From Desulfobacula sp. (GTDB lineage Bacteria; Desulfobacterota; Desulfobacteria; Desulfobacterales; Desulfobacteraceae): a DNA stretch of 64,000 nucleotides. The translations under genes were made by a program, and so were the position numbers. The notes under the pieces are model-generated. The model saw only the letters and a program-made list of their open reading frames with translations. It was not told the DNA's origin and made no database searches. The DNA lies in contig NZ_JABZFL010000111.1 of the NCBI RefSeq assembly GCF_014237455.1, positions 1-64,000 of the forward strand, read 5' to 3'. Numbering within the stretch: position 1 is the first letter of the stretch; each line of letters begins with the position of its first letter. Positions 1 to 64,000 of this stretch are shown here, piece after piece.

Positions 1-360
1 CAGTGAATAAAACCAATTCAATGCCGTTGTTAATTAGGCTAACTACCCAAAATAACAAATAATATAATTTTGAAAAAATCCTTAATTTTTTATATTAAGG
101 GTGTTGAATGTGAGTTTGATCATTCTGCACTGGCTATCTTTTTTTTCTCCTGGGAACTATGATGAGGATGAAAGTATGAATTTTCTGGATTTGGTTTTAT
201 CAATACCCATTAGAATTGTAAAGTGACTTTCATCCTGCCAGAATGAACATGAAGAATCCTGGATATTTTTTATGGCTTTTGAAGATACGGTTTGAAGGGT
301 TCAAAAGTCTTGAAAACACTCAGTTTTGTGGGGGATACGGTGGGGGATTGCTTTTCTCCA
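1..360. other. No recognisable gene
   Basis: This AT-rich stretch lies downstream of the minus-strand tRNA-Glu. I find no ORF with a convincing ribosome binding site or a recognisable product on either strand. A weak plus-strand frame of about 48 codons begins near 246 but resembles nothing. A short direct repeat GGGGGAT occurs twice near 331-350. It could be the edge of an element integrated next to the tRNA, but no integrase is visible. Confidence 0.4.
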
Positions 361-393
361 AAATAAAAAAGCTCTCAGAGAATCTCTGAAAGC
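361..393 (-). terminator. Rho-independent terminator of tRNA-Glu
   Basis: On the minus strand a hairpin with a stem of about ten base pairs and one mismatch (plus-strand 371-393) is followed by TTTTTTATTT. It lies 15 nt past the encoded CCA end of the tRNA, as expected for its terminator. Confidence 0.75.
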
Positions 394-407
394 CTTGGTA
401 ATAGTAT

Positions 408-482
408 TGGTGATCCCACGGGGAATCGAACCCCGGTTTCCGGCGTGAGAGGCCAGCGTCCTAACCGCTAGACGATGGGACC
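408..482 (-). tRNA. tRNA-Glu (anticodon CUC)
   Basis: Reading the minus strand gives a full cloverleaf. The acceptor GGUCCCA pairs with UGGGAUC, the D-arm begins GUCUAGC, and the anticodon stem CUGGC/GCCGG carries loop CUCUCAC. The T-arm is CGGGG-UUCGAUU-CCCCG, the discriminator is A, and an encoded CCA ends the gene. The anticodon CUC lies at plus positions 447-449 and reads GAG. The gene is 75 nt with CCA and closely resembles proteobacterial tRNA-Glu. It stands alone. Confidence 0.95.
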
Positions 483-499
483 TTTAAAAAGTACTTATA

Positions 500-526
500 C
501 TTATATTAAAGTGTGTATGTTGTCAA
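500..526 (-). promoter_or_regulatory. Putative sigma-70 promoter of tRNA-Glu
   Basis: On the minus strand a consensus -35 box TTGACA (521-526) is followed after 15 nt by TATAAG (500-505), about 18 nt before the tRNA 5' end. The spacer is slightly short, and a second TATAAG lies at 494-499. Confidence 0.5.
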
Positions 527-540
527 ATAAAATTACCGGC

Positions 541-747
541 TTATGCAGGCTTGTTTCTTTGTCCTTTTTTGAAACCAAAGATAAGATATATGAGCCAGCC
601 TATGATGGGAATGATGGCAACAAAGTGCCAGATGATTTTGACTTTTATTGACCCGAAATCCTTAAGAATAATGTCGATTAAGGCCAGCATGGTCAGGCCG
701 AAAGATATGGCGGAAATAAGCAGAATATATAAAATGGTTTGATCCAT
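541..747 (-). CDS. Small two-helix membrane protein, PLDc_N domain
   Basis: This 68-residue protein has two hydrophobic segments (about 5-27 and 38-60) and a short basic tail, KKGQRNKP. The central pattern IIWHFVAIIPIIGWLIYLIFG fits the PLDc_N domain found at the N-terminus of cardiolipin synthases and as small free-standing proteins. It has no catalytic HKD motif, so it is not itself a synthase. It starts 14 nt after the mltB stop, and an AAAGGA overlapping the end of mltB may serve as ribosome binding site, so the two are probably co-transcribed. Its function is unknown. Confidence 0.7.
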   Translation of the reverse strand: MDQTILYILLISAISFGLTMLALIDIILKDFGSIKVKIIWHFVAIIPIIGWLIYLIFGFKKGQRNKPA

Positions 748-761
748 CAGGGATGATTTGT

Positions 762-1646
762 TTATCCTTTTAACTTGTCTGAGATTTTTAACAATATGTC
801 CACATAGTAATTACTGTGGTTATAGCTGAACAATACCTCATGCTGTTTTTGCCTTGCAATCCCGGGTTTCCAGCCATGATGTTTCAAGTAGTTGGCCACG
901 CTGAAAATGGCATCGGCATGGGTAAAAAGATCGATTTTGCCATCGTTGTTTCCATCTTTGGCGAGTTTAAGCGCATTGGAAGGCATGAATTGGGAAATTC
1001 CCATGGCGCCTGCATATGAGCCTTTGATGCTTTCGGGCGCAATCTTTTCTTGTTCTGAATATTTGATAAGGGCTTTGAGTTCCTCATATCCCCATTTTGA
1101 GCGTTTCTCAACTTTTTTTATAAAGGCCTCTTTTTTGGTTTTTTTCTTGTCAGGAATGGAGTTCCAGATTCTTTCCCTCAAGGGTTCATCTGTCAACGCA
1201 GCCATGGTGGAAAGGGTGTTAATAACGGTTCGTTTTCCAAGATATGATCCAAGCCGTGTTTCAACAAGCAAAATAGCGGTGATGATTGTTTTATCAACGC
1301 CGTATGCTTTTTGTGCCTGGTCAAGAGTCGTTTTATGAGCGTCTAAATATTTCAACGCCTTTTTAATGGATTTTTTTGATGTAAACTGGTCGTAGTTAAG
1401 ACTTGATTCCGTATGAACAAAGAACAGGGAGACACCTTCAGGATTGAAAAAAATATTTTTGTTGGAAAATAATTGTTCTATCTTTTCTTTTTCAAATCCA
1501 TCATGGATAAGCTGCTGGATTAATTTGTCAAACTCATTGCCTTTCTTGGTTTCCTGCCCTGATAAAGGAGAGGATAGGATTAAAAAGGAGATGAAAATAA
1601 AAAAAGTGATAAGTTTTGTGTGTAATGATGGCAGCGTGAGTTTCAT
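762..1646 (-). CDS. mltB: Lytic murein transglycosylase B
   Basis: The protein is an SLT_2-family lytic transglycosylase that cleaves the MurNAc-GlcNAc bond of peptidoglycan with formation of 1,6-anhydroMurNAc. The catalytic glutamate is in VETRLGSYLGKR, and the family signature GSYAGAMGISQFMPSN follows, then the NDGKIDLFTHADAIFSVANY region. I chose the ATG at 1646 (294 aa). It opens with a typical signal peptide (MKLTLPSLHTKLITFFIFIS) and has AGGAGC 11 nt upstream, whereas the longer frame to 1703 would need a TTG start. The signal lacks an obvious lipobox cysteine, so the enzyme is probably periplasmic rather than lipid-anchored. Confidence 0.88.
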   Translation of the reverse strand: MKLTLPSLHTKLITFFIFISFLILSSPLSGQETKKGNEFDKLIQQLIHDGFEKEKIEQLFSNKNIFFNPEGVSLFFVHTESSLNYDQFTSKKSIKKALKYLDAHKTTLDQAQKAYGVDKTIITAILLVETRLGSYLGKRTVINTLSTMAALTDEPLRERIWNSIPDKKKTKKEAFIKKVEKRSKWGYEELKALIKYSEQEKIAPESIKGSYAGAMGISQFMPSNALKLAKDGNNDGKIDLFTHADAIFSVANYLKHHGWKPGIARQKQHEVLFSYNHSNYYVDILLKISDKLKG

Positions 1647-1803
1647 GGTTTTTTTGCCCGCTCCTTTTTTTCCGATCATATGCCAGACATCGCAAAATTG
1701 CAAAAATAATCATACGGGTACAATTTTTTACTTCTTATATCCTATTTTTTTTTGGATTGCACCAAAAAAATATGGCAGGGAAAATAATCAGGAGTTTTTC
1801 TAT

Positions 1804-1843
1804 AAAAAACACCCGGTCACTAAAACTTTTAATGACCGGGTGT
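1804..1843 (-). terminator. Terminator of the gln operon
   Basis: A perfect 11-bp stem, ACACCCGGTCA (1809-1819) with TGACCGGGTGT (1833-1843), is followed on the minus strand by a run of T. It lies just past the glnA stop and ends the glnD-glnB-glnA transcript. Confidence 0.88.
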
Positions 1844-1871
1844 CGATTTGGTTTAAATCCTTTAAAAAGAT

Positions 1872-3284
1872 TTAAATGTCGTAATAGAGATAGAATTCAT
1901 GGGGATGAGGACGACTGATAACCGGTTTAACTTCGTTTTCCATTTTATAGTCAATCCAGTATTCAATGACATCTTTGGTAAATACATCACCTTTCAGCAG
2001 AAAGTCGTGATCTTCTTTCAGGGCATTCAGTGCTTCTTCCAGGGAACCGGGTGCGGATTCCATTTCAGCAAGCTCTTCCGGTGGAAGATCATAAATGTTT
2101 TTATCCATTGGATCGCCCGGATCAATTTTGTTCTGGATACCGTCAATCATGGCCATTGCAATGGCTGAGAAGGCCATATAACCGTTGCATGAGGGATCCG
2201 GGGTTCTGAATTCGATCCGTTTGGCTTTGGGAGATCCCGAATACATGGGCAGGCGGATGGCCGCACTTCTGTTTCTGCTGGAATATGCAAGGTTGATCGG
2301 CGCTTCAAAACCCGGAACAAGCCGTTTGTAGGAGTTGGTAGTGGGGTTTGTGATGCCACAAAGGGCTTTGCAATGTTTCATGATGCCGCCTATGGCGTAA
2401 AGCGCCATATCTGACATGCCGGCATATTTGTTACCTGCAAATAAGGGATTCCCATCTTTCCAGAAACTCATATGGGTATGCATGCCGGTTCCATTGTCAC
2501 CATACAATGGCTTGGGCATGAATGTTACGGTATGATCATGTTTCGCCGCAACATTTTTAAGGACATATTTGAACCATGCAAGGCTGTCTCCCATGTTTAA
2601 CAGAGAATCAAATCTAAGATCGATTTCAGACTGACCGGCAGAAGCGACTTCATGATGCTGGCATTCCATGGCAATCCCGAGATCTTCCAGCGTCAGCATC
2701 ATCTCGGTTCTCATGTCCTGGTACTTGTCAGCAGGAGGAAGAGGAAAATATCCGTGTTTGGCACGGATTTTATATCCAAGGTTGGGCATTTCGTCAGCGC
2801 CGGTGTTCCAATGGGCTTCGGGAGAATCAATCTCGAAAAAGGCCGCATTAGGTTCAGACGCATACCGGATGTTGCTGAAGATAAAAAATTCAGGTTCAGG
2901 GCCGACATAGATCGTATCACCAAGACCTGTGCTTTTGATGTATTGTTCAACTTTTTTGGCAATACCTCTGGGGTCACGGCTGTAAGCTTCCAGAGTGATG
3001 GGCTCATGAATATTACCGATGATGGCAAGGGTCGGAACTTTGAAAAAGGGATCTATTCTAGCAGTTCCGGCCTCAGGGATAACAATCATATCAGAGTTAT
3101 CAATATTCTGCCATGCCCTCATGCTTGATCCGTCAAATCCAAATCCGTCTTCAAATGCAGACTCTGTGAACTCACAAACAGGGACTGAAAAATGCTGCCA
3201 TGTACCGATAAAGTCCATGTAGCGGAGATCAACAACCTTGATATTGTTTTCTTTTACCATTGCAATTACTTCTTTGGGTGTCAT
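1872..3284 (-). CDS. glnA: Glutamine synthetase, type I
   Basis: Glutamine synthetase makes glutamine from glutamate, ammonia and ATP. The 470-residue length fits the dodecameric GSI type. Visible motifs are DGSS near residue 53, the ATP and glutamate site motifs KPLYGDNGTGMHTHMSFW and NRSAAIRLP, and RIEFRTPDPSCNGY. NIYDLPPEE places a tyrosine at residue 398, equivalent to the adenylylated Tyr397 of E. coli, so the enzyme is probably of the adenylylated I-beta class. An AAGAAAGGAA ribosome binding site precedes the ATG. It lies 36 nt downstream of glnB, within the same sigma-54-driven operon. Confidence 0.96.
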   Translation of the reverse strand: MTPKEVIAMVKENNIKVVDLRYMDFIGTWQHFSVPVCEFTESAFEDGFGFDGSSMRAWQNIDNSDMIVIPEAGTARIDPFFKVPTLAIIGNIHEPITLEAYSRDPRGIAKKVEQYIKSTGLGDTIYVGPEPEFFIFSNIRYASEPNAAFFEIDSPEAHWNTGADEMPNLGYKIRAKHGYFPLPPADKYQDMRTEMMLTLEDLGIAMECQHHEVASAGQSEIDLRFDSLLNMGDSLAWFKYVLKNVAAKHDHTVTFMPKPLYGDNGTGMHTHMSFWKDGNPLFAGNKYAGMSDMALYAIGGIMKHCKALCGITNPTTNSYKRLVPGFEAPINLAYSSRNRSAAIRLPMYSGSPKAKRIEFRTPDPSCNGYMAFSAIAMAMIDGIQNKIDPGDPMDKNIYDLPPEELAEMESAPGSLEEALNALKEDHDFLLKGDVFTKDVIEYWIDYKMENEVKPVISRPHPHEFYLYYDI

Positions 3285-3320
3285 TATAATTCCTTTCTTA
3301 TGGGGGTGTACTAAGATATA

Positions 3321-6279
<2,959 letters not shown>

Positions 6280-6308
6280 ATCTGCTTTACCTATATTTGT
6301 TTAACATA

Positions 6309-6324
6309 AGCAATGGCCGTGCCA
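6309..6324 (-). promoter_or_regulatory. Sigma-54 (RpoN) promoter of glnD-glnB-glnA
   Basis: The minus strand reads TGGCACGGCCATTGCT. This matches the sigma-54 consensus TGGCAC-N5-TTGC[A/T], with GG (-24, 6323-6322) and GC (-12, 6311-6310) exactly 10 nt apart. The predicted start at about 6298 gives a 19-nt leader that holds the AGGTAAAG ribosome binding site of glnD. The -24 box lies in one arm of a 9-bp inverted repeat (6316-6324 with 6334-6342). Confidence 0.85.
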
Positions 6325-6580
6325 GAGCAGGCCTGGCACGGCATTCATTAAAAGGCATTAAAATATAAGCGGAAAATTATCGCGTACAAAAAGATTTATC
6401 ACAAAAATGTTATAAATACTATGAAATAAATTTCATTTTTGCAATTTAATAAATGGACGCCAAGATTATGGAAAGCCTGAGTCAAAAAATTATAAAGGGA
6501 AAATATAATAAGGAAGCGTTGTTACAGCCCCGCTTTTATCCAAAGGCGGCTGCAGTAAATGATATAATAATTGCTTTTTT
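6325..6580. other. Upstream region of glnD, possible enhancer site
   Basis: There is no gene here. On the minus strand this is the region where a sigma-54 activator such as NtrC would bind. A perfect 7-2-7 palindrome (ATGAAAT-AA-ATTTCAT, 6421-6436) sits about 125 bp upstream of the predicted start. It does not match the canonical NtrC site. An imperfect GC-rich hairpin near 6525-6555 lies 25-55 nt past the tatA stop and may help end that transcript. Confidence 0.35.
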
Positions 6581-6769
6581 TCAGTCTTTTTCGATTTTTT
6601 CCGGCTCATCTTTTTCGTCTTCAATTTTAGGCTCTTTGGTTCCTTTTTTGAAGTTCCTTATTCCTTTGCCGAGGCCGGCCCCGATTTCAGGAAGTTTTCC
6701 TGCGCCGAATATAATAAGGATAATTACAAGAATGATTATCAGTTCCGGCATTCCTAACCCACCAATCAT
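6581..6769 (-). CDS. tatA: Sec-independent protein translocase TatA/TatE
   Basis: The 62-residue protein has the TatA plan: a short periplasmic start, one transmembrane helix ([15 protein letters not shown], about 8-22), the [23 protein letters not shown] hinge and amphipathic helix, and an acidic/basic tail. TatA oligomers form the passage for folded proteins in the twin-arginine pathway. No tatB or tatC is adjacent. AGGAG lies 6 nt before the ATG. It is divergent from the MoxR gene. Confidence 0.93.
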
Positions 6770-6999
6770 AGCACACTCCTAATTTGCATCATACTATTGT
6801 TAAATTAAAATTATTAACACCAAGTTATTAAAATGTCAATCTTTTAGAATTTCCCCAAAAGCAATTAGAGTTACATTTTTGTAATATATTTTCACGCAGA
6901 CGCTTTTTAAAAAAAACTTGTTAAAAGCTATTTTGTGATTATTATTAACATCGAAAATTTATGTAAAACTTAAACGGAAACCATATATGGAGATGCTGT

Positions 7000-7851
7000 A
7001 TGTATCAGGAATCGAATAATGAATTTCAGGGTGCAAAAAAATATGTCCTGGATCAGGAACTTGCCTCAATCGTTAATATATCAATGAAACTTGAGATGCC
7101 GCTGCTTCTCAAAGGAGAGCCGGGAACCGGGAAAACTATGCTGGCCCATGCCATTGTAGAAAATCTGAATATGCCTTTAATCGTCCTTAATGTTAAATCC
7201 AGTATGAAACTGATTGAGGCATTATATCAATATGATACCCTGACCCGTTTAAATGATTCCAGGTTCGGGGATTCCAAAAGGGATGTCAGCAATATTGATG
7301 AGTATATTAAAATGGGAAAGATCGGCCAGGCTTTTTGTTCAGACAAAAGAACCGTGCTGTTGATTGATGAAATTGATAAGGCAGATACAGATTTTCAGGA
7401 TGATATGCTGGATGTTCTTGACCAGATGCAGTTTGATATCATTGAAACTGATCAAACCATAAAAGCCAGATACAGGCCGGTTATCATTATTACATCCAAT
7501 GCAAAAAAAGATCTTTCCGATCCTTTTTTAGGCAGATGTAATTTTCATCATATTGCCTTTCCTGATCCCAAAATGATGAGAAAGATTATCAGCGTTCATT
7601 TTGAAGATATTGATTCAACGCTTGCCAAGAATGCCATTGACGCATTCTACAGCATGCGGGAGATAGATTCCATTGAGAAAAAACCGGCTACAAGGGAATT
7701 GATCAACTGGATCAGGGCATTGAATGCAGATCCTGATTTCAGGGCAAAAGACCTTGTTAAAGGGAAGCTTCCGTTTCTAGGGGTCCTGTTTAAAAAGAGC
7801 CCTGACTATGAAAGAGCAGCAAATATAGCGTCAAGAAGACGAATGTTTTAA
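7000..7851 (+). CDS. MoxR-family AAA+ ATPase
   Basis: This 283-residue AAA+ ATPase has Walker A GEPGTGKT (about 39-46), Walker B VLLIDEIDKAD (about 120-130) and a sensor-1 region IIITSNAKKDLSDPFLGRC. MoxR ATPases act as chaperones or cofactor-insertion helpers together with a VWA-domain partner, and the next gene encodes such a protein 14 nt downstream. The lineage that pairs with CoxE-like VWA proteins is the best match. The client protein cannot be told from the context. Confidence 0.85.
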   Translation: MYQESNNEFQGAKKYVLDQELASIVNISMKLEMPLLLKGEPGTGKTMLAHAIVENLNMPLIVLNVKSSMKLIEALYQYDTLTRLNDSRFGDSKRDVSNIDEYIKMGKIGQAFCSDKRTVLLIDEIDKADTDFQDDMLDVLDQMQFDIIETDQTIKARYRPVIIITSNAKKDLSDPFLGRCNFHHIAFPDPKMMRKIISVHFEDIDSTLAKNAIDAFYSMREIDSIEKKPATRELINWIRALNADPDFRAKDLVKGKLPFLGVLFKKSPDYERAANIASRRRMF

Positions 7852-7865
7852 TTGTTGGTGAATAG

Positions 7866-9059
7866 ATGTTTGTAAAATTTTTCTATACTTTAAAAGAGAT
7901 CGGGATACCGGTATCTCCCACATCTTTTCTCACGTTGCAAAAGGCGTTGCACCAGGGGATCATTAACAACCTGGATGATTTTTATACCTGTGCCAGAGCC
8001 ATCCTTGTCAAAAGCGAGAGGTATTTTGATCTGTATGATCAGGTATTTGTCCACCATTTTGAAGGGGTGCCGTTGCCTGAAAATGACGGGTTTGAAGTTG
8101 ATGAAATTGCCCGGGGCATGCTGGACGAATGGCTTAAAAATCCTAAAAATGTGGCGGATGCATTGGGGGTTGATGAAGAAAAGCTCAAGAATATGTCGCC
8201 GGAAGAATTGATTGAATATTTCAAAGAGCGGCTGAAAGACCAGGACGGAGAACATCATGGTGGCTATAAATGGATTGGTACAGGCGGATATTCACCGGTT
8301 GGACATTCCGGCCACCATCCCGGCGGTATGCGGGTTGGAGGAGAATCCAGAAACAAATCTGCGGTAAAAGTTGCCAATGAGCGCCGATATAAAGATTATT
8401 CAACATCAGGGCCTTTAACTCAGGCACAACTCGGTGAGGCGCTCAAACGCTTGAGGAACATGATCCCATCAGGGCCTAAGGATATGATTAATATTGATGA
8501 AACCATCAAGGAGACCCTGAGAAATGCCGGTGAAATTGAGCTTATGTTTGACAGGACATTAAAGGACAGGCTCAAGATTATCCTGGTCATTGACAATGGC
8601 GGCTGGTCAATGGATCCTTATATCCAGGCGGTTCAAACCCTTTTTGATTACGCACGATCTCAGTTCAAGGAAGTCAAAACCTATTTTTTCCATAACACGA
8701 TCTATGATTATCTTTGGGAAGACCCGGCCAGGTACAAGAAACCCAAGAATATTATTGAATTTTCACGGCTTGATCCTGATACAAGGCTGATTGTTGTCGG
8801 GGATGCCAGCATGGCGCCCTATGAACTCATGGCCCATGACGGCTCCATCCATATCTCGGAAAGAAGTGGGCGACCCAGCATAGATCAGCTCAATTTTTTG
8901 ACCAAAACCTTTTCACATTCTGTCTGGCTGAACCCGGTTTCAGAAACCATGTGGGGATATACGCACACCATTATAGCCATCTCAAAAATTTTTCCCATGT
9001 ATGAATTATCCCTGGACGGGCTTGAAAAAGCAGTGATGAAGCTTATGAGCAAGACATGA
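7866..9059 (+). CDS. VWA-domain protein, CoxE-like partner of MoxR
   Basis: This 397-residue protein has an N-terminal helical part, a glycine- and histidine-rich middle (about 135-165, with HHGGYKWIGTGGYSPVGHSG), and a C-terminal von Willebrand A domain starting at IILVIDNGGWSMDPY (about 238-253). The usual MIDAS motif DxSxS is altered to D-N-G-G-W-S, so metal-dependent adhesion may be weakened or changed. It forms a two-gene unit with the upstream MoxR ATPase, the known pairing for metal-center assembly or protein-complex remodelling. Confidence 0.78.
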   Translation: MFVKFFYTLKEIGIPVSPTSFLTLQKALHQGIINNLDDFYTCARAILVKSERYFDLYDQVFVHHFEGVPLPENDGFEVDEIARGMLDEWLKNPKNVADALGVDEEKLKNMSPEELIEYFKERLKDQDGEHHGGYKWIGTGGYSPVGHSGHHPGGMRVGGESRNKSAVKVANERRYKDYSTSGPLTQAQLGEALKRLRNMIPSGPKDMINIDETIKETLRNAGEIELMFDRTLKDRLKIILVIDNGGWSMDPYIQAVQTLFDYARSQFKEVKTYFFHNTIYDYLWEDPARYKKPKNIIEFSRLDPDTRLIVVGDASMAPYELMAHDGSIHISERSGRPSIDQLNFLTKTFSHSVWLNPVSETMWGYTHTIIAISKIFPMYELSLDGLEKAVMKLMSKT

Positions 9060-9097
9060 GCAATAAGTATTGAGAGTGTTCATCAGGATAGTTTGTT

Positions 9098-9904
9098 TTA
9101 TGCCTCATGATTTTCATATTGAAAATCAACATTATAAAGTGTCCTGGTGTTATTAAATATGGTTTGTGACAGTTTGTCCGGATCAGTATTCCTAATCTCG
9201 GCAAGTCTTAACAGGACTGATTTTACAAAGACCGGTTCATTGCGCCGGGTTTTATTCTTTTGAGGGGCCGGTGTAAGATAGGGGGCATCTGTTTCAATGA
9301 GTATCCGGTCTTCAGGAATCATCGGTGCAATACTTCTTAAATATGCCCCCCGTTCTTTCAGGGTCAATATTCCTGTAATTCCAATATAATATCCAAGATC
9401 AAGATACTTGAACATTTCTTCTCTGGTGCCTGAAAAACAATGAACAACGCCTTTGCGGCTTTCAGGGCCTTCGGATTTCAATATATCATAAAATCTTCCC
9501 TTTGAATCGCGTTCATGGAAAATCAATGGCAGGTCAAGTGCGCCTGCAATCTCAAGCTGGGTTATAAAACAGTCTTCCTGATCTTTAACCGGTGAAAACA
9601 TCCGGTTGTAATCAAGGCCGGTCTCCCCCCATGCCTTAACACAGGAATTTTTTTTGGCCAGACGGATCAAAGTGTCGATATTTTTTTTTGAGCAATCTTT
9701 TGCATCGTGGGGATGGATACCAACGGATGTAATGATGTTTTTATAAGTATTAGCTATTTTAATAGCTTTTAAAGATGTATTGATATCAATACCGACAATC
9801 ATGATGCCGTGGACATTTTCATTTTCTGCCCGGTCAATAACATCTTGAAGGTCTTTGTCATAGCATTTGTCATCAATATGAGAATGGGAATCAAATAATA
9901 TCAT
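9098..9904 (-). CDS. tatD: TatD-family metal-dependent hydrolase
   Basis: This 268-residue TIM-barrel hydrolase shows the family's metal-ligand motifs in order: DSHSHID (5-11), GETGLDYNR, FHERDSKG, VHCFSGT and ETDAPYLTP. Members are 3'-5' exodeoxyribonucleases (TatD/YcfH type) with additional tRNA or DNA processing roles. The ATG at 9904 is the natural start. It is convergent with the VWA gene and stands as a single gene. Confidence 0.9.
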   Translation of the reverse strand: MILFDSHSHIDDKCYDKDLQDVIDRAENENVHGIMIVGIDINTSLKAIKIANTYKNIITSVGIHPHDAKDCSKKNIDTLIRLAKKNSCVKAWGETGLDYNRMFSPVKDQEDCFITQLEIAGALDLPLIFHERDSKGRFYDILKSEGPESRKGVVHCFSGTREEMFKYLDLGYYIGITGILTLKERGAYLRSIAPMIPEDRILIETDAPYLTPAPQKNKTRRNEPVFVKSVLLRLAEIRNTDPDKLSQTIFNNTRTLYNVDFQYENHEA

Positions 9905-9952
9905 TCTTGTTTTTTACCTTATTTTAATCGGTTACGCTTTTACTTAAATAGT

Positions 9953-10005
9953 TTAAGCCTTCACTGAGTGGAAGAAGCCGTTTTACGGTAACAGTGAAGG
10001 CTTAA
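9953..10005. repeat. 53-nt perfect inverted repeat in a divergent promoter region
   Basis: TTAAGCCTTCACTG (9953-9966) is exactly reverse-complementary to 9992-10005. The 25-nt loop itself can form a small hairpin (CCG-TTTTA-CGG). It lies between divergent tatD and ftsE. There is no poly-T on either side, so it is not a standard terminator. It may be a regulatory or REP-like palindrome. Confidence 0.6.
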
Positions 10006-10109
10006 TGTAAGGAAAACTGTTCCGCAGCACTCCTTGACACAGGCAATTTATAACAGTAAATTCAGTTTCAGTCAATTAAGGATGATGCAGGGAATCTGAT
10101 TGTTAAGAT

Positions 10110-10826
10110 ATGAACGATAAGACTAATAAAAATTCAATTATCCGGCTGTTTAATGTCAGTAAGAGATTTGGAGGGAAGCTTGCCTTAAAGGATATCACCC
10201 TTGATATCGAGCAGGGCGAGCTTATTTTTATTTCAGGTCCTTCAGGGGCAGGAAAGTCAACCCTGCTTAAAATATTGTATCTTGCCCAAAAGGCCTCTGA
10301 AGGGCAAATCCTGATTGACGGTATGAACCTTGCCAGAATTTCTTCTTCAAAGCTTCCTTTTTTACGGCGGCGGTTTGGGATGATATTCCAGGATTTTAAA
10401 TTGATTCCCAACCGGACGGTTTTTGAAAATGTAGCCCTTGTTTTGGAAGCTGCCGGGGAAAAACCCTCTTTCATCAGAAAAAAAGTGATGCAGGTGTTAA
10501 GAACCACTGGAATGGAGAAAAAATTTAACACTTTGCCGCCAACACTTTCAGGAGGTGAGCAGCAGCGGGTTGCAGTGGCCAGAGCGGTTGTCGGGGAACC
10601 TTCCGTTGTTTTTGCGGATGAACCTACGGGCAGTCTGGACTCGAAATCTGCCCAGGCGATTCTTGATTTCTTAATGGGATACCATAAAAAAGGAGCGACT
10701 GTATTGATTGTCAGTCATAATCTGCATCTTCTGGAAAGGACTGTGAGTGGCAGAAATATTGAGATCAGTGAAGGTAGAATAAAACGGATTGCAACTATTT
10801 TCCAGGACAAAGAGAGAAAACAATAA
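10110..10826 (+). CDS. ftsE: Cell-division ATP-binding protein FtsE
   Basis: This 238-residue ABC ATPase has Walker A GPSGAGKST, Q-loop FQDFKL, signature LSGGEQQRVAVARA, Walker B VVFADEPTGSLD and the H-loop VSHN. It pairs with FtsX at the septum and transmits ATP hydrolysis through the membrane to peptidoglycan hydrolase activators. Its stop codon overlaps the ftsX ATG by one base. The order ftsE-ftsX-envC supports the assignment over a generic LolD-type ATPase. Confidence 0.94.
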   Translation: MNDKTNKNSIIRLFNVSKRFGGKLALKDITLDIEQGELIFISGPSGAGKSTLLKILYLAQKASEGQILIDGMNLARISSSKLPFLRRRFGMIFQDFKLIPNRTVFENVALVLEAAGEKPSFIRKKVMQVLRTTGMEKKFNTLPPTLSGGEQQRVAVARAVVGEPSVVFADEPTGSLDSKSAQAILDFLMGYHKKGATVLIVSHNLHLLERTVSGRNIEISEGRIKRIATIFQDKERKQ

Positions 10827-11701
10827 TGGCTCATTTTGTAAAAAAAGTCTTGACGGATATTCGTTCAAACCGGTTTTTGAATTTAATTACGATTATAACG
10901 ATTTCTCTTTCAATTCTGGTTGTTAGCGTGTTTTTACTTTTTTTTGAGAATGCCAGCAGGGTGATTGAATCATGGAATCAGGGCGGGCGGGCCATGATTT
11001 ATCTTAACAAAGAATTCAGCCTGGATATGTTGCCCAAATTAAAAGTAAAGATCAAAACACTGGGTGATATTGATGAGATAGTTTATATTTCAAAGGCCCA
11101 GGCCCTTGATAAACTCAAAAAAAATATGTCATCCCAAAGCGCCTTTTTAAAGACGTTAAAAGAAAATCCTCTGCCGGATGCTTTGGAAATCAGGATGAGG
11201 TCCTATAATAGTTTTGAGGAAGTCCAAAAGTTTGCCCAAAGTATAAAGGCCCTTGAAATCGTTGAAGATGTTGAATATGGTCAGGGTTGGCTGGGCAGGT
11301 TTTTACAAATTTTTAATCTGTTCAAGATTACTGGGTATGCCATGTGCACCCTCTTTTTTTTAATTGCATTGTTTATTACGGCAAATACTGTGCGGCTGGC
11401 GTTTTACTCCCGCAAACTTGAAATTGAAATTATGCGCCTTGTGGGTGCTACTGAAACATTTATTAAAACCCCTTTTTATATAGAAGGTCTTCTTCAAGGA
11501 TTTTTGGGAGGCACTCTAGGTCTGATCATCCTTTTGATCACATATTTGATGATTTCATCGGGAATGACACAAAGTCTCGCTTCCTACATGTATTTTGATG
11601 TCAGGTTTCTGTCTGTTAAAACGATAGTGTTAATTATTGTTGGATCCACATTTTTAGGTTGGTTTGGATGCTATCTATCCTTAAAACAAATATTAAAATA
11701 G
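10826..11701 (+). CDS. ftsX: Cell-division protein FtsX
   Basis: This 291-residue permease-like protein has the FtsX plan: a first transmembrane helix (about 18-42), a large extracytoplasmic domain (to about 165), and three further helices ending near the C-terminus. FtsX is not a transporter. It relays FtsE ATPase cycles to EnvC in the periplasm. It overlaps ftsE by one base and envC by 34 bases, so all three are translated together. Confidence 0.92.
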   Translation: MAHFVKKVLTDIRSNRFLNLITIITISLSILVVSVFLLFFENASRVIESWNQGGRAMIYLNKEFSLDMLPKLKVKIKTLGDIDEIVYISKAQALDKLKKNMSSQSAFLKTLKENPLPDALEIRMRSYNSFEEVQKFAQSIKALEIVEDVEYGQGWLGRFLQIFNLFKITGYAMCTLFFLIALFITANTVRLAFYSRKLEIEIMRLVGATETFIKTPFYIEGLLQGFLGGTLGLIILLITYLMISSGMTQSLASYMYFDVRFLSVKTIVLIIVGSTFLGWFGCYLSLKQILK

Positions 11702-12819
11702 TTTTTTTTATCGGGTGTATTATCCTGTCGTTATTAAGTGCCGGGTTTGCCGATCAGAACAAGCTTCTTGATATCCATACCAGGATTCAAACTCAGGAGA
11801 AAATGGTAGAAACATTTTCTCAAAAAGAGGTTGAAATCATTGAAAGGCTAAATGAAATCGATTACGCTTTGAATAAAGCTCGTATAAAAGTCCTGGCACT
11901 GCCAAAAGAGATCATGCGGTTGGAAGGGAGAATAGAGTCGCTCGACCGGGACAGGAAGCAATTGTCCAAAGAAATTGCCCTAAACCGTGAATATACGGGG
12001 AAAAGGCTCAGGGCGCTTTATAAAATGAATATGATTGGCAGACTGGATGTCGCAGGGCTGCCACCGTCTGTCTTTGATTTTTTTCTCCAGCAAAATTCAC
12101 TGAAGCGGATCATCACATCTGATTTTCATATCCTTGAGAAACAGAAGTTTGATTTTGAAAAGTTTGAAATCCTGGAACAGGCGTTGCAAAAAGAGATTCA
12201 GGCAAAAGCAAAACTTGAAACAAAATTCAATAATCAAATAGGGATCCATAAAAAAGAGACTCTGAAAAAGACGTGGATTTTAAAAGAAATTCGTCAAAAA
12301 AAGAAATTATCCCTTGCTGTGGTTGAGTCCTTAAAACATGCAGCACTTCAATTGGATAAACAGATCAGCAGTCTGCAAAAGGGTGGGACGTCCGGGTTAA
12401 AAGATTTTTCTTTTTCAAGTTATCAGGGGCGGTTGCTGGTTCCGGTAAAGGGTAAAATTATTTCAAAATACGGACCTTCAAGGACGGGTGATTACAAATC
12501 CTTCACTTTTCAAAAAGGAATTGATATAAAGGTGGAAAGGGGTGAGCCTGTAAAATCCGTGTTCAAGGGTAAGGTCATGTTTGCCCAATGGCTGAAAGGT
12601 TACGGGAATTTATTGATTATCAATCATGGAGACAACTACTATACACTGTATGCTCATGTTGAAGAAATTTTTAAACAAAAAGGGGAAAGTGTTGAAACCG
12701 GTGAAGTTATTGCGACTGCAGGTGATACCGGATCAATTAAAGGGACGTGTCTGCATTTTGAGGTCAGGCATCGCGGCAAACCTGTAAATCCTATGAAGTG
12801 GTTAAGAAAAGGAGCATAA
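11668..12819 (+). CDS. envC: Murein hydrolase activator EnvC, degenerate LytM domain
   Basis: The protein has a signal segment (MLSILKTNIKIVFFIGCIIL), a long coiled coil (about 25-240) and a C-terminal M23/LytM domain (about 265-383). The zinc ligands are mostly lost: the usual His of HxxxD is Gln in QKGIDIK, and the HLH pair is CLH in TCLHFEV. This matches EnvC-type activators, which switch on amidases rather than cut peptidoglycan. I use the ATG at 11668, inside the ftsX end. A longer TTG start at 11659 is less likely. It acts in the periplasm under FtsEX control. Confidence 0.88.
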   Translation: MLSILKTNIKIVFFIGCIILSLLSAGFADQNKLLDIHTRIQTQEKMVETFSQKEVEIIERLNEIDYALNKARIKVLALPKEIMRLEGRIESLDRDRKQLSKEIALNREYTGKRLRALYKMNMIGRLDVAGLPPSVFDFFLQQNSLKRIITSDFHILEKQKFDFEKFEILEQALQKEIQAKAKLETKFNNQIGIHKKETLKKTWILKEIRQKKKLSLAVVESLKHAALQLDKQISSLQKGGTSGLKDFSFSSYQGRLLVPVKGKIISKYGPSRTGDYKSFTFQKGIDIKVERGEPVKSVFKGKVMFAQWLKGYGNLLIINHGDNYYTLYAHVEEIFKQKGESVETGEVIATAGDTGSIKGTCLHFEVRHRGKPVNPMKWLRKGA

Positions 12820-12821
12820 AG

Positions 12822-14156
12822 ATGGAAAAGGGATCTTATAACTTATTTAGTCTCAGGTTTTTCGTTGTGATGGCTGTGTGTGTATTTATATCTATAGCCG
12901 GGTTTAAAAGTACGTTACAGGCTGATGATAATACGTATAAGTCATTAAAGCTGTTTGCAGATGTTTTGGAAGAGTTGGAGAAAAACTATGTGGATGATGT
13001 CGACAGTGAGGAATTGATCCATAATGCCATTAAAGGCATGGTGGGAAATCTTGATCCGCATTCAAGCTTTATGCCTCCTGAGGCCTTTGATGAACTCCAG
13101 GATGATACAAAAGGAGAATTTTCCGGTATTGGTATTGTGATCACCATGAAAGATGCAATTTTAACAGTGGTATCACCTATTGAAGGAACACCGGCATATA
13201 AAGCCGGTATTCAGGCCGGGGATATCATCATCCGAATTGATGATAAGTCAACAAAAGATATGGCCCTTTGGGAAGCCGTTAACATGATGCGGGGCCCCAG
13301 ACATAAAATTGTATTGATCACTGTTATCCGGGAAGATGAACCGGAATCCATTGAATTTTCCCTTAAGCGGGATATGATTCCCATGGAAAGTGTCAGAAGT
13401 GCGATGCTGGAACCGGGATATGGATACCTGCGTATTACCAATTTCAGAATGAGCACCTTTGATGACATAAAAAAACATTTAGAGAAACTGGAGTCGAAAA
13501 ACAACGGATTAAATGGTCTTATCATGGATTTAAGGGATAATCCGGGCGGTCTTCTGGCTCAGGCGGTTAAAATATCCGATCTTTTCCTTGCTCAGGGTAA
13601 TATTGTCTCTATTAAAGGAAGGCAGGAGAGAAATACACAGGTGTTTAAAGCATACCCAGACGATGAAGATCGTAATTATCCTGTTGTAGTTCTGATCAAC
13701 GGCGGGTCAGCTTCCGCTTCTGAAATTGTGGCCGGTGCATTGCAGGACCACTCAAGGGCATTGATTTTAGGGACACCCTCTTTTGGGAAAGGGTCTGTGC
13801 AGACGGTTCGGCCTTTAAAGGAAGGATTTGGAATTAAATACACCATTGCAAGATATTATACCCCTAAGGAGAGGTCCATACAGGCCAAAGGTATTGAGCC
13901 TGATATAGAAGTGGAATACGAGATTCTTGAAAAAAAAGAAAAAAAGATATCCACATTTGACAGAATGATAAGAGAGAAAGATTTAAGAAATAGTTTAAAA
14001 CCTGAAAAAACAGAGCAACCGGAAAAAATTAAAAAACAATCTAAGAAACATCAAAGACTTCTTGATACGGACCAGCTTCAACATGATGCACAAGTTAAAA
14101 GAGCCCTCGATATTTTGATAAGCTATGGAGTATTCAGCAAACTAAATGGCAGCTAA
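12822..14156 (+). CDS. ctpA: Carboxyl-terminal processing protease, S41
   Basis: This 444-residue periplasmic serine protease has an N-terminal hydrophobic signal (about 8-30), a PDZ domain (ISPIEGTPAYKAGIQAGDII-like region, about 85-170) and the S41 core. The Ser-Lys dyad sits in GGSASASEIVAGALQD (about 292-307) and FGKGSVQT (about 320-327). The start at 12822 has AAGGAG 7 nt upstream, whereas the GTG at 12798 does not. The C-terminal tail is lysine-rich. Its place after envC suggests turnover of envelope or peptidoglycan enzymes. Confidence 0.92.
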   Translation: MEKGSYNLFSLRFFVVMAVCVFISIAGFKSTLQADDNTYKSLKLFADVLEELEKNYVDDVDSEELIHNAIKGMVGNLDPHSSFMPPEAFDELQDDTKGEFSGIGIVITMKDAILTVVSPIEGTPAYKAGIQAGDIIIRIDDKSTKDMALWEAVNMMRGPRHKIVLITVIREDEPESIEFSLKRDMIPMESVRSAMLEPGYGYLRITNFRMSTFDDIKKHLEKLESKNNGLNGLIMDLRDNPGGLLAQAVKISDLFLAQGNIVSIKGRQERNTQVFKAYPDDEDRNYPVVVLINGGSASASEIVAGALQDHSRALILGTPSFGKGSVQTVRPLKEGFGIKYTIARYYTPKERSIQAKGIEPDIEVEYEILEKKEKKISTFDRMIREKDLRNSLKPEKTEQPEKIKKQSKKHQRLLDTDQLQHDAQVKRALDILISYGVFSKLNGS

Positions 14157-15174
14157 AAAAAAGGTTAAAAAAAAGGCAGTATCAAGAAGACAGACAAACC
14201 GCCGGAAAAGCCGAAAATCCAGTTTTTTCAATGAATTCAAAAAAAATCTTGTGGGAATTATCATTCTAATTTCGGTATGCTTAATCGTGGCGATGATAGC
14301 AGATTTTTCCTTTCAGCCCGGACATATTGAGAAAAAGAGAGAGGTGGTTACAAAGCCGTCGGATAAATCCAAAATTAAGGAAGTAAAGGCTAAAAAGGCG
14401 GTAACGGGATTGAAAGAAAAATCAGATAACCCTATAAGATATGAAGTGTTTGAGGATGTTGATCACACAGCCGTAGAAAAGTCGCTGCCACCCAGCAAAG
14501 ATCATATGCCCCAAATTGCCATTATTATTGATGATATCGGATATGATAAGAAAATAGCGCTGGCATTATGTAGTTTAAATTCAAATATTACCTTTTCAGT
14601 ATTACCCTTTGCACCATTCGGAAAGTATATTTCTGGGAAATTGCATGCAAAGGGCTCACAATTAATGCTTCATCTGCCCATGGAGCCTGTTGAATATCCT
14701 GATATTAATCCCGGCCCCGGTGCAATTTTGTCCGGCATGTCTCCTGATGTTCTTATAGATCAGCTAAGAAAAAATATTAGGGATATTCCCTATATTGTCG
14801 GAGTGAACAACCATATGGGATCAAAGGTGACCTCCCATTCAGACCAGATGAACCAGATTTTTTCCATTTTGAAAAAAGAAAATTTATTCTTTGTAGACTC
14901 AAGGACTGCACCGAAATCCCAGTGCAAATCATCTGCAAGATTATTGAAACTTAAATTTGCCCAGAGAGATGTCTTTTTGGATAATTTCCAGGACACAGAG
15001 TATATCACAGGACAGCTTAGAGAGTTGATTGACCTGGCAAAGAAACATGGATCAGCCATTGGTATCGGTCATCCATACGAAGCCACTCTGCAAACCCTTT
15101 CAAAGGAATTGCCCAAGCTGAAAAATAAGGTGGAGATTGTTCGTGCCAGTGCACTGACAGCCATTCCCGGATAA
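14146..15174 (+). CDS. Divergent polysaccharide deacetylase family protein
   Basis: The 342-residue protein has a very basic N-terminus (KKKVKKKAVSRRQTNRRKSR), one membrane helix (about 33-52), a charged linker, and a YibQ/DUF610-type divergent polysaccharide deacetylase domain (about 120-340). Visible motifs are IAIIIDDIGYD, LMLHLPMEP, GVNNHMGS, FFVDSRT and AIGIGHPYEATL. It overlaps the ctpA end by 11 nt and is the last gene of the ftsE operon. Association with envC and ctpA is common for this family, and a role in peptidoglycan or glycan processing is inferred. Confidence 0.86.
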   Translation: MAAKKKVKKKAVSRRQTNRRKSRKSSFFNEFKKNLVGIIILISVCLIVAMIADFSFQPGHIEKKREVVTKPSDKSKIKEVKAKKAVTGLKEKSDNPIRYEVFEDVDHTAVEKSLPPSKDHMPQIAIIIDDIGYDKKIALALCSLNSNITFSVLPFAPFGKYISGKLHAKGSQLMLHLPMEPVEYPDINPGPGAILSGMSPDVLIDQLRKNIRDIPYIVGVNNHMGSKVTSHSDQMNQIFSILKKENLFFVDSRTAPKSQCKSSARLLKLKFAQRDVFLDNFQDTEYITGQLRELIDLAKKHGSAIGIGHPYEATLQTLSKELPKLKNKVEIVRASALTAIPG

Positions 15175-15179
15175 TTTAT

Positions 15180-16085
15180 TTATACTCCAACCGGTTTCCA
15201 AACACCTTTATCGCACCAGATTCTTGAAAATTGTGAACCTGGTGGAAGTACTTTTTTGGAAAAATCTGAGGTGTCAATATCACAATCTTTATCGCACATG
15301 GAATCCCAGGGCTCTAAAATCACAGGCCCGTTTGAAGATGGAACAAGACGCGGGGAAATAGGATCTCCCCAGGAACGGGTTTGAGTCTCGCGTTTAAGGT
15401 CATTCAGATGGTTGAATTTTAACAGCTGGGTCAGCGTCACGACAGCGGGAGGGCTCAAAGGGATCTTGGCTTCAAGATTTTGTTCAAGGGCATTTTGAGG
15501 GGTAAGCCAGATCCCGTGTTTGGTTTCCATATTGTCGGGTACACAGGTTTGATTTTCCGGCATGAAAACAAGAAAGAATCGGGTATCAAATCTTTTTTTC
15601 ATTAATTTTGGCGTAATCCAGTGGGACCACCTCCCAAGGCTTGAGAACGACAAGGTCCAGTTTTGGCTCCTCATTTTTGTTCTGAACCAGGATTTTGGAA
15701 GATTCCTATTTAATCGATATGTGCAGATATCATCAATATCTTTTTGGGTTTTCCCCTTACCGGATGCAATAAAAACGCCTGCTTCTTCAAGGGTTTCCCG
15801 GATAGCAGCAATGCTGAATCCAAGGGCATCTTCGGTTGAAAATGTATTTGCGCCAAGCTGTTTTCCGATTTGATCCGGAAGCATATCAATGTGGGGCGCC
15901 CAATGGTCAAACCCCAGGTCTTCCGGGTCTACCACTCCTCCGGGAAAAACATATAACCCGCCCATGAATCCGGATTTTGTACTTCTTCTTAAAAGATAGA
16001 TTTCAAGTGCTTTGTTTTTTTCTCTTACAAGGATTACCGTTGAGGCTTCTCTTAATGGCGGAGAAGTGTTTTTTTTATCAGTCAT
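15180..16085 (-). CDS. Nudix hydrolase family protein
   Basis: This 301-residue protein carries a long, split Nudix region: GGLYVFPGGVVDPED followed, after an insertion, by IRETLEEAGVFIA. The REtlEEaG core retains the metal-binding glutamates. Larger Nudix proteins of this type (NUDT19-like) act on CoA esters or related diphosphates. The specific substrate cannot be read from the sequence. It starts 20 nt after coaX, and a link to CoA metabolism is therefore plausible but only contextual. It converges on the deacetylase gene with 5 nt between stops. Confidence 0.8.
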   Translation of the reverse strand: MTDKKNTSPPLREASTVILVREKNKALEIYLLRRSTKSGFMGGLYVFPGGVVDPEDLGFDHWAPHIDMLPDQIGKQLGANTFSTEDALGFSIAAIRETLEEAGVFIASGKGKTQKDIDDICTYRLNRNLPKSWFRTKMRSQNWTLSFSSLGRWSHWITPKLMKKRFDTRFFLVFMPENQTCVPDNMETKHGIWLTPQNALEQNLEAKIPLSPPAVVTLTQLLKFNHLNDLKRETQTRSWGDPISPRLVPSSNGPVILEPWDSMCDKDCDIDTSDFSKKVLPPGSQFSRIWCDKGVWKPVGV

Positions 16086-16105
16086 ATCATTATTTTTATT
16101 CCGTG

Positions 16106-16882
16106 TTACCGGTTTCCAACTTCATTACTGATGATCTTTAAACCATCAAGGGTCAGGGTTTGCTCTACTTTTTCAATGGTTTTGGATATTTCGGATATTA
16201 ATGGTGCCAGGCCACCCGTGGCAAGGATTCGGGGTGAAGTGCCCATCTCTTTTGTCATCCTTTCCACCATTCCGTCCACCATGGCAGCATTTCCATGAAT
16301 AATGCCGGCTTTAATGCTTTCAATGGTATCTTTACCGATGACCCTTTCAGGCGCTATAAATATTTCTACCCTTGGCAGTCTGGAGGCCTTTTGAAAAAGA
16401 GCTTCGGAAGAGATCATGATACCCGGCACAATGGCACCGCCCAGATATTCTCCCTTTTCGGAGATAGCATCAAAGGTTGTCGCAGTTCCAAAATCAATAA
16501 TGATAAGAGATGTTTTATACTTATCGTAAGCAGCCACAGCATTGACGATTCTGTCAGCCCCTACTTCATTTGGGTTATTATAGAGAATCGGCATCAGTTT
16601 TTTAACAGAGTCCGAATTTATCCATAAGGGTGTTAAGTCCAGATACTTTTCGCAGAATGCATTCAGGATAGGGACCGATGAAGGAACAACCGAGGAAATA
16701 ACGGTCCTATCAATATTTTTACGATTAATGCCTTTGTCTGAGAAAAGTGCATTGGCAAGTACATTGAATTCATCAGCAGTTGAGTTCCTGGTTGTCCTGA
16801 TCCTCCAGTCATGTTTGAGTGTATCGCCGTCATAGACACCGATAACGGTATTTGTGTTTCCCACGTCAATCACAAGAAGCAT
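16106..16882 (-). CDS. coaX: Type III pantothenate kinase
   Basis: CoaX phosphorylates pantothenate, the first step of CoA synthesis, and uses the ASKHA fold. The 258 residues show MLLVIDVGNTNTVIGVYDG (phosphate 1), the NEVGADRIVNAVAA motif, IIDFGTATTFDAIS (phosphate 2), GGAIVPGI, and LATGGLA near the end. It lies 11 nt downstream of the YbbR-like gene in the ftsH-folP-ybbR-coaX run. Confidence 0.94.
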   Translation of the reverse strand: MLLVIDVGNTNTVIGVYDGDTLKHDWRIRTTRNSTADEFNVLANALFSDKGINRKNIDRTVISSVVPSSVPILNAFCEKYLDLTPLWINSDSVKKLMPILYNNPNEVGADRIVNAVAAYDKYKTSLIIIDFGTATTFDAISEKGEYLGGAIVPGIMISSEALFQKASRLPRVEIFIAPERVIGKDTIESIKAGIIHGNAAMVDGMVERMTKEMGTSPRILATGGLAPLISEISKTIEKVEQTLTLDGLKIISNEVGNR

Positions 16883-16893
16883 AAGTTTCTCCT

Positions 16894-17832
16894 TTATTCT
16901 ATTTTTATAGTAAACACTTGTGGGGCAGCCTCTGTTATTATCAGATCCACTGGTACGTTAATATATGCGTGCCTGGCATATATGCCGGGCCTAAGCCCTT
17001 TCAGATCAATAAATGAATAGATTTGATTCGTAATTTCCTTATTGCCTAATGTCTCAAAGGGGCCTTTAATCCGGATCGTTATTTCAGAGGGCTCAATATT
17101 GACCGCAGATGTACAATTCCATATCTGGATGGGAATATTTTCAATTGTTTTTGATACCAGCTGCTGTTGAATCGGAACGGTTGCAATAATGATGTGATCT
17201 GATGAGGAAGTGATAGATGGGTTGTCCAGATCCAGAGGAATCTTTTTTTTAAAATTCTCGTTGATATTTGTGAGATCAATGGGCTTTGTCTTTAATTCCT
17301 TGATGGAGTGAATCAAGGGAGCAGCGCCAGTCAATTCAACACTGGCAGGGTCTGTGGCAGCTTCCAGTGCAATATATCCCTTGGCAGGTTTCCCTGTATA
17401 GGGAACCGATACTTTAAAGATTTTTTTTACCTTTTTTTCAAGTTGAACGCTTAGATAAGAGGGATTAATACTCAGGATTTTTATGGCAGGGTCCATGGGA
17501 ATTCGTTTTTCCTCCACAGGGATCAAATATGTACCCGGTTCAATGGAGTCGGAAGCACCTGCAGGATCGAACTCAAGATCAGTATAGAGATCTACAGGAT
17601 AGTGAATATTTTCCTTGTTGATGAATTCCATCAATCTGGGGTCAGTCTGGATTCGGATTTCAATTTTATCCGTATGGAAGTAGGTCAAAACCATATTTTC
17701 CGGTACATTGGAAAAGTCCACAGGAAGTAGAAGATCCGTCTCAACCGGTTCTGTGGTACAGCTGTAAAAACAAAAAGGAATAAGGATCAACAAAAGAATT
17801 AAGGCATTGCAATAGAGCTTAAGCTTATGCAT
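16894..17832 (-). CDS. YbbR-domain lipoprotein
   Basis: The 312-residue protein starts with a lipoprotein signal (about 8-24) and a lipobox-like CFYSC, so Cys25 may be lipidated. The rest consists of about three YbbR-type beta-rich repeats (roughly 35-125, 130-215, 220-312). YbbR proteins such as CdaR modulate the diadenylate cyclase CdaA and are normally encoded right beside it. Here no cdaA lies between folP and this gene: the start overlaps the folP end by 8 nt. Whether it still regulates c-di-AMP synthesis is open. Confidence 0.78.
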   Translation of the reverse strand: MHKLKLYCNALILLLILIPFCFYSCTTEPVETDLLLPVDFSNVPENMVLTYFHTDKIEIRIQTDPRLMEFINKENIHYPVDLYTDLEFDPAGASDSIEPGTYLIPVEEKRIPMDPAIKILSINPSYLSVQLEKKVKKIFKVSVPYTGKPAKGYIALEAATDPASVELTGAAPLIHSIKELKTKPIDLTNINENFKKKIPLDLDNPSITSSSDHIIIATVPIQQQLVSKTIENIPIQIWNCTSAVNIEPSEITIRIKGPFETLGNKEITNQIYSFIDLKGLRPGIYARHAYINVPVDLIITEAAPQVFTIKIE

Positions 17833-18691
17833 TCCTGATCGAATCTATGATAAGGGTAGCGGATTTGACTTTTTCAACGTCATGAACTCTGACAATATGG
17901 GCACCCTTCAGGATAGAGGCTGCAACAGCTGCCAAAGAGCCGTCTTCTGCCTTTATATTATCGGGTCCAACCGGGGTTTTATTGTTTTTACTAAGGATAT
18001 TCTGAATAAATGACTTCCGCGATGGTCCTATGAGAACAGGGAATCCAAGTGCGGTAATTTTTTCAAGATGATTGATGAGGACCAGGTTGTGTTCAACGGT
18101 TTTGCCGAAACCGATTCCAGGATCAAGAATGATATTATTTTTTTGTATCCCTTTTTTCATGGCATATGCTGCCCTTGACTCAAGATAGTTTGTGATTTCA
18201 AGCATCAAATCATCATAACCGGGGTTCACCTGCATGGTCTCAGGGGTTCCCTTCATGTGCATCAGCACCACAGGAACATCCCTCTGGGCGGCGAGGTCAG
18301 CCATGGCAGGATCTTTTTCAAAAGCGGATATATCATTGATGATGACAGCGCCTGCATTAAGCGCCTCTTTTGCAACAACGGATTTCACCGTATCAATGGA
18401 AATGGGTACATCAATTTGGTTTGACAGGTTTTCAATAATGGGTATGATCCGGTCAAGCTCTTCCTGTTCCGAGACCTGTGTTGCAAAGGGCCTTGTTGAT
18501 TCACCGCCGATATCAAGGATATGCGCTCCGTCATCCACCAAGCGTATGCCCTGGCTTACCGCTGTTTCAAAGGTGTTGAATTTCCCGCCGTCGGAAAAGG
18601 AATCCGGCGTTACATTTAAAATTCCCATAATGCAAGTTTGAGGGCCTAACTCAAGGTGGAATCTGTCAAATTCAAGTGTGAATGGCCGCAT
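17825..18691 (-). CDS. folP: Dihydropteroate synthase
   Basis: FolP joins p-aminobenzoate to 6-hydroxymethyl-dihydropterin diphosphate in folate synthesis. The 288 residues carry both family signatures: IMGILNVTPDSFSDGGKF (about 22-39) and ILDIGGESTRPFA (about 59-71), then the DTVKSVVAKEAL and ILDPGIGFGKTVEHN motifs and GPSRKSFI. It begins 11 nt after the ftsH stop, a common pairing in proteobacteria. Confidence 0.95.
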   Translation of the reverse strand: MRPFTLEFDRFHLELGPQTCIMGILNVTPDSFSDGGKFNTFETAVSQGIRLVDDGAHILDIGGESTRPFATQVSEQEELDRIIPIIENLSNQIDVPISIDTVKSVVAKEALNAGAVIINDISAFEKDPAMADLAAQRDVPVVLMHMKGTPETMQVNPGYDDLMLEITNYLESRAAYAMKKGIQKNNIILDPGIGFGKTVEHNLVLINHLEKITALGFPVLIGPSRKSFIQNILSKNNKTPVGPDNIKAEDGSLAAVAASILKGAHIVRVHDVEKVKSATLIIDSIRNA

Positions 18692-18702
18692 AAAATATCC
18701 TT

Positions 18703-20652
18703 CTACTCAGGGTCCGGTGTTTTAGTATCATCCGAAGTCTGGTCATCCGTATCCGGAGTGGGAGTGTCTTGATTGTCGGGTTTCTTTTGATCTTCGGGTT
18801 CAGCAGGCTGTTTCGGCTGTGTATATACGTTCTTTTTACCGAAAAAATCAAAATCAGGTCGCAGGGTTGCAATCAGGTCATCGAGTTCCGGTCCCAGAAT
18901 CGTCTCTTTTTCAATGAGCAGATCGGTTAATGTGTGAAGGATATCAATATTTTCTTCAAGGCACTTTTTAGCGGTCTGGTATGCCCGGTCAATGATCAAA
19001 GCAACCTCAGCATCAATTTTTCTGGCGGTTTCTTCTGAATAGGCTTTGGCCTGGGTCATTTCACGACCGATAAAAATATTATCCTCATGATTTTCATAGG
19101 AAAGGGGTGGCAGGTTATCGCTCATGCCGAAAGTTCTGATCATGCTGTTGGCAAGCTTGGTGGCCTGTTTGATGTCATTGGATGCACCCGTACTGATTCT
19201 TTTGAAAATGAGCTCTTCAGCTACACGGCCGCCAAAGGCAATGGCAAGTTCATTTTCAAGCTGATCTTTATATTTAAAATCCCCTTCTTCGGGAAGAAAC
19301 CATGTGACACCGGCAGCCCTGCCCCTGGGAATAATGGTGATTTTATTAACAGCATCCGTGTACGGCAGAAATCTTGCCACAAGCGCATGACCGCCTTCAT
19401 GATAGGCAGTTGTTTTTTTGTCTTCTTCTTTTATGACCTTGGATTTTCTTTCAAGTCCCATGTAAACCTTGTCTTTTGAATCTTCAAAATCTTTCATGGT
19501 TATTTTTTCATGGCCGCGTTTGGCAGCCAGGAGCGCTGCTTCATTCACAAGGTTTTCAAGGTCTGCGCCGCTGAATCCAGGTGTTCCTCTGGCAAGTATC
19601 ACGGGATCCACATCATTGGCCAGGGGCGTTTTTTCCATGTGAACCCTTAAAATACCTTCACGTCCTTTGATATCAGGCATATCCACCACGACCTGACGGT
19701 CAAACCGTCCCGGCCGAAGCAAGGCAGGATCAAGAACATCGGGCCTGTTGGTGGCTGCCATGAGGATAACGCCCTCATTGGATTCAAAACCGTCCATTTC
19801 AACAAGAAGCTGGTTCAAGGTCTGTTCTCTTTCATCATGTCCTCCGCCTAAACCTGCACCTCTCTGCCGTCCCACGGCATCAATCTCATCAATAAATATA
19901 ATACAGGGAGCATTTTTTTTGCCCTGGGCAAAAAGATCCCTTACCCTTGAAGCACCGACACCCACAAACATTTCAACAAAATCAGACCCGCTGATGGTAA
20001 AAAACGGTACATCAGCCTCCCCGGCAACGGCTCTTGACAAGAGTGTCTTTCCGGTTCCGGGATTTCCCACCAACAACACACCTTTGGGGATACGTCCCCC
20101 AAGCCGGGTATATTTTTCAGGGTTTTTTAAAAAATCCACCACCTCAGCCAATTCTTCTTTGGCTTCATCAATTCCCTGGACATTGGCAAATGTGACTTTT
20201 TCCTTTTTGTTATCCAAAAGCCTTGCTCGACTTTTCCCGAAAGACATGGCTTTGCCTCCACCGGCACCCCCCTGCATCTGGCGCATAAAAAATATCCACA
20301 CACCGATGAGGACAATCATGGGCAGCCAGGATACGATGATGGACATAAACCAGGAGTTTTCAGAAGGGGGTTTGGCTTTTATAGCAACATCGTTGGAACG
20401 CAGAAAAGTGATCAGTTCTCCGTCCTCCGGTGCAAAACTTTTATATCTGGAGCCTCGTTCGTCGGTTAAATACAGGTCCTGGCCCTGGATCACCACACTC
20501 TTAACACGTCCGTCTTCAACCATTGCAAGAAATTCCGAATATCCGACATCTACCTGCCCCCCGACCTGTTGCTGATTGAAGATATTGTAGAGCATTATCA
20601 TCATCAGAACGATTACCAGCCACAGGGAAATATTTTTATAAAATTGGTTCAA
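18703..20652 (-). CDS. ftsH: ATP-dependent zinc metalloprotease FtsH
   Basis: This 649-residue membrane protease has two N-terminal transmembrane helices flanking a periplasmic domain (about 5-125), an AAA+ module with Walker A GNPGTGKT and Walker [12 protein letters not shown], the second region of homology [18 protein letters not shown], and the zinc site HEGGHALV (about 420). It degrades membrane and short-lived regulatory proteins as a hexamer. The C-terminus has an unusually acidic, proline/threonine-rich tail of about 40 residues after [10 protein letters not shown] 91-nt gap separates it from tilS upstream. Confidence 0.96.
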
Positions 20653-20743
20653 GGTTTTTCCTTTCTTTATTCTTATTCAAAAACTACCTAATATATAAAC
20701 ATGAAATTTGAATATACAAGAAAAAGTTTTAGCTTTCTTTGCC

Positions 20744-21820
20744 TTATTTTTTCTTTGCCATCCGCCTTAATTGTTTCTCTTTTTTTCCGATTTCCCGCAA
20801 AGTTTCATCTTCTTTTTTGATGATAATGACATCCTTGTCCTTGTAGACTCTGATTTGGCCAGGCAGGTCCAGACTGAGGCCTGAAGGCTTATTAAAACAA
20901 AAGTCAACAATATCATTTATATGGGCAAGAGAAATACGCTTTAAATCTTTTTTGACTGTTTTGATCGCCTTTCTCAACACCCGGTTTAAAAGAGCCGGGT
21001 GAAGGTTTGACATCAAGGTTTTTGAAAATGCAAGGTACGAAGCCTCTGTTTTGATCAGACATTTATTAAATTGTCTTTTGGTTTCAGAATCCCAAAACGC
21101 TTCTTCCTGTCTTAATATATTGCTCAACCTGTCCAACGCATCAGCAATTTCGGGATTGTATTCCGACTGAAGATGAGGAAGCAGTTCGTGCCTGATCTTA
21201 TTTCTTAAATATATCGTATCCTGATTTGAAGAATCAAATACGCAGGTTTGTTTTTTAAGCTTTAAAAAATCAAGGATCTTACTTTTAGACACCCGGATCA
21301 AGGGTCTGATATATCTGCCGTTCCTTAAGGGCGGGATTCCTGAAAGCCCTTTGGGGCCAGCCCCCCTTAAGAGATTCATCAATACCAGTTCGGCATTATC
21401 GTCCTTGTTGTGACCCAGGGCAATTTTTGTGTATCCATGGTTTTTTGCAATAAATTCAAAAAATTGATACCTGGCTTCCCGGCCGGCCTCTTCAACGGAT
21501 AATCGATGCTTTTTTGCATAAGCCGTTACATTCTTTTGTCTTTCATGGAACAGCAGACCCAGCTTATGGGCAAGTTCTTTGACAAAGGCCTCATCTCTTA
21601 AGGAGTCTTCTCCCCGAAGCATGTGGTTCAGGTGGGCAATGCCTATTTTTATGGCATATTTTTCTTTAAGGGCCAACAGAGCCAACACCAGGGCAACAGA
21701 ATCCGGGCCGCCGGATACTGCCACCAGGATCGTATCTTTATTTTCAAGCATCCCAAAGTCTGAAATGGTTTTGGCAATGGTGTTGATGAAATCTTTTTGT
21801 ATGTGTTTTTTATCGTTCAT
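20744..21820 (-). CDS. tilS: tRNA(Ile)-lysidine synthase
   Basis: TilS modifies C34 of the minor tRNA-Ile to lysidine, changing its codon and amino-acid identity. The N-terminal PP-loop ILVAVSGGPDSVALVLAL is clear, followed by HLNHMLRGEDSLRDEAFVK and the LGHNKDDNAELVLMNLLRGAG motif; the C-terminal substrate domain follows. I prefer the ATG at 21820, whose codon lies one base past the mqnD stop (TGATATG), over a TTG at 21856 that would overlap mqnD. The coupling suggests joint translation. Confidence 0.92.
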   Translation of the reverse strand: MNDKKHIQKDFINTIAKTISDFGMLENKDTILVAVSGGPDSVALVLALLALKEKYAIKIGIAHLNHMLRGEDSLRDEAFVKELAHKLGLLFHERQKNVTAYAKKHRLSVEEAGREARYQFFEFIAKNHGYTKIALGHNKDDNAELVLMNLLRGAGPKGLSGIPPLRNGRYIRPLIRVSKSKILDFLKLKKQTCVFDSSNQDTIYLRNKIRHELLPHLQSEYNPEIADALDRLSNILRQEEAFWDSETKRQFNKCLIKTEASYLAFSKTLMSNLHPALLNRVLRKAIKTVKKDLKRISLAHINDIVDFCFNKPSGLSLDLPGQIRVYKDKDVIIIKKEDETLREIGKKEKQLRRMAKKK

Positions 21821-21821
21821 A

Positions 21822-22679
21822 TCAGCAGGCAAACAGAGAATTTCCGGATTTTTCAATTAATCCTGAAGCCCGGGCTTTTTTAAAAAATGTGGTAATGGCA
21901 GCCTCTCCTTTCTCCCCGATATCTTTTGAAAAATCATTTACATAGAGTCCGATATGCTGTTGGATCACATCTTCATCCAGTTCCTGGGCATAGGTTTGAA
22001 TATAATCATAGGCCATGCCAGGGTTTGAAAATGCATGGTCAATGCTTTGCCTGATCAGTTGCTGGATGTCGCAGACAACCGCAGGATCAATATCGCGCTT
22101 AATGGCTATACAGCCCAATGGAATGGGCAGGGATGTTTTGTCTTCCCACCATTGACCAAGATCTATTTTTAATTCAAGCCCCATGGTTTGATAGACAAAC
22201 CGTCCTTCATGGATAATCACACCAAAGTCCGCCCTTTTTTCAATCACAGCCGGCATAACTTTTTCAAATGGCATGGGAATGATGTCTGTGTCCATACCGG
22301 CAAAGAGATCATCCATGTAAAACCTGAAAAGATGGTAAGCGGTTGTCCCAAGACCCGGAACGGCAATTATTGGTTTATTTTTGTCATCTATGGATCGCCC
22401 GGCAAGAGAGATAATCAGCGGGCCGCAGCCCATTCCCAGGGCAGACCCGGTCCGTAACAGAGCATATTCATCCAAAAGGCTCCCAAATGCGGCAAAAGAC
22501 AGTTTGGTAATATCGTATGCGCCTTTGGCAGCTTTCTGGTTCAGGGTTTCCACATCCTCAAGCACAATGTCAAAGGCATATCCGTGAAGGTCAATCAACT
22601 GCCTGGCAATGGCCTTAAAAATAAAGGTGTCATTGGGGCAGCTTGAATATGCCAGGCTGTATGTCTGATTTGGTTTCAT
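21822..22679 (-). CDS. mqnD: 1,4-dihydroxy-6-naphthoate synthase (futalosine pathway)
   Basis: MqnD converts cyclic dehypoxanthinyl futalosine to 1,4-dihydroxy-6-naphthoate, a late step of the futalosine route to menaquinone. The 285-residue protein has the MqnA/MqnD periplasmic-binding-like fold. Clear MqnD features are SLAYSSCPNDTFIF at the start, DITKLSFAAFG, GMGCGPLII, VIIHEGRFVY and PIPLGCIAI. An AAAGAG box precedes the ATG. No other mqn gene is visible in the window. Menaquinone fits an anaerobic respirer. Confidence 0.9.
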   Translation of the reverse strand: MKPNQTYSLAYSSCPNDTFIFKAIARQLIDLHGYAFDIVLEDVETLNQKAAKGAYDITKLSFAAFGSLLDEYALLRTGSALGMGCGPLIISLAGRSIDDKNKPIIAVPGLGTTAYHLFRFYMDDLFAGMDTDIIPMPFEKVMPAVIEKRADFGVIIHEGRFVYQTMGLELKIDLGQWWEDKTSLPIPLGCIAIKRDIDPAVVCDIQQLIRQSIDHAFSNPGMAYDYIQTYAQELDEDVIQQHIGLYVNDFSKDIGEKGEAAITTFFKKARASGLIEKSGNSLFAC

Positions 22680-22820
22680 CTCTTTGTTATTATCAAATGG
22701 GGAGGTATAAAAGCAATTTGATTTTTAATATTCTATAACTTTACTTTTATCCTGCCATGCTTATCATTTTTCAATGTTGGAGTGAATGGAAAAAGGTATG
22801 TCAGGAGTAGGAACAAGCGC

Positions 22821-25739
22821 ATGGAAAACGGCAGTTCGATAAGTTTATCAACGGTTCAGATAAATTCAAATTCTAAAGAGCTTGACAGAATCATCGTCAA
22901 GGGAGCCAGGGAACATAATCTTAAAAATATTGATATAGACATTCCTAAAAAAAAGATGGTTGTCTTTACCGGGGTGTCAGGGTCGGGTAAGTCAAGTCTT
23001 GCCTTTGATACGATTTTTGCCGAAGGTCAGCGGCGATATGTTGAATCCCTTTCCTCTTATGCCCGGCAGTTTATCGGTCAGATGGAAAAGCCAAAGTATG
23101 ACACTATAAGAGGGCTGTCCCCCACCATTGCCATTGAACAGAAAGCTGCCAGCAAAAATCCCAGATCCACCGTTGGAACCATTACGGAAATTTATGATTA
23201 TTTAAGGGTATTGTTTGCCCGGGTCGGAACCCAGTATTGCTATAAATGCGGGAAAAAAGTGGGCCGGGGCTATGCCCAGAGTATGGTGTCCCAGATCATG
23301 TCATTGCCTGAAGCTTCAAAGATCCTGATCCTTTCCCCCATCGTGGAAAATCGGAAGGGAGAGCACAAAGAAAGACTTGAGGATCTGAAGAAACAAGGGT
23401 ATGCCCGGGTCAGGGTTGATGGGGTTGTACAGGAGCTTGAAAATGTTCAGACCCTTGCTAAAAATAAGAAGCACCACATAGAAGTTGTGGTGGATCGTCT
23501 GAAAATTAAAAACGATAAAAAGTTTGAGAAGCGCCTGACCGACTCCGTGGAAAATGGCCTTAAACTGGGAAGCGGGCAGATCATTGTCCATATACTGGGC
23601 AGAGAAGATCTGAAAATGAGTGAGGCTCGATCCTGCTGTGGTATTGCATATCCGGAACTTATTCCGCAGATTTTTTCCTTTAATTCGCCTCTGGGCATGT
23701 GTCCGGACTGCAATGGTATCGGAACACTTTTGTCCATGGATGCAGACAAGATCGTGCCGGACAAGGAATTAACTATCCGCCAGGGCGCTGTCATTCCGTG
23801 GAAGAATTATTTTATTAAAAAACCACGGTATAACAATGATAATTCCTGGGGAATGAATCAGCTTAAGGCTATGGAACAACAATGGGGCATCAGCTTTGAT
23901 ACGCCATGGAAAAAATTGCCCCAAGAAGATAAAGACCTTCTTTTGTACGGCTCCAAACATAAAGAGATGACCGTAAGCTGGAATTCAGCCAAGATTCAGG
24001 GAGAATTCACCAGAACCCATGAGGGATTGATTCATACCCTGATGAGGAGATACAGGGATACTCAGTCTGAAGGGCAGAAAAGATATTATTCCACATTTAT
24101 GACCGCCAGCACCTGTCCTGCCTGCCAGGGCAAGCGTTTGAAAAATGAGGTGCTGCATGTCCACATCAATAAAAAATCGATTATTGATGTGACGGCCATG
24201 ACCGTCAGGGAAGCCTTTGATTTTATCAATGGACTGAACCTGGCTGGAAACAAGAAGCTGATTGCCGAAGAACTGCTAAAGGAAATTTCAGACCGGCTCG
24301 GTTTCCTGGTGAATGTTGGGCTGGACTATCTCTCCCTTGACAGAAGCGGGCCGACTCTCTCCGGCGGTGAATCCCAGAGAATCAGACTTGCCTCCCAGGT
24401 GGGTTCGGAACTTACAGGAGTACTCTATATTTTGGATGAGCCTTCCATCGGCCTCCATCAAAAGGATAATATTAAACTTTTGCATACCCTTCATCATCTG
24501 AGGGATATCGGCAATACCCTGATCATTGTGGAACATGACCAGGAAACCATGGAAAAAGCAGACTGGATCGTGGATATCGGTCCCGGGGCAGGGCACCTTG
24601 GCGGACAGATCGTGGCCCAGGGCACACCGGATCAGATTAAAGAGAATCCGGCATCCATCACCGGTAAATTTTTAACCGGTAAAGAACAAATAGAAATTCC
24701 AAAAAAAAGGAAAAGTCATAAAAGCCGGGAAAGTAAATGGATCACCATTGTCAAGGCATCTGAAAACAACCTGAAAAATGTTACGGCAAAAATACCTCTG
24801 GGACTTCTGGTGGCCGTCACTGGCGTGTCAGGGGCCGGAAAATCAACCCTGATTAATCAGATTCTTTATCCGGCTCTGGCAGTCAAACTTCATGACTCCA
24901 AGTTGAATGTAGGCCGGTATGATAAAATTAAGGGACTCTCCCATTTGGACAAAATTATTAATATTGACCAGAAACCCATCGGCCGGACCCCTCGAAGCAA
25001 CCCTGCCACCTACACCAAAGTGTTTGATCATATCCGGGATTTTTATGCCATGCTGCCTGAATCAAAGGCCCGGGGATATAAAAAAGGGCGGTATTCTTTT
25101 AATGTCAAGGGCGGCAGGTGCGAAGCCTGTAAAGGCGATGGGCATATTAAAGTGGAAATGCATTTTTTGGCTGATGTATTTGTTCCCTGTGAAGTCTGTA
25201 ATGGAAAGCGGTTTAACCGGGCAACTCTTGAAATTACCTATAAGGGTCATTCCATTTCAGATATCCTGGAGCTGTCAGTCATGCAGACAAAGGAGCTTTT
25301 TGCAAGCCATCCGAAAATTACTCATATCCTGAACACATTAATGGATGTGGGGCTATCATATATCAAGCTCGGACAGGCGGCCACCACACTCTCAGGCGGG
25401 GAGGCCCAGAGAATCAAGCTTGCCCGGGAACTTGCCAAAAGGGATACCGGGGAAACCCTTTACCTCCTTGATGAACCCACCACAGGACTTCACTTCAGAG
25501 ATGTCAGACTCCTTTTAAAAGTTCTTTCACGCTTGACAAAGGCAGGCAATACAGTGATCATTATTGAGCACAATCTGGATGTCATTAAGACAGCAGACTG
25601 GATCATTGATCTCGGGCCTGAAGGGGGTAACAGCGGGGGAGAAATTATCGCCGAAGGGCCCCCTGAAATAATTGCAGAATCTTCTAAAAGCTATACCGGG
25701 CACTACTTAAAGGAAATTTTAAATGGTGATGAGAAATAA
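22821..25739 (+). CDS. uvrA: Excinuclease ABC subunit A
   Basis: UvrA recognises bulky DNA lesions in nucleotide excision repair. The protein (about 972 aa) has two ABC modules: first Walker [10 protein letters not shown] with [12 protein letters not shown], second GVSGAGKST with [12 protein letters not shown]. It also has zinc-finger cysteines (CPACQGKRL and the CEACKGDG...CEVCNGKRF pair). I prefer the ATG at 22821 behind AGGAG. The GTG at 22782 would add 13 basic residues without known homology. It is divergent from mqnD across about 140 bp. Confidence 0.95.
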
Positions 25740-25748
25740 GCGTGCGCC

Positions 25749-26504
25749 ATGGTTTTTTTAAAATGGGTGATCCGCCCGTATCTTTATAGTCATTATTTTT
25801 TACAGAAATTCGCGAAGAGAGGGACTTTCGGGGCAGATCAGGCGGTTTATATTCAAAAGCCTTATGAGAATACGGGTAATTTTGTGAAAGACGGATTGTT
25901 CAGGTACCATGTTAAGCAATTCCATGAGTCATCCTGTTCTGTGGCATCCATTGTGTCCGTGGTGAATACCCTCCTTGACAGGGAAGGTTCTTTGAACCGA
26001 ATCCCTGTCACCCAGCAGGATCTGCTTGAAAAGGTGAAAACTGCCCATTGGAAGGAGCGGATGAGTGATACCGGCTATAAAGGACGAAGGGGGCTTCCCC
26101 TCCATATGCTTGGTCAGGTTGTCAAAGCCTCGCTTAAGGCTTACAGGATTCCATATCAATCCGTTGAAACTGTTCAGGTAACAGGTGATTCTGTAGTATC
26201 AAAAGAGATCAAACAGATACTGCGCTCAAGACTTGAACAATTTGAAACAAAAGGCAATTGTCTGATCATTTCACATTTTGACCAGGGAAGCTTTATACAG
26301 GATCTCCACATCCCCCATATCTCCCCGGTGGGCGGGTTTGATCCGGTATCAGGCAAAGTAACTCTCCTTGATGTTGATCCTATTCAGGCCTATCCTTATC
26401 AAGTTTCTTTTGATACTTTCTATAAAGGATTGTCAACCAATTACAACATTCTGTTCCGGCATTTCGGATATGGTGAAGGCGGCTATATTTTTATCAGGGT
26501 TTAG
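25749..26504 (+). CDS. Phytochelatin-synthase-like cysteine peptidase (C83)
   Basis: The 251-residue protein matches the catalytic pattern of phytochelatin synthases: FHESSCSVASIVSVVNTLL (nucleophile Cys about 63), DLHIPHISPVGGFDP (His) and GKVTLLDVDPIQAYPY (Asp). In plants the enzyme links gamma-glutamyl-cysteine units. Short bacterial members mostly act as glutathione or peptide hydrolases and lack the C-terminal metal-sensing domain, as here. It starts 9 nt after uvrA with no visible strong ribosome binding site. The substrate is not known from this context. Confidence 0.75.
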   Translation: MVFLKWVIRPYLYSHYFLQKFAKRGTFGADQAVYIQKPYENTGNFVKDGLFRYHVKQFHESSCSVASIVSVVNTLLDREGSLNRIPVTQQDLLEKVKTAHWKERMSDTGYKGRRGLPLHMLGQVVKASLKAYRIPYQSVETVQVTGDSVVSKEIKQILRSRLEQFETKGNCLIISHFDQGSFIQDLHIPHISPVGGFDPVSGKVTLLDVDPIQAYPYQVSFDTFYKGLSTNYNILFRHFGYGEGGYIFIRV

Positions 26505-26550
26505 CCAGTCAAACCATCAAAATACTCAACCCTAGCTTCAGTGACCAGGC

Positions 26551-26997
26551 TTAGTCGTAACTTGCCCGGGTCTTTTCATCACTCATGGTTGGAGCGACAA
26601 GTGGCTCCCATGCCGAGTCCTTCCATGTCCCGAGATGCGTATGCATATCAAGATATTTTTTCGGTATAGGGTGGGTACCTATAACAACCTTGACCCCGTA
26701 GCGTTTTTCAAGAAAGGTTTTGAACGTATGGATATAGGGACAGGGAGGATAACCCACCACCAGTCCGGTAGCCAGATGAATAACCTCCGCGCCATTTTTT
26801 ACCATTTCTTCGCCCGCATATTCTATGTTACCGCCGGGACAACCCTCGCAGGTTGTAAAACCAACCAACTCAACCTCGGTGTCAGTGTATATGCTGAAAG
26901 CCCCTTCCTTGTTCCTCATCGCTCGGAAACATTTCCCGCCCGCACAGCGACGGTAGCGATCGCAGATCACTATTCCGATCTTTGCCTTTGAATTCAT
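26551..26997 (-). CDS. CGGC-domain protein
   Basis: This 148-residue protein has the cysteine pattern of the CGGC domain family: IVICDRYRRCAGGKCF (Cys12, Cys18, Cys23), FTTCEGCPGGN, and YPPCPYIH. Proteins of this family are thought to bind metal or a cluster and occur mainly in anaerobes and archaea; no reaction is established. The tail TMSDEKTRASYD is unrelated to the core. It lies about 40 nt downstream of the DUF89 gene on the same strand, so the two are probably co-transcribed. Confidence 0.8.
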   Translation of the reverse strand: MNSKAKIGIVICDRYRRCAGGKCFRAMRNKEGAFSIYTDTEVELVGFTTCEGCPGGNIEYAGEEMVKNGAEVIHLATGLVVGYPPCPYIHTFKTFLEKRYGVKVVIGTHPIPKKYLDMHTHLGTWKDSAWEPLVAPTMSDEKTRASYD

Positions 26998-27037
26998 TTC
27001 AACTCCTTTTGTTTCACAGTTATGGCTTTTGCAATTG

Positions 27038-27967
27038 TCATACGGATTTGTTATTTTTGTGTCCTTGCATCAGCACTAAATTACCTTTTTCCACCTTGGA
27101 CAAGGCTGCCATATATCCACATTTTATTCTTAATAAAAAGAAAAGCCTTTTATCCGCAGACGGCAATAATGTTTCAAAATTTCCCTGACCCTTGGAAAGT
27201 ATCACATCTGCTGAAGTAAACAATTTTTGAAATGCTTTGGTTGTTTCAAGAAGAATTGTTCCCGGATAGACACTGCCGCTGGAGATGGTTGAAACAAGAC
27301 GATCAAGCCCTACTGCTTTGGCATCCTCTAGGGTAGCATCATTAATGATAGGCTTTCCGCGGACTGCTGCTGTTATTTGAAGATTCGGATATTCTCGTTG
27401 TATTTCTTTAATAAACAGCATATCAAAAACAATTTCTCCACTATTATCACAGATGTAGAGAAGTGTTGCAGCCCCATTCAGCGCTTGTGTAAACGGTTCA
27501 ATATCATACCGGGCAAAGGGAATTTTATCAAGAGACTGAAGTTCCCTGTCCAGGTTGAGAGAACCGTGCTGCTTAGCGCCGAAATCAATGATATTCCCTG
27601 CCGCTGCAATCTGAAGACCTGCTTTCAGGGGTGCCGCGCTATCGTCTATTTTTTTTTGAAATTTTTCTGCATAGGACAAAGACAAGACATTTGATTTGTC
27701 TTTTACCCCCGCATAAATATCAAAATCAAGAGATTCACCGCATTCTTTAATAATCGAGTCTGCCACACGACGAATAATGTGCTGGGCTAAAAGAGGCGTT
27801 GTTTTTGATTCCTCCAGACTTGCACTGGCCACATTAAGGACCCGTCTGGTCTGCTCTTTGGAAAGGCCTGCAAAATGTGCTGCCGAGTATGCCTGGGTTT
27901 TTATACAGGAATGGCATTCCGTTGGAACATCGGTGATATGGTTTTTATTTTTTGTAATAGTACTCAT
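27038..27967 (-). CDS. DUF89/ARMT1-type phosphatase-like protein
   Basis: This 309-residue DUF89 protein has the N-terminal cysteine pair PTECHSCIKTQA and the conserved catalytic set: IIDFGAKQHGSLN, LLYICDNSGEIVFD, AVRGKPIINDATLEDA and ILSKGQGNFETL. Known DUF89 enzymes are metal-dependent phosphatases acting on damaged or sugar phosphates. The archaeal/bacterial type with two cysteines near the start is the closest subtype. It precedes the CGGC gene and follows a promoter region at 27968-28216. Confidence 0.85.
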   Translation of the reverse strand: MSTITKNKNHITDVPTECHSCIKTQAYSAAHFAGLSKEQTRRVLNVASASLEESKTTPLLAQHIIRRVADSIIKECGESLDFDIYAGVKDKSNVLSLSYAEKFQKKIDDSAAPLKAGLQIAAAGNIIDFGAKQHGSLNLDRELQSLDKIPFARYDIEPFTQALNGAATLLYICDNSGEIVFDMLFIKEIQREYPNLQITAAVRGKPIINDATLEDAKAVGLDRLVSTISSGSVYPGTILLETTKAFQKLFTSADVILSKGQGNFETLLPSADKRLFFLLRIKCGYMAALSKVEKGNLVLMQGHKNNKSV

Positions 27968-28216
27968 TGTTCCTCTTGTTTCTAATAATCATCAATTTTA
28001 TCACATAATGCTTAGCATAATCTGTGTCCAAAAGTCTTGAAAACAATGTTTAAAACAAAAAAATATTAAAGATGATCAAATTTATTGATCCTGAAACAGT
28101 CGCTATTTTCATGGGTGCTTGACAAGATATCAAATGATGGCATATATTTTTTCGAATATGAAATACCGGCTAAAAGTGATGTGAATCCCCAAAAAAATTG
28201 AAGAGGTAGCGGCTTT

Positions 28217-29458
28217 ATGAAAATTCTTCACACCGCGGACTGGCATATTGGCCGTTCACTATATGGCCGGAAACGATACGATGAATTTTCAGCATTTCTC
28301 AACTGGCTGGCAGAATTGATAAAAAAAGAATCTGTCGATGCCCTGCTGGTCAGCGGTGATATTTTTGACACCAGCACCCCCAGTAACCGGGCGCAGGAAC
28401 TTTATTACCGCTTCCTCTGCAATGTCTCTGCATCGGGCTGCCGCCATGTGGTGATCATTGCGGGCAACCATGATTCCCCTTCTTTTTTAAATGCACCCAA
28501 AGAACTGCTGCGGGCTTTGAATGTCCATGTTGTGGGGTCGATTACAGAGAAACCGGAAGATGAGGTTATCCTTCTTTCCGGGCCTTCTGATGTTCCGGAA
28601 GCTGTCGTGTGTGCGGTTCCGTATCTGCGGGACCGGGATATCCGGGTTGTAAAGGCTGGTGAAAGCATAGAAGACAAGAATGCCAATCTCATTAAAGGTG
28701 TGCAACGCCATTACGCTGATGTCTGTCAGGCTGCCCGGGAAGAACAGAAAAAACATGGGGATATCCCTATCATTGGAATGGGGCACCTTTTTACAGCCGG
28801 CGGAAAAACCATCGACGGTGATGGCGTAAGAGAACTTTACGTCGGCTCTCTGGCCCATGTCGGCAAAGATATTTTTCCGGACTGTATAGATTATCTGGCA
28901 TTGGGGCATCTGCACGTTCCGCAAATAGTTGGGAAAACAGAACATATCCGATACGCAGGCTCACCCATTCCCATGGGGTATGGAGAAGCAAAACAGGAGA
29001 AAAGTGTTGTAAGTATTGATTTTAAAAGTTTTGGGAATCCAACCTCCTCTTTAGACATCACACTTCATGCGGTTCCCTGTTTCCAGGCGTTGGAAAGAAT
29101 ATCCGGCGGAATGGATGAAATTATCCAAAGAATAGATGAACTGAAATCCAAAGGAAGTCATGCATGGCTGGAGATTGAGTATACAGGGGATAAGATTGCC
29201 GGGAATTTAAGAGAGATTGTCGAAGAGGCGGTTGCAGATACGGGTATGGAGATTCGACGAATAAAAAATAAGCGGGTTATTGAAAAGATCATCAGTCAAA
29301 CCTGTAAAGAGGAGTTGCTTGATGATCTGGATGTAACCGATGTCTTTAACCGTTTGCTGGATACCTGTGAAGTGGCACTGGATGAACGCCCGGCGCTGAT
29401 TCAGGCCCATCAGGAGATCGTCACATCCCTTCATGAAGAAGATACAAATGCGGAATAA
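28217..29458 (+). CDS. sbcD: Exonuclease SbcD
   Basis: SbcD is the Mre11-like nuclease of the SbcCD complex that opens hairpins and trims DNA ends. The metallophosphoesterase motifs are all present: LHTADWHIGRSLYG, LLVSGDIFDTS, VIIAGNHDSPSF, IIGMGHLFTAG and LALGHLHVPQ, followed by the capping domain; length is 413. GAGGTAG lies upstream of the ATG. The next gene is its partner sbcC after 11 nt. Confidence 0.94.
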   Translation: MKILHTADWHIGRSLYGRKRYDEFSAFLNWLAELIKKESVDALLVSGDIFDTSTPSNRAQELYYRFLCNVSASGCRHVVIIAGNHDSPSFLNAPKELLRALNVHVVGSITEKPEDEVILLSGPSDVPEAVVCAVPYLRDRDIRVVKAGESIEDKNANLIKGVQRHYADVCQAAREEQKKHGDIPIIGMGHLFTAGGKTIDGDGVRELYVGSLAHVGKDIFPDCIDYLALGHLHVPQIVGKTEHIRYAGSPIPMGYGEAKQEKSVVSIDFKSFGNPTSSLDITLHAVPCFQALERISGGMDEIIQRIDELKSKGSHAWLEIEYTGDKIAGNLREIVEEAVADTGMEIRRIKNKRVIEKIISQTCKEELLDDLDVTDVFNRLLDTCEVALDERPALIQAHQEIVTSLHEEDTNAE

Positions 29459-29469
29459 AGAGGTTGATC

Positions 29470-32400
29470 ATGAGAATCCTTGAGCTTAGATTTAAAAATC
29501 TCAATTCGCTATACGGGGAGTGGGGTATTGATTTTACGACCCCCGAGTATGTTTTTGACGGTATCTTTGTCATTACAGGCCCTACCGGTGCGGGAAAGTC
29601 AACCATTCTCGATGCCATCTGTCTTGCCCTTTACGGCAAAACACCGCGATTAAAAACCATTACCAAAAGCAGCAACGAGATCATGTCCCGGCAAACCGGG
29701 GAATGTTTTGCTGAAGTGATTTTTGAAACCCGGACAGGAAAGTTCCGGTCTCACTGGAGCCAGCGCAGAGCCTATCAAAAGGCTGACGGTAAACTGGGCG
29801 AATCAAAACATGAGATATCAGATGCGGTCACCGGCCAGATCCTGGAGTCAAAGAAACGGGATGTTGCCGTCAGGATTGAACAGGAAACCGGTATGGATTT
29901 TGACCGGTTTACCCGTTCCATGCTCCTGGCCCAGGGAGGGTTTGCAGCATTTCTTGCAGCCACGCCGGATGAAAGAGCACCCATTCTTGAACAGATTACC
30001 GGCACCACAATTTACAGTGACATTTCAAAGCGGGTTCATGAGCGTCAGCGGGAAGAACATAGTAAGCTTGAATTGCTTCAGGCCCAAACTGCCGGGATAG
30101 CCATTTTAAGTGATGAAGATGAAGCTGCATTCGATCAGGAACTTATCGGAAAGCAGAAGATTGAAAAGGAACAAAGTCAAAAAAATGATGAATTGGGAAA
30201 ATTCATTCTGTGGCTGACAGGAATTGATACATTGAAAGCCGAGCTGTCTGAAATTAATAAGGAATCAGAGGGCCTGTCAAATGACTTAAAGGCGTTTGAG
30301 GTTGACAGGGTAAAATTACAAAAGGCAAAAAAGGCGACAGAACTGGACAGTGACTATGCAACCCTGGTGTCGAAAAGGCAGCAGCAGCAGCTTGACCTTA
30401 CGGCTTTGGCAGATTCACAGGATTTACTTCCTGACCAGGAAAAAAAACTGGGGTTAAAAGAAACAGATTTCAATAAAGCCCAGGAAGCTCTGGCTAACGT
30501 TAAAGAAGAACAGAAAAGCGAATTTGCAAAAATTCAAAAGGTCAGAGCGCTTGATCTTCAGATTTCACAGAAGAGGTCTCTTTTAAAAACCGCCGGTTCA
30601 GATTGCCGGAAGATTGAAACCCGGGCTTCTAAAAAAACAGAGCAACGGCAAAAGGCAGAATCCAGTCAAAAGGCGGCAGATAAAGAACTTTCCGGGGTAG
30701 AAGACTATCTGTCAGCCAATGCCCGTGATGCCGCGCTTGTTACAGAACTGACAGGGATCAATGAGCAGATTAAGAATCTGCAGAGATCAATGACCCATAT
30801 TCTGGCAATAGACAGCCAGGCTGCGGAGTTAAGAAAACAGTTTGCAACAAATACTGCCCATCACAAGAGACAAATGGAGGTATGCTATAAACGCGAAGAA
30901 ACGCATGAGACCGGCAAAAAAGTGGTGTTGCAGACAGGCAGGGCCATTGCAAAACTGTTAGGCGACCGCATGCTGCCGGACTATCGGACTGAACGTGACG
31001 GTCTTTTGCGTGAAATGGCGTACCTGGGAAAGATTGCAAGTCTTGAAGAGGAACGGGAAAAATTGGAGGATGGCAAATCATGCCCATTATGCGGATCTTT
31101 GAACCATCCCTTTGCTCAAGGCAATGTTCCCCAAACAGATGAGATCCAAGAAAAAATCAACAAACTGTCCAGCCTGATTCGAAAAGCAGAGCAGCTTGAA
31201 AATGACCTGAAAGAACACGAATCCAAAGAAAAGACAGCCGGGTTAGCACTGGCTGAAGCTGAAAAACAACTGGTTCAGGCGTTGCATAGGAAAAATGAAT
31301 CCCGGGCAAATGTTCTGCGCTCTGAAAAAGACCTGCAGGCAGCATCCCAAAAATCTGTTGAATTGAAAGATAAAGTTATTTCAAACCTGGAACCATTCGC
31401 CATAAAAGAGATCCCGGATGCCGGTCTTGATTCTGTTTCAGAATGGCTTGGCGCCCGGCAGAAAAACTGGCAGGATCATCAAAAAAAGAAGGCTGAAATC
31501 GAAAAGAATCTAAGCGAACTGACAGCAAAGACAAAAAGTCATGATGCGATTTTAACAACCCTTGACGAATCTCTCAGGGAAAATCAGACGCTTCTTAAAG
31601 TCCATCAAAAAGATCTTGAAAACCTGGAAAACAACCGTAAAGAGCTGTATGGCCGGAAAAATCCGGATACAGAAGAATCCCGGATGGAAGACCGGGTTTT
31701 AAAAGCAGAAAAATCTGAAAAAGCCGCAAGAAAGAGCCGGGATAAGATAAAACAGCAATTAAATGAGTTAAAAACACGCATCGCCGCTTTAAGGGAAAAC
31801 ACAGCCGGAAGAAAGCCTGAGCTGGATAACCTTGAGTCCTCTTTTAAAATTATCTGCAAAAAAGCCGGGTTTAAAGATGAGCCGATATTTATTTCATTTC
31901 GGCTCTCTTTTGATGAAAGAAGAAAGTTAAACCAGAGAGCCAGGGCATTAGATGAAAAACAGACTGACATTGCCACCCGGAAAAAAGACCGGGAAACCAG
32001 GCTTGATCAGGAAACAGCCAGAAAGATAACGGATGTATCCCTTGATATCCTGAAAAAGGATCAGGCGAAAATCCGGGAAAGCCTGAAGACCCTTGGCGAA
32101 CAAGTCGGCGCCATAAAACAGAAACTTTCAGACAACACAAGTGCAAAGGTTAAGCTTCAACAGAAAATACAATTAATAAATGCCCAGAAAACAGAACTAT
32201 CAAGATGGGATGCACTGCATTCATTGATCGGGTCTGCGGACGGGAAAAAATATAGAAATTTTGCCCAGGGGATCACATTTGAATTAATGGTATCCCACGC
32301 AAATAAACAGCTTGAAAAAATGTCGGATCGTTATCTGCTTATCCGTGATGAAAAGCAACCTTTGGAATTGAACATCGTGGATGATTACCAGGCAGGGGAA

Positions 32401-32721
32401 ATTCGATCCACAAAAAACCTTTCAGGTGGCGAAAGTTTTATCGTCAGCCTGTCTCTTGCCCTGGGACTGTCCAATATGGCCAGCCGCAATGTCCGTGTGG
32501 ATTCACTTTTTCTTGATGAGGGATTCGGCACTTTAGACGAGGATGCTTTGGAAACCTCTCTGGAAGCACTTTCCGGCCTGCATCAGAAAGGCAAACTGAT
32601 TGGTGTTATCTCTCATGTTCCCGCCTTGAAAGAAAGAATCGGAACACAGATAAACATCATGCCCATATCCGGCGGTAAAAGCCATATCACTGGGCCTGGC
32701 TGCAAAACCGCGCAGACCTGA
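29470..32721 (+). CDS. sbcC: Exonuclease SbcC (SMC-like ATPase)
   Basis: This 1083-residue Rad50-like ATPase has an N-terminal Walker A GPTGAGKST with the FKNLNSLYGEW start, long coiled coils broken by the zinc hook GKSCPLCGSLNHP (about 538-545), and the C-terminal signature LSGGESFIVSLSLALGLS with Walker B SLFLDEGFGTLD. The ATG at 29470 follows AAGAGG; a TTG at 29464 is less likely. It works with SbcD on hairpins and stalled forks. Confidence 0.95.
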   Translation: MRILELRFKNLNSLYGEWGIDFTTPEYVFDGIFVITGPTGAGKSTILDAICLALYGKTPRLKTITKSSNEIMSRQTGECFAEVIFETRTGKFRSHWSQRRAYQKADGKLGESKHEISDAVTGQILESKKRDVAVRIEQETGMDFDRFTRSMLLAQGGFAAFLAATPDERAPILEQITGTTIYSDISKRVHERQREEHSKLELLQAQTAGIAILSDEDEAAFDQELIGKQKIEKEQSQKNDELGKFILWLTGIDTLKAELSEINKESEGLSNDLKAFEVDRVKLQKAKKATELDSDYATLVSKRQQQQLDLTALADSQDLLPDQEKKLGLKETDFNKAQEALANVKEEQKSEFAKIQKVRALDLQISQKRSLLKTAGSDCRKIETRASKKTEQRQKAESSQKAADKELSGVEDYLSANARDAALVTELTGINEQIKNLQRSMTHILAIDSQAAELRKQFATNTAHHKRQMEVCYKREETHETGKKVVLQTGRAIAKLLGDRMLPDYRTERDGLLREMAYLGKIASLEEEREKLEDGKSCPLCGSLNHPFAQGNVPQTDEIQEKINKLSSLIRKAEQLENDLKEHESKEKTAGLALAEAEKQLVQALHRKNESRANVLRSEKDLQAASQKSVELKDKVISNLEPFAIKEIPDAGLDSVSEWLGARQKNWQDHQKKKAEIEKNLSELTAKTKSHDAILTTLDESLRENQTLLKVHQKDLENLENNRKELYGRKNPDTEESRMEDRVLKAEKSEKAARKSRDKIKQQLNELKTRIAALRENTAGRKPELDNLESSFKIICKKAGFKDEPIFISFRLSFDERRKLNQRARALDEKQTDIATRKKDRETRLDQETARKITDVSLDILKKDQAKIRESLKTLGEQVGAIKQKLSDNTSAKVKLQQKIQLINAQKTELSRWDALHSLIGSADGKKYRNFAQGITFELMVSHANKQLEKMSDRYLLIRDEKQPLELNIVDDYQAGEIRSTKNLSGGESFIVSLSLALGLSNMASRNVRVDSLFLDEGFGTLDEDALETSLEALSGLHQKGKLIGVISHVPALKERIGTQINIMPISGGKSHITGPGCKTAQT

Positions 32722-32773
32722 CCCATCAACTTGAGCTTTAGAGCAGGACGTAATTTGGGTTGACTTTCCAGGG

Positions 32774-32814
32774 GATTGCTCTAATATCGAAAGAAATGAG
32801 CAATCGCTTTTTTT
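32774..32814 (+). terminator. Terminator of sbcDC
   Basis: GATTGCTC (32774-32781) pairs with GAGCAATC (32798-32805), and GCTTTTTTT follows. It is a standard intrinsic terminator about 50 nt past the sbcC stop. Confidence 0.88.
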
Positions 32815-32841
32815 GATCGGTCATTTAAGGAGGATTAAGGT

Positions 32842-33048
32842 ATGAAAGTAAAATATTTTTCTGATACAGACACAGCGCATATGGAATTTACGGATAAGAA
32901 TGTCTATGAAACAAAAGAGATCAGTGAAAATATCTATATAGACATCGATGAAAAAGGCAATATCGTGAACATGACAATTGAACATGCAAAAACCAATGCA
33001 GGACTGTGGGAATTTTCATATCAGGAAATGTCTCATCAAGCTGTATAA
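32842..33048 (+). CDS. DUF2283 family protein
   Basis: This 68-residue protein matches DUF2283: MKVKYFSDTDTAHMEFTD, then DIDEKGNIVNMTIEHA. TAAGGAGG gives a strong ribosome binding site. Small DUF2283 proteins often sit beside a DUF4258-type partner and have been suggested as antitoxin-like. No such partner is visible here, so the gene is a lone copy. Function is unknown. Confidence 0.8.
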   Translation: MKVKYFSDTDTAHMEFTDKNVYETKEISENIYIDIDEKGNIVNMTIEHAKTNAGLWEFSYQEMSHQAV

Positions 33049-33074
33049 AATGGCAAACACCAGCTTGGAGGAAT

Positions 33075-33566
33075 ATGAAAATTAATCCGGATTTTATTTC
33101 ACCTTGTGGGCTTTACTGCGGTGTCTGTGCCGTTTACATGGCACATCGTGATAATAATCAAAAATTTAAGGAGGGCTTGGCCCGGCTTTACAGGGGGGAA
33201 GTTCCCGGCAAAGGCACACTTCCTAACAGTGAAAATATTTCAGCAGAAGATATTCGATGCAAAGGCTGCTTATCAGATGATTTGTTTATGCATTGCAATC
33301 AGTGTGAAATCAGGGACTGTACAAGAGAGAAAGGATATACCGGATGTCATCAATGCGATGAATTTCCCTGCCAGCACATTGAAAATTTTCCCATGGCTAT
33401 TGGAAAAAAGGTTATTTTGCGGGCTGTTCCCTATAGACGAGAAGTTGGTACTGAAAAATGGATTCAAGATGAAGAAGCCCGCTATATTTGTCCTGAATGC
33501 GGCAATAAAGTTTTCCGGGGTGTTGTAAACTGCAATCAGTGTAAAGCAAAGTTGGATCTGGACTAA
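33075..33566 (+). CDS. DUF3795 cysteine-rich protein
   Basis: The start is the ATG at 33075 behind TTGGAGGAAT, giving 163 residues. The N-terminus SPCGLYCGVCAVYM and the following cysteines (CKGCLSDD, CNQCEIRDC, GCHQCDEFPC) are typical of DUF3795. A C-terminal zinc ribbon (YICPECGNKV...CNQCKAKL) is added. The many Cys pairs point to zinc or iron-sulfur binding. The family is common in anaerobes and has no established function. Confidence 0.82.
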   Translation: MKINPDFISPCGLYCGVCAVYMAHRDNNQKFKEGLARLYRGEVPGKGTLPNSENISAEDIRCKGCLSDDLFMHCNQCEIRDCTREKGYTGCHQCDEFPCQHIENFPMAIGKKVILRAVPYRREVGTEKWIQDEEARYICPECGNKVFRGVVNCNQCKAKLDLD

Positions 33567-33575
33567 TGTGCCTTT

Positions 33576-33618
33576 AAAAGGGGCTGTTTCCGCAATTAGA
33601 TAGGAAACAACCCCTTTT
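33576..33618. terminator. Bidirectional terminator between convergent genes
   Basis: AAAAGGGGCTGTTTCC (33576-33591) pairs with 33603-33618 apart from one mismatch. The A/T tracts on both sides allow termination on either strand, serving DUF3795 and fadA. Confidence 0.85.
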
Positions 33619-33641
33619 GTTTAGAACAAGGAGGGTGTAAA

Positions 33642-34820
33642 TTATAGTCTTTCGAATATGGCTGCAGCGCCCATGCCGCCGCCAATGCACATGGAAACAA
33701 TACCGTATTTCCCCTTCACTTCCTTGAGGTTGGCAAGACAGGTGGCTGTCAGTTTTGCACCGGTACATCCCAGAGGATGACCCAATGCGATTGCGCCCCC
33801 GTGGATATTGATTCTGTCCATGTACTTTTCAAGACCCAGCTCCCTGATACAGTATATGGCCTGGGAAGCAAAGGCTTCATTGATTTCATAAATATCAATA
33901 TCATCAATAGTAAGTCCTGCCTGTTTAAGAACTTTTGGAATGGCATAGAGGGGCCCCACGCCCATTTCATCGGACTTGCAGCCTATCGTTGTGTAGGAAA
34001 CAAGTTTTGCAATGGGTTCAAGCCCTAACTCATCACATTTTTCTTTTGATGCGATAATGGTTGCAGCTGCCCCGTCTGTTGTCTGGGAGGAGTTTCCTGC
34101 TGTAACGCTGCCAGTGGCAGAAAAAACTGTCCGAAGTTTTCCAAGCCCTTCAGCTGTAGATACCCTGATACCGTCATCGTGTTCAACAATGAAGGTTTCT
34201 TTTTTATATGTTCCATCCGGCTGTTTGACGTAGTTAGAGGCAGGTGTGGGCACGATTTCCGTAAACAGGCCGTTGTCCCTTGCTCTGGCGGCTTTTGCCT
34301 GGGAATTTGCAGCAAACTTATCCTGGTCTTCCCGGGATACAGTGTATCGGGAGGCAACATTTTCTGCCGTAATTCCCATGGAAATATAGTTTTCCGGGTG
34401 GATACTGGAATATTCAGGATGAGGCCGGGGAAGGTTTCCGCCCATGGGAACAAAGGTCATGGATTCAACACCCGCCCCCATGGTCACGTCTGACCACCCC
34501 ATCTGGACTCTTGCAGTTGCAAGGGCAATGGCCTCAAGACCGGATGCACAGAACCTGTTAACGGTTGCACCGGATACTTTTTCGGGAAATCCGGCCATTT
34601 GGGATGCAACCCTGCCTATGTTGAGACCTTGTTCGGCTTCAGGAAAGGAGCAGCCGACCATGACATCATCGAAATGGTCAAATTCAAGGTTTTTAGTTTT
34701 TGCAACGGCTGATTTCATGATAAAGGTTATCAATTCTTCAGGCCGTGTCTGGTTGAACAGCCCTCTTTTTTGTTTGCAGCCAGGGGTTCTGACCGATTGT
34801 ACAATATATGCATCTTGCAT
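33642..34820 (-). CDS. fadA: Acetyl-CoA acyltransferase (thiolase)
   Basis: This 392-residue thiolase cleaves 3-ketoacyl-CoA in the last step of beta-oxidation. The nucleophile is Cys91 in VNRFCASGLEA. HGGAIALGHPLGCTG supplies the active-site His, and SMCIGGGMGAAAIFERL supplies the second Cys near the C-terminus. It follows the fused dehydrogenase/hydratase by 15 nt, so together they make a beta-oxidation operon. Confidence 0.93.
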   Translation of the reverse strand: MQDAYIVQSVRTPGCKQKRGLFNQTRPEELITFIMKSAVAKTKNLEFDHFDDVMVGCSFPEAEQGLNIGRVASQMAGFPEKVSGATVNRFCASGLEAIALATARVQMGWSDVTMGAGVESMTFVPMGGNLPRPHPEYSSIHPENYISMGITAENVASRYTVSREDQDKFAANSQAKAARARDNGLFTEIVPTPASNYVKQPDGTYKKETFIVEHDDGIRVSTAEGLGKLRTVFSATGSVTAGNSSQTTDGAAATIIASKEKCDELGLEPIAKLVSYTTIGCKSDEMGVGPLYAIPKVLKQAGLTIDDIDIYEINEAFASQAIYCIRELGLEKYMDRINIHGGAIALGHPLGCTGAKLTATCLANLKEVKGKYGIVSMCIGGGMGAAAIFERL

Positions 34821-34835
34821 GATTTAGGTCCTCCT

Positions 34836-37244
34836 TTAGTTTCTAAGTGGTCTGCCTGTTGTAAGCATGTGATCGATTCTTGCAATGGTTTTTTCTTCTT
34901 TGCTAAAGTCAATAAATGCTTCTCTTTCAAGTTTCAGGATGGTGTCTTCATCAACGCTGCTTCCCACTTTTACTTCCCCTCCACTCATCACATAGGCAAT
35001 TCGTTTGGCAAGGAATGCATCATAATCACTCATGAACTTGCCATTGAGCATGTTGAAAATTTCCGCATTCACCATACCCTGGCCCGCATCTCCCATAACA
35101 ATAAGGCCTTGTCTGGCAGGCGGTACATATCCGTCATCAACCATTTTAAGGACTTCTTTTTTGGCTTCACCAATAAGGTTGTCACGGTTAAATACGATCC
35201 TGTCCGCCTGACCCAGGAACCCATTACCCACTGCCTGGGCAGCAGACATGGAAACAGCCGCCATTCCGATTTTCATAAAGGCGGGGACAAAGAATTTAGC
35301 CAGATCTGTATCTTTTGCTGTTTTGGCCGGAAGAGCATTGATATATTTTTTCCACAGGTTCATGGTTCCGCCGCCTGCCGGAAGAAGGCCCACACCGATT
35401 TCCACAAGCCCCATATAAAGTTCTGAATGGGCAACGATTCTGTCAGCCCCCAGACAGGTTTCACACCCGCCGCCAAGCACCATACCATAAGGGGCGGCAA
35501 CAACCGGGAAGGCAGAATATTTAGTCTTTTGAATGCCATCCTGGGCTTTTTTCAGAAAGGCATCCATTTCAGCATATTTTTTGTCATGACAGAGTTTTGA
35601 AATAAAGCCAAGATCAGCCCCTGCTGAGAATGCGCCCGGCATGCCACCGGCTTCATTGCCGATGACAAGCCCTGCCCCGTTTTTATCCACATAATCAAGG
35701 GCAACACCTATGGAATCAACAATCTCTTCATTGATGGCATTCATTTTTGTATGAAATTCAATACAGAAGACATCATCACCGATGTCCACGAGGCTGGCGG
35801 AGTTGTTTTCCATAACGGTTTTATTGTTGCCTTTAGCCGCTGCAATGGAAACCATATTTTTAGCGACAGGAACTTCTTTGTAAGAAGCAGAAGCAAAATC
35901 ATAAAAGTATTTAATTCCGTTTTCCAGTTTATAAAAGCAGGTGTTTCCTTTTTCCAGCATCTTTTTTACATTGGATGGAACATCAAGGCCTTCTTTTTCT
36001 ATCCGATCGACAGCTTCTTTAACACCATAGGCATCCCAGAGTTCAAAGGGTCCCATTTCAAAGTTGTACCCCCACTTCATGGAATTGTCGATTTCAATAA
36101 TGGTATCGGCGATTTCAGGAACCCTGTTGGCAGCATACAAAAAACTGTTGGCAGCCATTTTCCAGGCAAACTTGGCACCTTTGTCATCCCCTTTGAGAAC
36201 ACAGGCTATTTTTTCTTTTAAGGTGGTTTTTTTCTTTGCTTCATCAATACAGGGAAAACTGGGCCTTACCAGGTCTTCATATTCCATGGTAGAGGGATTG
36301 AGCACTTTTCTGAGTTTTTTCCATTTCGGGGTCAGCTCGGTTTTATAAAAACCTGCCTGGGTCTTGTTACCCAGAAGATTTTTATCTGCCATTTTCCCAA
36401 TAAATTCAGGAAGGATCAAAGCTTCTCTCTGCTCATCATCCGGACACAGTTCATAGGAGTTTTTGCAGACATGGATGACGGTATCCAGACCCACTAGGTC
36501 AACTGTTTTAAAGATGGCGGTTCTAGGACGGCCAAGCGCCGGGCCGAAGATGGCATCCACTTCAGGGATAGTCATTCCCTCTTCAACCATGGCTTTCATA
36601 ATGGCCCCAATACCCTGGATACCGATCCGGTTGCCCACAAAGTTGGGGGTATCTTTTGCCCAGACAATACCTTTGCCCAGATTTTTCTCACCAAATGCGG
36701 CAATGAATTCAAGAATCTCAGGAAGGGTATCTGAACCGGGGATCAGCTCAAGAAGGTGCATATAGCGAACCGGGTTAAAAAAGTGGGTCCCCATAAAATG
36801 TTCTTTGAATTCTTTGGAAAAGCCTTCACAAATATCCTGCAGAGGAATACCGGATGTGTTTGTGGTAACAATGGAACCGGGCTTTCTATATTTTTCGACT
36901 TTTGTGAAAAGATCTCTTTTGATCCCAAGGTTTTCAACAACCACTTCAATGATCCAGTCGCATTCAGAAATTTTTTCAATATCATCATCAAGGTTTCCAA
37001 TGGAAATAAGCCCGGCATCTTTTTTGTTGAAAAACAAAGATGGGGCCGAGGTCAGTGCCGCATCCAATCCTGCTTTTACTATCCGGTTACGGGCAGTTGG
37101 GTCATTTTTTTCTTCATCTTTTAAATCAAATGGAACAATATCCAATAGCTGCACCTTTACACCGGCGCCGGCAAGAAGGGCAGCAATACCGCCTCCCATA
37201 ATTCCGGACCCGATAATTGCGGCCTTCCTGACTTTTCTTATCAT
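34836..37244 (-). CDS. 3-hydroxyacyl-CoA dehydrogenase/enoyl-CoA hydratase fusion, FadN-type
   Basis: The 802-residue protein starts with the NAD-binding dehydrogenase (IIGSGIMGGGIAALLAGAG, about 10-28; NTSGIPL and GTHFFNPVRYMHLLE), then the 3HCDH C-terminal domain. It ends in a crotonase domain (FHTKMNAINEEIVD; GGMPGAFSAGADL; YGMVLGGGCETCLGADRIVAHSE). This order, dehydrogenase first, is that of FadN rather than E. coli FadB/FadJ. Operator-like palindromes lie upstream. Confidence 0.9.
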   Translation of the reverse strand: MIRKVRKAAIIGSGIMGGGIAALLAGAGVKVQLLDIVPFDLKDEEKNDPTARNRIVKAGLDAALTSAPSLFFNKKDAGLISIGNLDDDIEKISECDWIIEVVVENLGIKRDLFTKVEKYRKPGSIVTTNTSGIPLQDICEGFSKEFKEHFMGTHFFNPVRYMHLLELIPGSDTLPEILEFIAAFGEKNLGKGIVWAKDTPNFVGNRIGIQGIGAIMKAMVEEGMTIPEVDAIFGPALGRPRTAIFKTVDLVGLDTVIHVCKNSYELCPDDEQREALILPEFIGKMADKNLLGNKTQAGFYKTELTPKWKKLRKVLNPSTMEYEDLVRPSFPCIDEAKKKTTLKEKIACVLKGDDKGAKFAWKMAANSFLYAANRVPEIADTIIEIDNSMKWGYNFEMGPFELWDAYGVKEAVDRIEKEGLDVPSNVKKMLEKGNTCFYKLENGIKYFYDFASASYKEVPVAKNMVSIAAAKGNNKTVMENNSASLVDIGDDVFCIEFHTKMNAINEEIVDSIGVALDYVDKNGAGLVIGNEAGGMPGAFSAGADLGFISKLCHDKKYAEMDAFLKKAQDGIQKTKYSAFPVVAAPYGMVLGGGCETCLGADRIVAHSELYMGLVEIGVGLLPAGGGTMNLWKKYINALPAKTAKDTDLAKFFVPAFMKIGMAAVSMSAAQAVGNGFLGQADRIVFNRDNLIGEAKKEVLKMVDDGYVPPARQGLIVMGDAGQGMVNAEIFNMLNGKFMSDYDAFLAKRIAYVMSGGEVKVGSSVDEDTILKLEREAFIDFSKEEKTIARIDHMLTTGRPLRN

Positions 37245-37279
37245 GATTTTCTCCTAGTTCAAGGGTTGTTATCAAAATT

Positions 37280-37295
37280 ATGAATGAGCATTCAT
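37280..37295. promoter_or_regulatory. TetR-type operator candidate (site 1)
   Basis: ATGAATG-AG-CATTCAT is a perfect 7-2-7 inverted repeat 36 bp upstream of the fadN-type start. The TGAATG/CATTCA half-sites are those used by several TetR-family fatty-acid regulators, although the spacing of 2 differs from the longer spacing of some known sites. Confidence 0.55.
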
Positions 37296-37452
37296 TTTTG
37301 ATTAACAGATAATCATCGGAAATGTCAAGAAAAATTATTCAAAAAAACAGATGGGTTTATCCGAAAAATTTTCATTCAATTTCAAACTGTTAGATATATT
37401 GGCTTTTCAAAGTTGAGTACCTCGATAGATCATTTAATAAAAATAAAATAAT

Positions 37453-37468
37453 ATGAATACTCATTCAT
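37453..37468. promoter_or_regulatory. TetR-type operator candidate (site 2)
   Basis: ATGAATA-CT-CATTCAT is the same palindrome as site 1 with a single mismatch between its arms. It lies about 92 bp upstream of the plus-strand toroid gene and overlaps further TGAAT/ATTCA half-sites. Confidence 0.5.
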
Positions 37469-37559
37469 GAATAAATGCTCATGTTCCTTGTAATAAATTG
37501 ATGTGCCTGATAATATGAAGCTGTAATTTTTAAGGATATTTGTTGATCGGAGACATTTG

Positions 37560-38609
37560 ATGGTGCTAAAAGACCCCAGGATTAAATCTTCTGATACCCT
37601 GAACATCGACTCAGTTACCAGTTTTATTTTATCCCTTCAAAGGGAATCCGGAGACATCCCCTGGCATTTGGATGGAAAAACAGATCCCTGGGATCTTATT
37701 GAAACGATTATGGGATTGAATATTGGAAAAAGTTTTGATGCGTCATATCGCGCATTTGAGTGGCTCAAAAATATGCAAAACCCCGATGGTTCCTGGTACT
37801 CTTCCTATATCAACGGGAAACCCGGGGACCGAACCTGTGAAACCCATATGGCAGCCTATATCTCAGTAGGGCTTTTTCATACCTGGTTGATGAATAAAGA
37901 TACACTGCTTCTTGAAAAGATGTGGCTGACAATGGAAAAAGGAGTCGATTATGCCATCAGCCTGCAGATAAAAGGCGGGGAGATCTATTGGGCCAAAAGC
38001 CCTGCCGGCAAGGTTGATCCCATGTCTCTTCTGGCAGGCTCAAGTTCCATTTTCATGAGCTTGAAATGTGCTTTGGCGATTGCAGGCATCCTTGGAAAGC
38101 GCAAAATTTCATGGGAGAGGTCCTTTGACAAACTTGGCAAATCTATCCGGGAAAATATCCATAATTATAATGTCAGCAAATCCAGGTTTTCCATGTACTG
38201 GTTTTACCCCATATTAAGCGGGGCACTGACAGGAGAAAGAGCAGAACACAGAATTGAAAAATACTGGAATAAATATGTCATAGAAGGACAGGGGGCAAGG
38301 TGTGTATCTGATCAACCCTGGGTGACCATTGCTGAAACATCGGAGCTCGTGCTTGCCCTGTATGGTATGGGACATATGGAAAAAGCCGCAATAGTCTTCT
38401 CCTGGATTCAGAACAGAATGTATGATGATAAAACATTCTGGTGTGGGTACACCTATCCTGATATGGTGATATGGCCGGAAGAAAAGATTTCCTGGACCAA
38501 TGCGGTGGTTCTTATGGCAGCAGATGCAGTATACGCGTTAACGCCTGCATCTGGCCTTTTTTGCCACAGGTTATGGGATGGATTTGTTTATACGGATCTT
38601 GTCAATTGA
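37560..38609 (+). CDS. Prenyltransferase/terpenoid-cyclase-like alpha-toroid protein
   Basis: This 349-residue protein is built of helix-pair repeats typical of alpha/alpha toroids. A QW-type repeat core is visible in AFEWLKNMQNPDGSWYSSY (about 62-80), with further WxxxxSP and DMVIWPEEKISWTNA motifs. It is far shorter than a squalene-hopene cyclase and lacks a visible DxDD motif, so it is not a full cyclase. The ATG at 37560 lies 4 nt after CGGAGACA. Substrate unknown; the acyltransferase downstream overlaps its end, suggesting joint action. Confidence 0.6.
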   Translation: MVLKDPRIKSSDTLNIDSVTSFILSLQRESGDIPWHLDGKTDPWDLIETIMGLNIGKSFDASYRAFEWLKNMQNPDGSWYSSYINGKPGDRTCETHMAAYISVGLFHTWLMNKDTLLLEKMWLTMEKGVDYAISLQIKGGEIYWAKSPAGKVDPMSLLAGSSSIFMSLKCALAIAGILGKRKISWERSFDKLGKSIRENIHNYNVSKSRFSMYWFYPILSGALTGERAEHRIEKYWNKYVIEGQGARCVSDQPWVTIAETSELVLALYGMGHMEKAAIVFSWIQNRMYDDKTFWCGYTYPDMVIWPEEKISWTNAVVLMAADAVYALTPASGLFCHRLWDGFVYTDLVN

Positions 38610-39328
38610 TAAAAGATTATCGACCCTATTATATTAAAAAAGCCTGGTACAGGCTCCAGCACCTCTATATTCGCCATAAGCTTTCTCCTCAGTTGAAATC
38701 CCTTGGAAAATATCCGTTCATAGTCAAACCCTGGCACATTGAAATATTTGGTGGGCCTGTCAGTATCGGGGACAATATTACCCTTTTGGGATGTTCTGAT
38801 AAAAAGACCCGGTTGACGGTCTGGTCGGATAAAAAAAATATCAACGGAATCACGATCGGTGATCATGTTTTGATCTCCCCCGGCGTCAGGATCAGCGCTG
38901 CCAGCAGCATATCCATTGCAGACTCCTGCATGCTGGCAAGTCATGTCTATATTACCGATTCAGACTGGCATGGCATTTATGACAGGTCCATGCCATCTAA
39001 AGAGGTCAGCCATGTGATTCTTGAAGAAAACGTATGGGTTGGAGACAGTGCGATCATCTGTAAAGGGGTGACCATTGGAAAAAACAGTATTATCGGTGCA
39101 GGGTCTGTGGTCACTTCAGATATTCCCGCCAATGTGATTGCAGCCGGAAATCCTGTTAAAATTATTAAACAACTTGACCCGTCTAAACCCATCATTACAC
39201 GGAAAGACAGGTTTTCAGATACCGAGAAAATGACGCATGCCCTTGAATCGGCAGAGAAAGAATTCCTTGAAGGCAATACATTTTTGGGATGGATCAAATC
39301 ATTCTTTGTACCGGAAAAGAACGTTTAA
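38573..39328 (+). CDS. Left-handed beta-helix acyltransferase
   Basis: The core (about 55-215) has many hexapeptide repeats, ISPGVRISAASSISIADSCMLAS and VWVGDSAIICKGVTIGKNSIIGAGSVVTSD, plus the catalytic-type histidine motif DSDWHGIYDR. It is a WbbJ/maltose O-acetyltransferase-like enzyme that acylates a sugar or lipid. The start is uncertain: ATG 38573 overlaps the toroid gene by 37 nt, and a TTG at 38606 overlaps its stop. It converges on the AEC transporter with 1 nt between them. Confidence 0.75.
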   Translation: MGWICLYGSCQLIKDYRPYYIKKAWYRLQHLYIRHKLSPQLKSLGKYPFIVKPWHIEIFGGPVSIGDNITLLGCSDKKTRLTVWSDKKNINGITIGDHVLISPGVRISAASSISIADSCMLASHVYITDSDWHGIYDRSMPSKEVSHVILEENVWVGDSAIICKGVTIGKNSIIGAGSVVTSDIPANVIAAGNPVKIIKQLDPSKPIITRKDRFSDTEKMTHALESAEKEFLEGNTFLGWIKSFFVPEKNV

Positions 39329-39329
39329 T

Positions 39330-40244
39330 TCAAATTAAAAGCACAACAGACAGTGAAATAAAAGAGAGCAGGGTTGACAGCATGATTGCAGCAGAAGCAA
39401 GCTGGGTATCACTGTTCAACTGGGCTGAAAGAACATATATGGCCGTGGAGGTCGGCAGGGTGAAAAAAATCATACCGGCTTTGAAGGCAATTCCGGTAAC
39501 AGAAAATGTTTTTAAAATAAAAAATCCAATTATCGGCAGAATCAGTATTTTCAGCATAGATGCAATCAAAGAAATTTTGGTGTTGTGTTTGAGTCCTGCA
39601 AGACTCAGTGACCCCCCAATGGAAATCAGGGCCAAAGGCATGGTGACAGAGGTCATGAGACTGAAAGTATTGTCAATAAAGACAGGAAAAGAAGCTTGTG
39701 ATCTGGAAAAAAGGATCCCCGCAGCACACCCAAGAATCAAAGGATTGGAAATCAATGCCTTTAAAAGATACGTGAAGTTTTGTCCCAGGCTTCCCTTTTT
39801 CCCGGAATGCCAGATCAATGTGGAAACTGCCAGTACATTAATAATGGGGATGACAAATCCGATGAGGATGCCAAAGTATCGGATACCTGATTCTCCAAGG
39901 GCGTTCATGACAATGGCCATGCCAATATAAGTGTTAAACCGGTAACATGCCTGGGAAAAGGAACCCGCCTGAAAATTTGTGATATGAAACAACCGGATGG
40001 CGAAAAGACTTAAGAGATAGACAATGAGAACTGCTATAATGGCAGCTGCACATAAATTAACACTGACGCCCTTGTCCGGGGCTGAGGTTCCAATTTTCCA
40101 GAACAGCATGACAGGGAAAAAAATAAAGTATACCAGTTTATCTGAGGTTTTCAAAAAGGTCTTATTGGTAATGCCAAGGTGTTTGAGAAGGCTGCCAAGA
40201 AAAAGCAGTGTAAATATCGGGAATATGGCATTCAGGACGGTCAT
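39330..40244 (-). CDS. AEC-family transporter
   Basis: This 304-residue integral membrane protein has about ten hydrophobic helices and the auxin-efflux-carrier plan. A conserved first half (VLNAIFPIFTLLFLGSLLKH) and a helix with PLALISIGGSLSL are typical. Members move organic acids, such as malate, or amino acids by secondary transport. The substrate cannot be read from the sequence. Confidence 0.85.
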   Translation of the reverse strand: MTVLNAIFPIFTLLFLGSLLKHLGITNKTFLKTSDKLVYFIFFPVMLFWKIGTSAPDKGVSVNLCAAAIIAVLIVYLLSLFAIRLFHITNFQAGSFSQACYRFNTYIGMAIVMNALGESGIRYFGILIGFVIPIINVLAVSTLIWHSGKKGSLGQNFTYLLKALISNPLILGCAAGILFSRSQASFPVFIDNTFSLMTSVTMPLALISIGGSLSLAGLKHNTKISLIASMLKILILPIIGFFILKTFSVTGIAFKAGMIFFTLPTSTAIYVLSAQLNSDTQLASAAIMLSTLLSFISLSVVLLI

Positions 40245-40361
40245 TGCCTTAAAATATGGAAGTTTTGCAAATTTTGCAAATGAATAATTTATGGTTATTA
40301 TTAAATGAATACTGCAGTGAGCGCCAATGTGTTGCCCTGAACATATTTTTAGGAGGCTGTG

Positions 40362-42602
40362 ATGAATGAACAGAGCTTGAACCTTCCCGTTACCGGGATG
40401 AGTTGCGCTAATTGTGCTGCAAATATTACCAGGACCGTCAGTAAACTGGATGGCGTGACAGATGCCAATGTGAATTTTGCATCGGAAAGATTGCTTGTCG
40501 ACTATATTCCTTCAATTGTTTCCCTTGACACCATTGTTTCAGAGATCAGAAAAATCGGATTTGATTTGATCGTTGTCGATGAGGGGCAGGATGAAAAAGA
40601 TGTGGAAGAGATTGCAAGGCATGCGGAAATCAAGGACCAGATGCAAAAATTCATTGTGGGTGTTGTTTTTGCCCTGCCATTGTTCATCATCAGCATGTCA
40701 AGGGACTTTGGTCTGATCGGTTCCTGGAGTCATGCGCCCTGGGTGAATTGGTTTTTTCTCTTTCTTGCGACACCGGTCCAGTTCTATACGGGGTTGGATT
40801 ACTATATAGGTGCCTATAAAAATCTAAGAAATAAAACCACCAATATGGATGTGTTGATTGCGTTAGGATCCTCTGTGGCCTATTTTTATTCACTTGCCAT
40901 TCTTGTGTTGCCGGGGCTTGACGGGCATGTTTATTTTGAGACGTCTGCCGTGATTATTACGCTGATTAAATTCGGCAAGCTCCTTGAAGCCAGGACCAAA
41001 GGCAAAACAGGCGGTGCCATAAAAAAACTGATTGGACTTCAGCCAAAGACGGCCTTTGTCATGGAGAATGGTGAAGAAAAGCAGATTCCCATATCCATGG
41101 TTAAACTGGGTGATATCGTTGTGATCAGACCCGGAGAACGGATTCCGGTTGATGGTGTTATTATAGAAGGCAGGTCAGCCATCGACGAATCCATGCTCAG
41201 CGGAGAATCCCTTCCGGTTGATAAGGTAAAAGATGATATGGTTACCGGAGGCACTGTTAATGGCGAAGGCCTTTTAAAATTTGAAGCCACTCGTGTGGGT
41301 AAAGATACGGCTTTGTCCCAGATTATAAGGCTTGTCCAGGAAGCCCAGGGCAGTAAGGCGCCGATCCAGGCTCTCGCAGATAGAGTGGCCGCCGTATTTG
41401 TTCCGGCTGTCATCGGTATTGCTGTGATCACTTTTGGTATCTGGTGGGGAATCACCGGGGAGTTTGTTCCATCCATGATCAGGATGGTAGCTGTCCTTGT
41501 GATTGCATGTCCGTGTGCCTTAGGGCTTGCAACTCCAACAGCCATTATGGCGGGTACGGGAAAAGGAGCTGAAAACGGGATTTTATTTAAAAGAAGCGAG
41601 GCCCTTGAAAACGCAGCCAAGCTTGAAATGATTGTGCTGGATAAAACCGGTACGATAACCATGGGTAAACCCACAGTGGTCGATCAGATTCCTGCGGAAA
41701 ATTCCGGCTTATCTTCCAATGAACTTTTGAGCCTTGCCGCATCCATTGAAAAAGGGTCTGAGCATCCCATTGGAAAAGCCATTGTCACCTTTGCACAGGA
41801 AAAAGGCCTGGTATTGAAGGATCCGATAAATTTTAAAGCCCACAGTGGTTTTGGCGTAGCAGCGCAGTTGGGTGACTCGATTTTCAGGTTTGGAAAGCCA
41901 AGATGGTTTGAACAGGAGTCAGGCATGCCGGATGCCATCCAAGAGTTGATCCATAAATTTCAGGATAAGGGCAGGACCGTCATGGTGCTGGCAAAGGACA
42001 AGGATGTGCAGGGGATTATATCCGTCTCTGATGTGTTGAAACCCGAGTCAAAACAGGCCATCAAAGAGCTTCATGCCGAAGGTCTTAAAGTGGTCATGCT
42101 GACCGGAGATAATTTACAGACAGCCAGAGCCATTGCCGGAGAAGTGGATGTGGATGATGTGCAGGCAGAGGTCAGACCTGAAGAAAAATCCGGAAAGGTG
42201 AAAGCATTTCAGCAAAATACTGTCCTGGTCGGGATGGTGGGAGACGGAATCAATGATGCCCCGGCGCTTGCACAGGCCGATATCGGCTTTGCCATTGGCA
42301 CTGGAACCGATGTAGCCATTGAAACCGGAGATGTGATTCTCTCGAGCGGGAAGTTAACCGGTATCCCAAAAGCCATTAAAATCAGCCGGAAAACCATTGC
42401 CACCATAAAACAGAATTTATTTCTGGCTTTTGTTTATAATATTATTTTGATTCCTGTTGCAGCCGGAATTCTGGCGCCTTTTGACATGTTCCCGGAATTT
42501 TTAAGACAGCTTCATCCTATCTTAGCAGCCCTGGCTATGGCCATCAGCAGCATATCGGTGGTGACGAACAGCCTGCGGTTGTATAATGCCGATATCAGGT
42601 AG
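40362..42602 (+). CDS. copA: Copper-translocating P1B-type ATPase
   Basis: This 746-residue ATPase exports Cu+. One N-terminal HMA domain has [10 protein letters not shown] (Cys15 and Cys18). The transport CPC motif is in [15 protein letters not shown], the phosphorylation site is DKTGTIT, and the hinge [24 protein letters not shown] follows. AGGAGG lies 6 nt before the ATG, so the GTG directly before it is not needed. No copper chaperone or CueR-type regulator is adjacent. Confidence 0.94.
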
Positions 42603-43068
42603 GCTTGATAATTCGAATGTCCGTAGTGCTGCCCATGTTAATAATGATATTTTTATTGGACAACTGGTCTGAGATATCTGACAGAACCATGTCATATTTT
42701 TTCAGGGTAAGCCTTTTCCTGAATCTTGAAAATGTCGAACTATCCGGAGCAGCCTCTCCCATGGGCAGGCCGATAAATTTTTTAAATGAAAACCGGTCGT
42801 TAATCAGGCTTTCCAGTTCAACATCAGATTTGATTTGAAACCAGTTCCTGAGCAACATACATTTGAACAGCATTAAAGGAGAATAAGCTTGGGGTCCTTT
42901 TTTGTTTTTCCCGGTGGGATAGTTTTCCAGCAGGGTGGATTCAATCTGGCCCCATTTTATGCGTTGATCAAGATTTTTTAAATGTTCAAGCGTGTTGTTT
43001 CTTGCTTTTTTCCGGGACAGTTCCAGGTCTGAAAATGAAAGGGCCTGTTTGTCGGATTTAAAACTCAT
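42595..43068 (-). mobile_element. Truncated IS5-type transposase remnant
   Basis: The 157-residue frame is the N-terminal part of an IS5-family (DUF772) transposase: LSFSDLELSRKKARNN, PLMLFKCMLLRNWFQ, INDRFSFKKFIGLP and PDSSTFSRFRKRL. The catalytic DDE domain is absent. Similarity breaks off near GSTTDI, and the frame ends inside the last bases of copA. It is a decayed element, unable to make an active transposase. I could not identify terminal inverted repeats. Confidence 0.82.
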
Positions 43069-43331
43069 ATGCCACCTCGCTTGGATTGACGATGCCTATT
43101 CATTACCTGAATTAAAAAAAATGTTCAATCATTTCAGGAAATTATTTTTACCCCGACCTCTTCGGTAAATCCATATCCAAACCCTATACGTAATTTTGCT
43201 CGTAATTTCAGAAAATCAAAATTTTTTTTTAAATCAAGACATGTTACGTCAAGTGATGTATAGACTGGAATGAAAGATTTGTTCATTTGATTGTGCTTGG
43301 CCAAAAATATAATAGAATTTAAGGAAACGCC

Positions 43332-44324
43332 ATGATTGCACTATACATTCTTTTAGTTCTGATCGCTCTTATTGCATTGATTTTTATAAAAAAAATTCTT
43401 CAGTTAAAAAAAGGAAAACAACTGGCAGATGCCCAGGTTTCCGGTATGAAAATCAACAAACTATCGTCACCCGGGACCGTCAAAGCACTTTCAATCCTTC
43501 CCCTAATTGATTATTACACGGACAACTCGAATTTAAAAACAGAACCCGGTGTCTCCTATCTAATCTCTGCTGATGATACCAAAATTTTGCTGGATGTCGG
43601 GTTTAACAAAAAAAAAGAACATCCATCCCCGCTGCTCCATAACATGAAAGCCCTTGGCATTTCTGAAGCTGATATTGATATGATTTTTATCAGCCATCCA
43701 CACTTAGACCATGTGGGGGGAATGACGGAACAAAAAGAAAAAACTTTCAGTTTGTCCCAGGGCCCTGTGTCGCTGCCGAACCTTCCGGTTTATTCACCAG
43801 CTGGTATCTCTGCCTCCAGATGGAACCCGGGTCCTGAGACGCAAGTGATTACAGACCCCGCAGTTTTAAAAGAAGGACTCGTTAGTATCGGCGTCATTCC
43901 ACGATATTTATTTCTCATGGGCTACACTCTGGAAAACTCCCTGGCCATTAATGTTGCAGGCAAAGGAATCGCCTTGATCATCGGCTGCGGCCACCAGACC
44001 ATTGAGCGCATCATCGAACGGACCCAGGCCCTGTTTGACGAACCGATATATGCGATTATTGGCGGCCTGCATTACCCGGTCAACGGCGGAAGGATCATGA
44101 TTGGTCCCATCAATATTCAGCGGATTGTCGGATCAGACAGGCCTCCTTGGATCAGCATCCGAGAATCAGATGTAAAAAGCGCTATTGCAGCAATCAAAAA
44201 AGTGTCCCCTAAAATTGTTGCCCTGTCCCCCCATGACAGTTCTGACTGGTGTATTGATCAATTCAAACAGTCGTTCGGTGACACTTATGTGGATGTAAAA
44301 GTTGGGAAAAAAATTGTGATTTGA
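43332..44324 (+). CDS. Metallo-beta-lactamase-fold hydrolase, membrane-anchored
   Basis: This 330-residue protein has an N-terminal membrane helix (about 2-20) and an MBL domain with the metal motif ISHPHLDHVGGM, plus LIIGCGHQTIERIIERT and IIGGLHYPV. It resembles the methanopterin-type phosphate synthase/hydrolase branch of the MBL superfamily. The substrate is unknown. AAGGAAACGCC precedes the ATG. Confidence 0.8.
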   Translation: MIALYILLVLIALIALIFIKKILQLKKGKQLADAQVSGMKINKLSSPGTVKALSILPLIDYYTDNSNLKTEPGVSYLISADDTKILLDVGFNKKKEHPSPLLHNMKALGISEADIDMIFISHPHLDHVGGMTEQKEKTFSLSQGPVSLPNLPVYSPAGISASRWNPGPETQVITDPAVLKEGLVSIGVIPRYLFLMGYTLENSLAINVAGKGIALIIGCGHQTIERIIERTQALFDEPIYAIIGGLHYPVNGGRIMIGPINIQRIVGSDRPPWISIRESDVKSAIAAIKKVSPKIVALSPHDSSDWCIDQFKQSFGDTYVDVKVGKKIVI

Positions 44325-44440
44325 GGGGCGGGTGAAAAAAATTATTGAATTTTCAAGGTCAGCAAAAATCCAACAATCACCCACTTAATCTTACCGCTAT
44401 GGCTTGAGAAAAGGCAGATAAGCATGTATTTTCCAGCATC

Positions 44441-45106
44441 ATGAAAAAGTCTTCAAAAAACAGGCTGACCCCTCGGCAGGAGTCACTTTTTCCGGGTAGC
44501 GGTCTTTTTGATAAAATTGCAAGGGCTGTTTGTCGTGCCGGAACGCTTCCAAGAAAAGAGCTCTATGAAGCATGGGAAATGGCAAAAAGAGTACGTCGAA
44601 AATATAGAGGCGGCAGAGTTTTAGATCTTGCCTGCGGTCATGGTCTTTTGGCGCATATTATGCTCATCCTTGATGACAGTTCAAAGACTGCCATTGCAGT
44701 GGACAAAGAAATTCCCTTAAATGCAAAAAAATTATCCACAACATTGATCACATCCTGGCCAAGGCTGAAAAACAGAATTATATACAAAGAAGTAGATATC
44801 CGGGACATCATCGTCCTTCCGGATGATATCGTGGTATCTGCCCATGCCTGTGGATCTTTAACCGATCTGATTATTGATAAGGCCATTGAACAGCATGCCA
44901 GGGTGGCGGTTCTACCCTGCTGTCATAATGTAACCGTTTCTTCCACAGCCGGCCTTGAAGGATGGATGGATAAAACCCTTGCCGTGGATACAGCAAGGGC
45001 GGTAAGGCTTAGATCAAAGGGATACAAGATTGTGACCCAGAAAATTCCTGAAACGATCACACCCAAAAACAGGCTACTCATGGGAGAGTATTTAGAAAGC
45101 AAATAA
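44441..45106 (+). CDS. SAM-dependent methyltransferase-like protein
   Basis: The 221-residue protein has the SAM site VLDLACGHGLLAHIM (about 60-74) and SAHACGSLTDLII with VLPCCHN, motifs seen in the TRM13/METTL25-type methyltransferase fold. An RNA or protein substrate is possible but unproven. Its end overlaps the convergent argO gene by 15 nt. Confidence 0.75.
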   Translation: MKKSSKNRLTPRQESLFPGSGLFDKIARAVCRAGTLPRKELYEAWEMAKRVRRKYRGGRVLDLACGHGLLAHIMLILDDSSKTAIAVDKEIPLNAKKLSTTLITSWPRLKNRIIYKEVDIRDIIVLPDDIVVSAHACGSLTDLIIDKAIEQHARVAVLPCCHNVTVSSTAGLEGWMDKTLAVDTARAVRLRSKGYKIVTQKIPETITPKNRLLMGEYLESK

Positions 45107-45706
45107 CCCTTTTAGCACGGACAGGGCAATCACCCACATGGTTATTCCCACAAGGGTATCCAGAATTCTCCAGGAGGATTCTTTTATAAACAGAGGCGCA
45201 AGCATCTTTCCGCCGATGCTTAGGGAAAAAAACCAGATAAATGATGCCGTGACAGCACCGGCACCAAAAAAAATGTGACCGGGTTGTTTAAACTGGCTGG
45301 ATATGCTGCCCAGCAAAATAACGGTGTCAAGATATACATGAGGATTGAGCAATGTTACAGCAAGGGTTGTGAGAACAGCCGCTTTTAAAGATGATTCAGC
45401 CTTTTGGTTCACAGAAAGGCCGCCGCCTTTGATAGCGGATCTGAAGGAACCGATCCCATAAATAAAAAGAAAACCAGCCCCGCCAATGCCGGCAATTAAT
45501 GAAAGACTTTTGCTCGAAGCAATAAGGGTTCCCATGCCGGTTATTCCCAGAATGATGAGCAGAGTATCACAAACAGCACAGATTAAAGGGATAATAATAT
45601 AATGGTTTTTTCTCACTCCATGGCTTAAAACAAATGCATTCTGGGCGCCAATGGCGATGATCAAGCCGCTTCCGGCTCCGAATCCTTTTAAGAATGTTAA
45701 CAGCAT
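45092..45706 (-). CDS. argO: LysE/ArgO-family amino-acid exporter
   Basis: This 204-residue protein has six hydrophobic helices and the family start GFGAGSGLIIAIGAQNAFVLSHG, where the GAQNAFVL segment is characteristic of ArgO and LysE. Such carriers export arginine and lysine and are usually switched on by the LysR-type regulator ArgP/LysG. An argP gene lies about 13.4 kb away but is broken. Its promoter shares a 26-bp element with that gene. Confidence 0.88.
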   Translation of the reverse strand: MLLTFLKGFGAGSGLIIAIGAQNAFVLSHGVRKNHYIIIPLICAVCDTLLIILGITGMGTLIASSKSLSLIAGIGGAGFLFIYGIGSFRSAIKGGGLSVNQKAESSLKAAVLTTLAVTLLNPHVYLDTVILLGSISSQFKQPGHIFFGAGAVTASFIWFFSLSIGGKMLAPLFIKESSWRILDTLVGITMWVIALSVLKGLFAF

Positions 45707-45776
45707 GTTTTCCCTTTTGTTTTTTTAAGTGACAAGACAACAGGGACAAAATATGCCAACCGGTATATAAAGTAAA

Positions 45777-45802
45777 ATTAATTATTTTTATATATTATTA
45801 AT
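45777..45802. promoter_or_regulatory. Candidate ArgP operator upstream of argO
   Basis: This 26-bp AT-rich element begins ATTAATTATTTTT and ends ATTATTAAT. It starts 71 bp upstream of the argO ATG and is identical at 24 of 26 positions to 59059-59084 in front of argP. It has the ATTAAT ends of an interrupted palindrome. Confidence 0.5.
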
Positions 45803-45923
45803 ATTTCTTATGATTTTTGATAACGACATCCGTATTTATCAAAGACAAAACTTGTTTTGTTTTCTTGTAGATCGTTTAATGATGCTTATATTCACAAAAA
45901 TAATCGAATCAAAGGAGAACATG

Positions 45924-46550
45924 ATGTCTTCATCTTTGGAGCTTGAAATATTTTCAGACTATGTTTGACCCTGGTGCTATTTCATTACCGGGCGTATTGA
46001 AAAACTTGAAAAAGAGTATGGCATTCACATCAAATGGCGGGCGTTCCCCCTTCATCCGGATACACCTGAACAGGGTCGGACCTTGGAAGAATTGTTTAAA
46101 CACAAAGGGATAACGGTTAATGTGGATAAAATGATGGCGAACCTGAAAGCCACAGCAGCAAAACTCGGGCTTGCTCTGGGGGATAGAAAGATGACTTATA
46201 ACAGCCGTCTTGCCCAGGAAGTCGGCCTGTGGGCCCAAACAAAGGGCCGGCGGGGGCATAAGTTTCACATGGAAGCATTTAAAGCCTATTTTGTTCAAGG
46301 CGTAAATATTGCCCAAAAAGATGTTTTGTTAAACCTGATAGACCGTTCCGGGCTTGATCGCAGGGAAGGCAAGACGGTTATTGAAACACGAGAATTTTCA
46401 GATGCCGTGGATTCGGACTGGGAACTTTCAAGAGCAAAGGGTGTCACAGCAGTTCCGACCTTTTTCCTCGGCCTTGACCGGCTTGTGGGCGCGCAGCCTT
46501 ATGAAGCCCTTAAAAGATGGATCGATAAATACACTGACAAAGCATTATAA
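45924..46550 (+). CDS. Selenoprotein: DsbA/FrnE-family oxidoreductase (UPWC)
   Basis: Read through one in-frame TGA (45966-45968), this gene encodes 208 residues, the normal length for FrnE-like DsbA proteins. The start is EIFSDYV-U-PWCYF, where relatives have DYVCPWC, so selenocysteine 15 replaces the first active-site cysteine. Downstream sequence (RAFPLHPDTPEQGRTLEEL; VPTFFLGLDRLVGAQPYEAL) is intact and typical. AGGAG lies 6-7 nt before the ATG at 45924. A SECIS-type hairpin follows the TGA. The protein is probably cytoplasmic, as no signal peptide is seen. A gene call that treats TGA as stop would give a TTG-started fragment at 46083. Confidence 0.85.
45980..46002 (+). promoter_or_regulatory. 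Bacterial SECIS element
   Basis: UUUCAUUAC (45980-45988) pairs with GUAUUGAAA (45994-46002): eight base pairs and one U-U mismatch, capped by the 5-nt loop CGGGC. The loop starts 20 nt after the UGA and has G at its second position, matching the bacterial SECIS rule of a guanosine in the first two loop bases at 16-37 nt. Confidence 0.75.
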
Positions 46551-46681
46551 CCAGTCATATGAGAATTTTTCAGCCTCGCCGCACATCCCTGTCCGACTCT
46601 GAGGTGAAATAGTTGATTCCTGCCTTTACTATCTGTTAAAATTGATTTAAATAGGATATGAAATTTTAATGGAGTCATATT

Positions 46682-48937
46682 GTGAATATGTTTCATCTGT
46701 ATAGCCGGTTGCGAGGAATAATGAACAATCGGTTCAAAGGCTTGAGTGTCCTGTTCAAGTCTCTTAAGATCCGGTATAAATTTTTTATCAGTTTTTCCGT
46801 TATTTTTTTTCTGTCCATGCTTTTGTGCAGCCTCTTTATTTATACATTTGTAAGAAAAAATATAGAGGCAAACATTGAAAATGAACTCAATAATACGACG
46901 CAGATGATTCTTAACATGGTAAAAACATCTGTAACGGTTTCCATAAAAAATCATTTGCGGGCTGTTGCTGAAAAAAATAAAGAAATCGTTCGCAGCTTGT
47001 ACAATCAGTCTATGAACAACAAAATTACCGTATCAGAAGCCAAAAAAAGGGCATCGGAAATAATACTCAGTCAGAAAATCTGCGAGTCAGGATATATTTA
47101 TTGTGTAGACAGCAATGGCAAGGTGGTAGTCCATCCCCGACCTGCTGTGCTGGGTTCCAATGTTGCGCATTATGCTTTTGTGTCCCATCAGATGGAATCC
47201 CGGCAGGGTTACCTGGAATATGAATGGAAGAATCCGGGAGAGACAGTACTTCGTCCTAAAGCCCTTTATATGGCTTATTTTGAACCATGGGACTGGATTA
47301 TTTCGGTGAGTGCCTACCGTAATGAATTTAACAAGCTGGTAAATGTAGAGGATTTCCGTGAAAGCATCCTTTCGATCAAATTTGGGAAAACCGGGTATTC
47401 ATATGTGATTGACAGTGAGGGAAAGGCCATTATCCATCCCAAACTCCAAGGGGTTAATATTTTCGATACAGAGGAACTCCCCACCCAGTTTCTTGAATAT
47501 ATGCTGAAAAAGAAAAAGGGGAAATTTATTTACTACTGGAAAAATCCTGATGAATCCGTTGCCAGGCAGAAGCTGGTAATGTTTAACTATATCCCTGAAT
47601 ATCAATGGCTTGTTGCCTCTTCCTGTTACTTTGACGAGTTTTACAGTCCTCTTAATACCATACGTAATTTTATTTTCGGAATTTCTATCATATTTCTTAT
47701 AGTGATGCTGGCCATTACATTTAAGATCAGCTTGTCCATTACAAATCCCCTGCATGAATTGATGGAACGATTTGACAGTGTAACAGCCGGAGATTTCACA
47801 GCTCGTATGACAAATAAATCCACAGACGAGGTCGGGCAGCTGGTTGTTTATTTTAACCGGTTTATGGATCAGCTCGAAACTTATAATGAAAGCTTACAGA
47901 ACCAGATCCAAGAGCGGCGCATTGCTGAAGAAGCGCAAAGGGAAAGCCAGGAAAGATATTTCTTATTGATGGAGGCGGCACCCGACCCCATTGTAACCTA
48001 TGACATGAAGGGGAATGTCACTTATATCAATCCGGCGTTTACCAAGGTTTTTGGATGGTCCCTTGAAGAGTGTGCCGGCCAAAGGATGGATCATTATGTC
48101 CCAAAGGGAAGCTGGCGTGAAACTAAAATAATGATCAATCAAATTATTTCAGGCGATGTAATCAATAATGTTGAAACCCGGCGGTATTCAAAACATGGCA
48201 TCGCTGTGGATGTCAGCGTCAGCGGCGCTTCCATTCCGGATCAAAACGGAAAACTGTCCGGGAGTATCATCATACTCAGAGATATCACAAAGTCAAAACT
48301 ATTGGAAAAGCAGGTGATGCATGCGGGTGACCTGGAGCGCCAGAAAATAGGACAGGACATTCATGATGACCTTTGTCCTCATTTGATAGGAATTGCAAGC
48401 CTGGGCACGGTATTAAAAGGCGATCTTGCCGCGCAGGGCCATGAACGCGAAGCGCTTGCAGATAAAATAGTGCTGTTAATCGACGATGCCGTCACCAAGA
48501 CCCGAAATCTGGCAAGGGGCTTGTGCCCTGTTTACCTGGTTTCACACGGTCTTCAGACCGCACTTGAGGAAATATCTGATGCCTTTAAATATACTCCCGG
48601 GATCGAGTTCCGGTTTGAATTAGATGAAACCGTTGTATTCCAGGATAACAGCATGGCGACCCATCTCTATCATATTGCAAGGGAGGCTGTAAACAATGCA
48701 GCAAAACACTCAGGTGCTGATATAATTGAACTCTCCTTGTCCAGGGGAAACGGGTTTGTACATCTGTATATTAAAGATAACGGCAAGGGAATAAAGGATA
48801 CAGGAATAACGCGTGGCATAGGGCTGCAGACCATGGCGTATCGTGCAAAGATCATTGATGCACGGTTTGATATTAAAACCGGCAGTCACGGATCAATAAT
48901 TCATGTTTACATAAAATATCCTTTAACAATTGCTTAA
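46682..48937 (+). CDS. Cache/HAMP/PAS sensor histidine kinase, NarL-type
   Basis: This 751-residue kinase has TM1 (about 34-57), a large periplasmic double-Cache-like region (58-325), TM2 (about 328-350), HAMP (about 350-400), a PAS domain (about 420-540), HisKA_3 with His561 in GQDIHDDLCPHLIGIAS and an HATPase domain (about 655-750). The duplicated GYxYxVDSxGKxxxHPxxxG motif suggests binding of small organic acids. The GTG at 46682 is 7 nt after GGAG. The cognate regulator follows 17 nt downstream. Confidence 0.88.
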   Translation: MNMFHLYSRLRGIMNNRFKGLSVLFKSLKIRYKFFISFSVIFFLSMLLCSLFIYTFVRKNIEANIENELNNTTQMILNMVKTSVTVSIKNHLRAVAEKNKEIVRSLYNQSMNNKITVSEAKKRASEIILSQKICESGYIYCVDSNGKVVVHPRPAVLGSNVAHYAFVSHQMESRQGYLEYEWKNPGETVLRPKALYMAYFEPWDWIISVSAYRNEFNKLVNVEDFRESILSIKFGKTGYSYVIDSEGKAIIHPKLQGVNIFDTEELPTQFLEYMLKKKKGKFIYYWKNPDESVARQKLVMFNYIPEYQWLVASSCYFDEFYSPLNTIRNFIFGISIIFLIVMLAITFKISLSITNPLHELMERFDSVTAGDFTARMTNKSTDEVGQLVVYFNRFMDQLETYNESLQNQIQERRIAEEAQRESQERYFLLMEAAPDPIVTYDMKGNVTYINPAFTKVFGWSLEECAGQRMDHYVPKGSWRETKIMINQIISGDVINNVETRRYSKHGIAVDVSVSGASIPDQNGKLSGSIIILRDITKSKLLEKQVMHAGDLERQKIGQDIHDDLCPHLIGIASLGTVLKGDLAAQGHEREALADKIVLLIDDAVTKTRNLARGLCPVYLVSHGLQTALEEISDAFKYTPGIEFRFELDETVVFQDNSMATHLYHIAREAVNNAAKHSGADIIELSLSRGNGFVHLYIKDNGKGIKDTGITRGIGLQTMAYRAKIIDARFDIKTGSHGSIIHVYIKYPLTIA

Positions 48938-48954
48938 AAGGAGGCAGTTTCCTG

Positions 48955-49623
48955 ATGAACTCTCAGTTGAAAAATACTTTCAAGATAATGATTGTGGATG
49001 ATCATCCGATTTTTTGCCTTGGCATGGCAGAGCTGATAAACAAGGAATCCGATCTGGTGGTCAGCGACATTGAAGATACAGCAGACAAAGCATGGTCAGC
49101 GATAAAAAAAAATAAACCGGATCTTGTTATTGTTGATATCTCCCTTAAGGAAAGTAATGGGCTTGACCTGGTGGAGGATATCAAAAGGGAATACCCGGGT
49201 CTTCCGGTCCTTGTACTTTCTATGTATGATGAAGCCCTGTATGCTGAAAGAGCCTTAATTTCCGGTGCCCGCGGTTATATCATGAAGCAGAAGGCCATTG
49301 GGCAGGTTGTCAAGGCCATACACCAATTGCTTTCAGGAGAAATCTACGCAAGCCAACAGATTAAAAATAAAATGTTTAACCGACTGATATCTCACAGCAC
49401 AACCGGTGAAAAAGTTGGTCTGGAAATATTAACCAATAGAGAGCTTGAAGTATTTCGGCTTATCGGAGACGGCCTTGATTCCAGGGAGATTGCCGTTCGT
49501 CTGAATTTAAGCATCAAAACCATAGGAACCCATTGTGAGAATATTAAAAAAAAGCTCAATCTCAAACACTATACTGAGCTTGTAAAATTTGCCGTCCACT
49601 GGTCACAAAAAATAAAAAGATAA
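48955..49623 (+). CDS. LuxR-family response regulator
   Basis: This 222-residue NarL-type regulator has a receiver domain (MIVDDHPIF, phospho-Asp61 in VIVDISLKESN, and a conserved Lys in YIMKQKAIG) and a C-terminal LuxR HTH (TNRELEVFRLIGDGLDSREIAVRLNLSIKT). AAAAGGAGG precedes the ATG. It partners the kinase immediately upstream and probably controls the acyl-CoA synthetase and permease genes that follow. Confidence 0.92.
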   Translation: MNSQLKNTFKIMIVDDHPIFCLGMAELINKESDLVVSDIEDTADKAWSAIKKNKPDLVIVDISLKESNGLDLVEDIKREYPGLPVLVLSMYDEALYAERALISGARGYIMKQKAIGQVVKAIHQLLSGEIYASQQIKNKMFNRLISHSTTGEKVGLEILTNRELEVFRLIGDGLDSREIAVRLNLSIKTIGTHCENIKKKLNLKHYTELVKFAVHWSQKIKR

Positions 49624-49790
49624 AAATTGTTTTGTAGGTTATAAACCTATGCCTCCTCAGATTTTCGGCAGTATTAATATGGGGTACTGGCCGATTGAAA
49701 TCATTGTATCTTGTTGTTAGACAGCATAAGGACAAAAGAAGATTTAAAGATCATCTTTAATTGTTAACAACAAACAAGGAGGAACAAAAA

Positions 49791-51401
49791 ATGCCAGAGC
49801 AGAGTGTAAATTATGATTTACTGAGTCCGGTAAAATTTCTCAACCGAAGTGCCGAGGTTTACCCGGACAAGGTGGCAGTGATTTATGGGGACCAGCGCCG
49901 CACCTATTCAGAGTTTCAAGAAAGGGTCTTTCGCCTGGCCAATGCCCTGAAAAAAAATAATATAGGCAAGGGTGACAAGGTGGCTTTTGTCTGTCCCAAT
50001 ATTCCGCCCATGCTGGAAGCTCATCATGCCGTTCCCCTGATCGGGGCAACTCTGGTGAGCGTCAACATTAGGTTGTCTGCCAATGAAATCGCCTATATTA
50101 TTGATCATTCAGATGCAAAGGCTGTTTTTGCGGATAATGAGTTCGGCGGTACGGTTGCCTCAATTCAGTCATCATTGACCAAAGTTGAAACCTATGTCAA
50201 TATCTGTGATATCGATGATTCAAAGCCCCTTGAAGGAGCGGATTACGAAACATTCCTTGCTTCAGGATCAAACGAGCCGGTTGAATCCGCCATCACGGAC
50301 GAGAGAGAAATTGCCACCATAAATTACACAAGCGGGACCACGGGACGTCCAAAAGGGGTGATGTATCATCACCGCGGGGCTTATCTGAATGCCATTGGTG
50401 AACAGCTTGAGTTCAACACCAGTGCCGATTCTGTCTATCTCTGGACACTTCCCATGTTTCATTGTAACGGATGGTGTTTCACCTGGGGGATAACTGCAAT
50501 GGGTGCCACCCACGTATGTCTGCGCCAGGTGATTCCGGAAGAGATCTACGGGCTTATTGATTCAGTAGGGGTTACCCATCTGTGCGCCGCTCCCACCATT
50601 CTTATCGGAATGTCTGCCTATGCCAAGGAAAATCAGCTGAAGCTCCCGCACCGTCTTGAAATCATGACCGCCGGTGCACCGCCGGCCCCCACAATTATTC
50701 AGAATATGGAGAGTATCGGGGCAAATATCACCCAGACTTATGGCCTCACAGAAGTATACGGTCCTCACAGTGTCTGTCAATGGCAACGCAAATGGGATGA
50801 CCTTGAGCCCATGGAAAAAGCCCGGTTAAAAGCACGCCAGGGCGTGGCATTTATAATCGCCCAATACATGGATGTGATGAACCCTGAAACCATGGAGCCT
50901 GTTCCAAGAGACGGGAAAACAATGGGTGAAATTGTCATGCGGGGCAACAATGTCATGCTGGGGTACTACAAAGATCCTGACACCACCAGTGAAGCGTTTA
51001 AGGGCGGCTGGTTTCACAGCGGAGACCTCGCAGTAATCCATCCGGATAATTATGTTCAGATTATGGACCGCAAAAAAGATATCATTATCAGCGGGGGGGA
51101 AAATATTTCAACGGTTGAAATAGAAAATGTTCTTTACACTCATCCTGACGTTCTTGAGGTGGCTGTTATTGCGGTGCCTGATCCGAAATGGGGAGAAGTC
51201 CCAAAAGCCTTTGTGGTTCCACAAAACGGGAGTGATCTTGAAGCCGCTACCCTCGTTGATTTTTGCAAACAAAACATTGCACGGTTTAAGGCGCCGAAAC
51301 ACATTGAGTTTGGTGAACTGCCAAAAACCGCCACCGGTAAAATCCAGAAATTCAAACTCCGGGAAAAGGAATGGAAGGACCACGACCGTATGGTCAATTA
51401 G
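49791..51401 (+). CDS. AMP-forming acyl-CoA synthetase
   Basis: This 536-residue adenylate-forming enzyme activates a carboxylic acid to its CoA ester. The AMP motif is INYTSGTTGRPKGVMYHHRG, then the TYGLTEVYGP motif, GWFHSGDLAVIHPDNY and the C-terminal lysine motif PKTATGKIQKF. The family branch resembles medium-chain fatty acid and DmdB-type ligases. The ATG at 49791 follows AAGGAGG, so I do not use the ATG 30 nt upstream. It follows a two-component pair and precedes a permease. Confidence 0.9.
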   Translation: MPEQSVNYDLLSPVKFLNRSAEVYPDKVAVIYGDQRRTYSEFQERVFRLANALKKNNIGKGDKVAFVCPNIPPMLEAHHAVPLIGATLVSVNIRLSANEIAYIIDHSDAKAVFADNEFGGTVASIQSSLTKVETYVNICDIDDSKPLEGADYETFLASGSNEPVESAITDEREIATINYTSGTTGRPKGVMYHHRGAYLNAIGEQLEFNTSADSVYLWTLPMFHCNGWCFTWGITAMGATHVCLRQVIPEEIYGLIDSVGVTHLCAAPTILIGMSAYAKENQLKLPHRLEIMTAGAPPAPTIIQNMESIGANITQTYGLTEVYGPHSVCQWQRKWDDLEPMEKARLKARQGVAFIIAQYMDVMNPETMEPVPRDGKTMGEIVMRGNNVMLGYYKDPDTTSEAFKGGWFHSGDLAVIHPDNYVQIMDRKKDIIISGGENISTVEIENVLYTHPDVLEVAVIAVPDPKWGEVPKAFVVPQNGSDLEAATLVDFCKQNIARFKAPKHIEFGELPKTATGKIQKFKLREKEWKDHDRMVN

Positions 51402-51459
51402 CATTTTTATTACAACGTTGTATAAAAATTAAATTAGTATGATTAAAAAGGAGATCGAC

Positions 51460-52803
51460 ATGCCCATTTATAAACGCCAAGACGGCGAAGAACAACCTTA
51501 CTGGCCCTGTGGCCCTTTCAAACTCAGATTGCCCCTTGTTCATTATCGATTTGAGTCGGTGGAATTTGTTCAGGCCCTTATTCTTTTTGTGGTGAGCCTC
51601 GCAATGATACCGCTTTTACAAAAATACCTGGGCCTTCCATATGAGATCGCTCTTGCATATGTTTTTGTCTGCGGTATTGGTTTTATGATACCGGCTTTTT
51701 TGGGTGTTCCCATGGTGCCGGGCTGGATTACTCCGGCCATCCCAGTGGTTCTTCTATACCTTGGCCAGTTTGAGCCGGGTCCTGAAGCGATTCAGGCTTT
51801 GGTTGCCCTTCAGCTTCTTGTAGCAGCCATTTTTCTTTTGTTAGGAATCACGAAGCTCAGCAGCAAAGTGGTGTTAAACGTTCCTTCCTCCATAAAGGCA
51901 GGGATTCTTCTAGGTGCCGGTGTTGCCGCTTATATGGGTGAATTGAAAACGGGAGGTCGTATTCCCAATACACCCATTGCCATTGGTTTGGGGAGCCTGG
52001 TTTGTTTTTACATGCTGTTTTCGGTGTCATTTGCAAAACTGAAAAGTAAAAAGGGTTTTGCACAAATAATCGGTAAGTATGGAATGGTTCCTGCCATGAT
52101 ACTGGCCATATTTATCGGCATGATGGTTAAGGAATACCCCATACCGGATATTGAATGGGGGATCACCGTTCCCCAGTTCAAAGGGATGTGGGCATATCTT
52201 CCATTCACGGTGGGCTTTCCAAGCGCAGATATGTTTATAAAAGCGATTCCCACTGCCATTATTGCATATATCATCGCGTTTGGAGATGTAATTGTGGGGA
52301 CGGTTCTGGTTAAAGCAAGCTCTGAAGAAAGCCGGCCTGATGAAAAGATTGATACTGATACCGACAGAATTCACATCGTAACCGGTCTGAGAAATGTACT
52401 CCATGCCTTTTTTGCTCCTTATCCGGGTCTTGCTGGTCCCATATGGACAGCAGTAACAGCAACCGTTGCCGATCGTTATCGGCATGGCCGAAAAGCCATG
52501 GATTCAATTTTCAGCGGAAGTGGAACCTTCTGGATTGCAGGTTTCCTTTCCTTGTTCATATTGCCTCTTGTGAGCTTTTTTAAACCCTTTCTGCCCATCG
52601 GACTGTCTTTAACCATGGTGGTCACCGGGTATCTGTGCATAATTACAGCATTCAAACAGGTCAAGATGCCGGTGGAACTGGGTATTGCCGGAACCATGGC
52701 CGTAGTCCTTGCTATGCATGGTGCCGCCTGGGGTCTTGGGGTTGGTGTTGTTCTGCATATCTTTCTTGAAAAGAAATTACAGCCCTCAGCATCTACAGCT
52801 TAA
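51460..52803 (+). CDS. Multi-pass permease, NCS2/SulP-like
   Basis: This 447-residue protein has about 12 hydrophobic helices. Motifs such as GIGFMIPAFLGVPMVPGWITPAIPV and the GLAGPIWTAVTATVADRYR segment resemble the xanthine/uracil and SulP-type fold, but I cannot assign a subfamily with certainty. The ATG at 51460 lies 6 nt after AAGGAG, better than the ATG at 51439. The neighbour acyl-CoA synthetase suggests the substrate may be an organic acid. A strong terminator follows. Confidence 0.72.
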   Translation: MPIYKRQDGEEQPYWPCGPFKLRLPLVHYRFESVEFVQALILFVVSLAMIPLLQKYLGLPYEIALAYVFVCGIGFMIPAFLGVPMVPGWITPAIPVVLLYLGQFEPGPEAIQALVALQLLVAAIFLLLGITKLSSKVVLNVPSSIKAGILLGAGVAAYMGELKTGGRIPNTPIAIGLGSLVCFYMLFSVSFAKLKSKKGFAQIIGKYGMVPAMILAIFIGMMVKEYPIPDIEWGITVPQFKGMWAYLPFTVGFPSADMFIKAIPTAIIAYIIAFGDVIVGTVLVKASSEESRPDEKIDTDTDRIHIVTGLRNVLHAFFAPYPGLAGPIWTAVTATVADRYRHGRKAMDSIFSGSGTFWIAGFLSLFILPLVSFFKPFLPIGLSLTMVVTGYLCIITAFKQVKMPVELGIAGTMAVVLAMHGAAWGLGVGVVLHIFLEKKLQPSASTA

Positions 52804-52830
52804 CCCGTATAAACAAACACTTTAAACCAA

Positions 52831-52864
52831 AAACCCTTCCCGGAAGACCGGGAAGGGTTTTTTT
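52831..52864 (+). terminator. Terminator after acyl-CoA synthetase/permease unit
   Basis: AAACCCTTCCCGG (52831-52843) pairs perfectly with CCGGGAAGGGTTT (52848-52860), with loop AAGA, and four more T follow. Confidence 0.93.
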
Positions 52865-52963
52865 AATCCCCTTGATTTATTTCCTTTTTTTGTTGTATTC
52901 AATAAAGAGCCATAGGTTTTTTCTTCATTGATCAAGACAGAAGTTAAACAAAGGAATGATTTG

Positions 52964-53215
52964 ATGCTTGACAACAGATCAATAACCGGACGATATATCG
53001 GGCTTTTTCTGTTGGGTTGTTTTCTGTTTTGCTATCCCGTGCTGACCATATTCAATCTGCCATACTGTTTGTTTGGCATCCCTTTGTTTTTTTTTTATTT
53101 ATTCTCAGCCTGGTCAGTCTTGATTGTTTTTATTATTTTTTGCACAAAAATTCCAGATACTTTTCAGTCGTCAGGAACTGATACTGGCGTGAATAAGGGA
53201 AAACAATCAGGCTGA
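52964..53215 (+). CDS. Small two-helix membrane protein upstream of SSS kinase
   Basis: The 83-residue protein has two hydrophobic helices (about 12-32 and 36-60) and a polar C-terminus. I use the ATG at 52964 behind AAAGGAATG; the longer frame would start at a TTG. Position and size recall CbrX, the small membrane protein encoded just before cbrA in pseudomonads, but the sequence similarity cannot be judged here. It is 55 nt upstream of the CbrA-like kinase. Confidence 0.62.
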   Translation: MLDNRSITGRYIGLFLLGCFLFCYPVLTIFNLPYCLFGIPLFFFYLFSAWSVLIVFIIFCTKIPDTFQSSGTDTGVNKGKQSG

Positions 53216-53270
53216 AGTCAAGATTGCCTGCCTGATTAACCTTAAAAATTTATTTTAGTCCGGGGCAACT

Positions 53271-56090
53271 ATGTTAGAACAGAAAATCATCATTTTTGTT
53301 TCTTTCGGATATATGGGGCTCTTGTTTGCCATTGCCTTCTGGGGGGATAAACGGGCTGAAGCCGGCAAAAGCATTATCAGCAACCCCTATATTTATGCCT
53401 TATCCCTGGCCGTCTATTGCACTGCCTGGACCTTTTACGGGAGTGTGGGAGCGGCCAGCAGATCAGGTATCACAGGATTTTTAAATATTTATTTAGGCCC
53501 TACTCTCATGATGATCCTGGGTTGGCCTGTGCTTAGAAAAATTATCCGTATCAGCAAAGTCAACCGGATTACCTCCATTGCCGATTTCATCGCCTCCCGG
53601 TACGGGAAAAGTGCTACCATTGCCGGTGCTGTTACGATTATCGCTGTTCTTGGCATTGTGCCGTACATGTCGGTTCAAATTAAAGCCATATCAACGTCTT
53701 TTCAGCTGATCAGTCAATATCCGGACGTTTATATGGCAAAAACCGTAACCAGTCTGCCGGGCATAAAAGACACGGCATTTTTTGTGGCCATGTTGCTGGC
53801 ATTATTTGCCGTGGTTTTCGGAACCCGCCATCTGGAAACCACTGAACGCCATGAAGGTCTGGTCGCAGCCATTGCCTTTGAATCCGTTGTAAAACTGATT
53901 GCCATCATATCAGTGGGATTGTTTATTACCTATGGACTTTATTCGGGATTCGGAGACCTGTTTGCCCAGGCAAGTCGTGTTCCTCAAATAAAGCAGCTTT
54001 TTGTTATGGAAGTGAATGCATCCACATTTACAGGGTGGTATAATGCCCTGTTTCTGGCGATGATGGCCATATTCCTTCTGCCTCGTCAGTTCCAGATGAT
54101 TGTGGTTGAGAATGTGGATGAAAATCATTTAAAAAAGGCTGTCTGGCTTTTCCCCCTGTATCTTTTGGCCATTAACATTTTCGTTATTCCCATTGCGTTT
54201 GGCGGCATGTTACATTTTTTTGAACAATGCCTTTCTGAACCCGGCTGCAGAGAGGTTTTACCCGAAACATTCGGCGGTATCCTGAAGTTTGAAAAAGGAC
54301 AGGTAGATGCAGATTATTTCGCCCTGACCCTTTTAATGGCCAAAAAGCAACAGGGCCTTGCGCTATTTACCTTTATCGGTGGGATGTCTGCGGCCACGGG
54401 AATGGTAATCGTCGAAACCATTGCCTTGTCAACCATGGTATGTAATGATCTGGTCATGCCGGTATTGCTTCGCCTTTCTTTTTTAAAACTGGATCAAAAA
54501 AGTGACTTAAGCAGGCTGTTGTTGATTATCCGAAGAGTAAGCATATTGCTCATTGTTCTTTTAGGGTATCTTTATTTTCATTATGTGGTTGGATATTATT
54601 CCCTGGTTTCCATAGGTATGATTTCCTTTGCAGCGGTTGCCCAGTTCTGTCCGGCCGTGATCGGGGGAATATTCTGGAAAGGCGCGACAAGGAGTGGCGC
54701 ACTCTGGGGATTACTGACAGGGTTTCTTGTCTGGGTGTATACCCTTGTGCTGCCGTCACTTGCCCAGGCAGGTTTTCTTTCCCTGGATTTGCTCACCCAC
54801 GGGCCTTTCGGGATTAAGCTGTTAAGCCCTGTCCACCTGTTTGGAGTGGATATTCATCATATGGGATTTAATCAGTATACCCATGCAGTCTTTTGGAGTA
54901 TATTTGTAAATATTGCATTATTTATCGGCGTTTCTCTTTTTTCAAAGCAAAGCGCGACGGAGCAAAAACAGGCCACACTTTTTGTGGATGTGTTCACGCA
55001 TTCCGTTGAATCGGAAAAATCGTCTTTCTGGCGAGCTACTGCAGCAGTTGAGGATTTAAGAATGCTTCTTGAAAGATTTTTAGGAAAAAGTCGAACCGAT
55101 GATGCCCTTGAGCGCTATGCACGGGAATATAATTTTAATTGGGACAAGGATCTTATTGCAGATGCAGGCCTGGTCAGTTACGCTGAAAAACTGCTTGCAG
55201 GTGCTATCGGATCTGCCTCTGCCCTTGTAATGGTACGGTCTGTTGTGGAAGAAGAACCTCTGGGTATGGAAGAAATCATGCATATCCTGGATGAAACTCA
55301 ACAGATTATCATTTACAGCCAGGAACTTGAAAAGGCGACCAAAGATCTTGAGGCAGCCAATGAGCGATTAAAAGAATTTGACCGGCTGAAAAACGAATTT
55401 ATCTCAACCGTAACACATGAACTTCGAACCCCCTTAACTTCGGTCAGGGCATTGGCTGAAATTATTCAAAATAATCCTGATCTTGATGTCCAAAAACACC
55501 ATCGGTTTGTCGGTATCATCATCAAGGAGAGTGAAAGGCTTTCCAGGTTGATTAATAATGTTCTCGATTTCCAAAAGATTGAATCCGGTCAGATTCAGTG
55601 GCAGATGACGCGGCTTGATTTCAGAGAAGTTATTGAGGATTCTATCTTTTCAACCAGTCAGTTGATTGAAGAAAAAAATATAGATTTAACACTTGATATA
55701 TCAAATCAAGACGGTTTCGTATCAGGAGATAAAGACCGCCTTATACAGGTAATGGTGAATCTGATTTCCAATGCCGTCAAATTTTGCGATCCCGGATATG
55801 GCAAAATTCAGATCGGGATGTATACAGAGACCATAAAAACAGGTGATAAAGAAAATCGTTATTTAAAAGTTTTTGTTAAAGACAATGGTATTGGTATCAG
55901 CAAAAAGGACCAGGATATTGTTTTCCAGAAATTTCGTCAGGCGATTGCCGGTTCAAAGGGAAGACCTGCCGGAACAGGTATTGGATTGACAATTACCCAG
56001 CATATTATTGATTCTCACGGCGGCAGAATCTGGGTGGAAAGTGAATTGGAAAAAGGCGCAACTTTCTTTTTCACGCTGCCTTTGCTATAA
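53271..56090 (+). CDS. SSS-fused sensor histidine kinase, CbrA-like
   Basis: This 939-residue protein joins a sodium:solute symporter domain (about 1-560, 13 helices; GAASRSGITGFLNIYLGP, TSIADFIASRYGKSA) to a cytoplasmic kinase. After a linker come HisKA (HELRTPLTSVRALAE, His716) and HATPase (DNGIGISKKDQD; GTGIGLTITQHIIDSHGG). This is the CbrA/CrbS type that couples solute uptake or sensing to phosphorylation. The receiver 74 nt downstream is its likely partner. Confidence 0.9.
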   Translation: MLEQKIIIFVSFGYMGLLFAIAFWGDKRAEAGKSIISNPYIYALSLAVYCTAWTFYGSVGAASRSGITGFLNIYLGPTLMMILGWPVLRKIIRISKVNRITSIADFIASRYGKSATIAGAVTIIAVLGIVPYMSVQIKAISTSFQLISQYPDVYMAKTVTSLPGIKDTAFFVAMLLALFAVVFGTRHLETTERHEGLVAAIAFESVVKLIAIISVGLFITYGLYSGFGDLFAQASRVPQIKQLFVMEVNASTFTGWYNALFLAMMAIFLLPRQFQMIVVENVDENHLKKAVWLFPLYLLAINIFVIPIAFGGMLHFFEQCLSEPGCREVLPETFGGILKFEKGQVDADYFALTLLMAKKQQGLALFTFIGGMSAATGMVIVETIALSTMVCNDLVMPVLLRLSFLKLDQKSDLSRLLLIIRRVSILLIVLLGYLYFHYVVGYYSLVSIGMISFAAVAQFCPAVIGGIFWKGATRSGALWGLLTGFLVWVYTLVLPSLAQAGFLSLDLLTHGPFGIKLLSPVHLFGVDIHHMGFNQYTHAVFWSIFVNIALFIGVSLFSKQSATEQKQATLFVDVFTHSVESEKSSFWRATAAVEDLRMLLERFLGKSRTDDALERYAREYNFNWDKDLIADAGLVSYAEKLLAGAIGSASALVMVRSVVEEEPLGMEEIMHILDETQQIIIYSQELEKATKDLEAANERLKEFDRLKNEFISTVTHELRTPLTSVRALAEIIQNNPDLDVQKHHRFVGIIIKESERLSRLINNVLDFQKIESGQIQWQMTRLDFREVIEDSIFSTSQLIEEKNIDLTLDISNQDGFVSGDKDRLIQVMVNLISNAVKFCDPGYGKIQIGMYTETIKTGDKENRYLKVFVKDNGIGISKKDQDIVFQKFRQAIAGSKGRPAGTGIGLTITQHIIDSHGGRIWVESELEKGATFFFTLPLL

Positions 56091-56164
56091 TAACCAGACC
56101 ACAAAGCAAAATCCTTTAATACGCTCATCGAAATTTATTCTGACTGTAAGATAAAGGGGGAAAA

Positions 56165-56536
56165 ATGAAGAAAAAGATATTGATCGTTGATGATGAACCC
56201 AATATTATCATACCTTTAGAATTTTTGATGAAGCAGAATAATTACGACGTTCAGACTGCTGAGACCGGAGAAAAAGCTCTGGAGTTGATATCAAGCTGGA
56301 AGCCGGATCTGATCTTACTGGATATTATGTTGCCGGGGATGGATGGATATGAAGTGTGCCAGAAAATTCGGCAGGAAAAAAAATTCAATCAAATCAAAAT
56401 CGTTTTTTTATCTGCCATGGCCCGTTCCATTGATATTGCAAAAGGCATGGGTCTTGCTGCGGATGATTACATCACCAAGCCCTTTGCCACAGACTATGTG
56501 GTTAGCAAAATTAAAGAATTACTGACAGACACATAA
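56165..56536 (+). CDS. Receiver-only response regulator
   Basis: This 123-residue single-domain regulator has IVDDEP, the phospho-acceptor Asp53 in LILLDIMLPGMDGYEV, and the switch Lys in DDYITKPFATDY. There is no output domain, so it works through another protein. It follows the SSS kinase after AAAGGGGG, and it faces the DUF294 fusion gene with 15 nt between their stops. Confidence 0.9.
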   Translation: MKKKILIVDDEPNIIIPLEFLMKQNNYDVQTAETGEKALELISSWKPDLILLDIMLPGMDGYEVCQKIRQEKKFNQIKIVFLSAMARSIDIAKGMGLAADDYITKPFATDYVVSKIKELLTDT

Positions 56537-56551
56537 CAAATTGTTTCTTTC

Positions 56552-58798
56552 TTAAGAAATCTGCTGGTCTGTGGCACCGATAAAGTCAATGCTCAATTTT
56601 GCCTGTATGGCCTTTATTTTTTTTAATATTTCTTTGAGCATTCGTTTTTCAATGGAGGAGAGTTGTTTGGGATTAATAAAATTGTGTGCCTTCATATTTT
56701 GACCGAGAATTGCCTGGATTTGTCCCATAAATCTTATCTGCATGTTGAAACTATAGGCCTGCTCCAATTCGTTATATTCATGGCGGGATAAGATTTTTTT
56801 TATGTATAGTTGATACAGCCTGGCCTGGGTAGAGGTTTCTTTGATTTCGTGTTTCAGGGAATAAATTCTTGCAAAGTCCACAATAGGGATGCTGGCCATT
56901 TTGATATCAAAGCAGTGCTTGTGCGGCCCTTTGGAATTCACCAGAAAATTTCCGAACAGCCCGATAGGGGGTTTAAAATATACGGCATTTACTGCCATAT
57001 TTCGGAAGAAACCTGCCCATCCGGATAGACTTTTAAGTAAATGGGCGCTGAGGTCATCGGAGATCTGTCTGTCCCCATAAGCAAATCTGAAATCAAAAAA
57101 AATGCTGGTATGGAGCAGATCTTCAGGCGATGCTGCATGTATCCAGGAGGAAAAATATTCTTTCCATATTGAAAGGGGCTGGCACCATTTTGGGTTTTTT
57201 GCCATAATGCCTCCCTGACAAAAATCAAACCCTGACTGATCAAGCCAGGTGCAGACTTTTTCTCCAAGCTTCAGAAAATAGGGCTGAAGATTTTTGCTTG
57301 CCTGCCCTTCATTCGGATCTTTGAAAATAATGGCATTATCCTGATCTGTTTTCAGGGTCTGCTCTTTTCTTCCTTCACTGCCCAGTGTGATAAATGCAAA
57401 AGGCACAGGGGGGTCCCCAAGTTTGGCAGTTGCAAATGTCAGTAATTTGTTTAAAATCGCATCGGAAAGTGCCGTTACCAGCCATGTTACAGTTCTGATT
57501 TTGGTTCCGCTGGTGAGCATACTGTGGATCAGTCTTGGTAATTGACTGTGCTTGCCAATAATTTCCTCAACCTTTGTGGCCTGGTTAATTTCACGAATAA
57601 GTGAAGTGTAGGAAAGTTCAGTCAATAACCGGTCGTCCAGTTCCAGGGTCTGATCGGAATGATCAAAAAGTTCTATATCTCTGATTTGAATCCGGCTTTC
57701 CGGTAAAACAGAAACCGGCTCAAAGGATTCTGAAGCTGAATAGTCATCAGCCGGGATCAAAAATCTTAAATAGGGCATATTGTCAAAGTCATTGTGTTCT
57801 GAATAAGTCCAGAGGGCGCTTTGGTGTTGCTCGAGGACATCCTTTAAACAGATATTTGAGAATTGGTTTTGGGTGTCAATATTCTGGGAGTCCCATTGTT
57901 TAATCAATTTCGGACTTATGGACTCTCCCTTCCAGCAGATATCAAGAAAAACAATCTGATTTTTCATATGAAACAAAAAATGAAATTCCGTCAGTCCTGT
58001 TTCGATTTTCAGCCGGTCCAATACAAAGAGCACTGCACTGATAAACGAGTAAGGATCTGCTTTGATTGAAATCTGTTCAGCATCAGAACCCTCTTTTATA
58101 TGGCACAGGATACCAAGTTTGTCTTGGGACCGTCTTGAAATAGTTTGTATAAGATCCCTGATGAACAAAGGTTTTAAGGATCTATTAACATTAATCAGGC
58201 CTGTATATTCATCTGATACCCTGTTGAGGATATCACTGAGAACAATGGATTCCTCATGGATGATGTCTATAAACTGGCGTTGTTTTTTTTCATCCATGTG
58301 GGGAAATTCTTTCATCGCTTCAATGGCAGTCCTGATACTGGCCATTGGTGATCTGGCATTTTTTGATAAGGTTTTTAAAAGGGACTCCACCCTTTTTTCG
58401 CCCTGACTTTGCCGGGTGATATTATCAAGTATCAGCACAAACCCGGAAAATCTACCGATATGATTTAATACCGGCACAATCTGGACCTGTAATACCAAGT
58501 TGTTCTTTTGTAAAATAAAGGTTGAGACCCTGTTAGTGACATGTTGCTTTAATTGTTCATTGATTTCGTCCAGGGCATGTTCAATAAGGTTTTTGTCAAT
58601 GAATGAAGTAATGGGTTTACCTGTCATGGGGGCAGCGATGGCAGGGGCGCTGTTGTCAGGCAGAAGATATGATTCTGACTGGCTGTCGTACAACAGGATG
58701 GCACCGTCGGAATCACAAATAATGATGGCCTCCGGCAGTTTTGAAATAAATGAGGCCAGAATCTGCTTTTCTTCCATGATATCATTCTTATGGCTCAT
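56552..58798 (-). CDS. PAS / degenerate kinase / DUF294 nucleotidyltransferase fusion
   Basis: This 748-residue protein has a PAS domain (about 10-130), then a DHp-like helical hairpin in which the usual HELRTPL is KNARSPM (144-151), so the phospho-acceptor His is Asn147 or lost. A degenerate ATPase-like part follows (about 200-350). A linker ELFDHSDQTLELDDRLLTEL (about 376-395) leads to helices and the DUF294-type nucleotidyltransferase GSEGRKEQTLKTDQDN (473-488, with D485/D487), and its substrate-binding domain (about 600-740). It probably works with the SSS kinase. The target of nucleotide transfer is unknown. Confidence 0.78.
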   Translation of the reverse strand: MSHKNDIMEEKQILASFISKLPEAIIICDSDGAILLYDSQSESYLLPDNSAPAIAAPMTGKPITSFIDKNLIEHALDEINEQLKQHVTNRVSTFILQKNNLVLQVQIVPVLNHIGRFSGFVLILDNITRQSQGEKRVESLLKTLSKNARSPMASIRTAIEAMKEFPHMDEKKQRQFIDIIHEESIVLSDILNRVSDEYTGLINVNRSLKPLFIRDLIQTISRRSQDKLGILCHIKEGSDAEQISIKADPYSFISAVLFVLDRLKIETGLTEFHFLFHMKNQIVFLDICWKGESISPKLIKQWDSQNIDTQNQFSNICLKDVLEQHQSALWTYSEHNDFDNMPYLRFLIPADDYSASESFEPVSVLPESRIQIRDIELFDHSDQTLELDDRLLTELSYTSLIREINQATKVEEIIGKHSQLPRLIHSMLTSGTKIRTVTWLVTALSDAILNKLLTFATAKLGDPPVPFAFITLGSEGRKEQTLKTDQDNAIIFKDPNEGQASKNLQPYFLKLGEKVCTWLDQSGFDFCQGGIMAKNPKWCQPLSIWKEYFSSWIHAASPEDLLHTSIFFDFRFAYGDRQISDDLSAHLLKSLSGWAGFFRNMAVNAVYFKPPIGLFGNFLVNSKGPHKHCFDIKMASIPIVDFARIYSLKHEIKETSTQARLYQLYIKKILSRHEYNELEQAYSFNMQIRFMGQIQAILGQNMKAHNFINPKQLSSIEKRMLKEILKKIKAIQAKLSIDFIGATDQQIS

Positions 58799-59101
58799 GG
58801 TTTAAATAAAAGCCTTTATACTTTGATGTTTAAATGTACGCAGCTCTGAAAATTGCCTATAGAAGATATTTCTGTTTCTATTGTATTAGAATCAGGGCAT
58901 ATGTCAAGTCTTTGAAAAGATTGAAAAAAATGATGAGTTAAAGGGCTGTAAAAGATCGGGTCACCGGTCATAATTCTATGGTAGCCATTTATCATTCAGA
59001 ATCCTGTTACAAGAAGATCAGACACCCGGATATTAAATCCTGAACTGTTTTAAACAGGATTAATTATTTTTTTATATTATTAGTTATGCTAATAGTACAA
59101 T
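58799..59101. other. Divergent promoter region of DUF294 fusion and argP
   Basis: There is no gene here. Near 59034-59061 an AATCCTG...CAGGATT repeat with an inner CTGTTT-T-AAACAG palindrome lies directly before the AT-rich argP element. I see nothing else with clear structure. Confidence 0.5.
59059..59084. promoter_or_regulatory. Candidate ArgP operator upstream of argP
   Basis: This 26-bp AT-rich element matches the one before argO at 24 of 26 positions and ends 17 bp before the argP ATG. In intact systems LysR regulators commonly bind their own promoter, which this would fit. Confidence 0.5.
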
Positions 59102-59891
59102 ATGTTTGACTATAAGCTTTTAGAAGCACTGGCCTGTGTGGTCCATGAGCAGGGGTTTGATAAAGCCTCCCGGAAATTGCACATTACCCAGTCAGCCGTA
59201 TCCCAGCGTATAAAATTATTGGAAGACCAGGTTGGACAGGTCCTGGTCACCCGGATGATTCCGCCACAGGCAACCCGGGATGGCAAACGGCTGTTAAAAC
59301 ATTATATGCAGGTGAAAAGCCTTGAGACTGATCTTGAAAGGACCATGGAAACAAAAGAAGGAAAAAACTTTCAGGTCTTTCCCATCGGTATAAATGCCGA
59401 TAGTCTTGCCACCTGGTTTTTTCCTGCCATCGGCAGGTTCTTAAAAGATCATAAAGTCCTGTTGGATTTAAAGGTGGATGATCAGGATGAAACCCATAAA
59501 ATGCTTAGAAACGGGGAGGTTTCAGGCTGTATCAGTTCTGAAAAATTATCTGTGCAGGGGTGCCGTGTCACAGCCATCGGGACCATGAATTATCGTCTGG
59601 CAGCCACAAAGAACTTTATCAAACAGTATTTCCCGCGAGGGGTTGATGAACAAAGTGTGAAAATCGCTCCTGCCGTCATCGGAAAAATTTGCCCGGATGA
59701 TCATGGACGGACTGGCTTATGGAATGATACCCGATCTTCAGGGGCTTGAGCATATCAGATCCGGTCTCCTTGTTGATATTCTACCATCCTGTCATATCGG
59801 TGTTAAGCTTTACTGGCATCGCTGGAGTCTGAAGTCAAAACTTCTGGATGACTTTTCAAGATCAATTGTGAAAAATGGTGTGATCTGTTAA
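59102..59891 (+). pseudogene. argP: ArgP-type LysR regulator, broken
   Basis: The first 215-codon frame (59102-59749) shows an intact LysR HTH (ACVVHEQGFDKASRKLHITQSAVSQRIKLLE) and the ArgP motif INADSLATWFFPA. It leaves frame after APAVIGKI. The rest continues in another frame from about 59697 to 59891 (MDGLAYGMIPDLQGLE; KLYWHRWSLKSKL). About 30 residues of the expected effector domain are missing at the junction, so this is a deletion with frameshift and not just one base lost. It is probably inactive. Confidence 0.85.
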
Positions 59892-59900
59892 AAATAAATC

Positions 59901-61490
59901 ATGAGAATAAAATTAAAAGATATCATTGATCTGGATTATCTCATCAGCATGGATGATACTCTTGATTTTCAGGAAGATATTCAGTCGAGGGCAATCAAGG
60001 ATCGCAAGATTTACAATCAATGTAAGAGCGGGTTTCAAACCGAGAAAACCCTTTTGTTTTCATGGCTGGCTTTCAGGAAAGAGGAATTTTTTCAAGATGC
60101 GGATAAAAAGAGATTGACCCTGCTGCCGGGCAGAATTTTTTCTTCCCTTTACACCTGGATGGCCTATGCCATGGTTTTTTTAGGGGGTATTACAGGAATA
60201 TCCCTGGCATATTCATTTCTTGCCTACCATGGAGCCCGTCCAATCAATGTGACAATTTTTATGGCTTTATTTGTTGTCTTACAGGTGATATTGGTACTTT
60301 TCACCCTGATACTGGTGGTGCGAAAGACAATAGGAACGGGAAACAGCAAAAACCGGTTTCGCAGTTCAATCGTTCATACGCTGCTGTCATCTTTGTTTTT
60401 TAATGTATTGCCCAACATTCTGAAAAAAGCAGGCGGGGGCAGTTTTAAAAAAAATCTTGATGCCATGGAATACACCTCATCTCTTATTCGGATGAAGAAC
60501 AGGGAGTATAAGGCACTTTTCTTCTGGCCGTTTTTTCTTCTGACATCTGTGTTTGCCTTTAGTTTCTCAGCAGGCGCTCTTGGCGGAACATTTTTCAGGG
60601 TCGTTGTCAGCGACATGGCCTTTGGGTGGCAGTCCACGCTTATGGCGACAAGTGCGAAGGTCCATGATCTGGTTTCAATTATAGCCCTGCCCTGGTCCTG
60701 GTTTCTTCCGGATTCCCTTGTCCATCCGAGTCTTGAGCAAATAGAAGGAAGCCGGATTATTTTAAAAGACGGTATCTCTGTTCTGGCAACACAGGATCTG
60801 GTATCCTGGTGGCCGTTCATCTGCCTGGGAATTTTGTTTTATGCGGCTATTCCAAGAGGGATTCTTATCGTTGCCGGGGTGCTGGCCCAAAGACGAGCCT
60901 TAAAGAGTTTTAACTTTGACAGGCCCAGGTTCAGGCAGTTAATTATCAGGATGCAATCACCTGTTCTGGATATTAACGCCAATGAAGCTCCAGTGAGCAA
61001 AGCAATTGAAAAGAACTCGATCCTTCTTCATGACAGGGAGATGAAAGAAACGTCAACCTTTAAACCCGACCCTGACATTTTAGGTCAAAAGGCGTTGATC
61101 CTTGCCTCAAAAAGGATCTACTCTGAAAAAATAATTAAAAAAATCATCCAAGGGATTGAACAGCACTTATTTTTTGATGTGAAAGAGATGATCGGGGTCA
61201 GCTTTGATTATGAACAGGATACAGATGCTGTCCGTCAGATAAACGTCAGTGATGCGGATCAGATGATCCTGCTCCATGAAGTCTGGCAGCCGCCCATAAG
61301 AGGAGTACTCCATTATATTACACAGATAAAGGCAGCCATGCCGGAAGGCAAGCCACTGTGGGTATTGTTAACCCGGGATGCCGGGCAGGAAGATCTTGCA
61401 GTGGGTAACAATGATATTAATTATGATGTCTGGGAAAAAGCAATAGTTGCACTTGAAAATCCCGATATTCTGGCGAAAAGGTTTATTTAG
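59901..61490 (+). CDS. DUF2868 membrane protein
   Basis: This 529-residue protein has at least four membrane helices (clusters near 80-110, 115-140, 205-235 and 300-325) and a soluble C-terminal part from about 340. It matches DUF2868, which is nearly always found with a DUF3482 GTPase, the very next gene, 2 nt downstream. The pair likely forms a membrane-bound GTPase complex. Function is unknown. Translation begins at the ATG at 59901; no strong ribosome binding site is evident. Confidence 0.8.
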   Translation: MRIKLKDIIDLDYLISMDDTLDFQEDIQSRAIKDRKIYNQCKSGFQTEKTLLFSWLAFRKEEFFQDADKKRLTLLPGRIFSSLYTWMAYAMVFLGGITGISLAYSFLAYHGARPINVTIFMALFVVLQVILVLFTLILVVRKTIGTGNSKNRFRSSIVHTLLSSLFFNVLPNILKKAGGGSFKKNLDAMEYTSSLIRMKNREYKALFFWPFFLLTSVFAFSFSAGALGGTFFRVVVSDMAFGWQSTLMATSAKVHDLVSIIALPWSWFLPDSLVHPSLEQIEGSRIILKDGISVLATQDLVSWWPFICLGILFYAAIPRGILIVAGVLAQRRALKSFNFDRPRFRQLIIRMQSPVLDINANEAPVSKAIEKNSILLHDREMKETSTFKPDPDILGQKALILASKRIYSEKIIKKIIQGIEQHLFFDVKEMIGVSFDYEQDTDAVRQINVSDADQMILLHEVWQPPIRGVLHYITQIKAAMPEGKPLWVLLTRDAGQEDLAVGNNDINYDVWEKAIVALENPDILAKRFI

Positions 61491-61492
61491 CT

Positions 61493-62890
61493 ATGATACC
61501 GGAATTTGCCGTGCTGGGCCATCCCAATGAAGGAAAGTCTTCCGTGGTCTCCACCCTGACCGAAGACGACCGGATAAGGGTCAGCTGTATTCCCGGGGAA
61601 ACGACCGTATCAAGGCGATATACCGTAAAAATTGACGGGGAAGACATCATTCGGTTTGTGGATACACCCGGGTTTCAGGTGCCTCGGCAGACCCTTGCCT
61701 GGTTTAAAGCATTTGATGGCGATCCGGCCAAAATCGTTAACCGGTTTATCGATACGTTTAAAAAGGATCCTTTTTTTGCTGATGAGTGTGAACTTTTAAG
61801 CCCTGTGGCCAGGGGATCGGGTATTATTTATGTGGTAGATGGTTCCCGGCCGGTAAGAGATGACGATCTGGCGGAAATGGAAATTTTAAGGCTCACGGGA
61901 CGTGCGAGAATGGCCATTATTAATTCCAAAACAGAAAAGAAAGATTATACTTCGGACTGGCAACTTGAGTTTAGAAAGCATTTTAATTCCATTCGTCTGT
62001 TTAATTCAAACACTGCCAATTTTACGGAACGCATTAAGATGCTCGAAAGCCTTAAAGCCATTGACCAGGAATGGGAATCTGTGCTTTCCTATGTTATCCT
62101 GGTGTTTAAAAAAGATTGGCAAAAAAGAAATCGGCTGGTGACAGCCTTAATGGTTCAAGCCATTGAGAAAAGCCTTTCATTTTTTGTGTCTGAAACCATC
62201 ACACCATCTTCTGATCAGGAAGAGATCAAAGAAAGGCTCAATAAAAAATACCAGGCCCATATCAAGGAAACAGAGAAACAGATGTTCAAAAAGATCAGGG
62301 CCTTGTTTAAGCATCATCTTTTTGAGTATCATCTGTCGGACTATTCAATCCTTAAGCACGATCTGTTTTCAAAACAGACCTGGGAGCTCCTTGGCCTGAC
62401 AAAGGAACAGCTGGCAGCAGCAGGTGCTGTCATTGGCGGCACCATGGGGGCTGTGATTGATACAGCTGCCGCAGGAATTACCTTTGGTGTCTTTACCGCC
62501 ATAGGAGGGATCATAGGGGCAGGCTCCGCCTTGTTCGGTGGGAAAAAGATGGCGAAAAAGAAAACAGCCGGTATCCGGCTCGGCGGGGACAAGCTCCAAC
62601 TGGGCCCCAATAAAAACCTTCAATTCCTTTATATCCTGATTGATCGGGCGTTGATTTACTATTCCCATATCATCAACAGACCCCATGGCCGAAGGGATTT
62701 GCAGGATCAGCCTGAGAAAATTAAGAGCAAAAAGAAAGGATATTCCACAGGGTTTACCACAAGCCAGAGAAATATTTGCGCAAAGTTTTTTAAAGTTGTG
62801 ACCGGTCGCTTGTTTATCAAGGAGAAAAAAGCCATGTCAAATTTTGAAGAATTGATTGAATCCGTTTTAAATGAGATTTCCAAAAAATAA
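61493..62890 (+). CDS. DUF3482-type GTPase
   Basis: This 465-residue TRAFAC-like GTPase has G1 GHPNEGKSS (9-17), G3 DTPGF and a G4-like INSKTEK. The C-terminal DUF3482 part has a hydrophobic glycine/alanine-rich segment (AAAGAVIGGTMGAVIDTAAA, about 306-325) that may associate with membrane. It pairs with DUF2868 upstream; the two ORFs are separated by 2 nt. Confidence 0.85.
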   Translation: MIPEFAVLGHPNEGKSSVVSTLTEDDRIRVSCIPGETTVSRRYTVKIDGEDIIRFVDTPGFQVPRQTLAWFKAFDGDPAKIVNRFIDTFKKDPFFADECELLSPVARGSGIIYVVDGSRPVRDDDLAEMEILRLTGRARMAIINSKTEKKDYTSDWQLEFRKHFNSIRLFNSNTANFTERIKMLESLKAIDQEWESVLSYVILVFKKDWQKRNRLVTALMVQAIEKSLSFFVSETITPSSDQEEIKERLNKKYQAHIKETEKQMFKKIRALFKHHLFEYHLSDYSILKHDLFSKQTWELLGLTKEQLAAAGAVIGGTMGAVIDTAAAGITFGVFTAIGGIIGAGSALFGGKKMAKKKTAGIRLGGDKLQLGPNKNLQFLYILIDRALIYYSHIINRPHGRRDLQDQPEKIKSKKKGYSTGFTTSQRNICAKFFKVVTGRLFIKEKKAMSNFEELIESVLNEISKK

Positions 62891-63031
62891 CTGCGAGATA
62901 AAGGGCCGGTTGTTTTTGCAAAAGATTTATTGAATTTTTAATAAAAAACTTGTATCCGGATGGAAAATTCGCATATATTAACCGCTGGACCTAAAACTTG
63001 TTGACTGATAATTCAAAAGGAATTCTATCGC

Positions 63032-64000
63032 ATGCTATCAAATCTTTTCAGGCCGATCCGGATCGGCAATATGACCTCAAAAAACAGACTTTTAATGTCT
63101 GCCATGAGTATAAATTTTGGTGTGGACGAAAACTGCTGTGTGACCGATCAATTAATTGAGTATTTTGTAGAAAGAGCAAAAGGCGGGGTTGGCATGATGC
63201 TGGTGGGGGGCGGAAGCGTCCACCCCGGAGGACAGGAGCTGCCTGATCTTCCCCAGATGTATAATGATACTTGTATCCCGGCCCTTAAAAAAATGGTTCA
63301 AAGGGTAAAGCCGCATAACACCCTTTTCGGGGTGCAGCTCATGCATGGCGGACGTCAGTCCTATCTTCCTGAAAAAGTGGCCCCTTCTCCCATACCCGCG
63401 CCTGCCGTTGTGAAGGGCGAAGTCAGAGCATTGGAAATCGATGAAATAAAAGAGCTGGTCTCCTGCTTTGGAGATTCAGCCAGGCGATGCCGGGAAGCAG
63501 GGTTTGATTTTGTTGAGCTTCATGGCGCTCACGGATACTTGATCAACCAGTTCATGGCACCCAATTGTAATATCAGGACGGATGAATATGGGGGAGCTTT
63601 TGAAAACAGAACACGGTTTTTGTTTGAAATCATAGAGGACATCCAGGCAAAGACAGGCAAAGACTTTCCCATCGGAATACGAATCAATGGAAACGATTAT
63701 ATCGAAAACGGATGGGAACTTAAAGATACGGTAAGAATTGCACCTGAGCTTGAAAAAGCCGGTGTTGTATACCTTCATGTTTCAGGCGGGGTTTACGGAT
63801 CCACAGAGTTAACCATTCCTTCCATGTATACCCCGCATGGCTGTTTTGTCCATTTGGCGGAAGAAGTCAAAAAACACGTCAGCATTCCCGTGATTACCGT
63901 GGGCCGGATTAAATATCCGGACCATGCCGATCAGATTATCAAAGAGGGAAAGGCCGACATGGTGGCCCTGGGAAGGTCTGTCCTTGCAGATCCCTATTAT
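63032..64000 (+). CDS. NADH:flavin oxidoreductase, Old Yellow Enzyme family (5' part)
   Basis: The frame is open from the ATG at 63032 (behind AAAGGAA) to the window edge, 323 codons. LFRPIRIGNMTSKNRLLMSAMS, FGVQLMHGGRQS, FVELHGAHGYLINQF, IRTDEYGGAFENRTRF and ITVGRI are the FMN-barrel signatures. If the gene continues with an FAD/NAD domain it would be a 2,4-dienoyl-CoA reductase or enoate reductase; the window ends before this can be seen. It would fit the nearby beta-oxidation gene content. Confidence 0.9.
   Translation, partial: MLSNLFRPIRIGNMTSKNRLLMSAMSINFGVDENCCVTDQLIEYFVERAKGGVGMMLVGGGSVHPGGQELPDLPQMYNDTCIPALKKMVQRVKPHNTLFGVQLMHGGRQSYLPEKVAPSPIPAPAVVKGEVRALEIDEIKELVSCFGDSARRCREAGFDFVELHGAHGYLINQFMAPNCNIRTDEYGGAFENRTRFLFEIIEDIQAKTGKDFPIGIRINGNDYIENGWELKDTVRIAPELEKAGVVYLHVSGGVYGSTELTIPSMYTPHGCFVHLAEEVKKHVSIPVITVGRIKYPDHADQIIKEGKADMVALGRSVLADPYY

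Follow-up and report, generated by a model that had tools for sequence, protein, structure and literature searches.

A conserved in-frame TGA almost certainly encodes an active-site selenocysteine in a DsbA/FrnE-type oxidoreductase gene of Desulfobacula sp.

The window analyzed here is a stretch of 64,000 nucleotides from Desulfobacula sp., lying on contig C26 of a draft genome of 3.48 Mb (113 contigs, 97.8% complete). On its forward strand, positions 45924 to 46550 hold a frame of 208 codons that is open except for a single in-frame TGA at codon 15 (45966 to 45968) and that ends in TAA. The frame encodes a DsbA/FrnE-type thioredoxin-fold oxidoreductase, and the TGA falls at the first active-site cysteine position, within the stretch FSDYV-U-PWCY. 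The partner cysteine, Cys18, is encoded by TGC at 45975 to 45977 on the same strand, and position 15 and Cys18 are the sole Cys/Sec residues of the protein. The initial annotation had described this arrangement correctly, namely, a TGA at the first active-site Cys (DYV-U-PWC) in a frame that is intact on both sides and has a length of 208 residues. Its statement that the TGA replaces a "resolving-pair cysteine" needs rewording, however, as the replaced residue is the N-terminal nucleophile of the CxxC pair (UPWC here) and the resolving Cys18 is kept.

Two adjacent ATG codons, at 45921 and 45924, are candidate starts. The Shine-Dalgarno-like sequence AAAGGAGAA (45911 to 45919, forward strand), which bears out the ribosome binding site that had been proposed before the ATG, is better spaced for ATG 45924. 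Because the frame is open for 65 codons 5' of the TGA, the choice of start rests on this Shine-Dalgarno sequence and on relatives; in 71 of the 138 TGA homologs examined, the closest in-frame ATG precedes the TGA by 14 codons. Of the 37 frames in the window that stay open for 250 codons or more (frames, not proven genes), 9 terminate in TGA. Reassignment of TGA throughout the code was therefore judged unlikely and rejected.

Upstream, a gene for a LysE-type translocator (45092 to 45706, reverse strand) is divergent and not in an operon with the oxidoreductase gene. A divergent LysE gene adjoins the selenoprotein gene in 7 of the 22 distinct loci examined, whose flanks were of unequal length. 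No operon partner was found among these 22 loci, and the downstream genes vary. A promoter scan gave 7 promoter-like sites where 2.4 were expected, counts that we did not use as evidence, and a terminator scan gave none where 0.9 was expected. Rfam returned only one tRNA over the whole window at the gathering score. A 157-codon frame at 42595 to 43068 (reverse strand) matches only the transposase domain DUF772, and 86% identical frames lie near the same gene in two relatives (L024 and L025); this frame is perhaps a kept transposase remnant.

Residues 7 to 198 of the window protein match Pfam PF01323 (DSBA) with 118.9 bits (cut-off, 25.6). An AlphaFold2 model built on 72 aligned sequences had a pLDDT of 95.0 and a pTM of 0.91. 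The best PDB match found by Foldseek was Deinococcus radiodurans FrnE (5coh; TM 0.89, 26% identity), followed by SCO1869 (TM 0.84) and then by YjbH, 2-hydroxychromene-2-carboxylate (HCCA) isomerase (2imd, TM 0.73), and glutathione S-transferase (GST) kappa (1r4w, TM 0.72). A profile search placed FrnE (E = 4e-34), SCO1869, and HCCA isomerase (2imd; 3e-10) in the same order. Relative to D. radiodurans FrnE (5cnw, 5coh), the window protein has the same fold, a CPWC-type site in the same place, and a cytoplasmic location by prediction, but it carries Sec for the first Cys. It also lacks the C-terminal CX4C that is thought to regenerate the D. radiodurans enzyme according to the portion of the source available (PMC8945050). 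Since some FrnE proteins are described there as being without CX4C, we did not treat this motif as defining FrnE. Eight columns are invariant in the alignment of 72 homologs (which excludes the one Trp form described below), among them position 15, C18, Y19, R95, and P178. From established knowledge of the fold, we take position 15 to be the nucleophile of the CxxC pair. Pro178 (46455 to 46457, forward strand), in the VPTF loop, is presumably the cis-Pro of the thioredoxin fold. By inspection, the protein has no signal peptide, and its N terminus runs almost straight into the first strand.

Homologs were pooled from a family search and a class search, which overlap, and from 80 loci kept of the 117 in a public scan. 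After 13 loci with identical coding sequences were dropped, the 238 loci gave 225 distinct sequences. The codon at position 15 is TGA in 140 of these (a count that includes the window and 6 short pieces), TGC or TGT in 81, and TGG in 1, and it is not covered in 3; none of the 225 shows another TGA over the aligned region. The initial annotation had looked to homologs for TGA or Cys at this codon, and where this codon is covered, these are what we found in all but the TGG case; only a few pieces lack an intact frame. The gene occurs in 60 of the 86 genomes of the family search and in 119 of the 241 genomes of the class search (at least 90% complete), and by our reading of the tables a TGA copy is present in 56 of the 60 and 113 of the 119; about half of the class-search genomes are without the gene. 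The gene-bearing genomes without a TGA copy have Cys forms (G058, G019, G108, and G109) or the Trp form (G229), and three others (G034, G076, and G151) have fragments that do not cover the codon.

Identity to the window protein ranges from 91% down to 31% among the Sec homologs; in 82 of 132 of them the aligned part contains only one Cys. At this gene, the named genome closest to the window is a Desulfobacula MAG (L051; 90% protein identity), and another genome, assigned to the same genus (G053), also stands at 90%, in keeping with a Desulfobacula-like sulfate reducer as the source. Cys homologs from Desulfofustis, Rhodospirillales, SAR116, and others (the Cys rows of L057 to L130) are 38 to 49% identical to the window protein; most have a DYVCPWCY-type motif at the same site, with a Cys codon instead of TGA.

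Downstream of the TGA, a SECIS-like hairpin (UUCAUUA-C-CGGGC-G-UAUUGAA; 45981 to 46001, forward strand) presents a G-rich apical loop, CGGGC, at 45989 to 45993, which begins 21 nt after the UGA. In the window alone this hairpin is weak (-4.3 kcal/mol, with one U-U mismatch), and among 5,000 random synonymous recodings of the stretch, 72 form its seven core pairs and 50 fold as well or better. Across homologs, with identical 45-mers counted once (140 Sec sequences reduced to 121 and 81 Cys sequences to 71), all seven core pairs are formed in 99 of 121 Sec sequences versus none of 71 Cys sequences, and the G-rich loop is present in 116 of 121 versus 11 of 71. The stem also covaries: the 121 Sec sequences contain 46 double-change cells, spread over 6 of 9 pairs, whereas shuffles gave a mean of 9.4 and a maximum of 18, and none of 1,000 reached 46. 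With offsets counted from the first base of the TGA, U20-A30 is replaced by C-G in 18 sequences and A18-U32 by G-C in 12. When the eight most divergent loci were removed (leaving 113 distinct sequences), 23 double-change cells remained, whereas the shuffles averaged 4.4 and never exceeded 8. Paired cells made up 84.6% (shuffle mean, 79.8%; maximum, 81.0%), compared with 30 to 53% for slid partners, although the shuffles ignore kinship. Of the nine pairs, 14-36 and 19-31 are each kept in fewer than half of the 121 sequences (55 and 41, respectively).

The better controls are the Cys set, many of whose members come from distant groups, and the sharp local limit of the signal. Over the 11 codons after the TGA, the synonymous-codon excess was 0.385 in 132 Sec sequences and 0.032 in 78 Cys sequences, in a profile that left out 8 TGA rows with identities no higher than 40% and 3 Cys rows with identities no higher than 36%. 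Synonymous choice is frozen at codons 20 to 26 in the Sec set only, and from codon 27 onward both sets lie at 0.02 to 0.07. A different hairpin, directly after the UGA, is the best free-standing fold (-9.4 kcal/mol); it was rejected as the SECIS because it starts at the UGA itself and because conservation and covariation mark the hairpin that follows it. Over the hairpin region, the only Rfam matches were two unrelated ones below threshold, which we took as chance. Lying in the coding region, near the UGA, and with G in its loop, as is described for bacterial SECIS elements, the hairpin at 45981 to 46001 is a putative SECIS for SelB binding.

The initial annotation had named the sel genes as the place to look for corroboration, and selA, selB, selD, and tRNA-Sec are all present in the same genome. 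It had also named two findings that would count against a selenoprotein, a genome lacking sel genes and close relatives with a normal stop or a frameshift at this point, and our checks turned up neither. The tRNA-Sec gene lies on contig C99 (76.5 bits, above the family cut-off) and is called by ARAGORN as tRNA-SeC with anticodon tca. Profile searches found selA on contig C42 (596.9 bits), selB on contig C56 (346.1 bits), and selD on contig C37 (370.6 bits). The selD gene (L019; G000:C37, 1477 to 2526) has its own in-frame TGA in the N-terminal part, in the stretch SGUAAK, and is itself a selenoprotein gene; Sec in SelD is a known feature of that protein. Among 41 genomes chosen from those behind the 80 public loci (7 Sec, 34 Cys), selA was above the cut-off in 7 of 7 Sec genomes versus 9 of 34 Cys genomes. 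Cys forms therefore occur in Sec-using bacteria too, and 6 of these 9 genomes belong to Desulfofustis, Desulfobulbaceae, Desulfobacterales, or Geobacteraceae. Within the family search, selA is found in 80 of 86 genomes, so a test of selA against TGA inside the family has no power. Of the 56 TGA-bearing genomes in that search, two drafts (G043, 92% complete; G084, 84%) gave no selA match, and in a third draft (G010) the match was partial and below the cut-off.

Since one base separates TGA from TGC or TGT and the window comes from a draft assembly of 113 contigs, we considered that the TGA might be a true stop or an assembly mistake, with the gene dead or really encoding Cys. The chance of this is negligible, given that the same TGA recurs in 140 of 225 distinct sequences and is accompanied by a covarying hairpin that no sequence among the 71 with Cys completes. 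The frame of L022, the closest relative, is unbroken, and its codons 27 to 208 differ from those of the window by 20 synonymous versus 17 nonsynonymous changes. Translation could also begin 3' of the TGA and leave the upstream part untranslated. The first in-frame start there is TTG 46083, just as the initial annotation had predicted for a naive gene call; mechanical ORF calling does give this start and a 155-residue protein, and a short AGGG, the only such sequence before it, lies 7 bases upstream. We regard this as extremely improbable, because the TTG start drops residues 1 to 53, which include the first strand, the helix of the active site, and the two residues of that site, because codons before the TGA are conserved (E8, F10, D12, and Y13 are nearly invariant), and because ATG 45924 has a far better Shine-Dalgarno sequence than TTG 46083.

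UGA is generally known to be open to near-cognate read-through as Trp, and one homolog (L178) has TGG at this codon while keeping the hairpin pairs, which raises the question of whether the TGA is read as Trp, or as Cys by a special tRNA, through natural suppression. That homologs have Cys in 81 cases and Trp in only one, that TGA ends other long frames, and that the genome holds the full Sec machinery alongside a conserved hairpin of the kind that SelB requires make such decoding very improbable. A reading that keeps selenocysteine would place the enzyme in the HCCA-isomerase/GST-kappa branch, as a glutathione-dependent isomerase or transferase and not a disulfide oxidoreductase. These enzymes have a related DsbA-like fold and are among the next PDB matches (2imd and 1r4w), but FrnE is clearly the better match in both TM score and E value, and all 72 aligned homologs, of which L178 is not one, keep the U/CxxC pair. 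The active-site chemistry of HCCA isomerase and GST kappa differs, with Ser at that position. We consider assignment to this branch unlikely.

The apparent stop in this redox-enzyme gene thus almost certainly encodes selenocysteine at the active site. What we computed directly is the TGA, its conservation, the covarying hairpin, the machinery, and the predicted fold; from these we infer Sec incorporation itself. With high confidence, we propose that the gene encodes a selenoprotein in which SelB and Sec-tRNA(UCA) would decode the UGA via the hairpin, yielding a cytoplasmic DsbA/FrnE-type oxidoreductase. As the protein has no signal peptide and Sec15/Cys18 is its sole redox pair, a cytoplasmic selenenylsulfide oxidoreductase is the best reading. 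In the cycle that we envisage, SelB and Sec-tRNA(UCA) would read the UGA at 45966 to 45968 as Sec, steered by the hairpin at 45981 to 46001, and Sec15 would be an exposed nucleophile whose selenolate attacks a disulfide or other oxidized substrate, forming a mixed selenenylsulfide. Resolution of this mixed species by Cys18 would leave a Sec15-Cys18 selenenylsulfide, and a thiol reductant, either thioredoxin or a thiol of low molecular weight, would then reduce it. FrnE proteins are predicted cytoplasmic thiol oxidoreductases, and a D. radiodurans mutant is sensitive to cadmium and diamide, according to the part of the source available (PMC8945050). By analogy, and from homology at 26% identity to D. 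radiodurans FrnE, the window protein may reduce or isomerize disulfides when the cell is exposed to oxidative or metal stress.

A tree of 111 rows (76 Sec, 34 Cys, and 1 Trp; quick method, midpoint root, short or near-identical rows left out) needs 8 state changes. Because its starred branches force only one of these, we do not claim numbers of gains or losses. A divergent Sec group of seven sequences (L251, L252, L253, L255, L256, L257, and L258) has a UPFC motif, which is not diagnostic, as L245 of the main set also has it. The hairpin of this group has a quite different stem (UCGGCAA...UUGCCGA type) and a similar G-loop. The five rows of this group that are in the tree are separated from the main Sec set by Cys forms of alpha-, beta-, and gammaproteobacteria (SH-aLRT 90 to 94). 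The divergent group may represent a second, separate origin of Sec.

Candidate Sec-to-Cys returns are the Cys forms L057, L058, L065, L068, L078, L096, L157, L158, L162, L234, and L239, whose genomes carry selA and belong to the window's phylum or to its relatives; in the tree, some of these forms fall within the Sec part, and several still form 4 to 6 of the 7 hairpin pairs. The genomes of two of them, L078 and L162, also carry a TGA copy; for L078, a Desulfobacterales locus with the same Cys sequence as L241 of G253, this copy is L227. The Trp form L178 (G229:C333) has TGG where its nearest kin have TGA, in a genome with selA, and it keeps all seven hairpin pairs with GTG in place of GGG in the loop; it is either a recent Sec loss or a base error in a draft genome. 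Two second copies that are broken by an extra TAG or split into pieces (L159, G040:C304:32733-33005; L164, G066:C124) stand beside a full copy elsewhere in the draft and are either decayed duplicates or assembly effects.

The novelty implied by the initial annotation is not supported, as DsbA-like selenoproteins with UxxC already form a known family (PMC1088965, PMC2398784, PMC5029168, and PMC13188914, from the text available). Reported since 2005, they make the window protein a well-supported addition to a known kind. We take COG2761 to be the FrnE COG. In the portions of these sources available, nine DsbA-like UxxC sequences of COG2761 are given for Sargasso Sea data (PMC1088965), four DsbA-like proteins for bacterial genomes, with Anaeromyxobacter, Desulfovibrio desulfuricans, and Desulfotomaculum named (PMC1794560), and 63 of "DsbA 1" for GOS data (PMC2398784). 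A 2016 paper reported 45 DsbA-like selenoproteins in 41 organisms (PMC5029168), and a 2026 list of 119 families and subfamilies includes "DsbA-like protein form 1," PF01323 (PMC13188914). Compared by description, the published proteins and ours have in common PF01323, Sec in UxxC, and a bacterial SECIS just downstream; a Desulfobacterales-wide presence is not described in the text available from those sources. A 2021 study of Desulfobacula-related genomes reported 34 putative selenoproteins in one of them (PMC8318568); the terms "Dsb" and "FrnE" do not appear in the available main text, and its selenoprotein list is in supplementary tables. Among the titles listed in literature searches, none concerned a FrnE-type selenoprotein of Desulfobacterales, a result that we do not extend to absence from print. 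What is new here is the breadth within one order, presumably Desulfobacterales, the divergent second Sec group with its own hairpin, and the finding that the window protein is below the cut-off of every NCBIfam model. This last finding makes a truncated annotation likely and leaves the earlier description of the gene as "unannotated-looking" plausible.

The gene offers a clean example of how standard pipelines are likely to cut short or miss a selenoprotein gene, and with a TGA copy in 113 of the 241 genomes of the class sample, many annotations would be corrected by a curated model. Pairs of Sec and Cys orthologs, among them the Cys forms in selA genomes, could be used to measure the contribution of Sec to a DsbA/FrnE enzyme. 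We tentatively suggest, at somewhat under an even chance, that among Desulfobacterales carriers of the gene Sec is the ordinary, long-kept state, that several local returns to Cys (and one to Trp) took place in selA-bearing genomes, and that the divergent group with a different SECIS gained Sec separately. If this is true, the FrnE-type family would be a natural series for studying the benefit that sulfate reducers gain from selenium in a cytoplasmic disulfide enzyme.
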